The notes under the pieces are model-generated. The model searched no databases. It was not told the DNA's origin and saw only the letters and a list, made by a program, of their open reading frames with translations. A program made the position numbers and the translations under genes. Positions 1 through 64,000 of a stretch of 64,000 nt of DNA are shown here, piece after piece; within the stretch, counting starts at the first letter, position 1; every line of letters starts with the position of its first letter. Origin of the DNA: Bacteroidota bacterium (GTDB lineage Bacteria > Bacteroidota > Bacteroidia > UBA8524). Location of the stretch: contig SBGR01000010.1 of assembly GCA_006226545.1 (NCBI GenBank), positions 1 to 64,000 of the forward strand, written 5' to 3'.

Positions 1-37
1 AAGCCGCGCACTCTGTACTCGAACTACGGACTCAAAC

Positions 38-64
38 AAAAAAAGCTTCCCAATAGGAAGCTTT
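38..64 (-). terminator. Intrinsic terminator downstream of tRNA-Ala
   Basis: Minus strand AAAGCTTCC-TATTG-GGAAGCTTT followed by a T run. Confidence 0.75.
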
Positions 65-75
65 GTTGTTTGTTG

Positions 76-152
<77 letters not shown>

Positions 153-170
153 AGGAGGGTGCAAATATAC

Positions 171-1283
171 TTATTGGTTTAAATAATCAAATAGAAGTTT
201 AGCCGTTTTTTCAGAGGCCCCGCTGCCGCCTAGTTTTTCCTTTAATTCCCGGTAGTCGGCTTCTAGCTTGTCTCTTTTCGTACCGCCCGGAAGAACGGCT
301 TCCAGCTCGTGTTTGATATTGCCGTGATTCAATTCTTGCTGAATCAATTCCTTCACAACCTCACGGTCCATAATCAGGTTTACCAAGCTGATGAACTTAA
401 TCTTAATCAGGCTGCGGGCAATCCAATAGGAGATAAGGCTACCCTTGTAACAAACCACTTCCGGCACGCCAAACAATGCCGTTTCTAATGTAGCCGTGCC
501 TGAGGTTACCAAGGCAGCTTCAGAATGCATCAAAAGCTGGTAAGTGGCGCCTTTTACTTGATGTACTTGTGGGTATTGACTTGTGAACTGTTCGTAATAG
601 GATTCATCCAAACCCGGTGCTGCGGCAATCACAAATTGGTGATTCGGGAAGTCCTTTACTATACTGAGCATCAGAGGTAGCTTTATCGCTATTTCTTGTT
701 TCCGGCTACCCGGCAAAAGCGCAATAATGGGCTGTTCACCTAGCTTATGCTTCGCTAGAAAGTTTTGTTCCTTTTCAATGCCAGCGATGGCATCCAATAG
801 CGGGTGTCCCACAAAATCTACCTTGTAATGGTGCTTAGCGTAGAAGTCTTGCTCAAAAGGCAAAATCACATAGAGGTGATCCACATAAGCTTTAATCTGT
901 TTGATGCGTCCTTCTTTCCAAGCCCAAATCTGTGGCGAGATATAATAATGCACCGGAATACCCAGGTTATGTGCAAATTCGGCAATCCGCAGATTAAATC
1001 CGGGATAGTCTACCAGAATCAGAGCATCCGGTTTGTTTGCTTCGATATCTTTCTTACAGTCTTTGATAAAGCCGGTCACCTTGCGTAGGTTTTTCACCAC
1101 TTCGATAAAACCCATAAAGGCTCTTTCCTTGTAATGACTCACGTTGGTACCGCCTACTTCCTGCATGAGGTCGCCGCCCCAAAAGCGAAATTCAGCTTGG
1201 GCATCTTCCTTCTTCAGGGCCTTCATCAAATTGGCCGCATGCAAATCGCCCGAAGCCTCACCTACAACCAGGTAGTATTTCAT
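171..1283 (-). CDS. lpxB: Lipid-A-disaccharide synthase
   Basis: 370 aa; MKYYLVVGEASGDLHAANLMKAL, LLPGSRKQEI, SGTATLETALFGVPEVVCYK motifs. Confidence 0.96.
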   Translation of the reverse strand: MKYYLVVGEASGDLHAANLMKALKKEDAQAEFRFWGGDLMQEVGGTNVSHYKERAFMGFIEVVKNLRKVTGFIKDCKKDIEANKPDALILVDYPGFNLRIAEFAHNLGIPVHYYISPQIWAWKEGRIKQIKAYVDHLYVILPFEQDFYAKHHYKVDFVGHPLLDAIAGIEKEQNFLAKHKLGEQPIIALLPGSRKQEIAIKLPLMLSIVKDFPNHQFVIAAAPGLDESYYEQFTSQYPQVHQVKGATYQLLMHSEAALVTSGTATLETALFGVPEVVCYKGSLISYWIARSLIKIKFISLVNLIMDREVVKELIQQELNHGNIKHELEAVLPGGTKRDKLEADYRELKEKLGGSGASEKTAKLLFDYLNQ

Positions 1284-1573
1284 AAACCGAGTTTAATGTA
1301 AAGCATGAGCAATCCGTAAAGCAGGGTTGACAGGATGGTGCCTCTTCCGGCATAAAGCCTATCGAACTTCAAAAACAGGAAAAAGAGTCCTAAGTTGAGC
1401 ATGAGCGATAAAGCGATTATAGGTGCCGCGATGCTTTGTCGGATGGCAGCTTCCACAAATTCGCTGATGGAATAATTGGAAAAGCGAACCCCGTAGATCA
1501 AGGTTATCATAAAGCCGGGTGCAAAAATGCCGGCCAGAATACCCGCTAAAAACTGTTTGGTATTAGGATTCAA
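1280..1573 (-). CDS. Small hydrophobic membrane protein
   Basis: 97 aa ORF with about 3 hydrophobic segments; ATGA-type overlap with lpxB and overlap with surE. Confidence 0.75.
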   Translation of the reverse strand: MNPNTKQFLAGILAGIFAPGFMITLIYGVRFSNYSISEFVEAAIRQSIAAPIIALSLMLNLGLFFLFLKFDRLYAGRGTILSTLLYGLLMLYIKLGL

Positions 1574-2339
1574 AATTCCAGGAATTTAATAGTGAAATAT
1601 TGTGGTGGTCGGTCATGTCAAATTGCACCGGCACCACAGACACGTAATTATTGGCTAAGGCCCATTCATCGGTATCTTCACCTCGGTCGTTGTTGATGAA
1701 TCGTCCGGTAAGCCAATAGTATTTTCTACCGTTCGGGTCTTCTCTTTCCACAAAGTTCTCTTTCCACTTAGCGAGAGCCTGTCGGCAAATCTTCATGCCT
1801 TTGATCTCTTCAGCTGAATTGGCTTTTGGGAAATTCACGTTAAGCAAAGTGCCTTTGGGCATGCCTTCACGTAAAACGGTCTTAATAATCTGTCTAGCGA
1901 AGGGTTTACAAGGTTCAAAGTTAGCATCGAATGCGTAATCCAATAAGGAGAACCCGATGGATGGAATCCCTTCAATTGCGCCTTCCACAGCAGCCGACAT
2001 CGTACCGGAATAAATCACATTGATACTCGAGTTAGAGCCGTGGTTGATGCCGCTCAGGAGCAAATCCGGTTTACGGTGGAGTAGGATGTCCATCGCTAAC
2101 TTTACACAATCTACCGGAGTGCCCGAACTTTGGTATGCATCGATGCCCGGAAAGACTTGTACCTTATCCAAACGAAGCGGTTTATTGATGGTTATGGCAT
2201 GTCCCATACCCGATTGAGCACTATCCGGTGCTACAACCAAGACATCACCAAACTCACGAGCAATTTCCACGAGGTTGTGAATGCCCGGAGCATTAATGCT
2301 ATCGTCGTTGGTTACTAAAATGAGCGGTTTATCTGCCAT
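1563..2339 (-). CDS. surE: 5'/3'-nucleotidase SurE
   Basis: ILVTNDDSINAPGI, VVAPDSAQSGMGHAIT, SGINHGSNSSINVIYSGTMSAAVEG. Confidence 0.96.
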   Translation of the reverse strand: MADKPLILVTNDDSINAPGIHNLVEIAREFGDVLVVAPDSAQSGMGHAITINKPLRLDKVQVFPGIDAYQSSGTPVDCVKLAMDILLHRKPDLLLSGINHGSNSSINVIYSGTMSAAVEGAIEGIPSIGFSLLDYAFDANFEPCKPFARQIIKTVLREGMPKGTLLNVNFPKANSAEEIKGMKICRQALAKWKENFVEREDPNGRKYYWLTGRFINNDRGEDTDEWALANNYVSVVPVQFDMTDHHNISLLNSWNFES

Positions 2340-2659
2340 TACGCCATTCCAGTTGGTCCGCCGAAGTTCATTGGAAAGGGAGGTTCAGCTCCATCCTGTA
2401 CCTCAATTTCACCAAAGGCTTGTTCAAAGCGGTGGATGTTTTCATTGAGGGCCAACATCAAACGTTTAGCATGTTGTGGTGTGAGCACAATTCTCGATTT
2501 TACCTTGGCTTTAGGTACACCTGGCATGATGCGGATGAAGTCCAATACAAACTCAGCATTGCTGTGTGTTATGATAGCGAGGTTGGAATAAGTACCTTCT
2601 GCTAGCTCTTCGCTTAATTCTATATCGATCTGTTGACCTTTTTCTTGATTGTTTTCCAT
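2339..2659 (-). CDS. DUF3467 family protein
   Basis: 106 aa; YSNLAIITHSNAEFVLDFIRIMPGVPKAKVKSRIVLTPQHAKRLMLAL typical of the family. Confidence 0.88.
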   Translation of the reverse strand: MENNQEKGQQIDIELSEELAEGTYSNLAIITHSNAEFVLDFIRIMPGVPKAKVKSRIVLTPQHAKRLMLALNENIHRFEQAFGEIEVQDGAEPPFPMNFGGPTGMA

Positions 2660-2752
2660 ACGATTTTCCTGAGCGTGAAATTAGGTAAAATAGGGAAGAA
2701 TGGCTTGCGCCTTTGTTGAATTCAGTGATTTGGTAGTTTAATGGCATAAAAA

Positions 2753-2777
2753 AAACCGCCGGAGTGACCGGCGGTTT
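2753..2777 (-). terminator. rpoC terminator
   Basis: Minus strand AAACCGCCGGTCACTCCGGCGGTTTTTTTT. Confidence 0.92.
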
Positions 2778-2798
2778 CTATATGCAAATAGGAATTGC

Positions 2799-5700
2799 TT
2801 AGTTCGATGCTACAGCTTCTTCTTCTTTTGAAGCCATCAACATTTCGTATTCTTCACGAGAACCTACTACGAGTTTTTCGTACTCACGCAGACCGGTACC
2901 GGCCGGAATGAGGTGTCCAACGATTACGTTTTCTTTCAGTCCAAGCATATGATCTACTTTTCCTGAGATAGCGGCTTCGTTCAACACTTTGGTAGTTTCC
3001 TGGAAGGATGCGGCAGACAAGAAGCTTTCTGTACCGAGTGATGCCTTGGTAATACCTTGGATCATCGGACGGGAAGTAGCCGGAACTGCGTCGCGAGCTT
3101 CAACCAACTTCTGGTCTTTACGTTTCAACATGGAGTTTTCATCGCGCAATTTACGCATGCTCACAATCTGACCTACTTTCAAGTTGGTAGAATCACCGGC
3201 TTCGGTAACTACTTTCTTGTCGTAGATCCAATCGTTCTCTTCGATGAAGGCCAAACGGCTTGCAGCTTCAGATTCCAAGAAGCGGGTATCTCCCGGATCT
3301 CCAATCTCTACTTTCTGCATCATCTGACGTACGATGATCTCGATGTGTTTGTCGTTGATTTTTACACCTTGTAGACGGTAAACTTCCTGGATACCATTAA
3401 CGATATAACGTTGTACAGCGCTAGGTCCTTGGATTCTCAAGATATCTTGTGGCGTAATTGCACCGTCAGATAGAGGCTCACCTGCTTTGATAAAGTCATT
3501 GTCCTGAACCAGGATATGCTTAGAAAGCGAAACCATGTATTTCTTGATTTCTCCGTCTTTGGATTCAATGATAATCTCACGGTTACCACGCTTGATGCCA
3601 CCGTATTTAACCACACCGTCAATCTCGGTTACAACCGCAGGGTTAGATGGGTTACGGGCTTCGAAGAGCTCGGTTACACGTGGAAGACCACCGGTAATGT
3701 CTCGGGTTTTACCTACAACACGTGGGATCTTCACCAAGATCTGACCGGCTTTAACTTCATCGCGGTCATCGATGATGATGTGAGCACCTACCGGAATATT
3801 GTATTCCTTCAATAGCTCACCCTTCTTCGTTACGCGAATGCCCGGGATTTTAGTTTTATCTTTTGAATCGATGGTTACTTTTTCACGGTGACCTGTTTGC
3901 TCATCAGACTCTTCACGGAATGTGATACCGTCGATGATGTTTTCAAACTCAATCTTACCGTCGAATTCGGAGAGGATTACCGCGTTATATGGATCCCATG
4001 CACACAGTACATCACCTTTCTCAACCTTCTGTCCGTCTTTCACGGATAGGTGAGAACCGTAAGGTACGTTGTTGGTCATGATCACCTGCTTGGTCTTCTC
4101 GTCAACGATACGAACTTCACCGGAACGTCCCAATACAACTTTGCGTTTACCGTCTTCAGTATCCATTTCTACCGCACGAACGTCTTCGAGTTCAACGATA
4201 CCTGGGAATTTAGCGAAGAGGGTAGATTCAGCCGCGATGTTTGATGCAGTACCACCCACGTGGAAGGTACGGAGTGTCAACTGTGTACCCGGCTCACCGA
4301 TTGACTGAGCTGCGATTACACCTACTGATTCTCCTTTTTGCACCATTCTACCGGTAGATAGGTTACGTCCGTAACACTTACTACAAGTACCCATCTTAGA
4401 CTCGCAAGTCAATACCGAACGAATTTCTACTGTCTCGATAGCTGAGTTCTCAATGATTCGTGAAACTTCTTCATCAAGCTCAGTACCTGCAGCAGCAATA
4501 AGTTCTTTGCTGATTGGGTCGTATATGTCGTGCAGGGTAACACGTCCGAGAATTCTCTCGTACAATGTTTCCACTACTTCTTCATTGTCTTTCAATGCTG
4601 AAGTTGGAATACCACGGAGGGTACCACAATCTACATCATTGATAATAACGTCCTGTGCAACGTCATGCAAACGACGAGTTAAGTAACCCGCATCCGCCGT
4701 TTTCAAGGCCGTATCCGCAAGACCCTTACGGGCACCGTGGGTAGAGATAAAGTATTCGAGTACGGAGAGACCTTCTTTAAAGTTCGAAAGAATCGGGTTC
4801 TCGATAATTTCACCAGTACCACCACCGATGTTTTTCTGAGGCTTGGCCATCAAACCACGCATACCGCCGAGCTGACGAATCTGCTCTTTGGAACCCCTCG
4901 CACCTGAATCTAGCATCATGTAGATTGGGTTGAAGCCCTGATCATCAGATGAAAGTTCTTTCATCAAAGTATCGGAGATACGTGAGTTGATACGTGTCCA
5001 GATGTCAATTACCTGGTTATAACGTTCGTTATTTGTAATGAAACCGTTGTTGTAGTTATCCCAAATTTGTTCTACCTCGTCTTGAGCTTGTTGGATCAAT
5101 TCCTCTTTTACAGTTGGAATTTTCACGTAATTCAAGTTAAAGGATAGACCTCCACGGAAAGAGAATTGGTAACCCAAATCTTTGATATCGTCGAGGAATT
5201 TGGCTGCTTTAGCGATACCAGACTCTTTCACCATTTCGCCAATGATATCACGCAATGACTTTTTAGTGAGGAGTTGGTTTACATAACCGAAGCCTTCCGG
5301 AACTACCTGGTTGAACAATACACGTCCAACACCTGTTTCGATCAATTGTGTTTCAATTTGTCCTTTACCCACTTTCACCGGCACTTTCACCTTAATAGGA
5401 GCGTGCAGTTCAGCTCTTTTCTCATTGTAGGCAATGATTACCTCTTCTGGAGAGTAGAAGCTTAAACCTTCACCGATTACTTTACGGTCTGGTGTACCTC
5501 TGCGGATTTTGGTCATGTAGTACAGACCAAGAACCATGTCCTGAGAAGGAACTGAGATAGGAGAGCCGTTAGCCGGGTTCAAGATGTTATGTGGTGCCAG
5601 CATCAGCATTTGCGCTTCCAAAATGGCAGCATTGCCAAGTGGAACGTGTACCGCCATCTGGTCACCGTCAAAGTCGGCGTTGAAACCTGTACATACCAAT

Positions 5701-7094
5701 GGGTGAAGCTGAATCGCTTTACCTTCGATAAGCTTAGGCTGGAAGGACTGAATACCCAATCTGTGTAGCGTAGGAGCACGGTTCAACAATACCGGGTGAC
5801 CTTTCAAGATGTTTTCCAAGATTTCCCAGATAACCGGGTCTTTACGGTCAACAATTTTCTTAGCCGATTTAACTGTTTTAACAATACCTCTTTCGATGAG
5901 CTTACGGATAATGAATGGTTTGAACAGCTCGGCTGCCATACCTTTCGGAATACCACACTCATGGAGTTTCAAGGTAGGACCTACCACGATTACCGAACGA
6001 CCAGAGTAGTCAACACGTTTACCGAGGAGGTTTTGACGGAAACGTCCTTGTTTACCTTTCAGCATATCGCTCAAAGATTTCAATGGACGGTTACCATCTG
6101 ATTTTACTGCGTTTGCACGACGCGTATTATCCAACAAGGAGTCAACAGCCTCCTGAAGCATACGTTTCTCGTTACGGAGAATCACCTCAGGTGCTTTGAT
6201 TTCCATCAATCTTTTCAGACGGTTGTTACGGATGATAACACGACGGTACAAGTCGTTCAAATCGGAGGTAGCGAAACGGCCGCCTTCCAATGGAACGAGT
6301 GGACGCAATTCCGGTGGAATAACAGGAAGGATCTTCATGATCATCCATTCCGGTCTGTTTTCAAATGATTCGTTTGCTGAACGGAAGGCCTCAATTACTT
6401 TCAAACGTTTCAAGGCTTCGTTCTTTCTCTGTTGAGAAGTCTCGTTAGCTGCTTGGTGACGCAAGGAGTAAGAAAGGTCGTCTAATTGAATACGCTCTAA
6501 CAAATCCCATAAAGCTTCAGCACCCATTTTGGCGATGAACTTATTCGGGTCATTATCATCGAGGTATTGGTTTTCTTTAGGCAAAGAATCGAGGATGTCC
6601 AAGTATTCTTCTTCGGTCAGGAAGTCGAGGTAGTTAATACCGTCTTCTGCCTTCAAACCGGCCTGAATAACCACGTAACGCTCGTAGTAGATAATCATGT
6701 CGAGCTTCTTTGTAGGAAGCCCGAGCAAGTATCCAATTTTGTTCGGAAGTGAGCGGAAGTACCAGATATGGGCAACAGGCACAACCAAATGGATGTGACC
6801 CATGCGCTCTCTACGTACTTTTTTCTCTGTCACCTCTACACCGCAACGGTCGCAGATGATGCCTTTGTAGCGAATACGTTTGTATTTACCGCAATGGCAT
6901 TCGTAGTCTTTTACCGGACCGAAAATGCGTTCGCAGAATAAACCTCCCATCTCCGGCTTGTAAGAGCGGTAGTTGATGGTTTCCGGTTTAGTTACTTCAC
7001 CGTATGATCTTTGCAGAATGGTCTCCGGAGAGGCCAAGCTGATGCGCATCTTGGTGAAATTGCTTTTAAATTTTATATCCTTTTTAGATGACAT
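2799..7094 (-). CDS. rpoC: DNA-directed RNA polymerase subunit beta'
   Basis: 1431 aa; [15 protein letters not shown] catalytic motif, Zn-finger [23 protein letters not shown]. Confidence 0.99.
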
Positions 7095-7114
7095 TGTTCT
7101 TTAGTTAAGGTGAA

Positions 7115-10100
7115 TTAATCGAGTGTTACTTCCAATCCGAGACCTCTCATCTCATGCAACAATACGTTGAATGATTCTGGGATACCTGGAGTTGGTAGGT
7201 TATCACCCTTAACGATGGCTTCGTATGTCTTGGCACGACCTACGATATCGTCAGATTTTACAGTCAGAATCTCCTGAAGGATATTGGATGCACCGAATGC
7301 TTCGAGTGCCCAAACCTCCATCTCACCAAAACGCTGACCACCAAACTGAGCTTTACCACCAAGAGGCTGTTGCGTGATGAGGGAGTATGGTCCGATAGAA
7401 CGCGCGTGCATTTTATCATCAACCATGTGTCCGAGTTTCATCATGTAAATCACACCAACTGTTGTGGTTTGGTCAAAACGCTCACCAGTCAAACCATTGT
7501 AGAGGTAAGTCTGTCCGTTTTGAGGCACACCTGCTTTGCTAGTGTAATGATCGATTTCTTCTTGAGTTGCACCGTCGAAGATTGGCGTTGCGAAACGCAT
7601 TCCCAATTCTTTACCGGCCCAGCCCAATACTGTTTCGTAGATCTGACCTAGGTTCATACGTGAAGGTACACCCAATGGGTTCAACACGATATCAACCGGG
7701 GTTCCGTCTTCCATAAATGGCATGTCTTCCGCTCTTACGATACGGGCAACGATACCTTTATTACCGTGACGGCCGGCCATCTTATCACCTACTTTTAATT
7801 TACGTTTTTGAGCGATGCTGATCTTCGCTAATTTCAAGATACCGGTTGGCAACTCGTCACCTACTGTCAATGCGAAGTGATCGCGTTTGAAGCGGGTGAT
7901 CTCTTCGTTAAGTCTGATTTTGTAGTTGGTCAGCACTTTAGCGATGAGGTCGTTTTTGTCTTTATCGGTAGTCCAGTTATTGGCGTTGATATGATCGTAC
8001 TCCAACTCATTCAAGTTTTTCAACGTGAACTTGGTTCCTTTTGGAATCAATTCTTCGTTGTAAACGTTGAATACACCTTGAGAGGTTTTACCATTCACTA
8101 CACTGAAGAGTTTTTCAACCAAAGTGTTTTTGTGTGAAGTCAACCATTTTTCATGATCACCTTCCAACTTGGCAACACGGCTTTTATCGTCCGCTTTGGT
8201 TACCTTGTCTTTCTTCACGCGAGCGAAGAGTTTCTTATCGATAACCACACCTGTTGTGGATGGTGGCGCCTTCAATGAAGCATCTTTCACGTCGCCGGCT
8301 TTATCACCGAAGATTGCGCGGAGGAGTTTCTCTTCCGGAGAAGGCTCTGTTTCACCTTTTGGTGTAATCTTACCAATCAGGATGTCACCTTCCGTTACTT
8401 CTGCACCTACTCTGATCAATCCGTTCTCATCGAGGAACTTAGTAGCTTCCTCCGATACGTTCGGAATGTCGTTGGTCAATTCTTCTTCACCACGTTTTGT
8501 ATCACGAACTTCAAGTTCGTATTCAGTTACGTGGATTGAAGTAAACCAGTCTTCGCTAACAACTTTTTCAGAGATTACAATCGCATCCTCAAAGTTATAA
8601 CCTTGCCAAGGCATGAAGGCAACCTGAAGGTTACGTCCAAGGGCAAGTTCACCACCTTGTGTTGCATAACCTTCACACAATACAGTGCCTTTGCTTACAC
8701 GTTGGCCACGGGCCACGATAGGCTTCAAGCTGATTGAAGTGTTCTGGTTAGTTCTTCTGAACTTGGTAAGTGTATAGCTTTTAATATTTCCGGTAAAGCT
8801 TACTAATTCAGCTTCCGGAGTCAAATCGTATTTGATTTTGATTTCGTTACCATCCACGTAATCAACCACACCATCACCTTCGGCGATGAGGAGTGCACGT
8901 GAATCGAGGGCAACGCGTTTTTCCAAACCAGTACCAACGATAGGAGCATCCGGACGCAACAAAGGCACTGCCTGACGCTGCATGTTGGATCCCATCAAAG
9001 CACGGTTCGCATCATCATGCTCCAAGAAAGGAATCATAGATGCCGCGATGGAAACGATCTGGTTAGGCGCAACGTCCATGAAGTCTAACTTCTCTGGTTC
9101 TACCAGTGGGAAGTCACCTTCGAAACGGGCTTTTACCTTATCGGTTTTGAAGTTTCCTTTTTCGTCCAACTCAGCATTTGCCTGGGCGATGGTCTTCATG
9201 TCTTCTTCTTCAGCCGACAAGTAGATCACGTCTTCGTCGATACGCACATTACCGTTGTCAACACGACGGTAAGGAGTTTCGATAAAGCCCATGCCATTGA
9301 TTTTCGCATGCACACAAAGGGAAGAAATCAAACCAATGTTCGGACCTTCCGGAGTTTCGATGGTACACAAACGACCGTAGTGGGTATAGTGTACGTCACG
9401 AACCTCAAAGCCGGCACGCTCACGAGAGAGACCGCCTGGACCGAGGGCAGACATTCTTCTTTTATGGGTAATCTCAGCCAATGGATTGGTTTGATCCATA
9501 AACTGAGAAAGCTGGTTAGTTCCGAAGAAAGAGTTGATAACAGAAGAAAGGGTACGCGCATTGATCAAATCAGTTGGCGTAAATACTTCGTTATCGCGGA
9601 TGTTCATACGCTCACGGATGGTACGCGCCATACGGGCAAGACCAACACCGAATTGAGAGTATAACTGTTCCCCAACGGTACGAACACGACGGTTGGAAAG
9701 GTGATCGATATCATCCACATCTGCTCTTGAGTTAGAAAGCTCGATGAGGTATTTAATGATAGCGATGATGTCTTCTTTGGTCAAAACGCGCACGTCCATG
9801 GAAGTTTCCATTTCTAATTTGCGGTTGATACGGTAACGACCAACTTCGCCGAGGTCATAACGTTTATCTGAGAAGAACAAACGCTCAATGATACCACGGG
9901 CAGTTTCCTCATCAGGTGGATCAGTATTACGCAACTGTCGGTAGATATGTTCTACCGCTTCTTTACCTGAGTTAGAGGTATCTTTTTGGAGGGTATTGTG
10001 GATGATAGCGAAATCGTTGCTGGTTGCTTCGTCTTTGTTCAAGATGATGCTTTTCACACCGGCTTCGATAATCATTTCGATATGTGCTTCTTCTAGCACA

Positions 10101-10927
10101 ACATCACGTTCCACGATTACTTCATTACGTTCGATTGATACAACTTCTCCGGTATCTTCGTCCACGAAGTCTTCTACCCATGTTTTCAAAACACGCGCAG
10201 CTAAACGACGTCCAGCCAGTTTTTTCAAACCGGTTTTAGTAACCTTTACCTCTTCAGCAAGGTCGAAGATATCGAGGATGTCTTTGTCGCTCTCAAATCC
10301 GATTGAACGGAGTAGGGTAGTTACCGGGAACTTTTTCTTACGGTCGATGTAGGCATACATCACGTTGTTCACGTCGGTAGCAAATTCGATCCACGATCCT
10401 TTAAACGGAATGATACGAGCTGAATACAGCTTAGTACCATTGGTGTGGTAGGACTGACCGAAGAATACACCAGGAGAGCGGTGAAGTTGAGATACAATAA
10501 CGCGTTCGGCTCCGTTGATACAGAAAGTACCGTTTGGCGTCATGTAAGGAATAGTACCGAGGTACACATCCTGCACGATAGTTTGAAAATCTTCGTGCTC
10601 TTTGTCGTTACAAGACAAGCGAAGCTTAGCCTTGAGCGGAACACTGTATGTTAATCCCCTTTCGATGCATTCCTGGATAGTGTATCTAGGAGGGTCAACG
10701 AAGTAGTCCAGAAATTCGAGTACGAATATGTTTCTGGTATCTGTAATGGGGAAGTTCTCCTGAAAAACCTTGAAAAGGCCTTCATCTCTGCGGCTTTCAG
10801 AAGAAGTTTCGAGTTGAAAGAACTCTTTGAATGATTGCAACTGCACATCCAGGAAGTCTGGGTAATCCAGAGCCGACTTCACTGAAGCGAAGCTGATTCT
10901 TTCGTTAATGTTGTTTTGGGTCACCAA
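7115..10927 (-). CDS. rpoB: DNA-directed RNA polymerase subunit beta
   Basis: 1270 aa; [51 protein letters not shown]. Confidence 0.99.
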
Positions 10928-10988
10928 TTTAGTAGGTATTTAATTGATCAATTAAATTCAAAGGGTAGCAAGCGCTCTTAAACAGGAA

Positions 10989-11017
10989 CAAGACCCACGG
11001 TTTCCACCGGGGTCTTG
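10989..11017 (-). promoter_or_regulatory. Hairpin in rplL-rpoB intergenic region
   Basis: Minus strand CAAGACCC-CGGT-GGAA-ACCG-T-GGGTCTTG, 12 bp with one bulge, weak T-tail. Confidence 0.7.
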
Positions 11018-11041
11018 GTAATCGGTTATATCCTACGGATA

Positions 11042-11422
11042 TTACTTAACTTCTACTTCAGCACCAGCTTCAACGAGCTTGGCTTTAGCTGCTTCAGCGT
11101 CTTCTTTAGAAACCTTTTCTTTCACAGGTTTTGGAGCTGAGTCAACCAATTCTTTTGCTTCTTTCAAACCGAGACCGGTAATGTCTTTAACAACTTTTAC
11201 CACGTTCAATTTAGAAGCGCCAGCGCTTGTAAGGATTACGTCGAATTCTGTCTGAGCAGCAGCTTCATCGCCACCACCAGCAGCAGCACCACCAGCAGCA
11301 ACTGCCACAGCAGCAGCAGCCGGCTCAATGCCGTATTCGTCTTTCAAAATTTGAGCAAGTTCATTAACTTCCTTAACGGTCAAGTTTACAAGCTGTTCTG
11401 CAAAAGCTTTCAGATCTGCCAT
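11042..11422 (-). CDS. rplL: 50S ribosomal protein L7/L12
   Basis: 126 aa; Ala-rich hinge and [27 protein letters not shown]. Confidence 0.99.
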
Positions 11423-11470
11423 TTTTGTTTGTATTTAAAATGTTAGGTTAGACTTATTTAAAAATTTTAA

Positions 11471-11992
11471 TTATGCACTCTTTTCAGAGAGTGTTTTAAC
11501 AATACCAGCCAATTTGTTTCCACCAGACTGAAGCTGAGAGATAACTGTTTTGGCAGGTGACTGCAACAAGGTGATAACTTCTCCAATCATTTCCTCTTTA
11601 GACTTGATAGCAATCAAGGCCTCCAAAGATTCATCGCCCATGAAGATATCAGATTGGATATAAGCTGCTTTAAGGGCTGGCTTAGTACCTTTTTTTCTGA
11701 AGTCTTTAATGGCTTTGGCTGGAGATTTGGCATCTTCACTGAAGAAGAGGGCAGAAGAGCCTACAAGTGCATTTAACATCACTCCGTAGTCTTTTCCTGA
11801 CTGTTCGATAGCTTTCTTTATGAGGGTGTTTTTAGCCACCTGCATTTGAATGCCAGCTTTGAACAGTTCTCTTCTCAGGTTGTTGACAGTGTTAGCGGAT
11901 AAACCGGAGGTATCAGTAAGGTAAACATACTCATACTTGCCGATCTTTTCAGCCAGGTCGTTTACAATTGATTCTTTTTCTGTCTTGTTCAT
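11471..11992 (-). CDS. rplJ: 50S ribosomal protein L10
   Basis: 173 aa; VYLTDTSGLSANTVNNLRRELFKAGIQMQVAKNTLIKKA. Confidence 0.97.
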   Translation of the reverse strand: MNKTEKESIVNDLAEKIGKYEYVYLTDTSGLSANTVNNLRRELFKAGIQMQVAKNTLIKKAIEQSGKDYGVMLNALVGSSALFFSEDAKSPAKAIKDFRKKGTKPALKAAYIQSDIFMGDESLEALIAIKSKEEMIGEVITLLQSPAKTVISQLQSGGNKLAGIVKTLSEKSA

Positions 11993-11994
11993 GA

Positions 11995-12693
11995 TTAGAT
12001 ACCTGGAATTGATTTGGCGTCAATATTGATTCCCGGACTCATGGTGCTTGACAAGTAAATACTTCTGAAGTAAGTACCTTTAGCAGCAGATGGTTTCAAT
12101 TTTGACAAAGTTTGAATCAGCTCTACCGTGTTATCAAAGATCTGCTCAGGAGAGAAGGAAGCTTTCCCTACAGAAGCGTGGATGATACCGGTTTTGTCAA
12201 CTTTAAAGTCGATTTTACCTGCTTTAACATCCTGCACGGCTTTGCCTATTTCGAGTGTAACAGTTCCTGATTTTGGGTTAGGCATCAAGTTTCTTGGGCC
12301 GAGTACACGTCCAAGCTTACCAATTTTTGCCATAACGGTTGGCATGGTGATGATGATGTCGATGTCTGTCCAACCGCCTTCAATTTTAGCGATATAGTCA
12401 TCCAATCCAACGTAATCAGCACCAGCTGCTTTGGCCTCTTCTTCCTTATCAGGAGTACAAAGTACCAGTACACGTACGGTTTTACCTGTTCCGTGTGGTA
12501 GCGTAGCAACGCCTCTTACCATTTGGTTAGATTTTCTTGGGTCTACTCCCAAACGTACATCCACGTCTACGGATGCATCAAATTTAACCGCGGTAATATC
12601 TTTGAGAAGTGCGCTAGCCTCAGTCAGGGAATAAACCTGAGTAGGGTCGAATTTCTCAAGAATAGCTTTTCTTTTCTTTGTTAAACGTGCCAT
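11995..12693 (-). CDS. rplA: 50S ribosomal protein L1
   Basis: [30 protein letters not shown]. Confidence 0.98.
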
Positions 12694-12703
12694 TTTCGTG
12701 TAA

Positions 12704-13144
12704 TTATGCCACAGGGGCGTCGCCTGTAATCGTTAATCCCATACTTCTAGCCGTACCCGCAACCATTTGCATGGCTGACTCAACTGTGAAGCAGTTTAGA
12801 TCCGGCATTTTCTCTTCAGCGATGGTTCTCACTTGATCCCAAGAAACAGAACCCACTTTTTTACGGTTTGACTCAGCAGAACCGCTTTTAATTTTAGCTG
12901 CTTCCAACAGGGTGGCAGCTACAGGAGGAGTTTTAATGATGAAGTCGAAAGACTTATCCTGGTAAACAGTGATCACTACCGGCAATACCTTACCTGGTCT
13001 GTCTTGAGTTCTGGCGTTGAACTGCTTACAGAAATCCATAATGTTCACACCCTTAGCACCCAAGGCAGGTCCGATAGGAGGTGCCGGGTTGGCGGCTCCA
13101 CCTTTCACTTGCAACTTAACGTACCCTGCAATTTCCTTAGCCAT
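12704..13144 (-). CDS. rplK: 50S ribosomal protein L11
   Basis: [38 protein letters not shown]. Confidence 0.99.
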
Positions 13145-13164
13145 TGTTATACGTAATTAAATTA

Positions 13165-13710
13165 TTATTCTTTTTCTACTTGAACGTAGTTAAGCTCTAA
13201 CGGTGTCTTACGACCAAAGATCTTAACCATTACTTTTAATTTTTTCTTCTCTTCGTGTACTTCTTCGATTACACCACTGAATCCGGAGAATGGACCATCG
13301 TTTACTTTAACAGTTTCGCCAACGATAAATGGCTCAACCATGGTTTCTCCTTTTTCTGTCTGCTCGTCTACTGTACCGAGGATACGGTTCACTTCGCTGG
13401 TACGAAGTGGGGTAGGTTGGTCTTTTGGGCCAAGGAATCCAACAACACCGTTGATGCCGGTAATGATGGATGGAACTTCACCTTTCAGATCTGCGTGGAT
13501 GAGGATATAACCCGGAAAGAAGCTTCTCTCTTTGGAAGTCTTTTTACCATTTTTAATCTGGTAAACTTTCTCCATTGGGATCAGTACTTCGGGAACATAA
13601 TCGCTCAAACCTGCCTTCAATAGTTCATTTTCGATATAGGTTTTCACCTTTTTCTCTTGACCACTGATGGCGCGCACCACATACCACTTATGTTCGTATT
13701 TCTTTTCCAA
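13165..13710 (-). CDS. nusG: Transcription termination/antitermination protein NusG
   Basis: KWYVVRAISGQEKKVKTYIEN, FFPGYILIHADL, KOW-like DGPFSGFSGVIEEV. Confidence 0.97.
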   Translation of the reverse strand: MEKKYEHKWYVVRAISGQEKKVKTYIENELLKAGLSDYVPEVLIPMEKVYQIKNGKKTSKERSFFPGYILIHADLKGEVPSIITGINGVVGFLGPKDQPTPLRTSEVNRILGTVDEQTEKGETMVEPFIVGETVKVNDGPFSGFSGVIEEVHEEKKKLKVMVKIFGRKTPLELNYVQVEKE

Positions 13711-13722
13711 GGCTAGTGCTCC

Positions 13723-13917
13723 TTAAAAGAGTTTATAAATAACGTCTTCCAATAATTTTTGAAACCCTAAGTCCATGATGTAAACCACCACGGCAAATAT
13801 CAGGGTAGCTATCAGCACGATAATGGTGCTGCTTCTTAACTCTTCCCAGGTTGGCCAAGTTACCTTGTTAACCAACTCGTCGTAGGAAGAAAGTATATAA
13901 GCCTTTAGTTTTTCCAT
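13723..13917 (-). CDS. secE: Preprotein translocase subunit SecE
   Basis: 64 aa, single TM, ELVNKVTWPTWEELRSSTIIVL; between nusG and tRNA-Trp. Confidence 0.94.
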   Translation of the reverse strand: MEKLKAYILSSYDELVNKVTWPTWEELRSSTIIVLIATLIFAVVVYIMDLGFQKLLEDVIYKLF

Positions 13918-13925
13918 GTTACTTG

Positions 13926-13996
13926 CACGGGTGCCTGGGCTCGAACCAAGATCAACGGTTTTGGAGACCGCTATTCTACCATTGAACTACACCCGT
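13926..13996 (-). tRNA. tRNA-Trp(CCA)
   Basis: Reverse complement ACGGGTGTAGTTCAATGGTAGAATAGCGGTCTCCAAAACC...GGTTCGAGCCC...CACCCGTG. Confidence 0.95.
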
Positions 13997-14013
13997 TTGT
14001 TTTTTTTCGTATT

Positions 14014-14055
14014 GACAAAAAATCAACCCCGATGTAAATCGGGATTGATTTTGTC
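14014..14055 (-). terminator. tuf terminator
   Basis: Minus strand AATCAATCCCGAT-TTAC-ATCGGGGTTGATTTTTT. Confidence 0.9.
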
Positions 14056-14076
14056 AAAATGTTATTTCAAGTGTGA

Positions 14077-15264
14077 TTACTTGGTGATTTCAGTTACCTG
14101 ACCTGCACCAATTGTTCTACCACCTTCACGCATCGCGAAACGAAGACCTTTTTCAAGGGCGATTTCACTGATAAGTTTTACGTTGATAGTTACGTTATCA
14201 CCTGGCATTACCATTTCAGTTCCTTCTGGAAGAGTTACCTCACCGGTAACGTCTGTGGTACGGAAGTAGAACTGTGGACGGTATTTGTTGAAGAATGGAG
14301 TGTGACGTCCACCTTCTTCTTTGCTAAGGATATAGCACTCACCTTTAAATTCAGTATGTGGAGTTACAGATCCTGGCTTGCAGATAACCATACCACGTTT
14401 GATATCGGTTTTCTCAATACCACGGAGGAGGAGACCAGCGTTGTCACCAGCTTCACCTCTGTCAAGAATCTTACGGAACATCTCGATACCAGTTACTGTA
14501 GAAGTCAATTTCTCAGCACCCATACCGATGATTTCAACTGGATCACCAGAGTTGATTACACCTCTTTCGATACGACCTGTAGCAACAGTTCCACGACCAG
14601 TAATTGAGAATACGTCCTCAACTGGCATCAAGAAAGGCTGGTCAACCAAACGTGGAGGAAGTGGAATCCAGTTATCAACTGCTTCCATCAACTCTTGAAT
14701 AGTTCCTACCCAGTTTGCGTCGCCATTAAGACCACCAAGAGCAGAACCTTTAATTACTGGGATGTTGTCACCGTCGAATTCGTAGAAGCTCAACAATTCG
14801 CGGATGTCCATCTCAACAAGCTCGAGCAACTCAGGATCGTCAACCATGTCCACTTTGTTAAGGAACACTACGATCTGAGGTACACCTACCTGACGTGCAA
14901 GAAGGATGTGCTCACGTGTTTGAGGCATTGCTCCATCAGTAGCAGCAACTACAAGGATAGCACCGTCCATCTGAGCAGCACCAGTAACCATGTTCTTTAC
15001 GTAGTCAGCGTGACCTGGACAGTCAACGTGAGCGTAGTGACGGTTAGCGGTAGAATACTCAACGTGTGCAGTGTTGATTGTAATACCTCTTTCTTTTTCT
15101 TCAGGAGCTGAGTCAATTGATTCAAAAGACTTAGCTTCAGACATACCTGCATCAGCCAATACTTTGGTAATGGCGGCTGTCAGGGTGGTTTTACCGTGGT
15201 CAACGTGGCCAATAGTACCAATGTTAACGTGCGGTTTCGAACGGTCGAAATTCTCTTTTGCCAT
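14077..15264 (-). CDS. tuf: Elongation factor Tu
   Basis: [64 protein letters not shown]. Confidence 0.99.
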
Positions 15265-15312
15265 TGTATTGTTTCGTTATTATATTATTAAAACTACTGT
15301 TTTATAGTTTTG

Positions 15313-15385
<73 letters not shown>

Positions 15386-15480
15386 TTATACACACTTAGG
15401 TTGCCATCTGCCCCAACTGAAGCTTCCGGAAACCCATGTATTGCTTGTTCTCTATCGAGCTGCGACACGTTTCAAAATCG

Positions 15481-15553
15481 AGCGGGAGACGAGGCTCGAA
15501 CCCGCGACCTACAGCTTGGAAGGCTGTCGCTCTACCAACTGAGCTACTCCCGC
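15481..15553 (-). tRNA. tRNA-Gly(TCC)
   Basis: GCGGGAGTAGCTCAGTTGGTAGAGCGACAGCCTTCCAAGCTGTAGGTCGCGGGTTCGAGCCTCGTCTCCCGCT. Confidence 0.95.
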
Positions 15554-15581
15554 TTTTTTTCGTACCGTAAAAACGGTATGG

Positions 15582-15662
15582 TGGGGAGAGAAGGATTCGA
15601 ACCTTCGAAGCCGAAGCAACGGATTTACAGTCCGTCCCATTTGACCGCTCTGGAATCTCCCC
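15582..15662 (-). tRNA. tRNA-Tyr(GTA)
   Basis: Class II tRNA with long variable arm, anticodon loop CTGTAAA. Confidence 0.95.
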
Positions 15663-15689
15663 AAACGTGTTGCAATACTAAAGAAAAAG

Positions 15690-15762
15690 AGCCTCCTATC
15701 GGATTCGAACCAACGACCTACTGATTACAAATCAGTTGCTCTACCAACTGAGCTAAGGAGGC
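15690..15762 (-). tRNA. tRNA-Thr(TGT)
   Basis: GCCTCCTTAGCTCAGTTGGTAGAGCAACTGATTTGTAATCAGTAGGTCGTTGGTTCGAATCCGATAGGAGGC. Confidence 0.95.
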
Positions 15763-15781
15763 TTCTGTCTCTCTAAAAGAA

Positions 15782-15815
15782 CAGTCCCCAATACCACCGT
15801 GGATTTTGGGGACTG
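15782..15815 (-). promoter_or_regulatory. Hairpin at predicted 5' end of tRNA-tuf transcript
   Basis: Minus strand CAGTCCCCAA-AATCCACGGTGGTA-TTGGGGACTG, 10-bp perfect stem. Confidence 0.65.
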
Positions 15816-15846
15816 CAAAAGTATTCCTTTTTTGCAATTCTGCAAA
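15816..15846 (-). promoter_or_regulatory. Promoter of tRNA-tuf operon
   Basis: Minus strand TTTG-N19-TACTTTTG matches Bacteroidetes TTTG/TAnnTTTG consensus. Confidence 0.72.
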
Positions 15847-15862
15847 TAGTGCTCGAAAAAAA

Positions 15863-16165
15863 TTATTGAACTTGTAAAGTCTTTTCTTTGTACTTCTTCA
15901 ATTGCACCTTCAAGGATTCAAATGCTAAGTCAATAGCACATTCGAAAGTGCGGCAATGTTCAGAACAGAACAGAGTCTGGTGATACACATTGAGTTTAAC
16001 CTCTAATACCTTATTGTTATTGCTCGCATCGTTTTCTACTTTGAGGTAAATAATGGCATCCACGATACCGTCGTAAAAGGTATTTAGCTTTTGGATCTTC
16101 TTGGTGATATAGTCCAATAATTTTTGATCTGCTGTGAAGTTGACGGATTGAAAGTTAATTTCCAT
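15863..16165 (-). CDS. hpf: Ribosome hibernation-promoting factor HPF/YfiA
   Basis: 100 aa; MEINFQSVNFTADQKLLDYITKKIQKL...VKLNVYHQTLFCSEHCRTFECAIDLAFESLKVQLKKYK. Confidence 0.92.
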   Translation of the reverse strand: MEINFQSVNFTADQKLLDYITKKIQKLNTFYDGIVDAIIYLKVENDASNNNKVLEVKLNVYHQTLFCSEHCRTFECAIDLAFESLKVQLKKYKEKTLQVQ

Positions 16166-16189
16166 AAGCTTAAAATTTAGGGTTAAAAA

Positions 16190-17083
16190 TTATGATTTTG
16201 GATGGGCTTGCTTGTATACCTCCTTTAATCTCTCTATCGAATTGTGCGTGTAAACCTGAGTAGCTGCCAAATTGCTGTGTCCAAGAAGTTCCTTGATCGC
16301 ATTTAAATCGGCTCCATTGTCCAATAAATGGGTAGCATAGGTATGCCGGAGCACGTGAGGACTTCTTTTCTGCTGGGTGCTTACCATGGCTAAATTGCGC
16401 TTTACAATCGTATAGACAAGCTTAGGGTATGCGGCTTGCCCTTTATTTGTTACTAGAAGTTTATCTTCTACAAAGCCAAGTTCGTTTTTCTGTTGGATAT
16501 ATTGACGTAATAATCCAATTAAATCTGCATGTACCGGGATGATTCTTTCTTTGTTTCTCTTTCCCAGCACCTTAAGCGTATTTTGTTCGAAATGAATATC
16601 GCTGTGTTTTAAATTTAAGGCTTCAGATAAACGCATTCCCGTACCATAAAGCAATTCCAAGACCACTTGATCGCGAATGGCAGGCCATTCCCCATCAGGT
16701 TCTTGGAGTTCGTCGAGAAGAACCTGCATGGGCTCCTTTTCAACGTATACAGGAAGACGTTTAGCTGTTTTGGGTCCTTGAATCTTTTTCATTGGATTGA
16801 CCTCTAGCTCCTCGCGTCGGATGGCGTATTTAAAATACGATTGCAACGCAGAGAGTTTCCTGTTGACTGATCGCGCACTAATTCCATCGTCCATCAGTTG
16901 AGCGATAAAACTGCGGATATGCGTAGCCTTTACCTGGCTAATGTCATGAAGGTCAAATTCGGAGAGTAGGAAGCTGTTGAATTGTGTTAAATCATTGCGG
17001 TACGCTTCAAGGGTGTGCAATGAATATTTCTTTTCGCGATGGAGGTAATTGAGGAAGCCGCTAAAAAAGAAATCTGTACCCAT
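16190..17083 (-). CDS. xerC: Tyrosine recombinase XerC/D
   Basis: LLYGTGMRLSEALNLKHSDI, SPHVLRHTYATHLLDNGADLNAIKELLGHSNLAATQVYTH. Confidence 0.94.
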   Translation of the reverse strand: MGTDFFFSGFLNYLHREKKYSLHTLEAYRNDLTQFNSFLLSEFDLHDISQVKATHIRSFIAQLMDDGISARSVNRKLSALQSYFKYAIRREELEVNPMKKIQGPKTAKRLPVYVEKEPMQVLLDELQEPDGEWPAIRDQVVLELLYGTGMRLSEALNLKHSDIHFEQNTLKVLGKRNKERIIPVHADLIGLLRQYIQQKNELGFVEDKLLVTNKGQAAYPKLVYTIVKRNLAMVSTQQKRSPHVLRHTYATHLLDNGADLNAIKELLGHSNLAATQVYTHNSIERLKEVYKQAHPKS

Positions 17084-17140
17084 ACCGTGCAGGTAAAGGT
17101 ACAGATTTCTGTAGTATTATTCAATGAATCAAAGAGGAAA

Positions 17141-17332
17141 TTATTCCTCAGTAGATTGCATTCTTTGCTTGTAGCTTGCGCGAATCAGCTGATGTCTTTT
17201 CTTAATTGAAGGCTTAGTGAACGCTTGACGCTCTCTTAGCTCTTTCAATACTCCGGTCTTCTCAAATTTCTTTTTGAATTTTTTGAGTGCCTTCTCCAAA
17301 GACTCGTTCTCTTTTACGTTTACTATAATCAT
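17141..17332 (-). CDS. rpsU: 30S ribosomal protein S21
   Basis: MIIVNVKENESLEKALKKFKKKFEKTGVLKELRERQAFTKPS. Confidence 0.97.
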   Translation of the reverse strand: MIIVNVKENESLEKALKKFKKKFEKTGVLKELRERQAFTKPSIKKRHQLIRASYKQRMQSTEE

Positions 17333-17351
17333 CGCTTTATTGAATGGGGTG

Positions 17352-17383
17352 CAAATATAAGAATACCTAAATTAAATATGCAA
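17352..17383 (-). promoter_or_regulatory. rpsU promoter
   Basis: Minus strand TTG-N21-TATATTTG upstream of rpsU. Confidence 0.6.
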
Positions 17384-17397
17384 GGGTTTATAAAAAA

Positions 17398-17491
17398 TAG
17401 TCCATGGACCATGGCTAATAGACCATAGGAAGATATACTCTAGTGAGCTTTTGTTTCTTCCATGGTCCATCGTCTATGGACTATGGACTCC
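17398..17491. repeat. Short inverted/iterated GGTCCATGG / CTATGGACT repeats
   Basis: TAGTCCATGGACCATGGctaataGACCATAGG and TTCCATGGTCCATCGTCTATGGACTATGGACTCC. Confidence 0.65.
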
Positions 17492-17493
17492 TT

Positions 17494-18663
17494 TTAATCT
17501 TTCAAAATGGAACGCGCAATAACGAGTTTCTGAATCTCGGATGTGCCTTCTCCAATGGTACACAACTTACTGTCGCGGTAAAATTTCTCTACCGGGAAGT
17601 CTTTGGTATAACCGTAGCCACCAAATACCTGAACGGCATCGGTAGATACTTTAACTGCAATTTCAGAAGTATAATACTTCGCCATGGCAGATACACGGGT
17701 CACCGGTTGGTGTTCGTTTTTAAGGAATGCAGCTTCCATGGTCAATAATTCACCTGCTTCAATCTGCATTTTCATATCAGCTAACTTGAAGGAGATTGCT
17801 TGGAACTCGCTAATTGGTTTACCAAATTGCTCTCTTTCTTTCGAATACTTCAAAGCGGCTTCATAAGCTCCGTGTGCAATACCCAAACCCAAAGCAGCGA
17901 TGGAAATACGTCCACCGTCCAACACTTTCATCGCTTGAATAAAGCCTTCGCCTACCTTACCTAAAATATTGGCCTTTGGCACACGGCAATCTTCGAAAAT
18001 CATTTCGGCTGTTTCAGAACAACGCATACCTAGCTTGTTCTCTTTTTTTCCGCCTTTAAAACCCGGAGTTCCGCGTTCTACTACAAAAGCAGTAATACCG
18101 TGTGAATCGAGTAAGTCGCCGGTACGCGCCAATACCACGGCTACATCACTGCTGATACCGTGGGTAATCCAGTTTTTCGCTCCGTTTAAGATATAATCAT
18201 CGCCGTCTTCTTTCGCTACCACCTGCATGCGCATTGCATCAGATCCGGTATTGGCTTCGGTTAATCCCCAAGCGCCAATCCACTCTCCGGTAGCCAGTTT
18301 AGGCAACCATCTTTGTTTTTGTTCTTCGTTGGCGAATTGCAAAATATGACCGGTACACAGTGAATTGTGTGCGGCCATCGATAGAGCCAATGAGCTATCC
18401 ACTTTAGCCAATTCAACAATGGCGGTTACGTATTCAAAATAACCAAATCCACTTCCTCCGTATTCTTGCGGCACCAAAACGCCCAAAAGGCCAAGCTGAC
18501 CTAATTCACGCATGGTTTCTATTGGGAAATGCTGATTCTCATCCCAATCCATCATGTATGGACGAATGCTCTTCTCGGCAAAGTCTTGAATCATTTGGCG
18601 AATCATCGCCTGGTTCTCAGTTTCTGAGAAGTTTAATCCGCTGGCTGAATGTGTTGTTGACAT
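17494..18663 (-). CDS. Acyl-CoA dehydrogenase
   Basis: ALTEANTGSDA-like GLTEANTGSDAMRMQ, QVFGGYGYTKDFPVEKFYRDSKLCTIGEGTSEIQKLVIAR; start set at internal MSTTHS. Confidence 0.95.
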   Translation of the reverse strand: MSTTHSASGLNFSETENQAMIRQMIQDFAEKSIRPYMMDWDENQHFPIETMRELGQLGLLGVLVPQEYGGSGFGYFEYVTAIVELAKVDSSLALSMAAHNSLCTGHILQFANEEQKQRWLPKLATGEWIGAWGLTEANTGSDAMRMQVVAKEDGDDYILNGAKNWITHGISSDVAVVLARTGDLLDSHGITAFVVERGTPGFKGGKKENKLGMRCSETAEMIFEDCRVPKANILGKVGEGFIQAMKVLDGGRISIAALGLGIAHGAYEAALKYSKEREQFGKPISEFQAISFKLADMKMQIEAGELLTMEAAFLKNEHQPVTRVSAMAKYYTSEIAVKVSTDAVQVFGGYGYTKDFPVEKFYRDSKLCTIGEGTSEIQKLVIARSILKD

Positions 18664-18742
18664 ATTTGTGGCAAAAATAGCAGAATGTTTTAAAAAGGGC
18701 ATACCTCAGTTTACTTATCGGTGAAGAGGGGTATGTACAAAC

Positions 18743-19690
18743 ATGAATTTACGTATGATATTAGTTTGCTTTCTTACGCCGGTTGCGCTGGGAGGCTGTC
18801 AATACCAAGTCAAAGAAACTTATCAAGCGAAAGAAGTGGAAGCTGCATCTTGGACGGATGAAGAAGTTACTGCAGAAGATCGGTCGGGCTTGAATTTCGG
18901 TGATGCAACGGGAGAGGCTAAGGCTACGTCGGTCAATGAAGGGACATATTCACAACTACTTCATCTGGAAGATCGGAACTTTGTTGATGCCAACAGCGCT
19001 CCAGTTAAGCAAGCTGAATCGCGATCAAAACCCATGCTGATTCAAAAGGTAAGCATGGAACTTCGTGTTGATAACCTCCAACATAGCCGACAGCAACTAG
19101 ATTCAATACTTCAACTCAATCAAGGCTATCTGGCTCATGAGCGCTATGAAGAAGAGGTGGGGCAAAAAGGGTTTCAAATGATAGTCCGTGTTCCATCGGA
19201 TAAATTGGAGCAGTTCTTAAGAGGTAGCAAAGGCATGGAAGGGGAACTAAGGTCTTTTGGACGAAACAGCGAAGACGTAAAGGCGCAATACATTGATCAA
19301 GAAACACGCTTGTCAACAAAACGCAAGGTGCTGGAACGCTACGAAGCTATCCTAGGAAGAGCTGGTAAAATCTCAGAGGTTTTGGAAGCAGAAAGGGAAA
19401 TCAGAAACTTGATAGAAGAAATAGAGGCCACCGAAGGAAGATTAAAATATTTGCGGGAACAAAGTTCCTATGCTACCGTATCCATGGATTTATTCGAATG
19501 GGTGGAATCTGAACCACTCACGGCTCAAGTGGGTTTTGGCGATAAAGTGATTTTGGCCTTTCAAAGCGGAGGAAAGAGTGTCTTGGCTGTAGTGCTGTTC
19601 TTTATTCAAATCTGGCCGTTCATGCTATTGATACCGGTGTTTATACTGGCGTGGCGCAAAAGACGCCATTCGCTAAAGGCATCTGTTTGA
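18743..19690 (+). CDS. DUF4349 domain lipoprotein
   Basis: Lipobox-like VALGGC, RKVSMELRVDN-type coiled-coil region, C-terminal TM. Confidence 0.87.
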   Translation: MNLRMILVCFLTPVALGGCQYQVKETYQAKEVEAASWTDEEVTAEDRSGLNFGDATGEAKATSVNEGTYSQLLHLEDRNFVDANSAPVKQAESRSKPMLIQKVSMELRVDNLQHSRQQLDSILQLNQGYLAHERYEEEVGQKGFQMIVRVPSDKLEQFLRGSKGMEGELRSFGRNSEDVKAQYIDQETRLSTKRKVLERYEAILGRAGKISEVLEAEREIRNLIEEIEATEGRLKYLREQSSYATVSMDLFEWVESEPLTAQVGFGDKVILAFQSGGKSVLAVVLFFIQIWPFMLLIPVFILAWRKRRHSLKASV

Positions 19691-19709
19691 ATTACTGCTT
19701 ATCTTATAT

Positions 19710-19742
19710 AAAAAAAAAAAACGGGGGCCACTCACCCCCGTT
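19710..19742 (-). terminator. Terminator of the mrcA transcription unit
   Basis: Minus strand ACGGGGGTGAGTGGCCCCCGTTTTTTTTTTT. Confidence 0.85.
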
Positions 19743-19764
19743 CTACAAACGCTGATCAACAATA

Positions 19765-19839
19765 TGGAACCAAGACTTAGAATTGGTGTCTTGAAATAGG
19801 CTTGTTGACGCCTATTTGATTCATTGACGTCCGGTTCCA
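19765..19839. other. Candidate three-way-junction RNA/DNA structure
   Basis: Outer TGGAACC/GGTTCCA (7 bp), inner AAGAC/GTCTT and AAATAGGC/GCCTATTT (8 bp). Confidence 0.55.
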
Positions 19840-19855
19840 ACTATTCGTTGCATTT

Positions 19856-22066
19856 TTAATCAAAAATATTTCGATCACCGAAAAGTGGATCGCTCTGATC
19901 TGAATCTGTCGCATCGGCATCTTTGCACTCAATATCAATTGAAAGTGCCTTGTTTGGCGAGTCAAAAGGGCCTTGGGTTAAGTTGATGCTGGAGTCGGCA
20001 TATACATTCTGCATGTAATAAGCCCAAATCGGCATAGACATCTCTGATCCGCTGCCCAGTCCTAAAGTTCTAAAATGTACCGCACGGTGTTCGTTGCCTA
20101 CCCAACCGCCCGAAACCAGGTTTGGCGTGATGCCAATAAACCAGCCATCTGATTGGTTCTGCGTGGTTCCTGTTTTACAAGCGATAGGATTGGTCAGGTT
20201 GTATTTATAACGCAAGCGAGCTGCAGTTCCAAAAGTAGCGCGTTCCATCATCTTCAACATGACGTACGCGGTTTGTTCGCTCATAGCCTGTTCCGATTCC
20301 GGCACTGCAGAATAAAGGACCGTTCCGTTTTTGTCTTCAATCTTGGAGATATAAAAAGGGGTAACGTGTGTTCCTTTATTTGCAAAGGTGCCAAAAGCTC
20401 CAATCATCTCGTAAACGGAGAGATCCATCGTACCCAAACAAATTGAAGGGTAAGCTTGCAGCTCATTTTTTATACCCATCTTACGGGCCAGTTGAATCAC
20501 ATTCAAAGGACCATTCGGACCTAATTGTTTCATCAAATAGGCGGTAATACTATTCACAGACAAGGCTAAGGCTTTGCGCAGCTGCATGGTACCGCCGTAT
20601 TTATTGTCGGCGTTTTTTGGCGACCAGTTCTCATAGTCTTCAAAGACCACCCTTTCATTTGGCGCTTCGAAGCACGGAGAGTATCCGTTGTCTACCGCCA
20701 TAGTATAAACAAAAGGCTTAAAGGTAGAACCCACTTGGCGTGTTGCATTGATGTTAACGTGGTCGTATTTAAAGTACTTATGGTTGATGCCGCCCACCCA
20801 GGCTTTGATTTCCCCGGTATGGGGGTCGAGCGATAGAAAACCGCATTGCAAGAAGTACTGGTAGTATTTAATAGAATCAAGTGGAGAAAGCACAGTGTCT
20901 TTTTCCATGCGGTCATTGTCCCAAGAGAAAACCTTCATCTTCACCTTGGTAGCAAATGCTTTTTTAATTTCCGAATCAGAAGCACCGTCTTTCTTCATGA
21001 TCTTGTAGCGTGCAGATTTCTTCACTTCATCTTCAATGATCTGCTTTTGGTCACCCCAAGGCTCCATGTTCTTCCAATGTGCAAAGAACTTGGCTTGGTG
21101 CTGACGCAAATGCTTCTTCATCGCTAGTTCAGCATATTTCTGCATGCGACTGTCTAGTGTCACGTGAATTTTAAGCCCGTCTGTATACAGGTTATAATCG
21201 TTTTCACTACACCATGTATTCATGTCTTGGCGCAGTCTTTCTCTAAAGTACGTAGCCAATCCTTGGTTATGGTCTTCTTTCTCAAATCGGAGTTCAGTTA
21301 CTACCTTATATAAGGAGTCTTTTTGCGCTGCGGTGATATAACCGTTGCGTTCCATTTGGTAGAATACCACATCACGTCTTTCCACATTGTTTTTATGTGT
21401 TTCACCGTGTGGATTATAGAGCGAAGGGTTTTTAGCCATACCCACCAAACTGGCTGCTTGGTCTAAGGTTAGCTTATCAGGCGTTGTATTGAAGTAGATT
21501 TTAGCAGCAGAGCTGATGCCCACGGCTTGATGTAAAAAGTCGAAGCGATTGAAGTACATCGCTATAATTTCTTCTTTGGTATACCTTCTTTCCAACTGTA
21601 CGGCAATCAACCATTCTTTCAGTTTCTGAACGATACGGTCTACGATGTTTGGGGCCGGCTTTTGCGTAAAAAGCATTTTAGCCAACTGTTGCGTGATGGT
21701 ACTACCGCCACCCGCACTTCCAAAATTAAGCACGGCTCTACCTAATGAGCGGAAGTCGATGCCGCTATGTTGGTAGAAGCGTTCATCTTCCGTGGCCACT
21801 AAAGCCGTAACGAGGTGAGGGGAGAGGTCTTTGAATTGGACCGGAATACGGTTCTCGTAATAGTATTTGCCCAGAACCACCCCATCGCTTGAAATGATTT
21901 CAGTGGCGAGGTTGTTTTTCGGGTTTTCCAACTCGGCTACTTCCGGCAGTTTACCAAATAGGCCTTGGGAGATTAGAAAGAATAATAATACAACGAGCCC
22001 TAGCCCGGATAGCAAGAGAGTCCAGAGCCAAAAAATGAGTCTGGGAAAAGTCTTTTTAAGCGCCAT
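19856..22066 (-). CDS. mrcA: Penicillin-binding protein 1A (transglycosylase/transpeptidase)
   Basis: ATEDERFYQHSGIDFRSLGRAV, GGSTITQQLAKMLF, SVNSITAYLMKQLG, CKTGTTQNQSDGWFIG. Confidence 0.96.
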   Translation of the reverse strand: MALKKTFPRLIFWLWTLLLSGLGLVVLLFFLISQGLFGKLPEVAELENPKNNLATEIISSDGVVLGKYYYENRIPVQFKDLSPHLVTALVATEDERFYQHSGIDFRSLGRAVLNFGSAGGGSTITQQLAKMLFTQKPAPNIVDRIVQKLKEWLIAVQLERRYTKEEIIAMYFNRFDFLHQAVGISSAAKIYFNTTPDKLTLDQAASLVGMAKNPSLYNPHGETHKNNVERRDVVFYQMERNGYITAAQKDSLYKVVTELRFEKEDHNQGLATYFRERLRQDMNTWCSENDYNLYTDGLKIHVTLDSRMQKYAELAMKKHLRQHQAKFFAHWKNMEPWGDQKQIIEDEVKKSARYKIMKKDGASDSEIKKAFATKVKMKVFSWDNDRMEKDTVLSPLDSIKYYQYFLQCGFLSLDPHTGEIKAWVGGINHKYFKYDHVNINATRQVGSTFKPFVYTMAVDNGYSPCFEAPNERVVFEDYENWSPKNADNKYGGTMQLRKALALSVNSITAYLMKQLGPNGPLNVIQLARKMGIKNELQAYPSICLGTMDLSVYEMIGAFGTFANKGTHVTPFYISKIEDKNGTVLYSAVPESEQAMSEQTAYVMLKMMERATFGTAARLRYKYNLTNPIACKTGTTQNQSDGWFIGITPNLVSGGWVGNEHRAVHFRTLGLGSGSEMSMPIWAYYMQNVYADSSINLTQGPFDSPNKALSIDIECKDADATDSDQSDPLFGDRNIFD

Positions 22067-22067
22067 T

Positions 22068-24713
22068 TTACTTGGAGTAGTAATTTTTATAGAAGGATTT
22101 AAAGCCTTCCAAGTCCGAATTTACGACCATTAATCCCACATTTTGGGCATCCATCACGAATAATTCGTATTCCGGTAGCCCTAGGGATTCGAGAAAAGCC
22201 TTGTCGCTTTGGAAAAGGCTAAGGTAGGCTTTCGCTTCCTCGGCATCGCTAAATTCTTTTACCAACACAAATTGTCTGCTGCTGGCAAATAGATCATCGA
22301 TTGCATAACTCGTTCCCGCTTTTTGTTTCGCGTTGAAGTCGCTGATTTTTGCTTTAACGTTATTCAGGTTCAACTTGCCTTTCACTGCAGGGAGGAGCAG
22401 CATGAAGTAATGTTTGGAGTTGGGGTTGAATTGGTAACTCTGTTTTTTGGCGGTACTGTCTGAACCGGAGCTCATCTTGTCTTCTGCCAATTTTTTCTTG
22501 TATGCGTTGAGCATGCGGGTAGCGGTCAAGGCTTCCGGTGTGCTGGCATACGTGAGGGTAACATTTTCCAATTCTTTTATGCAGCGTTCAGTGGAGTCAA
22601 TTTCACCGTAAACCACAGCCTCAAGCAATTCAAACTTTGGCTGAAGGTAACTGCCAAAATACTGTTTGTCGTTTTGGGCTTTAAGACTCAAAACCTCTGC
22701 AAAGGCTTTTTGTTGGTGAGCAGAATAGGCTTTTTGATATAAAGCAGAAACAGCTTTATTCTCCGGATTCTCTTCTACTTGCTTCACTGAACTTTCGCTC
22801 AAATATTTAGCGTAGCTACTTTCCGGGTATTTGCTCAATAACTCGGCTTTGCTTTTATCGGCTTGGGCAGCATCACCTAATTCGGTGGCTACCTTATAAC
22901 TATAGTATAGAGCTTTCGGTTTTTGTTCGTGTTTAGGGAAACGCGTGAGGTATTGATTGAGGTAGCTTTGGCTTTCCTGAAACTCTTTTAAGGCTTCGTA
23001 ATAGATTTCGCCCACATTTAACATGGCCTCGGCAATGCGGTTTTGAGATGATGATTGTGCTTGAGCGCTGAAAGGAATGTCTTTGTAATACAAGGCTTTT
23101 TCTGGAGCGATGGAATCCGGTAACTCGTTTTCCTGACCTTTGTTGTCATCGCCTTTGGCGTTGTCTTGTCCGTTGCCATCGTCGCCTTTGTTCTCGCCGG
23201 TATTGATGGCTTGGCTTTCATCAGCAATGCTTTTGAATTGCCAGTTGTCAACGTTTTTACGTCGGCCCCAGCGGTTTAAGAACTCGGTATATCCACGCGC
23301 TACGTTGGCTTGATCATCAAAGTAGAATCCGCCTCCTGCAATAACCGGAACAGTGGGTTGAAAAGGGTTACCCGGCATCATTGGATTACCGCGGTTGGCT
23401 TGTTGGCGTTTTAACTCTTCTTCTTGTTCCTTGCGAAGACGTTCTTGTTCTTTTTCGTTTTCGATGGCTTTGTCTACCAAGCGGTCAATTTCTTTCATCG
23501 GAAGCTTGGCCACCTTAAGCAGGCTGTCTTCTCTCTGAATTAATATTAGGTTTTTAATCAAGTCGGTAAGCACTTCTTGCTTAGCCTTGAGCTTATCGTA
23601 GTTTTCAAATTCCGGCTTCAGGTAATTCACCGCACTATCGTAATACAATTGTGCTTGGTCGTATTTAGGTTGAGCGAAATAGATATCGGCTATCGCTAAA
23701 TAACTTAGCGCCTTCTGATCGGCATTGCCTTTATTGTGGTTATTGCTCGCTTTGAAATCGGCTAATGCTTGCTCCGGATTGTTTTCCCGTTTTTCAATTA
23801 CACCAAGTTCGTAGTAAATCTGATCGTAGAAGTTGATGTTTTTATCGTCGCGCAACATGCTCTTGAGGTAGCGACGAGCAGCTCTTACTTCACCTTTGTC
23901 TTGCGGATTGTAGTTTCGAGCGAGGTTGACTTTGGCGTTAAAAGCCATTTCATACGGCGGAGCACCTTTGGTTACGGTTTTAAAATGTTCACGGGCTTTA
24001 TCGCGAACTCCCAATTTATCGTATAGCTGTCCTAAGATATAATGGTAGCGAGCCCTTTGCGCCGAACCTTTCGCACGGGCCAACGCTTTCTCCATGTTCT
24101 CTGCAGCCAATTTGTATTTGCCTTGGCGGATGTAAACAGCGGCGGAAATTTCGCTCAAGAAAGGTTTAAGCTTCTCCGGGAACTTGCTGTCGTTGTTCAT
24201 CAAGCCGATGATGGCTTCTGCTTCACCTGATTTATTAAGGAATACATAGGATTTGATAATCCAGAGCGTAGCCTCATACGAGATGGGAGTGCCTTTGTAT
24301 TTGCTGTTGATGTACTGGAAATTTTCAATGGCCGCGAAGTAGTCGGCTTTAAAGAAATAGGCTTTACCCTGAAGCAACCAAGCATCGTCAACCCATTTAC
24401 TCAGCGGACGGTCGGCAATGATTTTGGATGCCTTTTTAATGATCTCATCCATTTTGCCGCTTAAGCTTTTACGCGATTCTTCTGTGGCGTATGGGTAGAC
24501 TTCCAGGATTTGTTTGTAATCGTCTTTGTGACTTTTCTCCAAGCCTTTCACGGCATCGTCTAAACGCTCGTTGCCATTGAAGTACACGTTGAATCGGGCT
24601 ACCATATTCTGGTAGTTCCTATTCATAAAAGTATTGCGGTTTTTATCGCAGGCCACCAGGGAGGCGGTGATCAGGATCAAAGAAAAAATGCGAACGATCG
24701 GCTGGCGTAACAA
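22068..24713 (-). CDS. TPR-repeat lipoprotein, T9SS component PorW/SprE-like
   Basis: 881 aa; lipobox LVAC; FMNRNYQNMVARFNVYFNGNERLDDAV followed by TPR-like repeats. Confidence 0.85.
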   Translation of the reverse strand: MLRQPIVRIFSLILITASLVACDKNRNTFMNRNYQNMVARFNVYFNGNERLDDAVKGLEKSHKDDYKQILEVYPYATEESRKSLSGKMDEIIKKASKIIADRPLSKWVDDAWLLQGKAYFFKADYFAAIENFQYINSKYKGTPISYEATLWIIKSYVFLNKSGEAEAIIGLMNNDSKFPEKLKPFLSEISAAVYIRQGKYKLAAENMEKALARAKGSAQRARYHYILGQLYDKLGVRDKAREHFKTVTKGAPPYEMAFNAKVNLARNYNPQDKGEVRAARRYLKSMLRDDKNINFYDQIYYELGVIEKRENNPEQALADFKASNNHNKGNADQKALSYLAIADIYFAQPKYDQAQLYYDSAVNYLKPEFENYDKLKAKQEVLTDLIKNLILIQREDSLLKVAKLPMKEIDRLVDKAIENEKEQERLRKEQEEELKRQQANRGNPMMPGNPFQPTVPVIAGGGFYFDDQANVARGYTEFLNRWGRRKNVDNWQFKSIADESQAINTGENKGDDGNGQDNAKGDDNKGQENELPDSIAPEKALYYKDIPFSAQAQSSSQNRIAEAMLNVGEIYYEALKEFQESQSYLNQYLTRFPKHEQKPKALYYSYKVATELGDAAQADKSKAELLSKYPESSYAKYLSESSVKQVEENPENKAVSALYQKAYSAHQQKAFAEVLSLKAQNDKQYFGSYLQPKFELLEAVVYGEIDSTERCIKELENVTLTYASTPEALTATRMLNAYKKKLAEDKMSSGSDSTAKKQSYQFNPNSKHYFMLLLPAVKGKLNLNNVKAKISDFNAKQKAGTSYAIDDLFASSRQFVLVKEFSDAEEAKAYLSLFQSDKAFLESLGLPEYELFVMDAQNVGLMVVNSDLEGFKSFYKNYYSK

Positions 24714-24788
24714 ACGGATTCCTATTTAATACAATAACTTTGGAGCAGCGAAAATATTATATAATAAGCAATATCCCTTTATTATTCT

Positions 24789-25640
24789 ATGGAGAAGAAA
24801 AAACGCCTCATCAATCGACTAAGGAATAAGTACCGTCTGGTTATCATGAACGAGTCTACCTTGGAAGAGAAGGCTTCGCTTACCTTGAGCAAGCTGAACG
24901 TTTTTATCGTGGCCAGTAGTTTGGTGGTATTTTTTACGGGAATGTTGATTGTTATTTTCGCTTATACCCCTTTAAAGGAATACATACCGGGCTGTGTGGA
25001 TAGGGATCAAAGCAGGTTGTTAATTGATTTAGCGATGAAAGCGGATTCTTTGGAATACGTGATTCACGCCAACGACCTTAAACTGCGCAACGATTTAAAT
25101 ATTCTGCGCGACAGACCGGATACCTCCAGTGCCGATTTCAATTCATTGGACAGCGCATCGGCGGCCTCACAATTGGATCCGAGCGAAAGGGAATTGGCTC
25201 TGAGGGAAGAAGTGAAACCGGAAGAAGATTATGCGTTAAGAGGGAAATCGCGCAATGCGTCTCCGGCTCTAGCACCATTCTTTACGCCATTGGACGGTAT
25301 GGTGTCCGCGAAGTTTGATCCCTTAATTGACCACTTAGCAACCGATATTGTTTCGAAATCGGATCAGACTGTTAGGGCGGTATTGGATGGTACCGTTGTT
25401 TTCTGCGACTGGACTTCTGAAACAGGTCACGTCATCGCTATACAGCACAGCAATAACCTGCTCTCCATCTACAAGCACAATTCGGTATTGTTAAAAAAAG
25501 TTGGTAATTTCGTTGATGCGGGTGAAGCCATCTCTATTGTAGGGAATTCAGGCGAGTCGTCTACCGGACCTCATCTCCATTTTGAGCTATGGCATAATGG
25601 AACCGCTTTAAACGCAGAAGATTATATCGTTTTCAAGTAA
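24789..25640 (+). CDS. M23 family metallopeptidase
   Basis: GHVIAIQHSNNLLSIYKHN...GNSGESSTGPHLHFELWHNG. Confidence 0.93.
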   Translation: MEKKKRLINRLRNKYRLVIMNESTLEEKASLTLSKLNVFIVASSLVVFFTGMLIVIFAYTPLKEYIPGCVDRDQSRLLIDLAMKADSLEYVIHANDLKLRNDLNILRDRPDTSSADFNSLDSASAASQLDPSERELALREEVKPEEDYALRGKSRNASPALAPFFTPLDGMVSAKFDPLIDHLATDIVSKSDQTVRAVLDGTVVFCDWTSETGHVIAIQHSNNLLSIYKHNSVLLKKVGNFVDAGEAISIVGNSGESSTGPHLHFELWHNGTALNAEDYIVFK

Positions 25641-25646
25641 GGGGAC

Positions 25647-26081
25647 ATGTTCAACAACAAAGAATCAAAAGTGAAGAGCAAAGCAGCAGATATCAGCAGA
25701 GAAGAATTGAACCTGATAGGGGTAGGTACCACCATTACCGGTGATATCAATAGTGGGGGAGACTTGCGCATTGATGGAACCGTAAGAGGAAATGTAAACT
25801 CCAAAGCCCGTTTGGTATTAGGTCCGAATGGCAAAATTGAAGGCGATATTCAAGCTCAGAACGCTGATGTTCAAGGCAGCGTAAAAGGTAAAGTGATGGT
25901 GAGCGAAATCTTATTCTTAAAAGCTACCGCGCTTATCAATGGCGATATCATCACCAATAAGTTGGTGGTTGAAAATGGTGCTGAGTTCAACGGTAACTGC
26001 GTGATGAAATCAGGTAGCCGTATTCTTGACGATGTTGCCAATGGATCAGGGAAAGCCAAGGCCCAAACGGCCAACGTATGA
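25647..26081 (+). CDS. Bactofilin family protein
   Basis: GVGTTITGDINSGGDLRIDGTVRGNVNSKARLVLGPNGKIEGDI. Confidence 0.94.
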   Translation: MFNNKESKVKSKAADISREELNLIGVGTTITGDINSGGDLRIDGTVRGNVNSKARLVLGPNGKIEGDIQAQNADVQGSVKGKVMVSEILFLKATALINGDIITNKLVVENGAEFNGNCVMKSGSRILDDVANGSGKAKAQTANV

Positions 26082-26265
26082 TTTTTTAAAGATGTGGGGA
26101 ATGACGCTTCCCCTCATTCTCACTACTGCCTTATTAGGTTTATTGGGTCATTGGGTCGACCAATGGCTTGAATTTGATTTTCCATTGTTCACTTTGCTTG
26201 GTATTTTTGCCGGCCTGGTTGGAGCAGTTTATCAGCTGTTGAAGACCTTGAACAAGAAGAAATAA
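26041..26265 (+). CDS. AtpZ/AtpI family F0F1-ATPase accessory protein
   Basis: Two TM segments; LLGHWVDQWLEFDFPLFTLLGIFAGLVGAVYQLLK; upstream of atpB; start chosen at MDQGKPRP. Confidence 0.75.
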   Translation: MDQGKPRPKRPTYDFLKMWGMTLPLILTTALLGLLGHWVDQWLEFDFPLFTLLGIFAGLVGAVYQLLKTLNKKK

Positions 26266-26266
26266 C

Positions 26267-26650
26267 ATGACTTTCGGCAAATTTTCCTTACGCCTAGCGG
26301 CTTTCTCGCTGCTGGTAGCAGTACTGATTCAAGTGCTGTTGATGAAAACTACTTTATTGATTCCGGCCATTTGGGGAGCCTATGCTTTTTTTGTGGTGCT
26401 CACTTTGGTCTTATATTATATAAGTACGTTCTCTTTAAAGATGTCTGTAAAAAATTCCATGAGCATCATTTTTGGGGCCATGGGATTTAGGCTTTTTGCT
26501 AGTCTCATTTACATTGTAGCCTATACCTTATACACGGGTGAAAAAGACATTCCGTTCACCATTTCTTTCATGCTACTTTTTCTTTTGTTTCAGGTATTTG
26601 AAATTTACCACATAGTAGCTAACTTGCGCCCCGATTCAAAAAAGTCATAA
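26267..26650 (+). CDS. Four-TM membrane protein, possible AtpI-like ATPase accessory
   Basis: 127 aa hydrophobic ORF between atpZ-like and atpB. Confidence 0.7.
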   Translation: MTFGKFSLRLAAFSLLVAVLIQVLLMKTTLLIPAIWGAYAFFVVLTLVLYYISTFSLKMSVKNSMSIIFGAMGFRLFASLIYIVAYTLYTGEKDIPFTISFMLLFLLFQVFEIYHIVANLRPDSKKS

Positions 26651-26657
26651 ATCGTTG

Positions 26658-27830
26658 ATGAAGCACGTAAATACAGGCGTTAGAGGATTTTGGAGTGTGA
26701 AATTTTTCGCCTTTTTGCTCTCTTTTCTGACGTTCACTTGGACTTTCGCAAGTGATCCGGGACATGATGCGCATGAAAATCATGGTACAACTGAGGTAGA
26801 AAATCACGTTGATAGCACGGCTGTTCATGGTGAAAATGCTCATGGTGAAGAAGGACATGGTGAAGAGGCTTTTACAGCTGCTTCAATGGCCGGTACCATT
26901 TTGCATCACATCAGCGACGCACACGAATGGCATTTCTTTACTGTAGGTGGTACACATGTTACCTTGCCACTTCCGGTAATTCTTTATTCAGAACAATACG
27001 GTTTAGATATCTTCATGTCTAGCCAATTCCACCATAACCACGGTGTTTATAAGCATTACAAGAATGATCATGAGCACATCCTTTTATTGGATGAGGAAGG
27101 TAATGTATTAGAAGGTGCAAGCGTAATGGATTTCTCTGTTACCAAAAACGTAGCTTCTATGTTAATTGCCTTTATCCTTATGGCTTGGATCTTCATTAGC
27201 ATGGCGAATGCCTACAAGAAAAGACCAGGTCAAGCACCTAAAGGATTGCAGTCGTTCATGGAACCATTGGTATTGTTTGTACGCGATGAGATTGCTCGTC
27301 CGAATTTAGGACACAACTACGCGCGTTTCATGCCTTACTTGCTTACCTTATTCTTTTTTATCTGGATCAATAACATGCTTGGATTGCTTCCGGGAGCGGC
27401 TAACGTAACCGGTAACATTGCTGTTACAATGGTCTTGTCTTTAATCGCATTGGTTGTTACTAATATTAATGGTAATAAATCATACTGGGGTCACATTTTC
27501 TGGCCTCCGGGAATCCCAACTCCGGTTAAGTTTATCTTGATTCCGGTTGAGGTAATTTCCATCTTCACCAAGCCATTTGCCTTGATGATTCGTTTGTTCG
27601 CTAACATCACAGCGGGTCACATCATCATCATGAGTATCTTGTGTTTGATTTTCTTGTTCTCTGACAATGGAAACAATGCAAGCGCAGGCTTCGGGGTATC
27701 TTTTGCTTCTGTACCATTCGCTATATTCCTTTACACATTGGAGTTACTGGTAGCGGCTATTCAGGCCTTTATCTTTACCATGTTAACTGCTTTGTTTATC
27801 GGGCAAGCAATGCCAGAAGATCATCATTAA
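26658..27830 (+). CDS. atpB: F0F1 ATP synthase subunit a
   Basis: C-terminal PFALMIRLFANITAGHIIIMSIL; signal peptide plus His-rich N-terminal extension. Confidence 0.97.
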   Translation: MKHVNTGVRGFWSVKFFAFLLSFLTFTWTFASDPGHDAHENHGTTEVENHVDSTAVHGENAHGEEGHGEEAFTAASMAGTILHHISDAHEWHFFTVGGTHVTLPLPVILYSEQYGLDIFMSSQFHHNHGVYKHYKNDHEHILLLDEEGNVLEGASVMDFSVTKNVASMLIAFILMAWIFISMANAYKKRPGQAPKGLQSFMEPLVLFVRDEIARPNLGHNYARFMPYLLTLFFFIWINNMLGLLPGAANVTGNIAVTMVLSLIALVVTNINGNKSYWGHIFWPPGIPTPVKFILIPVEVISIFTKPFALMIRLFANITAGHIIIMSILCLIFLFSDNGNNASAGFGVSFASVPFAIFLYTLELLVAAIQAFIFTMLTALFIGQAMPEDHH

Positions 27831-27838
27831 TCAAATAG

Positions 27839-28120
<282 letters not shown>

Positions 28121-28136
28121 TAAAGAAACCTTTACG

Positions 28137-28167
28137 GGTTGCTTTTCCTCTAAAGGGAAAAGCAACC
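28137..28167 (+). promoter_or_regulatory. Hairpin between atpE and atpF
   Basis: GGTTGCTTTTCC-TCTAAAG-GGAAAAGCAACC, 12-bp perfect stem. Confidence 0.78.
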
Positions 28168-28198
28168 TGTATTTTGTCCAAAGTGTAAAAGAAAAGAA

Positions 28199-28693
28199 AT
28201 GGAGTTATTAACCCCGGGTTTAGGTCTTTTCTTCTGGACATTAGTGGTTTTCGTAGTGATTTTGCTCATTCTGCGCAAGTTTGCGTGGGGGCCAATCATG
28301 AAAGCCATTCATGACCGCGAAGAATCGATCGAAAATGCGTTAAAAGCTGCTGAAACAGCCCGTGCCGAAATGGCTCAGCTGCAGAGCGGTATCGAGTCTG
28401 CCAAAAGAGAGGCAGCTGCGGAGAGAGATCGTATCCTAAAAGAAGCAAACGAGATCAAAAACTCCATCCTTGATCAAGCTAAGAAAGACGCACAGTCTGA
28501 AGGAGCGAAAATCTTGGAAGGTGCCCGTGAGTCGATTAACAAAGAGAAAGCTGCTGCTATGGCTGAAGTAAAAGCACAGGTTGCCCTGTTGTCTTTGAGC
28601 ATCGCTGAAAAAGTATTGGCTAAGAAATTTGAGAATCAGGCTGAACAAGAGGCTTTGGTGAACGATTACCTGGAAAAAATTTCCTTGAACTAA
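28199..28693 (+). CDS. atpF: F0F1 ATP synthase subunit b
   Basis: GLFFWTLVVFVVILLILRKFAWGPIMKAIHDREESIENALKAAE. Confidence 0.97.
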   Translation: MELLTPGLGLFFWTLVVFVVILLILRKFAWGPIMKAIHDREESIENALKAAETARAEMAQLQSGIESAKREAAAERDRILKEANEIKNSILDQAKKDAQSEGAKILEGARESINKEKAAAMAEVKAQVALLSLSIAEKVLAKKFENQAEQEALVNDYLEKISLN

Positions 28694-28694
28694 T

Positions 28695-29231
28695 ATGTCA
28701 GAAATCAGAATAGCGTCAAGGTATGCCAGCTCTTTGCTCGGATTAGCAGAAGAACAAGGTAAGTTGGATGCGGTGCAAAACGACATGCAACAATTCAAAA
28801 GTGCTTGCGAAGGCAGCAGAGAATTGGTGAACATGTTGAAGAGCCCTATCGTTACCCCTGCTTTGAAGAGACAGGTGTTGGATAAAACATTTGGTTCTTT
28901 TCAGGATCTGAGTAAACTGTTCTTGCAAACTGTGGTAAGAAAAGGCCGTGAGGCTTACCTTCCTATGATTGCTTCAGAATACCTGGCTCAATACAATGAA
29001 AAGAAAAACATTGCAAAGGCTGTGGTAACTACCGCTAATCCGATCAATGCGGATATGGTGGCTAAAATCAAGAAGGAGCTGGAAGTTAAAACAGGTAAAA
29101 CCATTGAAATCGAAACCCAAGTGGATGCGTCCATTATTGGCGGTTTGGTGGTTCGTATCAACGATAGCCTCTTCGACGCAAGCATTGCGAATTCATTGAA
29201 AAAAATCAAAAAAGAACTCGTTTTAAACTAA
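28695..29231 (+). CDS. atpH: F0F1 ATP synthase subunit delta
   Basis: [50 protein letters not shown]. Confidence 0.97.
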
Positions 29232-29239
29232 AAAAAAGT

Positions 29240-30817
29240 ATGGCGAACATTAGACCTGACGAGGTTTCAGCGATCATCCGCGAGCAGCTGGCCAACCTGA
29301 AGTCGGAAGCCGAACTAGAAGAAGTGGGTACAGTACTCCAAGTGGGTGACGGTATCGCTCGTATCTACGGATTGACGAAAGTACAATCTGGAGAATTGAT
29401 TGAATTTGAAAACGGTACTGAAGGTATCGCCCTTAACTTGGAAGAAGACAATGTAGGTGCGGTATTGTTAGGTAAGTCTGAAGACATTAAAGAAGGTGAT
29501 ACCGTTAAACGTACTCGTCGTATTGCTTCCCTCAAAGTAGGTGAAGGTATGTTGGGTCGCGTTGTAAATACAATGGGTCAGCCTATCGACGGTGACGGCC
29601 CTATTAGCGGTGATTTATACGAAATGCCAATCGAAAGAAAGGCACCGGGTGTAATTTACCGTGAGCCGGTTAAAGAACCGTTGCAAACAGGTATCAAAGC
29701 GATTGACGCCATGATTCCAGTTGGTCGTGGTCAGCGTGAGTTGATCATTGGCGACCGTCAGACTGGTAAAACAGCTATCGCGATTGACACCATCATCAAC
29801 CAAAAAGAATTTTACGATAAAGGACAACCCGTATACTGTATCTACGTAGCCGTAGGCCAAAAAGGTTCTACTGTTGCTCAGGTGGTTAAATCCCTGAAAG
29901 ATGCTGGTGCTATGGATTATACCGTTGTTGTTGCCGCTACGGCTGCCGACCCTGCTCCACAGCAGTTCTACGCTCCAATGGCCGGTGCTGCAATTGGTGA
30001 GTTCTTCCGTGATACCGGTCGCCCGGCTTTGATTATCTACGACGATTTGTCTAAGCAGGCTGTGGCTTACCGTGAGGTATCCTTGTTGCTTCGTCGTCCA
30101 CCAGGACGTGAGGCTTACCCGGGTGACGTATTCTACTTGCATAGCCGCTTGTTAGAACGTGCCGCTAAGGTTAACTCTTCTGACGCAATTGCTCAGCAGA
30201 TGAACGATTTGCCGGAATCTATCCGTCCGTTGGTAAAAGGTGGTGGTTCATTAACCGCTCTTCCTATTATCGAGACCCAAGCCGGTGACGTATCTGCTTA
30301 TATCCCAACCAACGTAATTTCCATTACCGATGGTCAGATCTTCCTCGAGTCTAACTTGTTTAACTCAGGTGTTCGTCCGGCCATTAACGTAGGTATCTCG
30401 GTATCACGTGTGGGTGGTAACGCTCAGATTAAATCCATGAAGAAAGTAGCAGGTACCTTGAAGCTTGACCAAGCTCAGTACCGCGAGCTTGAGGCCTTTG
30501 CCAAATTCGGTTCTGACCTCGATGCAGCTACTAAATCTGTATTGGAAAAAGGTGCCCGTAACGTGGAAATCTTGAAGCAGGCCCAGTATTCACCTGCATC
30601 AGTAGAAAACCAGGTTGCTATCATTTACCTTGGAACAAAAGGTTTATTGAACAAAGTTCCGGTGAAAAAAGTGAAAGAATTCGAAAATGAATTCATCCAG
30701 TTCTTGCAAAGCAAACACAAAGATGTGTTGGCTCAGCTTGCAGCAGGTAAAATCGATGACAGCATCACTGCTACACTAGAGGAAGTGGCTAAAGACCTCA
30801 CAGCAAAATACAACTAA
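29240..30817 (+). CDS. atpA: F0F1 ATP synthase subunit alpha
   Basis: [53 protein letters not shown]. Confidence 0.99.
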
Positions 30818-30823
30818 ACATCA

Positions 30824-30841
30824 CGGGGCCTTAGGGCCCCG
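30824..30841 (+). promoter_or_regulatory. GC-rich hairpin between atpA and atpG
   Basis: CGGGGCC-TTAG-GGCCCCG. Confidence 0.65.
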
Positions 30842-30859
30842 ATAATTGTTGAATAAAGA

Positions 30860-31741
30860 ATGTCAAACTTAAAGGAAACAAGATCCCGGATCACCACGGT
30901 TAGCTCTACCCAGCAAATCACCAAGGCCATGAAATTGGTTTCGGCGACGAAGTTGCGTAAAGCGCAGATGGCTATCACGCAGATGCGTCCGTATGCTGAG
31001 AAGCTTCAAAGCATCCTGGGGAATCTTTCCGGAAGTATTGAAGATGCTTCTCTAGCGAAATATTTCGAAGAGAGAGAAGTAAACAAGGTATTGTTGGTTG
31101 TGATGACATCAGACCGCGGACTTTGTGGTGCCTTCAACTCGAACATTGTGAAACGAGTGAAACACCTTCTCAATACCAAATACGCTCATTTGCCAAAAGA
31201 GAATGTAACTCTTCTCTTCAACGGTAAAAAGGGCGGTGATTTACTCGCTAAATTAGGTTACCCTGCAATTATGGATAACCGTGAAATCTTCCAACACTTG
31301 GAAGCGGATAACGTGTTCGCTTTCGCTCAAAGTTTATTGGATCGTTTCACTGAAAGAGAGTTTGATCGTGTAGAATTGGTATACAACCAATTTAAAAATG
31401 CGGCTACTCAAATCATCACCAACGAGCAATTCCTTCCGGTAGATATTCAAGCTTACGCTACTGAAGATAGCAGCGCTAACAACGATTACATCTTCGAACC
31501 ATCGAAAGTGGAAATCTTGGAAGAATTGGTGCCACGTAGCTTGAAGACTCAGGTCTACAAAGCCCTGCTTGATTCATTTGCTTCTGAACACGGTGCCCGA
31601 ATGGTAGCGATGGACAAGGCAACTGAAAATGCCGGCGACCTGATGAAAGCCCTCAGACTGGCTTATAACCAAGCACGTCAGGCGGCTATTACAACAGAAC
31701 TTTCTGAAATCGTGGGCGGTGCAGCTGCCTTGAACGGTTAA
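30860..31741 (+). CDS. atpG: F0F1 ATP synthase subunit gamma
   Basis: TRSRITTVSSTQQITKAMKLVSATKLRKAQ; ARMVAMDKATENAGDLMKALRLAYNQARQAAITTELSEIVGGAAAL. Confidence 0.98.
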   Translation: MSNLKETRSRITTVSSTQQITKAMKLVSATKLRKAQMAITQMRPYAEKLQSILGNLSGSIEDASLAKYFEEREVNKVLLVVMTSDRGLCGAFNSNIVKRVKHLLNTKYAHLPKENVTLLFNGKKGGDLLAKLGYPAIMDNREIFQHLEADNVFAFAQSLLDRFTEREFDRVELVYNQFKNAATQIITNEQFLPVDIQAYATEDSSANNDYIFEPSKVEILEELVPRSLKTQVYKALLDSFASEHGARMVAMDKATENAGDLMKALRLAYNQARQAAITTELSEIVGGAAALNG

Positions 31742-31765
31742 GAAATATATCTTTTGCCAAAATAG

Positions 31766-31791
31766 AAAACCCTCCATTAGGAGGGTTTTTT
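31766..31791 (+). terminator. atpG terminator
   Basis: AAAACCCTCC-ATTA-GGAGGGTTTTTT. Confidence 0.92.
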
Positions 31792-31817
31792 CATTTATAG
31801 AGATTTTGGTTTAAAGC

Positions 31818-32468
31818 TTATTTACCGCATTCTTCTTTTAAGCTATTGATGATGCTGTCAAATTTCTCCTGGGAGATATACTGTGGAGTATAGGTGCTTC
31901 CCTGGTTTTTAATTTGACTGTTGAAGGCGCGGATATGGTTTCTAGAACCGCAGTTTAAATCAGTATAGACTTTCACTAAATCCGGATTGGTGGTTTTGGT
32001 AAGTAATCCGTCAATGTCATTGATGTCCATGTCTTCTATTGTAGCTCCTACTATTAGTGCATCCAATTCAGATAAGGCTGTTTTCTGAGCAAGGGTATAG
32101 TATAGGTCTTGCAATGTTGCGTTGCTAAATTTGCCTTCTTCTGCCAAAGCAGGATCAGCAATACCGTATTTATCCATTAAGGTTTTAATGCGCTCAAAAT
32201 GGGTTTGTTCACTACCGCTAATATGTTCAAAAATCATTAAGTCGTACTTAGACTTTGCCAGTAAATAAACATCACGAGCCAGTTTCTCTTCCTCTCTCAA
32301 AAATTTGAGATTGGCAATTTCTTCTGCGCTAAGTGTATAGACAGGAGCGGTAGGGGTTTCTGTTTTGCTGCAGCCGGTACATGAAATCATGCAAGTGCCC
32401 ACTCCGAAAAACAGAACGCTTAAAATCAGTAGCTTTTTCATAACAGTAGTATTTAGGTTGGTGTTCAA
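31818..32468 (-). CDS. DUF2202 domain lipoprotein (ferritin-like)
   Basis: LSAEEIANLKFLREEEKLARDVYLLAKSKYDLMIFEHISGSEQTHFERIKTLMDKYGI. Confidence 0.9.
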   Translation of the reverse strand: MNTNLNTTVMKKLLILSVLFFGVGTCMISCTGCSKTETPTAPVYTLSAEEIANLKFLREEEKLARDVYLLAKSKYDLMIFEHISGSEQTHFERIKTLMDKYGIADPALAEEGKFSNATLQDLYYTLAQKTALSELDALIVGATIEDMDINDIDGLLTKTTNPDLVKVYTDLNCGSRNHIRAFNSQIKNQGSTYTPQYISQEKFDSIINSLKEECGK

Positions 32469-32575
32469 TTCCTTCTGGAATCCACTACTAAGTTCTTTAT
32501 AAACCAGCTGAGAATACGTGACTTAGGTTACATGAGCTTGAGGTTTGTGCTTGGGGATTTAGAATTGAGGTTTGT

Positions 32576-32617
32576 AGAGGCGACGCATGCGTCGCCTCTT
32601 TTGAAGGTTAGTCTAAT
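32576..32617. repeat. REP-like palindromic repeat copy 1
   Basis: AGAGGCGACGCATGCGTCGCCTCT plus trailing GAAGGTTA; second copy at 33727. Confidence 0.7.
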
Positions 32618-32639
32618 GTAGTTTGTCTATGGCAAACAT

Positions 32640-33674
32640 TTAATCTCCTTTCCGCTCAGCTAAGACTCGTTTTGCTGCGGCAACAGCTACTTCATGGTGA
32701 GTGCCTGGATTTGAAACGATGTTTTTCAAAAAGGCTTCATCTTTATGCTTATAACGATGGAAGAACCGATTCTCCTTTTTCTGTTTCGCCCTTAGTTCTC
32801 TTTGAGTAGGAATGGAAGAACGCAAATAGGGATAAACAAAGACCCTCTCTCTGGGCTTTTTGCTGAGCCGCGTAGCAAGCTTTTCGGTTTCCGCACTCAA
32901 GCTACTCAAGTAATAGCACCTTGTAGCCGTTTGTATACGCAAGAAACTAAGCTCAAAGATTCGTTTATCCACTTTGGGTTGTCGGCACACATCGACAAAT
33001 TGCATTTCAGTAAAGGGAATAGCTCTTTTTTCTTGTTCGTGCAATAGATAAAGGGTCTTGGTCTTCCAGTCGATGTTCCATTCAGCGCGTTTATCGTTGA
33101 AGTAGTACGAAAGAATTAAAATGCCCGGAGGAAGTATGAATAGCAGAACTGCACCGGCAAACAGGAATACGAACCAAATGATATACGGATCCATGTTTTC
33201 GGAGTTAAAGAGAATAATTCCCAAGTGTGATGGGACAATGATGAGTAAACTGCTGAACAAACCCAGGAACCCATAATTCAGTTTGGGCGTAAAGACTTGA
33301 GTTTCGGGTGAGGGAGTAATCTTATGACCTTCCTGTTTCGACAGTTTTCCGGAGTAGAAATCGGCTACCAGTTGTTGCATTTGCCGATAGGAATCAACTT
33401 TGCCCGGATCTACTTCAAAATACCAATCGTTGGATGTGTCTTGATTTCGGTAGAAAAAGCGAACTCTGTTATTTTCCTCCCTGGCTATCTCCAAATAATG
33501 CTCATCGCTATGGTAAATGGTGATGGCGGGATATTCTTCTTCTGAATTTTCTGTGCGCTTCCATTCTGCTTCCCATGGGAATGTCTCAAATACTTCTAGG
33601 AATTGCTCTGATGTGATGAGAGCATCATTTCCTAAAGAAGGGTCATGTGTTACTTTATAGCGAAGGGGTTTCAC
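32640..33674 (-). CDS. Uncharacterised protein with two TM segments
   Basis: 344 aa ORF; hydrophobic segments FLGLFSSLLIIVPSHLGIILF and IIWFVFLFAGAVLLFILPPGILILSYYF. Confidence 0.75.
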   Translation of the reverse strand: MKPLRYKVTHDPSLGNDALITSEQFLEVFETFPWEAEWKRTENSEEEYPAITIYHSDEHYLEIAREENNRVRFFYRNQDTSNDWYFEVDPGKVDSYRQMQQLVADFYSGKLSKQEGHKITPSPETQVFTPKLNYGFLGLFSSLLIIVPSHLGIILFNSENMDPYIIWFVFLFAGAVLLFILPPGILILSYYFNDKRAEWNIDWKTKTLYLLHEQEKRAIPFTEMQFVDVCRQPKVDKRIFELSFLRIQTATRCYYLSSLSAETEKLATRLSKKPRERVFVYPYLRSSIPTQRELRAKQKKENRFFHRYKHKDEAFLKNIVSNPGTHHEVAVAAAKRVLAERKGD

Positions 33675-33726
33675 TGCTGTGAAGATAGGAATTTGAGGAA
33701 TGGGGTTGAGGATTTAGGTCATTAGC

Positions 33727-33759
33727 GGCGACGCATGCGGCGCCACTACCGAAGGTTAA
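33727..33759. repeat. REP-like palindromic repeat copy 2
   Basis: GGCGACGCATGCGGCGCC (1 mismatch to copy 1) + 6 nt + GAAGGTTA. Confidence 0.7.
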
Positions 33760-33878
33760 GCAATTTGGGTGTAGCCTTAGGTCAATACCTGACCTATTAA
33801 AGCTTGGTCTAAATGCCTTAACGTCTTGATGTCCTAACGTCAACAATTCCAATTCTCATGTCACTACATCTATTTTAT

Positions 33879-33908
33879 TTTGAAAACTTTCATTTTCAAT
33901 TACATTTG
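33879..33908 (+). promoter_or_regulatory. arg operon promoter
   Basis: TTTG-N18-TACATTTG, perfect Bacteroidetes consensus. Confidence 0.82.
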
Positions 33909-33918
33909 CAACCACAAA

Positions 33919-33978
33919 ATGAAACAAGTACTACTGAACTATAGATCACTTAGACGCAGGCCATACGCGGCAGGCTAA
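33919..33978 (+). CDS. Arginine leader peptide MKQVLLNYRSLRRRPYAAG
   Basis: ATG AAA CAA GTA CTA CTG AAC TAT AGA TCA CTT AGA CGC AGG CCA TAC GCG GCA GGC TAA; 4 Arg in 19 codons between promoter and terminator, upstream of arg genes. Confidence 0.85.
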   Translation: MKQVLLNYRSLRRRPYAAG

Positions 33979-34023
33979 GGGTGTGTTCAGCAGTGAAAGA
34001 GATAAACCCGAAAGGCTTGCCGC
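33967..34023 (+). promoter_or_regulatory. Antiterminator pairing of arginine attenuator
   Basis: GCGGCAGGCT (33967-33976) pairs over 10 bp (2 G-U) with GGCTTGCCGC (34014-34023), the 5' arm of the terminator. Confidence 0.75.
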
Positions 34024-34045
34024 ATGGCAGGCCTTTTTTGTTTTT
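34011..34045 (+). terminator. Attenuator terminator of arg operon
   Basis: AAAGGCTTGCC-GCAT-GGCAGGCCTTT then TTTGTTTTT; 11 bp. Confidence 0.9.
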
Positions 34046-34065
34046 ATCGCTAAAGATTTGACTAC

Positions 34066-34173
34066 ATGAATTTAACAGACATGCTACATAGAAAAACGAT
34101 ACTTCGAAGTGCAAACCGACAAACGCATTTTGAACAGATTCAATCCATTCACGACATGTTAAACTATACCTAG
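34066..34173 (+). CDS. Possible small ORF MNLTDMLHRKTILRSANRQTHFEQIQSIHDMLNYT
   Basis: 35-codon ORF between attenuator and GNAT gene. Confidence 0.35.
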   Translation: MNLTDMLHRKTILRSANRQTHFEQIQSIHDMLNYT

Positions 34174-34184
34174 CTGTACGCTAA

Positions 34185-34868
34185 ATGAACATATTTAAAC
34201 CGAAGTTTAAAGTGCAGGTAGCCGATGAGCGGCACTTACCTTATGCACAAACCATCGTTGATGAGATGGAAGCTTCCGCCAAAGTGCGAGGCACCGGTAT
34301 AGCGAAACGCAGTCCGGAATTTATCATCAAAAAAATACAGGAGGGCAAAGCTGTCATCGCTTTAAGCTCCTCCGGTGAATGGGCCGGATTCTGTTATATC
34401 GAATCTTGGAGCCACGGTCAATTTGTGGCAAACTCCGGCCTTATAGTCAATCCCGCCTTCAGAAAAAGCGGATTGGCCAAAGAAATCAAGGAACGCATCT
34501 TTCAACTATCACGCTCCCGTTACCCTGAGGCTAAAATATTTGGACTCACCACCGGATTAGCCGTGATGAAGATTAATTCCGACCTGGGCTACGAACCCGT
34601 TACATACCAGGAACTCACCACCGACGAAGATTTTTGGAGCGGCTGCAAGAGCTGCGTCAACTACGATATTCTCATGGCCAAAGAGCGCAAGAACTGCCTC
34701 TGCACCGCCATGTTATACAACCCAGAAGAAAACGTAATCAAAAAGTGGAAAGGACGAAGGCTGGATTTTTCCCGCCACTCCGACCTGTATGAACGGTATA
34801 TGCGCATCAAGAAGAGTCGCTTGTTGCGCTGGATTAATAAAGTAAAAGAGCCCAAAACACAAAAATGA
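34185..34868 (+). CDS. GNAT N-acetyltransferase, probable first arginine-pathway enzyme (ArgA analogue)
   Basis: GLIVNPAFRKSGLAKEIKERIF acetyl-CoA loop-like motif; first gene of arg operon. Confidence 0.85.
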   Translation: MNIFKPKFKVQVADERHLPYAQTIVDEMEASAKVRGTGIAKRSPEFIIKKIQEGKAVIALSSSGEWAGFCYIESWSHGQFVANSGLIVNPAFRKSGLAKEIKERIFQLSRSRYPEAKIFGLTTGLAVMKINSDLGYEPVTYQELTTDEDFWSGCKSCVNYDILMAKERKNCLCTAMLYNPEENVIKKWKGRRLDFSRHSDLYERYMRIKKSRLLRWINKVKEPKTQK

Positions 34869-36079
34869 CAAAACGCGTAGTATTGGCCTATAGCGGAGGA
34901 CTAGATACTTCCTATTGTGCCCTTTACCTGAGCAAGGAACTCGGCTATGAGGTCATTGCCGTAACCATCAATACCGGTGGTTTTTCAACCGAAGAATTGG
35001 AACAAATTGGCGATAGGGCCTTGAAAGCCGGCGTAGCGAAATACGAGGTACTCGAAGAAACCCAACGCTATTACGATAAAGTAGTACAATACCTTCTTTT
35101 TGGTAATGTGCTTAAAAATCAAACGTATCCACTTTCCGTAAGTGCCGAACGTATCGCTCAAGCATCTGCCTTGGCTGCCTATGCCAAAAAAGTCAATGCG
35201 GCTGCTGTAGCGCACGGGAGCACCGGAGCAGGAAACGACCAGATTCGCTTCGATATGATTCTACAAAACCTGCTGCCGGGCATCGAATTGATCACCCCCA
35301 TCCGCGATAAACAACTGAGTCGCGAGGAGGAAATCAATTACCTGCACCAAGCCGGACTAGATTTCCCTTCGTCCAAAGCGACCTACAGCATTAACCAAGG
35401 ACTTTGGGGAACTTCGGTAGGAGGCAAAGAAACACTCAACTCACGTCAAAACCTTCCTGAATCAGCTTGGCCTATTCAAGTGAGCAAGTCGGAGCCTGAA
35501 ACAGTGCAAATCCGTTTTGAGAAAGGTCAGCCCGTATCGGTAAACAATATTCGTTTTGCTCATCCAATTCAAGTGATCAAAGCCTTACACAGAATTGCAT
35601 CGCCGTTTGGCATCGGCAGAGACATTCACGTGGGCGATACGATTCTCGGAATCAAAGGCCGTGTTGGGTTTGAAGCAGCCGCGCCCCTCATCCTCATCAA
35701 AGCACACCACTTATTGGAGAAACACGTACTTACCAAATCACAGCTCGCGTGGAAAGAGCAGATTGCACAATTTTACGGTAACAATCTACACGAAGGTTTA
35801 TACCTCGATCCGGTGATGCGCAACATGGAGGCTTTCTTGGAAAGCAGCCAAGAAAAAGTGAGCGGCAATGTTTTTATCAAACTTTACCCTTACCGTTTTG
35901 AGCTGGAAGGCATTGAATCGGAACACGACCTTATGTCGTCTAAGTTTGGAACATACGGCGAAATGAACCGCGCCTGGTCTGCCGAAGACGCCAAAGGGTT
36001 TATCCGCATCTACGGAAACCAAAATACCATGTACTATCAGATTAACAAGGAGGAGAACCCATACCATGAATACAATTAA
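34865..36079 (+). CDS. argG: Argininosuccinate synthase
   Basis: VLAYSGGLDTSYCALYL, AHGSTGAGNDQIRFD. Confidence 0.96.
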   Translation: MTKRVVLAYSGGLDTSYCALYLSKELGYEVIAVTINTGGFSTEELEQIGDRALKAGVAKYEVLEETQRYYDKVVQYLLFGNVLKNQTYPLSVSAERIAQASALAAYAKKVNAAAVAHGSTGAGNDQIRFDMILQNLLPGIELITPIRDKQLSREEEINYLHQAGLDFPSSKATYSINQGLWGTSVGGKETLNSRQNLPESAWPIQVSKSEPETVQIRFEKGQPVSVNNIRFAHPIQVIKALHRIASPFGIGRDIHVGDTILGIKGRVGFEAAAPLILIKAHHLLEKHVLTKSQLAWKEQIAQFYGNNLHEGLYLDPVMRNMEAFLESSQEKVSGNVFIKLYPYRFELEGIESEHDLMSSKFGTYGEMNRAWSAEDAKGFIRIYGNQNTMYYQINKEENPYHEYN

Positions 36080-37046
36080 AGTAGGCATTGCCGGTGCTGC
36101 CGGATATACAGGCGGAGAATTGATACGCATCTTACTTCGTCACCCTCAGGTAGAAATTGCATTTGCACACAGCAATAGCTCAGCCGGGAAAAAATGGTAT
36201 GAGGTGCACCACGATTTACTTGGAATAACAGACCGCGGATTTACTGCCGGTTTTTCGCAAGACATCGACGTGCTTTTTCTCTGTGTTGGCCACGGCGCCG
36301 CACGTAAGTTTATGGAAGAGACGCCGCTCAACTCTCACATTAAAGTGATTGATTTGAGCACCGACTTCCGTCACCAGGCTTCCAATAACTTCGACGACCG
36401 TAACTTTGTCTATGGCCTTCCTGAGCTGAACCGCGACGCCATCGCTAAGGCTTCCAATATCGCTAATCCGGGCTGCTTTGCTTCAGCCATCCAATTGGCT
36501 TTATTGCCTTTGGCTGCGGCAGGTAAATTAACGAGCGAAGTACATATTCAAGCCACCACAGGTTCTACCGGTGCCGGACAAAAACCTACAGCTAGCTCGC
36601 ATTTCTCTTGGCGCAACAATAACCTCTCGGTATACAAAGCGCTCGATCACCAACACATGCAAGAGATTACAGAAAGCCTAGCGTCGCAACAATCGGCTTT
36701 GCCGGCCATCCATTTTATTCCGCAAAGAGGCAATTTCACCCGCGGCATCATGTCGGTGGCTCAAGTGCAATCTGATTTGTCACAACAAGAAGCGGAAGCT
36801 TTGTTTAGCGAATACTATGCAAACCATCCATTTACCCATGTTGCGCCGTTCGACCTGGATTTGAAGCAGGTGGTAAATACCAATTTCTGCTATATCCAAG
36901 TGGTGAAACAAGGCAATCAGTTGCTCATCATTTCCATCCTCGATAACCTTTTGAAAGGGGCCTCAGGCCAAGCGGTTCAAAACATGAATCTGATGTTTGG
37001 CTTGGAAGAAAATACCGGACTCCAACTTAAAGCTTCTGCCTTCTAA
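36066..37046 (+). CDS. argC: N-acetyl-gamma-glutamyl-phosphate reductase
   Basis: VGIAGAAGYTGGELIRILLRHPQVE, YGLPELNRDAIAKASNIANPGCFAS. Confidence 0.97.
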   Translation: MNTIKVGIAGAAGYTGGELIRILLRHPQVEIAFAHSNSSAGKKWYEVHHDLLGITDRGFTAGFSQDIDVLFLCVGHGAARKFMEETPLNSHIKVIDLSTDFRHQASNNFDDRNFVYGLPELNRDAIAKASNIANPGCFASAIQLALLPLAAAGKLTSEVHIQATTGSTGAGQKPTASSHFSWRNNNLSVYKALDHQHMQEITESLASQQSALPAIHFIPQRGNFTRGIMSVAQVQSDLSQQEAEALFSEYYANHPFTHVAPFDLDLKQVVNTNFCYIQVVKQGNQLLIISILDNLLKGASGQAVQNMNLMFGLEENTGLQLKASAF

Positions 37047-38185
37047 TGAAATTATTCGACGTTTATCCGCTTTACGATATCACGCCTGTGAAGGCTTCGG
37101 GCTCTCGCTTATGGGACGCTCAGGGTAAAGAATACCTCGACTTATACGGAGGTCATGCGGTAATCTCTATTGGTCATTCTCATCCGCATTACGTGCAACG
37201 CATCACCGAGCAATTGAACCAAATTGGCTTTTACAGCAATGCGGTGAAAATGCCTTTGCAGGAAGAGCTAGCGTATAAATTGGGTGAGCTTTCAGGCTAT
37301 ACCGATTATGCTTTATTTCTTTCCAACTCAGGCGCTGAGGCCAATGAGAATGCCTTGAAGGTGGCTTCATTTTACAACGGAAGAAAGAAGGTATTGGTGC
37401 TAAAAAACTCCTTCCACGGAAGAACATCACTTGCGGTGGCAGCTACCGATAATCCCAAAATTGTGGCCCCGGTAAACGAAGCTGAATTCATTCAGTTTAT
37501 CCCCATCAACGATGAGCAAGCCTTAAGCGAAGCGATGGATGAAACAGTTTGCGCCGTGATGCTCGAGGGCATTCAAGGTGTAGGTGGTATTCATGTGCCC
37601 AGTGTTTCTTATTTGCAAAAGGTGCGCTCTTTATGTGATCAGTTTGGCTCAGTCATGATTCTAGACGAGGTGCAATCGGGTTACGGTAGAAGCGGTTATT
37701 TCTTCGCTCACCAATACGCCGAGGTAAAACCGGATATCATCACCGTAGCCAAAGGCATGGGTAATGGTTTTCCGGTAGCCGGCACTTTACTATCGCCTAA
37801 GTTTGAAGCGAAACACGGTATGCTAGGCACCACTTTCGGAGGTAACTACCTCGCATCCGCTGCGGCCATCGCCGTATTGGAAGTGATCAAAGAGGAAAAC
37901 CTCATTCAACATTCGGCTGAACTTGGGGCCTATACCATTGAACAACTCAAGGGAATCTCCGGTATCACGGAAGTTCGCGGCATGGGTTTGATGATTGGCA
38001 TCAGTTTGCCGTATTCTTCTGCAGCCGTTCGCAAGAACTTGTTGATGGAACACGGCATCTTTACCGGATCGGCTTCCGACCCAAATACCTTACGACTCTT
38101 ACCGGCGCTCAATGTGAGCAAAGCCGATATCGATACTTTCTTAGACGCATTAAAGAGTGAAGTGATGAAAGGGCAGGCTTCGTGA
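37046..38185 (+). CDS. argD: Acetylornithine-type aminotransferase
   Basis: FLSNSGAEANENALKVASFYNGRKKVLVLKNSFHGRT, ILDEVQSGYGRSGYFFAHQYAEVKPDIITVAKGMGNGFP. Confidence 0.95.
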   Translation: MKLFDVYPLYDITPVKASGSRLWDAQGKEYLDLYGGHAVISIGHSHPHYVQRITEQLNQIGFYSNAVKMPLQEELAYKLGELSGYTDYALFLSNSGAEANENALKVASFYNGRKKVLVLKNSFHGRTSLAVAATDNPKIVAPVNEAEFIQFIPINDEQALSEAMDETVCAVMLEGIQGVGGIHVPSVSYLQKVRSLCDQFGSVMILDEVQSGYGRSGYFFAHQYAEVKPDIITVAKGMGNGFPVAGTLLSPKFEAKHGMLGTTFGGNYLASAAAIAVLEVIKEENLIQHSAELGAYTIEQLKGISGITEVRGMGLMIGISLPYSSAAVRKNLLMEHGIFTGSASDPNTLRLLPALNVSKADIDTFLDALKSEVMKGQAS

Positions 38186-39159
38186 AAAATTTCATGGGAA
38201 CAGCAGATGTGAGCGATGTGCAGCAACTGCTGGATGAAGCCTTGAATCTTAAGGCCGATCCGCAATCTGCAGCTGATATTGGAGCCGGCCTGAAGTTGGG
38301 ATTGGTGTTTTTAAACCCAAGCCTGCGCACCCGACTCAGCACCGAAATGGCGGCTAAAAACCTCGGCATGGACGTGCAGGTTTTGAACATGAGCTCGGAT
38401 GCGTGGGCCATGGAGTTTGAAGAAGGAGCCATCATGAATGCCGACAAAGCCGAACACATCAAAGAGGCAGCCGGCGTAATCGGACGTTATTTTGATATCA
38501 TCGGATTGCGGAGTTTTCCGGGTTTGAAAGACCGCGATGCAGACGATGAAGAACGCATCTTTAAAGCGTTTGAAAAGTATACGGCAAAGCCGATGCTCAG
38601 CCTGGAAAGTGCAACTCGTCACCCGCTGCAAAGCCTCGCCGACTTGATCACCATCGCTGAACACAGCAAAAAGAAAAGACCGAAAATCGCCTTGACCTGG
38701 GCGCCTCACGTAAAGGCATTGCCTCAAGCTGTTCCTCATTCCTTTGCCGAGTGGATGTTGGCAGCCTGTCATGAACTGCATATTGTCCATCCTCCAGGAC
38801 TGGAACTTGACCCATCCTTTACCGATGGGGCCATCATCACACACAACCAAGAAGAGGCATTGGAAGATGCCGACTTCATCTACGTGAAGAACTGGTCGAT
38901 GCGCGAACCTTACGGCAAAGCATATGAAGGGGGTGCAGATTGGCTCTTGACCGAAGACAAGCTGAAACAGGCGCCTGAGGCAAAGATTATGCATTGCTTG
39001 CCGGTACGTCGGAATGTGGAATTGAGCGATGAACTGCTCGACTCACCTCGTTCGCTCGTATTGGACCAGGCAGAGAATAGACTTTGGTCGGCAACGGCCG
39101 TATTACGCAGAATGATAATTGAACTCCATGAAAAACAAGGAAGAACTGTGGGTGCTTAA
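38182..39159 (+). CDS. argF': N-acetyl/N-succinylornithine carbamoyltransferase (ArgF')
   Basis: FLNPSLRTRLSTEMAAKNLGMDV, ESATRHPLQSLADLITI, MHCLPVRRNVE; GTG start. Confidence 0.93.
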   Translation: MKNFMGTADVSDVQQLLDEALNLKADPQSAADIGAGLKLGLVFLNPSLRTRLSTEMAAKNLGMDVQVLNMSSDAWAMEFEEGAIMNADKAEHIKEAAGVIGRYFDIIGLRSFPGLKDRDADDEERIFKAFEKYTAKPMLSLESATRHPLQSLADLITIAEHSKKKRPKIALTWAPHVKALPQAVPHSFAEWMLAACHELHIVHPPGLELDPSFTDGAIITHNQEEALEDADFIYVKNWSMREPYGKAYEGGADWLLTEDKLKQAPEAKIMHCLPVRRNVELSDELLDSPRSLVLDQAENRLWSATAVLRRMIIELHEKQGRTVGA

Positions 39160-39931
39160 AGTTGGCGGGAAAGTCTTGGAAGATGAAATGGCTTTGGCCA
39201 CCTTTCTGGATCAACTCGCTACTTCAGGCAAACGTTTTATCTTGGTTCACGGCGGAGGCAAACATGCCAGCGCCTTGGCTGAAAAGCTTGGCATTCCGCA
39301 ACAGATGGTAGATGGCAGACGCATCACTGATGAGGCCACGCTGGAGCTTGCTTTGATGAGCTATGCCGGTCTCCTCAATAAAAAGGTAGTGGCCCAATTG
39401 CAAGGTCGCGGTATCAATGCCGTTGGCTTAAGCGGTGCCGACGGAAATACGGTTCCGGCCATGAAACGCCCGGTTGGCGATATAGACTACGGCTGGGTGG
39501 GAGATCCAATCCCGGGTGAAGTCAACAAACTTTTTCTTTTAACGCTACTTCACGGAAATTTGAGTCCGGTATTCTGCGCCTTGACCCACGATAAAATGGG
39601 CCATATGCTCAATACCAATGCCGATACCATGGCGCAAACCCTGGCCATCGCGATGAGTCACCATTACCGCGTTAAACTTCTCTACCTTTTCGAAAAGAAA
39701 GGCGTACTGCGCGATCTAGACCGCGAAGACAGTTTAATTCCGTTAATCAGACGTACAGATATTCAAGCGCTGAGCGATACGGGAGTCATATCAGAAGGCA
39801 TGTTGCCCAAGTTGCAGAATGCCGCCAAAGCCGTTGAAGCCGGCGTAGAGGCTGTACTCATTGGTGCAGCCAGTCAGTTGCCTCATATTTTAAGCGACGA
39901 AGCAGAATCAGCTACCCATGTCATCGATTGA
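39128..39931 (+). CDS. argB: Acetylglutamate kinase
   Basis: WVLKVGGKVLED, FILVHGGGKHASALAEKLGIPQQMVDGRRIT; start at MKNKEE inside the ORF. Confidence 0.95.
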   Translation: MKNKEELWVLKVGGKVLEDEMALATFLDQLATSGKRFILVHGGGKHASALAEKLGIPQQMVDGRRITDEATLELALMSYAGLLNKKVVAQLQGRGINAVGLSGADGNTVPAMKRPVGDIDYGWVGDPIPGEVNKLFLLTLLHGNLSPVFCALTHDKMGHMLNTNADTMAQTLAIAMSHHYRVKLLYLFEKKGVLRDLDREDSLIPLIRRTDIQALSDTGVISEGMLPKLQNAAKAVEAGVEAVLIGAASQLPHILSDEAESATHVID

Positions 39932-40979
39932 AACCTATACCGAAGAATCGCTTGAGCTCTTAGCGCAACTCTTGAAAATTCCGGCTTTGTCAGGTCAAGA
40001 AGCAGCCAAAGCAGATGCGCTGGAAGCCTGGCTCCAAGAACGACAGTACGAGGTTCAGCGATTTGGGAATAACCTGGTAATGAGTCATAATCCGAATGTG
40101 GAGCTTAAGGTATTACTGCATTCGCATATTGATACGGTGAAGCCTGCATCCAGCTGGACTCAAGATCCTTATGCTGCCAGTTGGGAGAACGGAAAACTGA
40201 CTGCCCTAGGTAGCAACGATGCCGGTGCTTCAGTAATCAGTATGTTGGCTGCCTTTCGTTATTTAAAATCAATCAATTGGCCTTATGGCTTGTATTGGGT
40301 GGCCGGAGCAGAAGAAGAAAACTCCGGTTCGGGAGGTTTATCGGCTTTGCTGCCCCATTTGCCTGAATTCAGCCTAGCCATCGCCGGTGAGCCTACTTCG
40401 CTCAAAGCGGCTGTGGCAGAAAAAGGTTTGATGGTGATAGACGGCGAAGTGAAAGGCGTGGCCGGACATGCTGCTAGAGAAGAAGGGGTGAACGCCATTT
40501 ACGAGGCTTTAGCAGATATTGAATTTTTCCGCGACTATCGTTTTGAGAAGGATTCGGAGTTTTTAGGTCCGGTAAAAATGAACCTAACCGTTGCTCAAGC
40601 AGGCGAAAAACACAATAGCATTCCGGATAGTTTTCGCTATACCGTAGACGTGCGCCTAAACGAAATGTATACCCACGAAGAAGTGCTTGAAATCGTGCAA
40701 TCGCATTGTAAGGGACAACTCAGCATGCGAAGCAATCGCTTAAAACCAAGTGCTACTCCGGTAAATCATCCGGTGCGAACAGCGCTGAGAAATATGGCGA
40801 TCGAGCAATACGGTTCACCAACCTTATCAGACCAGGCTTTGATGCCCTGGCCATCGCTCAAAATGGGTCCCGGCGATTCTGCCCGCTCCCATACAGCCGA
40901 TGAATTTATTCTGGACAGTGAGATAAAAGAGGCTGTGCAGACCTATATCCAACTTTTACAAAACACCTATTCGAAATGA
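39918..40979 (+). CDS. argE: M20 family deacylase (acetylornithine deacetylase-like)
   Basis: LLHSHIDTVKPASSWTQDPY, GSNDAGASVISML, AGAEEENSGSGG. Confidence 0.92.
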   Translation: MSSIETYTEESLELLAQLLKIPALSGQEAAKADALEAWLQERQYEVQRFGNNLVMSHNPNVELKVLLHSHIDTVKPASSWTQDPYAASWENGKLTALGSNDAGASVISMLAAFRYLKSINWPYGLYWVAGAEEENSGSGGLSALLPHLPEFSLAIAGEPTSLKAAVAEKGLMVIDGEVKGVAGHAAREEGVNAIYEALADIEFFRDYRFEKDSEFLGPVKMNLTVAQAGEKHNSIPDSFRYTVDVRLNEMYTHEEVLEIVQSHCKGQLSMRSNRLKPSATPVNHPVRTALRNMAIEQYGSPTLSDQALMPWPSLKMGPGDSARSHTADEFILDSEIKEAVQTYIQLLQNTYSK

Positions 40980-42286
40980 AACTCTGGTCGAAAGGAAATA
41001 CCGCACCGCAAGAGGTGCAGCATCGTATAGAAGAATTTACCGCAGGCGAAGACCGACACTGGGATGCTTTTCTGGCTGTGGTAGACGTGCAAGGCAGCAT
41101 CGCTCATGTGAACATGTTGGCCAAACAAGGTTTATTGAGCGAAGCAGATCACGCTATCCTCATTCCGGCTCTACAAGGTTTACTGGAGCTGGCTAAACAA
41201 GGCAAACTTCACTTGGAAGAAGGGGTGGAAGACATTCACTCGCAAGTGGAACTCATGCTGACCCGAGAACTAGGCGAGGTAGGGAAAAAGATTCACGCGG
41301 CCCGCTCCCGCAATGATCAAGTTTTAGTCGACTTGAAGCTTTACCTACGTGAAGAATTGCTTTCGCTTGAAACAGAGGTACAAGATTTCGCTAAGCAAAT
41401 GTTGGCTTTGAGTGAAAAACACAAAGACGTGCTTTTGCCCGGCTATACGCATTACCAAGTAGCGATGCCTTCTTCTTTCGGGTTGTGGTTTGCCTCTTGG
41501 GCCGAATGTTTGGCTGAAGACCTGTGGCAAGTACATGCAGCAGTTAAGCTGGTGAACAAAAATCCGCTTGGCTCGGCTGCCGGCTTTGGCTCCTCTTTTC
41601 CTATCGATAGAGAACAGACCACCCAAGAACTTGGCTTCAGCAACCTGCATTGGAATGTTTTGAATGCGCAGATGAGCAGGGGAAGAACAGAAAAATCGGT
41701 GGCTACAGCTTTGGCTGCGCTCGGATTTACCTTGGGTAGAATGAGCCAAGACATCGTTTTATACCTATCGCAAAACTTTGGTTTCCTGCGATTCCCTTCG
41801 GCTTATACCACGGGCTCTAGCATTATGCCGCACAAGAAGAATCCGGATGTATTTGAGCTGATGCGCGCGCGTTGCAACAGATTGCAGTCCTTGCCCAATG
41901 AGTTAGCGTTGATTCAAGCTAACCTCTCCACCGGTTACCACCGCGATTTGCAAATCATGAAAGAGCACCTTTTTCCGGCATTGCAGGAGTTGAAATCGTG
42001 CTTTAACATGGCAGGCTGGATGCTTGAAGTGGTGGAAGTGAGTGAATCTATTCTGAGCGATGAGAAATACCGCTACCTCTTTACGGTGGAGGCTGTTAAT
42101 CAGAAAGTATTGGAAGGCATGGCCTTTAGGGATGCTTACGTGTCTGTTGGACAAACCGTTGAAGCAGGGAAGTTTGAGTGGAATGCATCGCTAAAACATT
42201 CGCACCAAGGCAGTTTGGGAAACCTCTGCAATGGGGAGATTGAAAGGCAATTGAATGAGGTGAGCGAGGCCATTGCAAAAGCCTAA
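40976..42286 (+). CDS. argH: Argininosuccinate lyase
   Basis: EDIHSQVELMLTRELGEVGKKIHAARSRNDQV, GSSIMPHKKNPDVFELMRAR. Confidence 0.97.
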   Translation: MKLWSKGNTAPQEVQHRIEEFTAGEDRHWDAFLAVVDVQGSIAHVNMLAKQGLLSEADHAILIPALQGLLELAKQGKLHLEEGVEDIHSQVELMLTRELGEVGKKIHAARSRNDQVLVDLKLYLREELLSLETEVQDFAKQMLALSEKHKDVLLPGYTHYQVAMPSSFGLWFASWAECLAEDLWQVHAAVKLVNKNPLGSAAGFGSSFPIDREQTTQELGFSNLHWNVLNAQMSRGRTEKSVATALAALGFTLGRMSQDIVLYLSQNFGFLRFPSAYTTGSSIMPHKKNPDVFELMRARCNRLQSLPNELALIQANLSTGYHRDLQIMKEHLFPALQELKSCFNMAGWMLEVVEVSESILSDEKYRYLFTVEAVNQKVLEGMAFRDAYVSVGQTVEAGKFEWNASLKHSHQGSLGNLCNGEIERQLNEVSEAIAKA

Positions 42287-42361
42287 GCAATTGTCATTTC
42301 GCGGTCATATTTGATTATAGGAAGTTGTAAGTTTTACAGATTCTCTATTTTAGCTCCGTCT

Positions 42362-44770
42362 ATGAAGAGAAGCTTACTGATGTTCTGCATTTTGTTCTCC
42401 CTGTTGGGAGTGAATGCGCAGCCCATTACCCAAACCATTCGTGGTAAAGTAGTAGATAAAGAATCGAAGTACCCGCTTACCGGGGTAACCATCAAATTAT
42501 TGACTGATACCAGCGGTACACGTGGATGTGCTAGCGATGTAGATGGCAATTTTGTGCTGGAGAATGTGCCGGTGGGTAGGCATAGTTTACAGTTCTCGTA
42601 CATGGGCTATTCCACCCGGGTGCTAGACAATATCACCGTAAGCTCAGCCAAGCAGGTGGTATTGAATGTAGACCTTGAAGAAAGCATTACCCTAGCCGAA
42701 GAGGTTATCATCAGCAATAAGAAAAATTCTTCCGATCCGCAGAATGAGATGGCGATTATCTCGGCGCGTTCCTTTACGGTGGAAGAAACCGATCGTTTTG
42801 CGGGCAGCAGGGGAGACCCCAGCCGGATGGCCTCCAACTATGCTGGCGTACAAGGCGCAAACGACTCAAGAAATGACATTGTGATTCGAGGCAACTCACC
42901 TGCCGGTGTTTTGTGGCGTGTAGAAGGCATCGATATCCCTAACCCAAATCACTTTGCTATTCCGGGTACTACCGGTGGACCGGTTAACATCATCAACAAT
43001 AAGATGTTGGCCAACTCCGATTTTTACACGGGCGCTTTCCCGGCCGAATTCGGTAATGCTACAGCCGGTGTCTTCGACTTGAAGTTCAGACCGGGCAATA
43101 ACCAGAAATACGAAAACAGCTTTCAATTTGGCTTCTTAGGCACCGAACTGTTTTCAGAAGGACCTATCAATAAAAAGAAAGGCTCCAGCTACTTGGTTGG
43201 CTACCGCTATTCCAGCTTAGCACTATTCGATGCCTTGAAGTTTGATATCGGTACCAATGCAGTTCCGAAATACCAAGACGGCGGATTTAAACTCAATTTC
43301 CCTTTGAAAAACAATGCCAGCATATCTGTTTGGGGCATTGGAGGCTATAGCAGCATCGATATTTTGATTTCAGAATTGTTGCCGGAAGAACGAAATATCT
43401 ACGGAGAAAACGACCGCGACCAATATTTTACATCGTATATGGGTGTGCTTGGTGCTACCTACAATAAAAGCTTCAATAGCAATACCTTTTTGAAAGTTAC
43501 AGTGGCTGCCATGAACCAATCGGTTGTAGTGCACCACGAATACCTGTTCTATTCACAGAACCGGGATACCTTGTACAAGAAAGATCCTTTGCTTCAGTAT
43601 ACCTTTAGCAATACAACCTACAATACACACGCGTCAGTTAATCATAAGCTCTCGAAGAAACTTACCTTGAAGGCCGGTGTCTTGTTTGATATTCAGAAAT
43701 TCAATTACCACGATTCGGCACGGGCTGTTGTGCAAGACAACCAAGGAAATTACAACCTAGACCCTTGGTCGGTGCGCTGGAATGCCGATGAATATGCCCT
43801 ATTGCTTCGTCCTTATGCCCAAGTGAATTGGAAACCAACAGCACGCTTCACTGCGAACTTCGGTTTGCACAGTCAGTATTCATCGCTCAATAATGCTGTT
43901 TCTGCTATTGAACCAAGAGCCAGCATGCGCTACGCAATCAACAGCAAAACCAATATGAGCGCAGGACTTGGTTTGCATAGCCAAATGCAGTCGCCTTATT
44001 TGTATTTCTACCAATTTGACACAGTAAACGGAACAAGCAACAGAGACATGGGCTTTACCAAAAGCTTTCACAGTGTTATTGGATTGGAACGTAGCCTAGG
44101 CAAAAGTACCCGCGTGAAGAGTGAATTGTATTTCCAATACCTCTTCGACGTTCCGGTTAAAACGATTCCAAGCTCATTCTCTTTACTCAATACCGGAAGC
44201 GGCTTTTCTCGCTTCTTCCCGGAACAATTGGTCAACCAAGGCAAAGGCCGCAATTACGGATTGGAACTCAGCGTGGAGCATTTCTTCTCTAAGCGTTTTT
44301 TCTTCTTGGTAACCGGATCACTCTTCGATGCTAAATACCAAGGCAGCGATAATGTTTGGCGCAATACCGATTTCAATGGAGGTTATGCATTGAGTGCCAT
44401 CTTAACCAAAGAATGGAAAGTGGGCAAAAGCGGAGCATTTCAAGCAGGAACAAACGTGACCCATGTAGGCGGACGCTATTATTCTCCGGCTGATACGGCC
44501 TTGAGTAACGCACGCAGTGAATTGATTGAAGTGGATTCGCTAAAAAACACCTTACAGACGCCGGCTTATTTCCGCATGGATTTGCGCCTTTCGTACAAAT
44601 GGAATAGGCCGAAGGTGAGTCACGAGTTTGCCTTAGACATTGTGAATGTGCTGAATACGAAGAATGTTTTGGCCTTGACCTATGCGCCTGATCCGAGCAG
44701 CACCACCAACGTTCGTTTCGAATACCAACTTTCTTTACTGCCGCTCTTCTATTACAGGCTGGATTTCTAA
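42362..44770 (+). CDS. TonB-dependent receptor with CarboxypepD_reg-like domain
   Basis: Signal peptide; IRGKVVDKESKYPLTGVTIKL; plug GVQGANDSRNDIVIRGNSPAGVLWRVEGIDIPNPNHF. Confidence 0.93.
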   Translation: MKRSLLMFCILFSLLGVNAQPITQTIRGKVVDKESKYPLTGVTIKLLTDTSGTRGCASDVDGNFVLENVPVGRHSLQFSYMGYSTRVLDNITVSSAKQVVLNVDLEESITLAEEVIISNKKNSSDPQNEMAIISARSFTVEETDRFAGSRGDPSRMASNYAGVQGANDSRNDIVIRGNSPAGVLWRVEGIDIPNPNHFAIPGTTGGPVNIINNKMLANSDFYTGAFPAEFGNATAGVFDLKFRPGNNQKYENSFQFGFLGTELFSEGPINKKKGSSYLVGYRYSSLALFDALKFDIGTNAVPKYQDGGFKLNFPLKNNASISVWGIGGYSSIDILISELLPEERNIYGENDRDQYFTSYMGVLGATYNKSFNSNTFLKVTVAAMNQSVVVHHEYLFYSQNRDTLYKKDPLLQYTFSNTTYNTHASVNHKLSKKLTLKAGVLFDIQKFNYHDSARAVVQDNQGNYNLDPWSVRWNADEYALLLRPYAQVNWKPTARFTANFGLHSQYSSLNNAVSAIEPRASMRYAINSKTNMSAGLGLHSQMQSPYLYFYQFDTVNGTSNRDMGFTKSFHSVIGLERSLGKSTRVKSELYFQYLFDVPVKTIPSSFSLLNTGSGFSRFFPEQLVNQGKGRNYGLELSVEHFFSKRFFFLVTGSLFDAKYQGSDNVWRNTDFNGGYALSAILTKEWKVGKSGAFQAGTNVTHVGGRYYSPADTALSNARSELIEVDSLKNTLQTPAYFRMDLRLSYKWNRPKVSHEFALDIVNVLNTKNVLALTYAPDPSSTTNVRFEYQLSLLPLFYYRLDF

Positions 44771-44795
44771 GTGGGATTAGCGAATTTGCAACCCG

Positions 44796-46109
44796 ATGGC
44801 ATTTAGCGAGGCAGACATGGAATGGAACTCAGGCTTTAAACACGCCTGGGATGTGATGACACAAACACGCGAATGCGTGCTGATCACGGGAAAAGCAGGG
44901 ACCGGTAAATCGACCTTGCTGCGTCACTTTGTGAAAGAATCAGGGAAAACCTGCGTGGTTGTTGCGCCTACAGGAATTGCCGCTATTAACGCCGGCGGAC
45001 AAACCGTTCATTCCTTTTTTGGATTGCCTATCAGGCCCATCATGCCGGGCGATTCTGAAATAAAGAAATACGGAAAATACCATCCCAAGTACAAGATCAT
45101 GGCGAACATGGACGTGCTGGTGGTGGATGAGGTTTCCATGCTCAGAGCCGATATCATCGATGCGATGGATCACTCGCTTCGCATCAACTTAGGCATCAAT
45201 AAACCTTTTGGAGGCAAACAGGTGGTTTTCTTTGGCGACTTATTCCAGCTGGAACCGGTGATGCAAAATAATCCGGTGGAGCGCCATCTTTTTACCGAAG
45301 TGTACAGAAGTCATTATTTCTTTGATGCCCAGGTCTTTGACGAATTGCATTTGCCCAATATTGAGCTGACTAGCGTATACCGTCAGAAAGACGAGAGCTT
45401 TATCAGTCTCTTGGATAGCATTAGAACGGCTACCTTGGAAGAAGACGGCATGCGTGAACTGAACGCGCGTTATATGCCGGATTACGAAGCTTCGCCCGAA
45501 GAGTTGACCATCACCCTTTGCACCAAAAACTATATGGCAGAAGGCATCAACGACTTCATGTTAAGTAGGTTGGAGTCTAGGTCGCAATCGTATAAGGGAG
45601 AGATAGAAGGCGAGTTCAACGAGCGAAACCTGCCAACGGCTTTTAGCCTGACCTTGAAAGTAGGGGCGCAAGTGGTCTTCCTAAAAAACCACGTTAGTGG
45701 CAAATACGTCAACGGCACCTTAGGCAAGGTAACGCGCTTGGATCCGATGCAGATTGAGGTGGAGCTGGAAGACGGTGAAACGGTGATGCTGGAAAAGGAA
45801 GTTTGGGAGAATAAGGTTTATAAATTCGATAACCTGAACAAACGTATTCAAAGCGATGTAATTGGCCGCTTTACCCAGTACCCTGTAAAACTCGCTTGGG
45901 CGATTACCATTCACAAAAGCCAAGGTTTAACTTTCGATAGAACCATTGTAGACATGGGCAGTGGCGCCTTCGCGCACGGACAAATGTATGTGGCTTTAAG
46001 CCGCTGTCGTTCGCTAGAGGGACTTTACTTGAAACAGCAAATTCGCTATCAAGACATCATCGTAGACGAACGCGTGGTGAACTTCGCTCGAAGAAACTTG
46101 CTGGTTTAA
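44796..46109 (+). CDS. Pif1/RecD-like AAA helicase
   Basis: Walker A ITGKAGTGKSTLL, VLVVDEVSMLRADIIDAMD, WAITIHKSQGLTFDRTIVDMG. Confidence 0.92.
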   Translation: MAFSEADMEWNSGFKHAWDVMTQTRECVLITGKAGTGKSTLLRHFVKESGKTCVVVAPTGIAAINAGGQTVHSFFGLPIRPIMPGDSEIKKYGKYHPKYKIMANMDVLVVDEVSMLRADIIDAMDHSLRINLGINKPFGGKQVVFFGDLFQLEPVMQNNPVERHLFTEVYRSHYFFDAQVFDELHLPNIELTSVYRQKDESFISLLDSIRTATLEEDGMRELNARYMPDYEASPEELTITLCTKNYMAEGINDFMLSRLESRSQSYKGEIEGEFNERNLPTAFSLTLKVGAQVVFLKNHVSGKYVNGTLGKVTRLDPMQIEVELEDGETVMLEKEVWENKVYKFDNLNKRIQSDVIGRFTQYPVKLAWAITIHKSQGLTFDRTIVDMGSGAFAHGQMYVALSRCRSLEGLYLKQQIRYQDIIVDERVVNFARRNLLV

Positions 46110-46492
46110 ATGCTACTCCAGCCATCTTGATCCGAAGCGTCAAAGGCATCTTGAATCCAATTGATTTCAGGGTTTCCTTGCTGGAGTACAACGGAAACAA
46201 TATCGAAGCGGTAGGCTGCTTCACTAAAGGCTTCACCTAAATACGCTTGCATGGCCTGTTCCATAAGTTGCTGCTTTTTAAGCGATACATATTCTTCTGG
46301 TAGTCCGAAGCGTAGGTCCTTTTTAGTTTTTACTTCAACCATCACAAGCGTTTTATTTTGCATTACAATCAAATCGATTTCTGATTTTTTATAATGCCAG
46401 TTGCGCTCCAATATCCGGCAGCCTTGTGTCGTGAGGAATTGTGCCGCTAGGTCTTCGCCCAATTGTCCGATAGCGTTTTGGTCCAGTTTCAT
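46106..46492 (-). CDS. yraN: YraN family (UPF0102) endonuclease-like protein
   Basis: GQLGEDLAAQFLTTQGCRILERNWHYKKSEIDLIVMQNKTLVMVEVKTKK. Confidence 0.92.
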   Translation of the reverse strand: MKLDQNAIGQLGEDLAAQFLTTQGCRILERNWHYKKSEIDLIVMQNKTLVMVEVKTKKDLRFGLPEEYVSLKKQQLMEQAMQAYLGEAFSEAAYRFDIVSVVLQQGNPEINWIQDAFDASDQDGWSSI

Positions 46493-46585
46493 GCCCTCAA
46501 GTTCGCACGACTTTAACCGACTTTTGGTCGTGCTTTGGTCAATTTTGCGCTGCCTGAGTGTAGAAAGCTAACGTATCTTTGTGCT

Positions 46586-47299
46586 ATGCGTAAAGTGCGA
46601 TTTGAAGATTTGGGTACGCGGGAATACCAAGACACCTGGGATTACCAGGAACAGCTTTTTGGTGAAAACGTGAATGCCAAGTTAGCGGCAAGAAGGGCGG
46701 AGGTAGCAGGAGAGCCTTTTGAACTCCATACCCAAGATCATTTGCTTTTTGTTGAACACCCGCATGTCTATACCTTGGGCAAAAGCGGAAAACCTGAAAA
46801 CCTCTTGATTGACGAAGCCGGGTTGAAGGAAGTGAATGCAACCTATTTGCCGATTAACCGCGGGGGCGATATCACCTACCACGGTTTTGGACAGCTGGTA
46901 GCCTACCCCATCTTCGATTTAGAACATTACTTTACCGACATCCATAAGTTTCTACGTTACCTCGAAGAAGCCATAATTTTAACACTGGCCGATTATGGAA
47001 TCAGCGCCGGGCGCATTGACGGATTGACAGGAGTTTGGATAGAACCTGACAATATGGACAGGGCCCGGAAGATTTGTGCCATGGGAATTCGGTGTTCGCG
47101 TTGGGTAACCATGCACGGACTTGCATTGAACGTAAACACCGACTTGAAATACTTTGAATACATAGTGCCATGCGGCATAGACGATAAAGCGGTTACATCC
47201 ATGCAGGCAGAGCTAGGCCATGAGGTTTCGATAGAGGAAGTGAAAGCGAAGGTGAAATTCCATATCGCTCAATTGTTTAGCATTGCCTTTGAGGAATAA
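46586..47299 (+). CDS. lipB: Octanoyltransferase LipB
   Basis: [61 protein letters not shown]. Confidence 0.96.
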
Positions 47300-47327
47300 A
47301 GGATATAAAAAATTGTATTTTAAACAC

Positions 47328-47951
47328 ATGAAAAAATCTTGGATCATTATTGCCATTATCGTTGCTATCCCATTGTTCGGCTTTATGTGGGCGAATGGAG
47401 TCTACAACAAAATGCTGCGTTACGATGAAACAACCAGCGAAGCCTGGGGCTATGTTCAATCGGCTTACCAACGTAGGGCAGATTTGGTACCTCAATTAGT
47501 GGCCACAGTTGATATGGCTGCGGAAAACGAAAAAGAAATCTTGATGGGCGTTACCCAAGCACGTGCAGGTATCGTTGAATACAATAATAACTTAGGTGAG
47601 CTGAAAGAAGGCATCAACAATGCGAAGAACCCGGAACAGATGAACATGTACGGTAAAAAAATCAATACAGCCATCAACTTGGCGTTTGAAGCCTATCCGA
47701 ATATTCGTTCTACCGACGGTTTCATGAAGTTGCAAGATGAATTATCCGGTACTGAGAACCGCATTAAAATTGAACGCGACAGGTATACTTCAGCCGTGAA
47801 GGAATACAATATCTACCGCAAAGGCATCATGCGCAATATGGCCTTGTCCATCTTAGGCAAAGCCGATGAGTTTGAAGCAAAAGAAGGCTTTAAAACGTTG
47901 ACAGAAGGTGCTGATAAAGCGGTTGACGTAAGAGAGGAGTTCAAAAAATAA
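47328..47951 (+). CDS. LemA family protein
   Basis: MRYDETTSEAWGYVQSAYQRRADLVPQLVATV, FEAYPNIRSTDGFMKLQDELSGTENRIKIERDRYTSAVKEYN. Confidence 0.95.
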   Translation: MKKSWIIIAIIVAIPLFGFMWANGVYNKMLRYDETTSEAWGYVQSAYQRRADLVPQLVATVDMAAENEKEILMGVTQARAGIVEYNNNLGELKEGINNAKNPEQMNMYGKKINTAINLAFEAYPNIRSTDGFMKLQDELSGTENRIKIERDRYTSAVKEYNIYRKGIMRNMALSILGKADEFEAKEGFKTLTEGADKAVDVREEFKK

Positions 47952-48391
47952 TGGGACTTCTTTCAAAAGACTTTCTGAGTGAAGCAGAAGCAGAACGCAT
48001 TGTAGCTGCTATTCGTGAGGCAGAAAAAAACACCTCCGGAGAAATTCGACTTCACGTAGAACCATTTTGTAAGATTGAGGTCATGGACCGAGCGGCCGAT
48101 GTATTCGGCTTCTTAGACATGCACAAGACAGCACTTCGCAATGGGGTGCTGTTTTACCTCGCTTTTGAAGACCATCAATTTGCCATATTAGGCGATGGTG
48201 GAATTAACCAAAAAGTAGCCGATAACTTTTGGCAAGAGACCCGCGACTTGGTTTTGAACCATTTTAAATCAGAGCAATACACCGAAGGCTTAGTGCAAGG
48301 AATACTCCATGCGGGCGAACAATTGAAACATCATTTTCCGTATCAATCGGATGATAAAAACGAATTAAGTGACGAAATCTCATTTGGCTAA
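47951..48391 (+). CDS. TPM domain protein
   Basis: IVAAIREAEKNTSGEIRLHVEPFC, FAILGDGGINQKVADNFWQETRD. Confidence 0.9.
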   Translation: MGLLSKDFLSEAEAERIVAAIREAEKNTSGEIRLHVEPFCKIEVMDRAADVFGFLDMHKTALRNGVLFYLAFEDHQFAILGDGGINQKVADNFWQETRDLVLNHFKSEQYTEGLVQGILHAGEQLKHHFPYQSDDKNELSDEISFG

Positions 48392-49133
48392 AAGCCTTTC
48401 CATACTCACGCTTTTTACATTTTTTATTGCTGCGTTTACCGCAGATGCCAGGTCATTGCCTGATTCGGTTTCCGGAAAGCGTGTTTACGATGAGGCGGGA
48501 ATCTTGAGCCCAGGAGAAATTCAATCTCTGGAACATAAGATAGTTTCCTACCAAGACACCACCTCCACTCAAATTGTGATTTTTATTGGTAAATCGCTTG
48601 AAGGAGAAGACATCGAAGGCTTCAACTATAGGCTTGGCGAAGCCTGGGGTATTGGTCAAAAAGGCAAAAACAACGGTATCGTCATCAGTGTATTCATGGA
48701 AGATCGTTTGATGCGCATTGATGTGGGCAGAGGCTTGGAAGCAGCCATTACCGATGGTGAAGCCTACCAAATAAGGATGCAAATACTCAGGCCAAATTTT
48801 CGGAACGGTGCTTATTACCAAGGCTTAGATCAAGCCCTGGATGCCCTTTTTGCAGAGGCCAACGGGGAATTTCAAGGAAACGGAGCTCGTTATCGAAAGA
48901 ATAAGTCACCACTCTTCTTTTTTGTGATGCTAATCATCATCTTCATCATTCTGCGCATCTTGGGTAAAGGCAGAGGAGGTGGATTTGGTGGTGGCTTCGC
49001 TGGGGGCTACATGGCCGGTCGTATGATGGGCGGCGGTTGGGGTAACTTCTCCTCCGGTGGCGGCGGCTTTAGCGGCGGAGGAGGCTTCGGTGGCGGAAGC
49101 TTTGGTGGTGGTGGTTCCGGTGGTAGCTGGTAA
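48369..49133 (+). CDS. TPM domain protein, YgcG-like with Gly-rich C-terminus
   Basis: VYDEAGILSPGEIQSLEHKI, GWGIGQKGKNNGIVI-like, GGGSFGGGGSGGSW end. Confidence 0.92.
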   Translation: MTKSHLAKSLSILTLFTFFIAAFTADARSLPDSVSGKRVYDEAGILSPGEIQSLEHKIVSYQDTTSTQIVIFIGKSLEGEDIEGFNYRLGEAWGIGQKGKNNGIVISVFMEDRLMRIDVGRGLEAAITDGEAYQIRMQILRPNFRNGAYYQGLDQALDALFAEANGEFQGNGARYRKNKSPLFFFVMLIIIFIILRILGKGRGGGFGGGFAGGYMAGRMMGGGWGNFSSGGGGFSGGGGFGGGSFGGGGSGGSW

Positions 49134-49217
49134 TAGCTTAGTCAACACTGTATCTTTTCAAAGTCAGTTCAGGTAGAACGGCTTGTTTCTCTTTAAAAAT
49201 CGTAGCAACTTGCCGCT

Positions 49218-49949
49218 ATGCTTAATAAACTGGATTTAGAACGTGTGGTGGTGCTCGACATTGAAACGGTGTCGCAAAATGCCAGTTACACGTCGCTAGA
49301 TTCAGAATGGAAGGAGCTCTGGGATCTCAAAGCGGCCAACCTCAAACGCAAGGAGGAAGAAGACGAAGAAACGCTTTACAAAAGAGCCGGTATCTATGCC
49401 GAATTTGGTAAGGTGGTTTGCATTTCAGTGGGCTTCTTCCGTGCCTACGATGATCACTACCAGTTTCGTATAAAATCGTTTTACGGCGATGATGAAAAAG
49501 CGGTATTGAGCGATTTTGCCCAATTGCTGGATAGCCGGTTTCACGGCAAACAGTTTCTCTTGGCGGCCCATAACGGCAAAGAATTCGACTTTCCATACCT
49601 CGCCCGTCGAATGGTCATCCAGGGAATATCCTTACCATTGATGTTAGACCATGCCGGCAAAAAGCCATGGGAGGTTCCACATTTAGACACCATGGAGTTG
49701 TGGAAGTTTGGCGATTTCAAACACTATACATCGCTAAAGCTTTTGGCTAAAGTATTGGGCATTCCAACGCCTAAAGACGATATCGACGGAAGCATGGTTG
49801 GAGAAGTCTACTGGAAGGAACAAGACTTGGAACGCATTAAGGTCTATTGCCAGAAAGATGTAATCACCGTAGCACAAATGCTATTGCGTTTTAGCGGAAA
49901 GCGTTTGCTTAAGCAGGAAGAACTTATCTTTGCCGACCAAGAAGACTAA
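49218..49949 (+). CDS. 3'-5' exonuclease, DnaQ/PolB-like
   Basis: VVVLDIETVSQNASY, AAHNGKEFDFPYLARRM, YCQKDVITVAQML. Confidence 0.92.
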   Translation: MLNKLDLERVVVLDIETVSQNASYTSLDSEWKELWDLKAANLKRKEEEDEETLYKRAGIYAEFGKVVCISVGFFRAYDDHYQFRIKSFYGDDEKAVLSDFAQLLDSRFHGKQFLLAAHNGKEFDFPYLARRMVIQGISLPLMLDHAGKKPWEVPHLDTMELWKFGDFKHYTSLKLLAKVLGIPTPKDDIDGSMVGEVYWKEQDLERIKVYCQKDVITVAQMLLRFSGKRLLKQEELIFADQED

Positions 49950-49951
49950 GT

Positions 49952-50824
49952 TTGGAACTACTCACACCCCTACACTGGAAAGATTACGAGCTACTTGATT
50001 GTGGCAACTTTGAGAAGCTGGAACGCTTCGGTAAATATATTCTTCGTCGCCCGGAGCCTCAGGCAATCTGGAACAAGCGCTGGACCGAAGAAGAGTGGAA
50101 GATGCACACCAATGCCTCGTTCAGCCAGAAGGGCGCCCATTCTGGAGAGTGGCGCAAAAGCAATATGCCCGACAATTGGTTTATGCATTACAACCACGGA
50201 GGCATGAAACTTCGGTTTAAGTTGGCCTTAACAGCCTTCAAGCACGTTGGTATTTTCCCGGAGCAAGCCGCTAACTGGGATTTCATCTATAACTCAATTA
50301 AAGCTTTGCCGGTTGAACAGCCGCGTGTTTTAAATTTATTCGCCTATACCGGCGGTGCATCGCTTGCGGCTAAGGCTGCCGGCGCAGATGTGGTGCACGT
50401 AGATTCAGTTCGTCAAGTAGTAGGATGGGCAAAGGAAAATATGGAATTATCTAGCTTAGATAATATTCGCTGGACTGTTGAAGACGCTTTGAAATTTGTA
50501 AAACGGGAAGCCAAACGCGGTAAATTTTACCACGGTATCTTATTGGACCCACCGGCCTATGGCATTGGTGCAAAAGGAGAACGCTGGAAATTGGAAGAGA
50601 GCTTAAACGATATGCTCACCGACCTATCGAGTCTGCTTCACCCTGAACATAATTTCTTCTTATTGAACGTGTATTCTTTGGGTTTATCTGCTTTGGTAGC
50701 AGAGAACTTAGCGAATATTCACTTTCCAAAAGCGAAGAACCTCCATACCGGAGAATTGTATCTGAAATCAACAAGCGGCGTGAATTTGCCATTGGGTGTA
50801 TTCGCTCGTTTCCACTCCCATTGA
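49952..50824 (+). CDS. Class I SAM-dependent methyltransferase (RlmI-like)
   Basis: RVLNLFAYTGGASLAAKAAGADVVHVDSVRQVVGWAKEN, LLDPPAYG. Confidence 0.9.
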   Translation: MELLTPLHWKDYELLDCGNFEKLERFGKYILRRPEPQAIWNKRWTEEEWKMHTNASFSQKGAHSGEWRKSNMPDNWFMHYNHGGMKLRFKLALTAFKHVGIFPEQAANWDFIYNSIKALPVEQPRVLNLFAYTGGASLAAKAAGADVVHVDSVRQVVGWAKENMELSSLDNIRWTVEDALKFVKREAKRGKFYHGILLDPPAYGIGAKGERWKLEESLNDMLTDLSSLLHPEHNFFLLNVYSLGLSALVAENLANIHFPKAKNLHTGELYLKSTSGVNLPLGVFARFHSH

Positions 50825-52012
50825 TTACCAAGTTTTCTTCTTCTGACGGCTAAACAAGGTGGCGAAACCGGCAATGAAGTAATAGAAGAAGTACAGTAAA
50901 TCTAGAAAAGGTAAGAAGTACAAAGGCTGTAGGTCTTTCGTCTTGTGCATGATTGGTCCGTAGATGGACAATTGCAGTATAAGCCTGAATCCGTAAATAG
51001 CGAGTGGGATATAGTATACCGGCCAGTAGATTATGCTTAAAGCCAATGCCGGGTAGAATAGTAAATGTGATACATTCAGCAAAGCCAGTTTCCATTTGCT
51101 TTTAGCAGAGTAGAATTTGCCTGTGTTCAGGTGGCGTCTTTTCTGTTGGTACCAAGCGCCAAAGCTGTCTTTAGGTTTGGAGTAAATGAAGCTGTCCGGA
51201 TCCAGGTTAACGGTTACGTTTGAAGAGGTGGCCGTTTCATTTACAAACAGATCATCGTCGCCAGAGATAATGTGATTATGTGAGGCAAAACCTTTTACGC
51301 TGAAGAACAGACTTTTTCTGTAGGCTAGGTTTCTGCCTACGCCCATATAGGTCTGCTTGGCTAAAGCGAAAGACATATACTGCAAAGCGGTATAAAAAGT
51401 TTCAAAACGAATAAAGAGGTTGAGTAGTCCACTTTTCTTTTCGTAAGGCGAGTAGCCTAAAACAATGGATTTGGAATCAGTGAAATGAGATTGCATGGAG
51501 CTAATCCAATGGCGGTCGGCTGGTTTGCAATCACTATCGCTCAACAATACCCATTCATTGCTGGCCGCTTTAATCCCTAGGGTCAATCCGAATTTTTTAC
51601 CTTTCGGATAACGCTCTTGCTCCACGATTTTCACAATCTTGAGGTGCGGGTATTGCAGCTCCATGGTTTCGAGCAGGTCTTGAGAAGAATCCCAAGATCC
51701 GTTGTTGACTACAATTACTTCATAGTTAGGGTAATCCTGCTCTAAGAAATATTGGAGATTGGCTTCCAGATTTTTGTACTCATTGCGGGCTACGATAATA
51801 ACAGAAACGCCTTCGCCGCCTTTGGCTTTCCCTTTACCGGCTTTGAAACGAGCCAAACGGAGAAAGTAAAACAGCAAATAAATCACCTGAAGGAGGGTGG
51901 CTAAGCCCAAAACAACGAGGGCAATAAAACCGATTTGTGCAGGATTCATCAACGAAGCAAAATTATTCGGCATTTGCACAAGTCCACGCTTTCTCTTGCT
52001 GATTCTTTCCAC
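50825..52012 (-). CDS. Family 2 glycosyltransferase
   Basis: GVSVIIVARNEYKNLEANLQYFLEQDYPNYEVIVVNNGS; TM segments at both ends. Confidence 0.92.
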   Translation of the reverse strand: MERISKRKRGLVQMPNNFASLMNPAQIGFIALVVLGLATLLQVIYLLFYFLRLARFKAGKGKAKGGEGVSVIIVARNEYKNLEANLQYFLEQDYPNYEVIVVNNGSWDSSQDLLETMELQYPHLKIVKIVEQERYPKGKKFGLTLGIKAASNEWVLLSDSDCKPADRHWISSMQSHFTDSKSIVLGYSPYEKKSGLLNLFIRFETFYTALQYMSFALAKQTYMGVGRNLAYRKSLFFSVKGFASHNHIISGDDDLFVNETATSSNVTVNLDPDSFIYSKPKDSFGAWYQQKRRHLNTGKFYSAKSKWKLALLNVSHLLFYPALALSIIYWPVYYIPLAIYGFRLILQLSIYGPIMHKTKDLQPLYFLPFLDLLYFFYYFIAGFATLFSRQKKKTW

Positions 52013-52187
52013 AACTTGAGGAAAACAAGGCCTTAGAAGTAGCTTAATATTGGCGCTTTACCGTTATTTACCTAGTGATGGGCTTTTGAAAATTGAGAAA
52101 TAACTATAAATCACGTCTAAAGGCTTGCATGCTTGAAATAGTTTCGGAATCTTTGCATTCGATAATTTTGACGCAGGGAAGCGCTCT

Positions 52188-52586
52188 ATGAAATACTTAC
52201 TAATCCTCATGTTTGCCGTGATTGGTTTTGCCTTCACGGGTCCGGTTGAAATTCGCAACCAAGGAATGGCTTCAAGCTATCCGGCTACGGCTGAAGGTCA
52301 GCTTACCGCCAGTGGTGAATTATACAGTGCTAGCGAATTGACCGCTTGCCATGCAAGTTTGCCTTTCGGTACCATGGTTCGCGTTACCAATATTAGAACC
52401 AATGAAAGCGTTGAAGTTCGTATCAACGATCGTTTCCAATTTAAAACAAACCGCGTAATTGATCTTTCAGCAGCAGCAGCCAAGAAGATTCATTTATTCA
52501 ATAATGTGGCTCCTTTGGTGAGTATGGAAGTGATTGAAATTCCAAAAGCGGAAGGCGAGACCGCCACGCCGTCATCAGAAGGTTAA
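52188..52586 (+). CDS. RlpA-like double-psi beta-barrel protein
   Basis: GMASSYPATAEGQLTASGELYSASELTACHASLPFGTMVRVTNIRTNESVEVRINDRF. Confidence 0.92.
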   Translation: MKYLLILMFAVIGFAFTGPVEIRNQGMASSYPATAEGQLTASGELYSASELTACHASLPFGTMVRVTNIRTNESVEVRINDRFQFKTNRVIDLSAAAAKKIHLFNNVAPLVSMEVIEIPKAEGETATPSSEG

Positions 52587-52617
52587 ACCTTTAGCTTAGA
52601 AATACATCGGAGTTTGT

Positions 52618-53253
52618 ATGAACTCAAGAACCTTATACAGCCTGCTAGTTCTAGTGGGCTTTTTTATTGTCGCATTTCCTGTAAAAGCTCAGGATTCTAC
52701 CTTCATCAAGGTTCATTTTTTATACGGCTCCGTACCTGTTGATTCGTTTAAAGAGGAAGAACCCGAATGGTTTGGTGGCTTATTGGGCGGACATGTAGGA
52801 ATTGAAATCGATACCAACAGAGTATTGCATTTTGTGCCTCAGGGCGGACTTCATATCATCGGACGAGTTAAAAAGAACTTCAAAAGTCATTTTGCGCAAA
52901 GCGATACGACATCATTCTGGGGTATTTTCGGTACACCAGCTGATTCGGTTAAAAGGTTGAGCGTGGAGATGAAAGTTAGTGCCAAACAGAAGCATGATTT
53001 AGACAGCATAGCCATTGCCTATCGATCGAAGGTGCCTTACGATTATGCTTTTTTTGGGATGCGATGTGCATCGGCAACCTACGATGTGCTTTCGGCTGCC
53101 GGAATCTTGAAATACTACCATCCCAAAGTCAATTATCCGCAGCATTTTTATCCGGCCTTGTTTCGAAAGAAACTGCTGGCAAGGGCTGAAGATCATCAGT
53201 GGGACTTGTACAGACGAGAAGGTACTTACCGCAGGAAATGGGAGGAAGACTAG
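52618..53253 (+). CDS. Secreted protein, possible permuted NlpC/P60-type papain-like fold
   Basis: Signal peptide; GHVGIEIDTNRVLHF then GMRCASATYDVLSAAGIL. Confidence 0.6.
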   Translation: MNSRTLYSLLVLVGFFIVAFPVKAQDSTFIKVHFLYGSVPVDSFKEEEPEWFGGLLGGHVGIEIDTNRVLHFVPQGGLHIIGRVKKNFKSHFAQSDTTSFWGIFGTPADSVKRLSVEMKVSAKQKHDLDSIAIAYRSKVPYDYAFFGMRCASATYDVLSAAGILKYYHPKVNYPQHFYPALFRKKLLARAEDHQWDLYRREGTYRRKWEED

Positions 53254-54344
53254 GTTTTTTCGTATTGTTTTCCGGGTAAGCTGCGTATCAATCCTTTCAT
53301 CTCCAATTCCAATAAATTCAAGGCAACTTCACCTGCGCTAAGTTGGGCATCCATGTTCAATGAATCGATGTCCCAATTGCGTTGTTGATCAAATAGCGAA
53401 AGCAAGGCAAGCTCTCCTTGACTCAATTCAAGTGGAAGAATGGTTTGTTTCAATAGGTTTTTATCTTGGTCCCAACCCATGAAATAGGCGAGGTCTGCGG
53501 CGTTTTCTATAAGACCCGCCTTCTGTGTTTTAATGAGGAAATGGGTTCCTTCCGAGCTGGCTTTGCCTACTTCTCCGGGGTAGGCATATACATCGCGGTT
53601 ATAAGAAAAGGCGATGTCTGCTGTAATCATCGCCCCGCCTTTTTTTGCCGATTCTACTACAATAAGAGCATCACAGAGACCGGCTACAATGCGGTTTCGA
53701 CTGGGGAAATTCTCTTTGTCTGGTTTAGTGCCGGTGAAGAACTCGGTTAGCAAGCCTCCGTTCAGCTCCATCTCTTTGACGGTCGATTTATGTTCTCCCG
53801 GATAGATGCGGTCTAGGCCATGCGCCACCACGCCTATATTACTAATGTGATGTTTAACTGCTGAGCGATGGGCTTGGATATCAATTCCAAAAGCGAGTCC
53901 GCTGATGATTTGTACACCGTAAGCTTCGATGTCTTCCACCAAATGCTTCACGCAGTCTTTGCCGTATTCTGTGCATTTTCTTGTCCCCACAATGCCAATG
54001 GTTCGTGGTGGATTGAGGTTTGCATTACCTCTAAAAAACAAAAGGAGCGGAGCATCCGCTAATCGTTTCAGACGTCGGGGATAAGCCTCATCTGTATAGC
54101 GTAATAACTCCACTCCATTTCGTAACACATACTCCAGTTCGCGCTCCGCACGACTGAAATCCTTAAACTGTAGCACTTGTTCGCTGAGCTTCGGTCCGAT
54201 ACCGGGAATCTTGCTGAGCTCCTTTTGTTTCGCCTTAAAGACGGCGCTCGCAGATCCACAATACGCGATTAAATTACGCGCACCCACAGGCCCGATTTGC
54301 GGCACCAAACTCAGACTTAACAAATACAACAATTCGTCATCCAT
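53250..54344 (-). CDS. dprA: DNA-processing protein DprA
   Basis: RTIGIVGTRKCTEYGKD, IISGLAFGIDIQAHRSAV, TEFFTGTKPDKENFPSRNRIVAGLCDALIVVE. Confidence 0.95.
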   Translation of the reverse strand: MDDELLYLLSLSLVPQIGPVGARNLIAYCGSASAVFKAKQKELSKIPGIGPKLSEQVLQFKDFSRAERELEYVLRNGVELLRYTDEAYPRRLKRLADAPLLLFFRGNANLNPPRTIGIVGTRKCTEYGKDCVKHLVEDIEAYGVQIISGLAFGIDIQAHRSAVKHHISNIGVVAHGLDRIYPGEHKSTVKEMELNGGLLTEFFTGTKPDKENFPSRNRIVAGLCDALIVVESAKKGGAMITADIAFSYNRDVYAYPGEVGKASSEGTHFLIKTQKAGLIENAADLAYFMGWDQDKNLLKQTILPLELSQGELALLSLFDQQRNWDIDSLNMDAQLSAGEVALNLLELEMKGLIRSLPGKQYEKT

Positions 54345-54367
54345 GGCCGGCAAATTAGGACATAAAA

Positions 54368-54395
54368 AAAGGGCCTGAAATAGCTCAGACCCTTT
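54368..54395 (-). terminator. Terminator of T9SS-sorted protein gene
   Basis: Minus strand AAAGGGTCTGA-GCTATT-TCAGGCCCTTTTTTT. Confidence 0.85.
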
Positions 54396-54418
54396 CAAAC
54401 AATACGTTTACGGCAATC

Positions 54419-56230
54419 TTACGGTTGTACTACAAACTGACGTTGTACCCGAGTACTTTGCCCTTCTATCGCTAAAATATAGCTTCCTGCAAGTAGCATG
54501 GAACTGTTAAACTTGAATTGATTTTTACCCGCCTTTACTCGGTCTTCTAATAAGGTGGTCACCAACTTACCACTCATATCATATACCTTAAAACTCAGGT
54601 GTTCACGAGCAGGTAATTCAAATACCAATTGGAAATAGTTAGCACTCGGATTCGGGAATAGTGATAGCTCGCTTATGGCTTCTGTTTGAACGCTCAGTTG
54701 AGGATCATTGTTTACAATCTTGGCGATGGTAGTTCTGTTGATGCGGTCGCCATAGCTGCCGGCCAACCAAAAGGTATTGTGGGTATTGTAGGCTTTCTGA
54801 ATTCCGGTATAGTCGCCCCATCTTTCCAGGCTATCTAAGAGCACATCAACATCTCTTAAACCCGACTTTACCCGAGTGAGTTGAGAGAAAATGCCCGAAT
54901 AGTTCATGTAGATCACCGAAGTGCCCGGGAAGGTATTTGGCGAAACGTGCGAAAAGGTCAGAATCACGCTGTGGTCGTTGGTGGCGCCGCTGCCGGCATA
55001 GGCAATGTCCGGATAACCAAGGTCTAAGGTATCGTAACTTAAAACCTGCAGATTCGCCGCTGCATTGGCATTTGGATCAACTACCCCGTAGTAGATACCG
55101 GCTGCATTTGAATTCATGTCGCGGGTATTGCCGGCAAAATGAATCAAGCCGTTTTGGTGCATGGCAGTAAGCACGCGCGCATCATTGGTTTGCATTTTCT
55201 GTCCGTCGGGTTGAGGTGCAGAAGGGGGCAAGCCATAGCTCTTATTGGTTTTGAATAGTTTGGTTTGCAAAGTGGCATTGCCGTCTTTAACCGATCCTTT
55301 GATGGTATGCACAAAAAGGCTGTCGTTCTGAATATCGCCGGGTCTAACAGATAAGAAATAAGTCTCCGGACCGCTTGGTTTCATGCCGCCTTGCGAAGGA
55401 CAGATGCTCCAAATTGGTTTGCCGTCGTATTTAATATCGCTCCAAAGGTTATGGTCTAGTGAATCGCCTTCATAGCCGCTCGCTAAGTCAATTTGCCAAA
55501 TGATGGACTGCCTGAATCCGTCTTGCCAGCCTTTGTCGTCTTCCAAAAGATTAAGGGTCAAGAATAAGTCTTGATCAGAGATGCTGATGATAGGATAATC
55601 AGACCAGCTGGTATCACTAAAAGGATTTCCTGGCAGCAGGTAGCAGTTCCAATCGCCGGTAGGGTCATTGGTTTGCGAAAAGCAGATCACCGGATTATTG
55701 GTGGTGCTTTCATTGCCGTTTAAGAAAACCACGATATAACGATCGTGGATTGGATCGTATAAGGTACGCGGGTCGAAGGCTCTGTTCAAGGATCCCACTG
55801 AATTAGCGAAGAATGCCAAGCTGCGCGAAAGCAAGGTCGCTCCGTTGGAGTCGATCATGCGTAAGCTGCTGTTCAGAACACTGATGATTTTACCATCATT
55901 TCCAATGCACATGTCATTGTCGTTTGGTGTCCCACCTCCGGTATTGCCTTGAAACTCCAAGGCTACTTCCGGCGCTGCGCCTTGTGCTTTGTATTGACGA
56001 TTGCCTGTGTTGTGTCTAGGCAATGCATCTACGTATGCTTTGTTCTTTTTGTAGTCGCCTCCCGGAGAAGGCATGGCTTGTATGGTTAAGATTTGAGGGT
56101 CGTAATCCGGTGCGTCTTCGCTCAAATTAACCACCTTCTGAATAGGAGTCTTAGAACGGACAGGTGCATTCTGAGCTCGTGTTGCCAAGCAGGCTGCAAC
56201 CAATCCAAGTGAAAGTAAAACTTTACGCAT
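54419..56230 (-). CDS. Secreted protein with T9SS type A sorting domain
   Basis: [69 protein letters not shown]; signal peptide. Confidence 0.92.
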
Positions 56231-56309
56231 AAGGCAAATATACATTTTTAGTGAAGTGGATTTGGCCGATTTTCTTCGGCCCTCTCGGCCTATTTGCTAC
56301 CTTTGTGGC

Positions 56310-57545
56310 ATGCATACCACCACAGGAACATCACAGTACTTTATCGATTTAGAGCATGAGTTTGGCGCTTTCAATTACCATCCTCTGCCGGTTGTATTAA
56401 ATAAAGGAGAGGGTGTTTTTGTTTGGGATGTGGAAGGCAAAAGGTATTACGATTTCCTTTCGGCTTACAGCGCCGTTAACCAAGGACATTGCCATCCGAA
56501 AATCATTCAAGCTTTAATCGACCAGGCTTCTGTGCTCACCTTGACTTCTCGCGCATTTCATAACGACGTATTGGGAGAGTATGAAAAATACATGTGTGAA
56601 TACTTCGGCTACGAACGCGTTCTGCCCATGAATACCGGTGTAGAAGGAGGAGAGACTGCCGTTAAGCTTGCGCGTCGGTGGGGTTATGAGAAAAAAGGTA
56701 TTCCGGCCAACCAAGCACGAATCCTTTTTGTTGAAGGCAATTTCTGGGGTAGAACTTTGGGCGCCATTTCGGCCAGCACTGATCCGGATAGCCGTGTCAA
56801 CTTTGGTCCGTTTATGCCGGGTTACGACCTGATTCCTTACAATGATTTATCGGCTCTTGAAGAAGCACTGAAAGATCCCAATGTAGCCGGATTTATGTTT
56901 GAGCCAATTCAAGGAGAAGCCGGTGTGGTAGTGCCACACGAAGGTTACCTAAAAGGCGTTCGGGAATTATGCAGCAAATACAATGTCCTGATGATCGCAG
57001 ATGAGGTGCAAACCGGTATCGCTAGAACAGGAAAATTGGTTGCTTGCGATTGGGAAGGGGTTAAACCGGATATTCTCATCTTGGGCAAAGCCTTATCAGG
57101 CGGTGTTTTTCCGGTATCGGCGGTATTGAGTAGCGATGAAGTGATGCTCACCATTCAACCGGGTCAACACGGTTCTACCTTTGGTGGAAATCCATTGGCT
57201 TGTAAAGTTGCCATGGCTGCCCTGGATGTAGTGAAAGAAGAAGCTTTGGCTGAAAAAGCTGATCGCTTAGGGCAAATCTTCCGCGAACGTATGCAACAAC
57301 TTGCCGATAAATCACCATTGGTGGAGTTGGTTAGAGGCCGAGGCTTATTAAACGCCATCGTAATCAAACCGTTTGGTGAAGGCAAAAGCGCTTGGGATGT
57401 TTGTTTGCTGTTGAAAGAAAACGGACTCCTCGCTAAACAAACCCACGGTGATATCATCCGCTTTGCGCCACCTTTGGTTATCACAGAAGCTCAGCTACAC
57501 GAATGCTGCGATATCATCGAGCAGACTATTCTCAAGCTTGCCTGA
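56310..57545 (+). CDS. rocD: Ornithine aminotransferase
   Basis: [56 protein letters not shown]; start at MHTTTG. Confidence 0.94.
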
Positions 57546-57698
57546 GAAATATTTACTAGTTAAGAAGCAAGTTCCAAGAGTTTCTGTGTTCTTAAAGAAT
57601 CAGAGTTTGACAATCCTTTAATAGGGGAGCAAGATTTTGAGCGCCTACTTAATGCACTGTTTTCAAGCTCTAGCCCCGCGCCCTAGACTCTTTGCTTT

Positions 57699-58940
57699 TT
57701 AGTGTCCTTTGATAATTACCTTATCGATCCACTCGGAACGGAAAGCGTAAGGAATCCAATTGAGCGATGGAATTTCTTTGGTGATGATGAGGTTGGCGAT
57801 TTTGCCTTTGCTGATGCTGCCCAATTCTTCCTCCATATTTAAGGCGTAGGCTGCGTTGAGTGTAGCGGCATTAAAGGCCTCTTCCGGTAAAAGCTTCATC
57901 TGGATACAGGCCAAACTCACCACAAATCGCATATCACCACTTGGAGCAGATCCCGGATTATAATCCGTCGCTAAACAAAGTGGCAAGCCTGCATCGATAA
58001 TTTGTCGGCCCGGGGTATACGGCATGCGCAAGTAGAAGGAGCAATTCGGTAGCGCTACCGGCATGGTTTTACTTCCACGCAAGGCTTCAATCTCTGCTTC
58101 ACCGGTATATTCTAAATGGTCAACGCTAACCGCGCCCATCTTCACGGCAGCCTGAACGCCGCCGTTGAGGCCCAGCTGGTTTCCGTGGATTTTCCCTTTT
58201 AAGCCGTGTTTGTATCCGGCTTCCAAGATGCGTTCGGTTTCTTCGGGCGAGAAAAAACCTTTTTCGCAGAATACATCGATGTAATCGGCGAGGCCTTCCG
58301 CAGCAATCTCGGGTAGCATCTCTTCAATGATTTGTTGAATATACCCTTCGTGGTTGTCTTTGAATGCCTGTGGGTATGTGTGTGCGCCAAGGAAGGTAGC
58401 CTTAATCGGAATGGGAGAGATGTCTTTGAGTCGGCGAATGACCCGAAGCATTTTTAGCTCATTCTCCAAGTCAAGTCCATAACCGCTTTTAATTTCCAAG
58501 GCGCCGGTCCCCATCGCTATTAATTCTTGTACCCGGTGCAAGGCCGACTTGTACAAATCCTTTTCGCTAGTCAGGGCCATCTTAGCTGCAGAGTTGAGAA
58601 TCCCTCCTCCGGCAGCTGCAATTTCTTCGTAGCTCTTGCCCTGAATCTTCATCACAAACTCTTCTTCCCTGGAGGCCGGAAAAACCAAGTGCGTATGTGA
58701 ATCGACAAATGCCGGAAGAACCATTTTACCCGTCGCGTCAATAATGCGATCACTATCGTGTGCCGGCGACTGCACATCCTCTTTGGGCATTACACCGAAG
58801 TCCTTTATTTTCTGGTCTTCAATCAAAAGCCAAGCGTTTTCCAAGTAAGGGAAATGAGCCATGTCGGCGCCGGCTTTAAAAGGCTGATTGGTATCGAGAA
58901 TGCCGTAAAGACGGCTGATATGACGTATGAGGGTGCGCAT
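57699..58940 (-). CDS. hutI: Imidazolonepropionase
   Basis: VLPAFVDSHTHLVFPASREEEFVMKIQGKSYEEIAAAGGGILNSA, EIKSGYGLDLENELKML. Confidence 0.96.
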   Translation of the reverse strand: MRTLIRHISRLYGILDTNQPFKAGADMAHFPYLENAWLLIEDQKIKDFGVMPKEDVQSPAHDSDRIIDATGKMVLPAFVDSHTHLVFPASREEEFVMKIQGKSYEEIAAAGGGILNSAAKMALTSEKDLYKSALHRVQELIAMGTGALEIKSGYGLDLENELKMLRVIRRLKDISPIPIKATFLGAHTYPQAFKDNHEGYIQQIIEEMLPEIAAEGLADYIDVFCEKGFFSPEETERILEAGYKHGLKGKIHGNQLGLNGGVQAAVKMGAVSVDHLEYTGEAEIEALRGSKTMPVALPNCSFYLRMPYTPGRQIIDAGLPLCLATDYNPGSAPSGDMRFVVSLACIQMKLLPEEAFNAATLNAAYALNMEEELGSISKGKIANLIITKEIPSLNWIPYAFRSEWIDKVIIKGH

Positions 58941-59018
58941 CGCTACAAAAATGACCTATTTAGAAGGGAATTGAAAATTTATCCCCTCCAATATGCGGCA
59001 TTCTGTACCTTCGGATGT

Positions 59019-59528
59019 ATGAATACACTGGATCGATTGAAAAAGCCTTTGGTACATGGAAAACAAACCTTTATAGCGAATACAGCCGTGGTGATTGGCG
59101 ATGTGGAGATGGGCGATAATTGCAGCGTTTGGTTTGGGGCCGTGATTCGTGGCGACAGTGATATCATCCGTATCGGTAACCGAAGCAATGTGCAAGACAA
59201 TGCCGTAATTCACTGTGATCCGGGAGCGCCGGCTATTATTGGCGACGATTGCGTTGTTGGTCACTCGGCAATTGTACACGGTGCACAGCTGGGAAATGCT
59301 GTCTTAGTCGGAATGCACGCTACGGTATTGAATAATGCTAAAATTGGAAACAATGTAATCATCGGAGCGAATGCGCTTGTAACCGGAGGTACGGTAATTC
59401 CCGATAATTCACTTGTGTTGGGGAGTCCGGCGAAAGTGGTAAAGACCTTGACTGACGACCAGATTCAGGGAATCTACGAAAATGCCAAAGTCTATGTTGA
59501 AAAGGCTGAGGCTTACCTCAGTCTTTAA
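59019..59528 (+). CDS. Gamma carbonic anhydrase-like hexapeptide-repeat protein
   Basis: SVWFGAVIRGDSDIIRIGNRSNVQDNAVIH, DDCVVGHSAIVHGAQLGNAVLVGMHATVLNNAKIGNNVIIGANA. Confidence 0.94.
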   Translation: MNTLDRLKKPLVHGKQTFIANTAVVIGDVEMGDNCSVWFGAVIRGDSDIIRIGNRSNVQDNAVIHCDPGAPAIIGDDCVVGHSAIVHGAQLGNAVLVGMHATVLNNAKIGNNVIIGANALVTGGTVIPDNSLVLGSPAKVVKTLTDDQIQGIYENAKVYVEKAEAYLSL

Positions 59529-59529
59529 A

Positions 59530-59877
59530 CTAGAGTAATTCTTTCACCAGTTCGGGCGGACGGCCAATCACCGCTTTGGTGCCTTTTACGACTACCGGTC
59601 TTTCCATCAAAATAGGATGATCTACCATGGCCTGAATCCAATCTGATTCGCTCAGGTTTTTTCCTTTGAATTCATCCTTGAAGATGCTTTCTCCTTTGCG
59701 GATCAATTGCTCAGCCGGAATGCCCAGTTTCGCAATCAGATCGGTGAGTTCAGCTTTGTTTAACGGGGTTTTTAAGTATTCAATGATAGTGGGTTCGGTG
59801 CCCGAATCTTGAATCAATTGAAGCGTTTGTCTACTTTTCCCGCAGCGGGGATTATGGTAAATAGTAATCGATGCCAT
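59530..59877 (-). CDS. arsC: ArsC-family thioredoxin-fold protein (arsenate reductase-like)
   Basis: ITIYHNPRCGKSRQTLQLIQ, DHPILMERPVVVKGTKAVIGRPPE. Confidence 0.93.
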   Translation of the reverse strand: MASITIYHNPRCGKSRQTLQLIQDSGTEPTIIEYLKTPLNKAELTDLIAKLGIPAEQLIRKGESIFKDEFKGKNLSESDWIQAMVDHPILMERPVVVKGTKAVIGRPPELVKELL

Positions 59878-59942
59878 AGCGCAAAGATAGTCAAGGGCTT
59901 TAAGACACTTGAAAGTAAAAATATTGGATTTTGCTTTGAGGA

Positions 59943-59964
59943 ATGAATCTTGTACCTACATTTG
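59943..59964 (+). promoter_or_regulatory. Promoter in front of small ORF
   Basis: Approximate span of TTTG-N18-TACATTTG; TACATTTG at 59957-59964. Confidence 0.7.
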
Positions 59965-59977
59965 AAGCAGGCAGTCT

Positions 59978-60118
59978 ATGCAAATCCAAATCTCAAATAG
60001 CGCCCAAGAAACCAAGAAGTCCGGTAGCCAAGGGAAAGAAAAAACCCGTGAACAGGCACACCGTGTATCATTAGCACCTGATCAAGATGTGAAGCAGAAA
60101 TCTGCTGGCAACGATTAG
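59978..60118 (+). CDS. Unannotated small ORF MQIQISNSAQETKKSGSQGKEKTREQAHRVSLAPDQDVKQKSAGND
   Basis: 47 codons, consensus promoter 13 nt upstream, stop overlaps neighbour's stop. Confidence 0.5.
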   Translation: MQIQISNSAQETKKSGSQGKEKTREQAHRVSLAPDQDVKQKSAGND

Positions 60119-62757
60119 GCTCTTGTGAATTTGACCAACTTGGTATAAAGCTCATCCGGCTTGAATGGCTTCGTTACGTGATCATTCATCCCGATTAGCT
60201 TGGAGACCTCTTTGCTGTCTAGCAAAGCCGAAGCCGTTAGGGCGATAATAGGTGTTTCCGTATTGAATTTCCGAATCTCTTTAGTGGCTTCATAGCCGTC
60301 CATTACCGGCATCTGTAAATCCATCAAGATCAAGTCGTACTTGACTTCGCTTACTTTTTCTACGGCCACTTTTCCGTTCTCAGCAACTTCGTAGTCACAA
60401 CCCCATTTGCTCAAGAAACTTTTCGCTACAAATACATTTACTGCATTGTCTTCCACCAGCAGAATGCGTTTGCCATTGAGCGAATCTTTCGGCACTACTG
60501 CCGTTGTATCAGCTTCGTCGCTGCTTTGTGTTTGAAGCACTTTAAGCGGGATAGTGAAATGGAAAGTTGATCCCTTGCCTTCTTGACTTTCTACTTTGAT
60601 TTCGCCACCCATCAATTCCAACAAGCGCTTGGATATCGCTAAGCCCAGCCCTGTGCCGCCGTATTTCCGTGTTGATTTAGTGCTAGCCTGGCTGAAGCTT
60701 TCAAAGAGACGCGGTAAAAATTCTTTCGGCATGCCTATGCTTGTATCTTGAATAGCGATATGGTAGATTGCCCCTTGGTCGTCTTGGTTTTGGCAGCTAA
60801 CCTTCGCTGTAACTTTGCCGCCTTTGGTAAACTTGGTTGCGTTAGAGATCAGGTTATTGAGTACCTGAGTTAATCTAAGTTTATCACCCCGAACGCCGGA
60901 AGGAACAGACTCATCCATCTCTAATGCCAAGGTGTTTTCGAGTTCGTCTGCTCGGAGTTTGTTTTCATTCAGCACCTTTTTCACCAGGTCACGCAAGTCG
61001 AATTCTTCTTCCATCAACTGGAGCTTTCCGGCTTCTATCTTATTGTAGTCGAGGATATCGTTTACTAAGATTTGGAGGTTATTAGCTGAGAAATGCAGGG
61101 TTTGGATTTTCTCTTCCCATGCGGTGCTTTTCAGTTCGTCGTGGAGAATATGCGATAATCCGATAATGGCATTCAGCGGTGTGCGTATCTCGTGGCTCAT
61201 GATGCTCAAGAATTCAGACTTAGCCATGTTGGCGTTAATCGCTTCTTCCCTTGATTCAATGAGGTTGGTTTGCGCATTGGCGTTGTCAATGCCCGATGCC
61301 AGTACGTTAGCAGCAAGCTTTAAAACGTCAATTAGCATGCGAGCATAGTCCTTGTCTTTTTGTTCCCAAACGATGATCCAACTCGGTTTTGGAAGTGCCT
61401 TTGTTTCGAGTGGAATATGAGCGAAAACCAATTCGTTTCGCTCCTGAATATGAAGTAGGTTTTGAAGTTTTTCCGTTTTCAAGTGAGTCAGAAACTGATC
61501 TAACTTAACTTCATCAATATGACCAAAGCTCAATAGCTTCTCATCTTCCAGGTGAATATGTTCCGGCAATACCAGCGTAGCTCCGGTGGCTTGCGATTCA
61601 TGCAGTATCTCAGGTTGGTGCTTAGCGAAGATTTTGGTCCAATGTGTTCCGTGCAGCAACTCTTCGCCTAAAAGTGAAACTTGCGATAAGAGCTTAGCAT
61701 TGATTTGAAGGTTCAGTTCCGTCCGCTTCCAAGTGGTAATATCGCGCAGGCTCAGGATATAACCGGTTTCATGCCCTTGCTGTTTTTTTCCTTCAATCTT
61801 TCTGAAGCTTAAGCTAAACCAGCCGTCGGGTTTGGATTTTAACTGAACCTCGGTGGTGTAAACCGGACTCAAATCCAGTCTTTCGGTAGCCTTGTTTAAA
61901 TCAATGCCGCTCGCCTCAAACCATTTGTCAGCATTGTCTCCTGCTTTCAAGCTGCGGTTAAAAAGTTGACGAGCAGTATCGTTTTGTTCTACGATTTTTA
62001 AGTCTTGACCAAACAAAAAGACGGCATCCTGCAAGCTGTTGAATAACTGCTCGTAGGCCATAGGTTGGATGGATAGAAATTTACGTTGGAAAACTTCGTA
62101 AATAACGATGAGCCCGGTGATGGTAAAGGAAAATGGGGTAGGGTCGAATCCTTTGATGGGTATAAGCTTGAGCAGGTAAAATAGGTTGCCAATCCAAGGA
62201 ATAAATGCAGCAATAACGATAAGTGTTATGCTTTTTCGTTGGGCTGACGAGGCTTTGATGGCTGAATAAACCAAAAGAACCGAGCCAATTAAAAGTGAGA
62301 TATAAATCCCAATGACTAAAAACCAGAAGAACTCGCCGTATTGAAAAGTAGAAGAGAAGTCGCCCGGACTTTTTGTACTTGACACGTAGATGAGGTGATG
62401 GTATTCATTGAGCTGAATAAATGTGATGAGGCCAAATAACAGCAACAATACCCTTGGTAAAATTTTAGCTCGTATGTTTTTAATGATGCCGGAATATTCC
62501 AAAGAAAAGAGCATCCAAAAAGTTGGTGCGCCTAAGATTCCGGCGTACGACATCAAAGAGATACGTTCAATTACTTTAATGTCATTGGTGAGGGCGCTCA
62601 CGCTGTCGCAGATACACCACCAAGAAATAGCAAACATTACCGCAGCAAAACTCGTTGCTCCGGGAATGCTTTTTCGTTGAGCAGCCACCACACCGGTAAC
62701 GCTTGTTACAACGGCAGATAGGGTTAGAATAACTTGTAAAAAGAGTATGCTGTTCAA
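60115..62757 (-). CDS. Hybrid sensor histidine kinase/response regulator, 7TM N-terminus
   Basis: N-terminal hydrophobic domain, MSHEIRTPLNAIIGLSHIL, GTGLGLAISKRLLELMGGEI, receiver LLVEDNAVNVFVAKSFL...DLILMDLQMPVMDG. Confidence 0.95.
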   Translation of the reverse strand: MNSILFLQVILTLSAVVTSVTGVVAAQRKSIPGATSFAAVMFAISWWCICDSVSALTNDIKVIERISLMSYAGILGAPTFWMLFSLEYSGIIKNIRAKILPRVLLLLFGLITFIQLNEYHHLIYVSSTKSPGDFSSTFQYGEFFWFLVIGIYISLLIGSVLLVYSAIKASSAQRKSITLIVIAAFIPWIGNLFYLLKLIPIKGFDPTPFSFTITGLIVIYEVFQRKFLSIQPMAYEQLFNSLQDAVFLFGQDLKIVEQNDTARQLFNRSLKAGDNADKWFEASGIDLNKATERLDLSPVYTTEVQLKSKPDGWFSLSFRKIEGKKQQGHETGYILSLRDITTWKRTELNLQINAKLLSQVSLLGEELLHGTHWTKIFAKHQPEILHESQATGATLVLPEHIHLEDEKLLSFGHIDEVKLDQFLTHLKTEKLQNLLHIQERNELVFAHIPLETKALPKPSWIIVWEQKDKDYARMLIDVLKLAANVLASGIDNANAQTNLIESREEAINANMAKSEFLSIMSHEIRTPLNAIIGLSHILHDELKSTAWEEKIQTLHFSANNLQILVNDILDYNKIEAGKLQLMEEEFDLRDLVKKVLNENKLRADELENTLALEMDESVPSGVRGDKLRLTQVLNNLISNATKFTKGGKVTAKVSCQNQDDQGAIYHIAIQDTSIGMPKEFLPRLFESFSQASTKSTRKYGGTGLGLAISKRLLELMGGEIKVESQEGKGSTFHFTIPLKVLQTQSSDEADTTAVVPKDSLNGKRILLVEDNAVNVFVAKSFLSKWGCDYEVAENGKVAVEKVSEVKYDLILMDLQMPVMDGYEATKEIRKFNTETPIIALTASALLDSKEVSKLIGMNDHVTKPFKPDELYTKLVKFTRA

Positions 62758-62812
62758 GGGCGGGAATCTCTACCTAACGAAGGTAACCTGTAGGTAGCGA
62801 ATTATACAAGTA

Positions 62813-64000
62813 CTAGGCAACAACCTGTTCCATCAATTGGTATAATTGATCAGGTCTGTAAGGCTTGTACAATACATCATCAAAAAGTCCTTGAGGTAAT
62901 TCAGAAACTTCCGATTCATTGGCTGCTGTTAGACCGATGATGCGCACATTGCTTCCGTTTTGGTTGGCCATTTCACGGATGCGTTCAGCGGCCTCTTTAC
63001 CATCCATAATTGGCATGTGCAAGTCCATTAGGATTAAGTCGTAATGGCCTTCTGCTGCTTTGGTATAGCATTCCAATCCGTTCTTGGCCCATTCTGCCTG
63101 CGCATTCACGCGGTTCATGAGCATCTTTAGAATCAGAATATTTTGTTCGTGGTCTTCGGCAATCAGAAGTTTCTTGTGTTTTGGCCAGGTGAATTGGTTA
63201 TTGGTTTGAAGCTTCGGGGCTGAGATGGTGCTGGTTTTTACCGACGCCACTTTCACATCAAAATGGAAGGTAGAGCCTTCACCTAATTTACTTTCAACAG
63301 AAATTTGACCGCCCAATAACTCTAAAATTCCCTTAGAAATGCTCAGGCCTAAACCAGATCCACCTTTGCTCCGTGACATAGAGAAATCTTCCTGGTGGAA
63401 TGGCTCAAATACTTTCTTCAACCCTTCTTCGCTCAAACCGATACCGGTATCGCTAAAGCTGAAGCGGAGGTGAATAGAGTTGTCGTTTTTTTCGATGATG
63501 GAAACTTTAAACTGAATTTTACCGGTGTCGGTAAACTTCACCGCATTGGATAATAAGTTATCGATTACCTGTCTGAGTTTTCTAGAATCTACTTCTACCT
63601 TCTCCGGCAAGTCATCGCTAAGGATGATCTCAGATTTTAATCCTTTGAAATTGGCATCTAATTGATACGGGAAATACACCTCGTTTAGCCAGGTACGTAG
63701 GTTGATAATCTCGGTTTTAATAGAGCTTTGGCCTGATTCCAAATTATTCAAGTCAAAGATTTCATCTACCAGTTTATTTAATTGATCAGCTGATTGAAGC
63801 TGAATGCGCAACTTTTCTTTGGATTCGTCGCTCATGTGCTGATCCTGGGTAAGCAACTCTCCAATATTTCGAATCACGTGCAATGGCGTGCGAATTTCAT
63901 GGCTCACCACACTCAGGAATCGGGTTTTTGTATTCAAGGCCTTTTGCAGGCTTTCCTTATTGTGCTCTAGCTCACTGGTTTTTTCTTGTAACTCAGCATT
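62813..64000 (-). CDS. Hybrid sensor histidine kinase, 5' end beyond window
   Basis: VVSHEIRTPLHVIRNIGELL, GSGLGLSISKGILELLGGQI, receiver DLILMDLHMPIMDG; reading frame stays open to window end (NAELQEKTSELEHNKESLQKAL). Confidence 0.94.
   Translation of the reverse strand, partial: NAELQEKTSELEHNKESLQKALNTKTRFLSVVSHEIRTPLHVIRNIGELLTQDQHMSDESKEKLRIQLQSADQLNKLVDEIFDLNNLESGQSSIKTEIINLRTWLNEVYFPYQLDANFKGLKSEIILSDDLPEKVEVDSRKLRQVIDNLLSNAVKFTDTGKIQFKVSIIEKNDNSIHLRFSFSDTGIGLSEEGLKKVFEPFHQEDFSMSRSKGGSGLGLSISKGILELLGGQISVESKLGEGSTFHFDVKVASVKTSTISAPKLQTNNQFTWPKHKKLLIAEDHEQNILILKMLMNRVNAQAEWAKNGLECYTKAAEGHYDLILMDLHMPIMDGKEAAERIREMANQNGSNVRIIGLTAANESEVSELPQGLFDDVLYKPYRPDQLYQLMEQVVA

Follow-up and report, generated by a model that had tools for sequence, protein, structure and literature searches.

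The arginine biosynthesis operon in the Bacteroidota sequence analysed here is preceded by an element that probably attenuates transcription according to the arginine supply, in the manner of the trp/his-type attenuators. The element lies within a contig stretch of 64,000 nucleotides, the whole of which is referred to below as the window. The reading is supported by the parts of the element themselves, by one close relative, by folding energies, by Arg-rich leaders found across the class and by the lack of an ArgR match. A sequence-only reading had already proposed that the arg operon is preceded by a ribosome-mediated attenuator responding to arginine, and the genes of the operon, the conservation of the element in a second genome (locus L002), the folding energies and the lack of an ArgR match all support this proposal. 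From these data we infer that the leader is translated, that ribosomes stall on it and that read-through depends on arginine.

On rereading the sequence, every element that the sequence-only reading had named, namely the promoter, the leader ORF, the antiterminator, the terminator and the helix arms, was found in its place (Table 1). The TTTG-N18-TACATTTG arrangement at 33879-33908 is one that we take to be a Bacteroidota-type promoter. Transcription would start near 33914, which would make the leader transcript near-leaderless. Four of the 19 leader codons encode Arg, the AGA codon at 33943-33945 and then the run AGA CGC AGG at 33952-33960. The 5' strand of the antiterminator overlaps leader codons 17-19 together with the first base of the stop codon, and its duplex with the 3' strand comprises 10 bp (8 Watson-Crick and 2 G-U pairs). 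The T tract that follows the terminator hairpin reads T6-G-T5, and among 239 loci the best-scoring leader terminators were those of the window, L002 and L196. The gene upstream of the element (32640-33674) is encoded on the opposite strand. Elsewhere in the window, five tRNA genes are clustered at 13926-15762 on the minus strand and a sixth is located at 76-149.

Table 1. Features of the arginine leader region and of the operon downstream of it, in window coordinates.
Feature	Position	Strand	Basis
Promoter: TTTG (33879-33882), 18-nt spacer, TACATTTG (33901-33908)	33879-33908	+	Read in sequence
Leader ORF, 19 codons, encoding MKQVLLNYRSLRRRPYAAG	33919-33978	+	Reading frame
Antiterminator 5' strand, GCGGCAGGCT	33967-33976	+	Pairs with 34014-34023
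Antiterminator 3' strand, GGCTTGCCGC, within terminator 5' arm and loop	34014-34023	+	Pairing, folding
Intrinsic terminator: AAAGGCTTGCC-GCAT-GGCAGGCCTTT (34011-34036) and T tract to 34045	34011-34045	+	
Possible third helix: TACTACTGAAC (33929-33939) with GTTCAGCAGTG (33985-33995)	33929-33995	+	Minimum-energy fold
Second small ORF, encoding MNLTDMLHRKTILRSANRQTHFEQIQSIHDMLNYT	34066-34173	+	
GNAT-family acetyltransferase, first gene of the operon	34185-34868	+	Weak Pfam Acetyltransf_1 match
argG, argC, argD, N-acetylornithine carbamoyltransferase, argB, ArgE/DapE-type deacylase, argH	34865-42286	+	NCBIfam matches, reading frames

In the proposed mechanism, RNA polymerase would start at about 33914 and a ribosome would follow it along the 19-codon leader. 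When charged tRNA-Arg is scarce, the ribosome would stall at Arg codons 12-14 and leave 33967-33976 free; given the standard ribosome footprint, a ribosome whose A site holds Arg codon 12 frees the RNA from about 33967. The freed strand would pair with the 5' arm of the terminator once this arm was made, no terminator would form and the arg operon would be transcribed. When arginine is plentiful, the ribosome would reach the stop codon and cover 33967-33976, the terminator would form and transcription would end near 34040. The window thus has the following features of a trp/his-type attenuator: several codons for the end product in a short leader ORF, an intrinsic terminator between the leader and the first gene (34011-34045) and, as judged by sequence and folding, a mutually exclusive antiterminator that the position of the ribosome would free or cover.

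Of 200 shuffled versions of the window leader, 199 folded less well than the leader itself (z -2.8). The antiterminator duplex has an energy of -20.7 kcal/mol, which was equalled by 2 of 1000 dinucleotide-shuffled leaders. The folding of RNA free from 33967 predicted that the antiterminator forms, at -26.1 kcal/mol, when the 5' arm of the terminator has just been made. In the full-length RNA free from the same position, the antiterminator reached -26.8 and the terminator -27.9 kcal/mol, and, as the energies of the two complete structures are close, the state formed first can persist. With the RNA free from about 33991, as it would be with a ribosome at the stop codon, the terminator alone was predicted to form. 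The antiterminator was also favoured in the predicted folds of ribosome-free RNA just after the 5' arm had been made. This predicted behaviour is a weak point of the model, since a strict attenuator should avoid it.

A third helix enclosing the Arg codons had also been suggested from the sequence. It would form a pseudoknot with the antiterminator and hence oppose it, and on the folding model it could counter the ribosome-free antiterminator, yet its support does not go beyond chance. The suggestion holds in that 10 of the 11 positions of TACTACTGAAC and GTTCAGCAGTG pair, with one mismatch, and in that the helix is present in the minimum-energy fold. It falls short in that the pairing of the 5' and 3' segments was equalled in 157 of 1000 shuffled leaders, which is not significant alone, and what is left besides is the identity of the segments in two genomes. 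As for the terminator, it is in itself unremarkable, because a similar one (L304, in the relative G001) ends an ordinary gene between two convergent genes. We rejected that match as a leader element on account of the convergent genes that flank it. What is unusual in the window is the leader segment that mimics the 3' arm of the terminator.

The first gene of the operon encodes the GNAT-family protein, which matched no NCBIfam family and could be the missing first enzyme of the pathway, an N-acyl-glutamate synthase. Between the terminator and this gene there is a second small ORF, which the sequence-only reading had overlooked and which ends 11 nt before the GNAT start codon. Its product matched no Pfam family above the cut-off. 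The ORF was found in the window and in L002 only; the same place in L002 encodes MNTTLYTNVRTPRLGRRHFESIQSIADMLNYT, the last 15 residues are 87% identical there, and the codon changes are mostly synonymous.

Five genomes of the GTDB family of the source genome were compared. The design of the window was found in L002 (genome G003; the same sequence as WGMZ01000022.1, L131), where the leader peptide is MTTILLNLRSPRRQPNTAG and the local DNA identity to the window is about 76%. The promoter of L002 keeps TACATTTGCA, its antiterminator core GGCAGGCT is identical to that of the window, both terminator arms are kept around a changed loop, and the core arms of the third helix are kept as well. L002 retains Arg codons 9, 12 and 13, the last of these altered synonymously, and has Gln in place of the third Arg of the run. 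Since the exact design occurs in these two genomes only, with identical arms, no covariation can be demonstrated for the window helices. The comparison with relatives that had been proposed for the leader therefore supports the Arg codons, the antiterminator and the terminator arms and yields no helix covariation. Another genome of the family (G001, locus L003) has a 42-codon leader that ends in RR before the stop codon and is followed by a different structure, and two of the five genomes had no match to the GNAT gene. A strict search for a leader with a terminator in relatives found almost only L002.

Across the class, a search of 395 Bacteroidia genomes detected the GNAT protein in 137, and argG follows its gene in 204 of the 212 loci with enough sequence. 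For the counting of leaders, we used 198 non-redundant upstream regions and required an ATG-initiated small ORF with three or more Arg among its last 12 residues. Such an ORF was present upstream of GNAT-argG in 129 of the 198 regions, as compared with a mean of 30.2 and a maximum of 43 in dinucleotide shuffles, a count that stands for recurrence and not for independent events as the region sets are phylogenetically uneven. Arg stands out in this respect, the same count for other amino acids giving at most 77 (Leu) and then 48 (Ile).

An intrinsic terminator before the GNAT gene was found for only 12 of 239 candidate leaders (0 to 5 in shuffles), and some of these 12 look like terminators of the upstream gene. 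Because terminators are so few and many relatives use another structure, what is conserved as a family is the leader ORF rich in Arg, and not the terminator design of the window that the sequence-only reading had suggested might form one. In most relatives, the Arg-codon leader sensor is coupled to a readout other than an intrinsic terminator.

The usual controller described for arginine synthesis is the repressor ArgR, a DNA-binding protein, unlike an RNA leader. The Arg_repressor_C domain was detected in 17 of the 395 Bacteroidia genomes, and ArgR had no match in the source genome nor elsewhere in its family. In nearly all genomes having both ArgR and the GNAT gene, argR is located directly upstream of the latter, where the leader would be (e.g., L119, L115, L121 and L127). 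Among the 11 argR-adjacent loci, one had a called leader, as compared with 69 of the 118 other loci (Fisher P 0.0026, relatedness ignored). The repressor and the leader look like alternatives, with an adjacent argR taking the place of the leader. A translated arginine sensor before the operon would explain how the pathway is regulated in many Bacteroidia.

A second design was seen in the relatives. A hairpin with a UAYGY loop (H2) was found in 57 loci, as compared with 0 or 1 per shuffled set, with the loops TACGT (25), TACGC (10), TATGT (10), TATGC (5) and a few others. Because a stem of five or more pairs was a condition for including a locus among the 57, the pairing at these five positions follows from the selection. 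The H2 arms paired with their own partners at -8.3 kcal/mol versus -1.7 kcal/mol with the arms of other loci, and an alignment of 31 loci showed changes on both sides at seven of the eight H2 pairs. H2 is preceded by a smaller hairpin, H1, the support for which is weaker than that for H2; the last Arg codon lies in or just before the 5' arm of H1, and its loop often holds the stop codon.

The position of H2 is fixed relative to the Arg codons. Of the 57 loci, 56 have an Arg codon whose first base lies 31-36 nt upstream of the H2 loop; 2000 trials in which the last twelve leader residues were shuffled gave a mean of 27.7 such loci and a maximum of 40. The stop codon is less constant, its end falling between 11 and 27 nt ahead of the loop and thus shifting by up to 16 nt. 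As the RNA is registered to the Arg codon and not to the stop codon, this favours the sensing of a hungry Arg codon over arrest at the stop. When 51 genomes from a single family were searched with the H1-H2 covariance model (R1), 17 matches had E < 0.001, and every one of these matches adjoins a GNAT gene, indicating that the element is specific to the GNAT-argG operon. The model had no match in the window, L001 or L002.

Several roles for H2 were considered and set aside. It was rejected as an intrinsic terminator, there being no T tract directly after it, and antiterminator-type pairing of its arms with the leader, the 5' UTR or the downstream RNA showed at most a marginal excess over between-locus pairings. 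No pseudoknot partner for the UAYGY loop was found (13 observed versus 12.8 expected). Mimicry of a tRNA anticodon by the loop was dropped, UAUGY variants being common, and a general role in amino-acid leaders was rejected, since H2 occurred in 1 of 28 hisG upstream regions and did not follow the leader there. In the 40 nt after H2, C makes up 25% and G 8%; the corresponding values ahead of the GNAT gene in leaderless loci are 18% and 14%. The resemblance of this C-rich, G-poor RNA to a Rho-loading site suggests a lead to follow and is not evidence of Rho.

We therefore put forward, tentatively and with the chances slightly against it, that the arginine operon in much of Bacteroidia is governed by a leader-peptide attenuator which, in many lineages, has no intrinsic terminator as its readout and instead places an Arg codon 31-36 nt before the UAYGY loop of a hairpin, with C-rich, G-poor RNA behind the hairpin. 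Such an arrangement would constitute a new class of ribosome-sensing switch, possibly dependent on Rho or on a protein, and the window terminator would be its local replacement. The fixed spacing of the UAYGY hairpin from an Arg codon makes it a concrete and testable new regulatory element, and a single family in which the sensor persists while the readout differs offers a natural experiment on the evolution of attenuators.

Leader peptides were also observed upstream of hisG in a Cyclobacteriaceae-type family (L340-L367), where they are His-rich and come in two designs. One has a His run and an intrinsic terminator (e.g., L341, L345 and L353). The other ends in HHSS, with its stop codon in the loop of the hairpin ATTCCTC-CTAA-GGAGGAAT (e.g., L349, L356 and L364); this hairpin is strong and no terminator is evident. 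Two attenuator designs thus seem to coexist in these bacteria, and the His-run leaders with terminators in a related family make arginine attenuation plausible here.

Arginine could also be sensed by the nascent leader peptide in the ribosome tunnel, as in the fungal arginine attenuator peptide, TnaC and SpeFL. The ribosome would then stall at the stop codon and keep the antiterminator covered at high arginine. Such an arrest peptide would account for the penultimate Arg in 126 of 146 leaders of relatives, which is encoded by all six Arg codons (to be among the 146, a leader needed no more than an Arg within its final four residues or RR within its final twelve). It would also fit the lower rate of non-synonymous (0.20) than synonymous (0.31) change within lineages, where residues other than Arg are partly conserved. 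However, it is the distance from the Arg codon to the hairpin that is kept in the 57 loci while the stop codon moves, and the window leader ends in the four residues YAAG, none of which is Arg. In addition, AGG and CGA are over-used in leaders relative to the GNAT gene, and such over-use of rare Arg codons is what codon sensing predicts. We regard arrest as unlikely.

Less likely still is the direct binding of arginine by the leader RNA as a riboswitch, or of an arginine-sensing protein to this RNA, with the ORF mattering little. The near-constant UAYGY loop on a freely changing stem in 57 loci is what a binding site would look like, but the hairpin is small for an aptamer, it is missing from the window and L002, and its being locked to an Arg codon is sensible only if translation matters. 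It is similarly improbable that the ORF and the terminator stand together by chance, or that the terminator belongs with what lies upstream and regulates nothing. The opposite orientation of the upstream gene and the terminators of similar kind that end ordinary genes in a relative would allow this. Against it, the terminator is placed after a promoter and ahead of the operon, the end of the leader repeats its 3' arm, the leader and the terminator are kept in L002, and Arg-rich leaders recur far above chance. The attenuator that responds to charged tRNA-Arg through the leader codons remains the preferred reading of the window.

As to known families, the window leader scored below every Rfam gathering threshold (Leu_leader 17.1 of 50 bits, Phe_leader 17.1 of 55), and no family matched it or 28 related loci at gathering or relaxed thresholds; the T-box covariance model, included in these scans, had no match either. 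This agrees with the sequence-only reading, to which no Rfam-style arginine leader family was known. No description of an arginine leader in Bacteroidota was found in the open-access literature, which was the scope of the search. A flavobacterial transcriptome paper gives clues of leader-peptide attenuation at amino-acid operons, undetailed in its main text (PMC9723704).

Arginine is sensed through small ORFs elsewhere. In gamma-proteobacteria, the speF leader orf34/SpeFL responds to arginine through its consecutive Arg codons, alters the structure of the mRNA and controls putrescine synthesis via Rho, RNase G and the structure of the ribosome-binding site (PMC6386406). SpeFL and the window leader are both small ORFs with Arg codons, whereas the control of putrescine belongs to SpeFL; seven of the longer leader peptides of the relatives had no Pfam match, DUF2618 of SpeFL included. 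In Staphylococcus aureus, the rare Arg codons of the rbfL leader ORF sense the arginine supply, but there stalling blocks the ribosome-binding site and represses, and the target is not an arginine-synthesis gene (PMC13009471). The uORFC-8-2 cysS motif of Rhodobacterales is likewise a phylum-specific leader with tandem codons and a proposed ribosome-mediated attenuation (PMC8632094), differing from the window in its amino acid, cysteine, and in belonging to alpha-proteobacteria. The closest likeness is to the trp/his-type attenuators (Rfam Trp_leader, His_leader, Leu_leader, Thr_leader and Phe_leader), with which the window shares the ORF with codons for the product, the antiterminator, the terminator and the logic. 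It differs from them in concerning arginine and Bacteroidota and in that most of its relatives have no intrinsic terminator. The mechanism in the window is thus that of the known trp/his-type attenuators, here in a phylum and for an amino acid that are new to it, while the UAYGY design of the relatives may be new.
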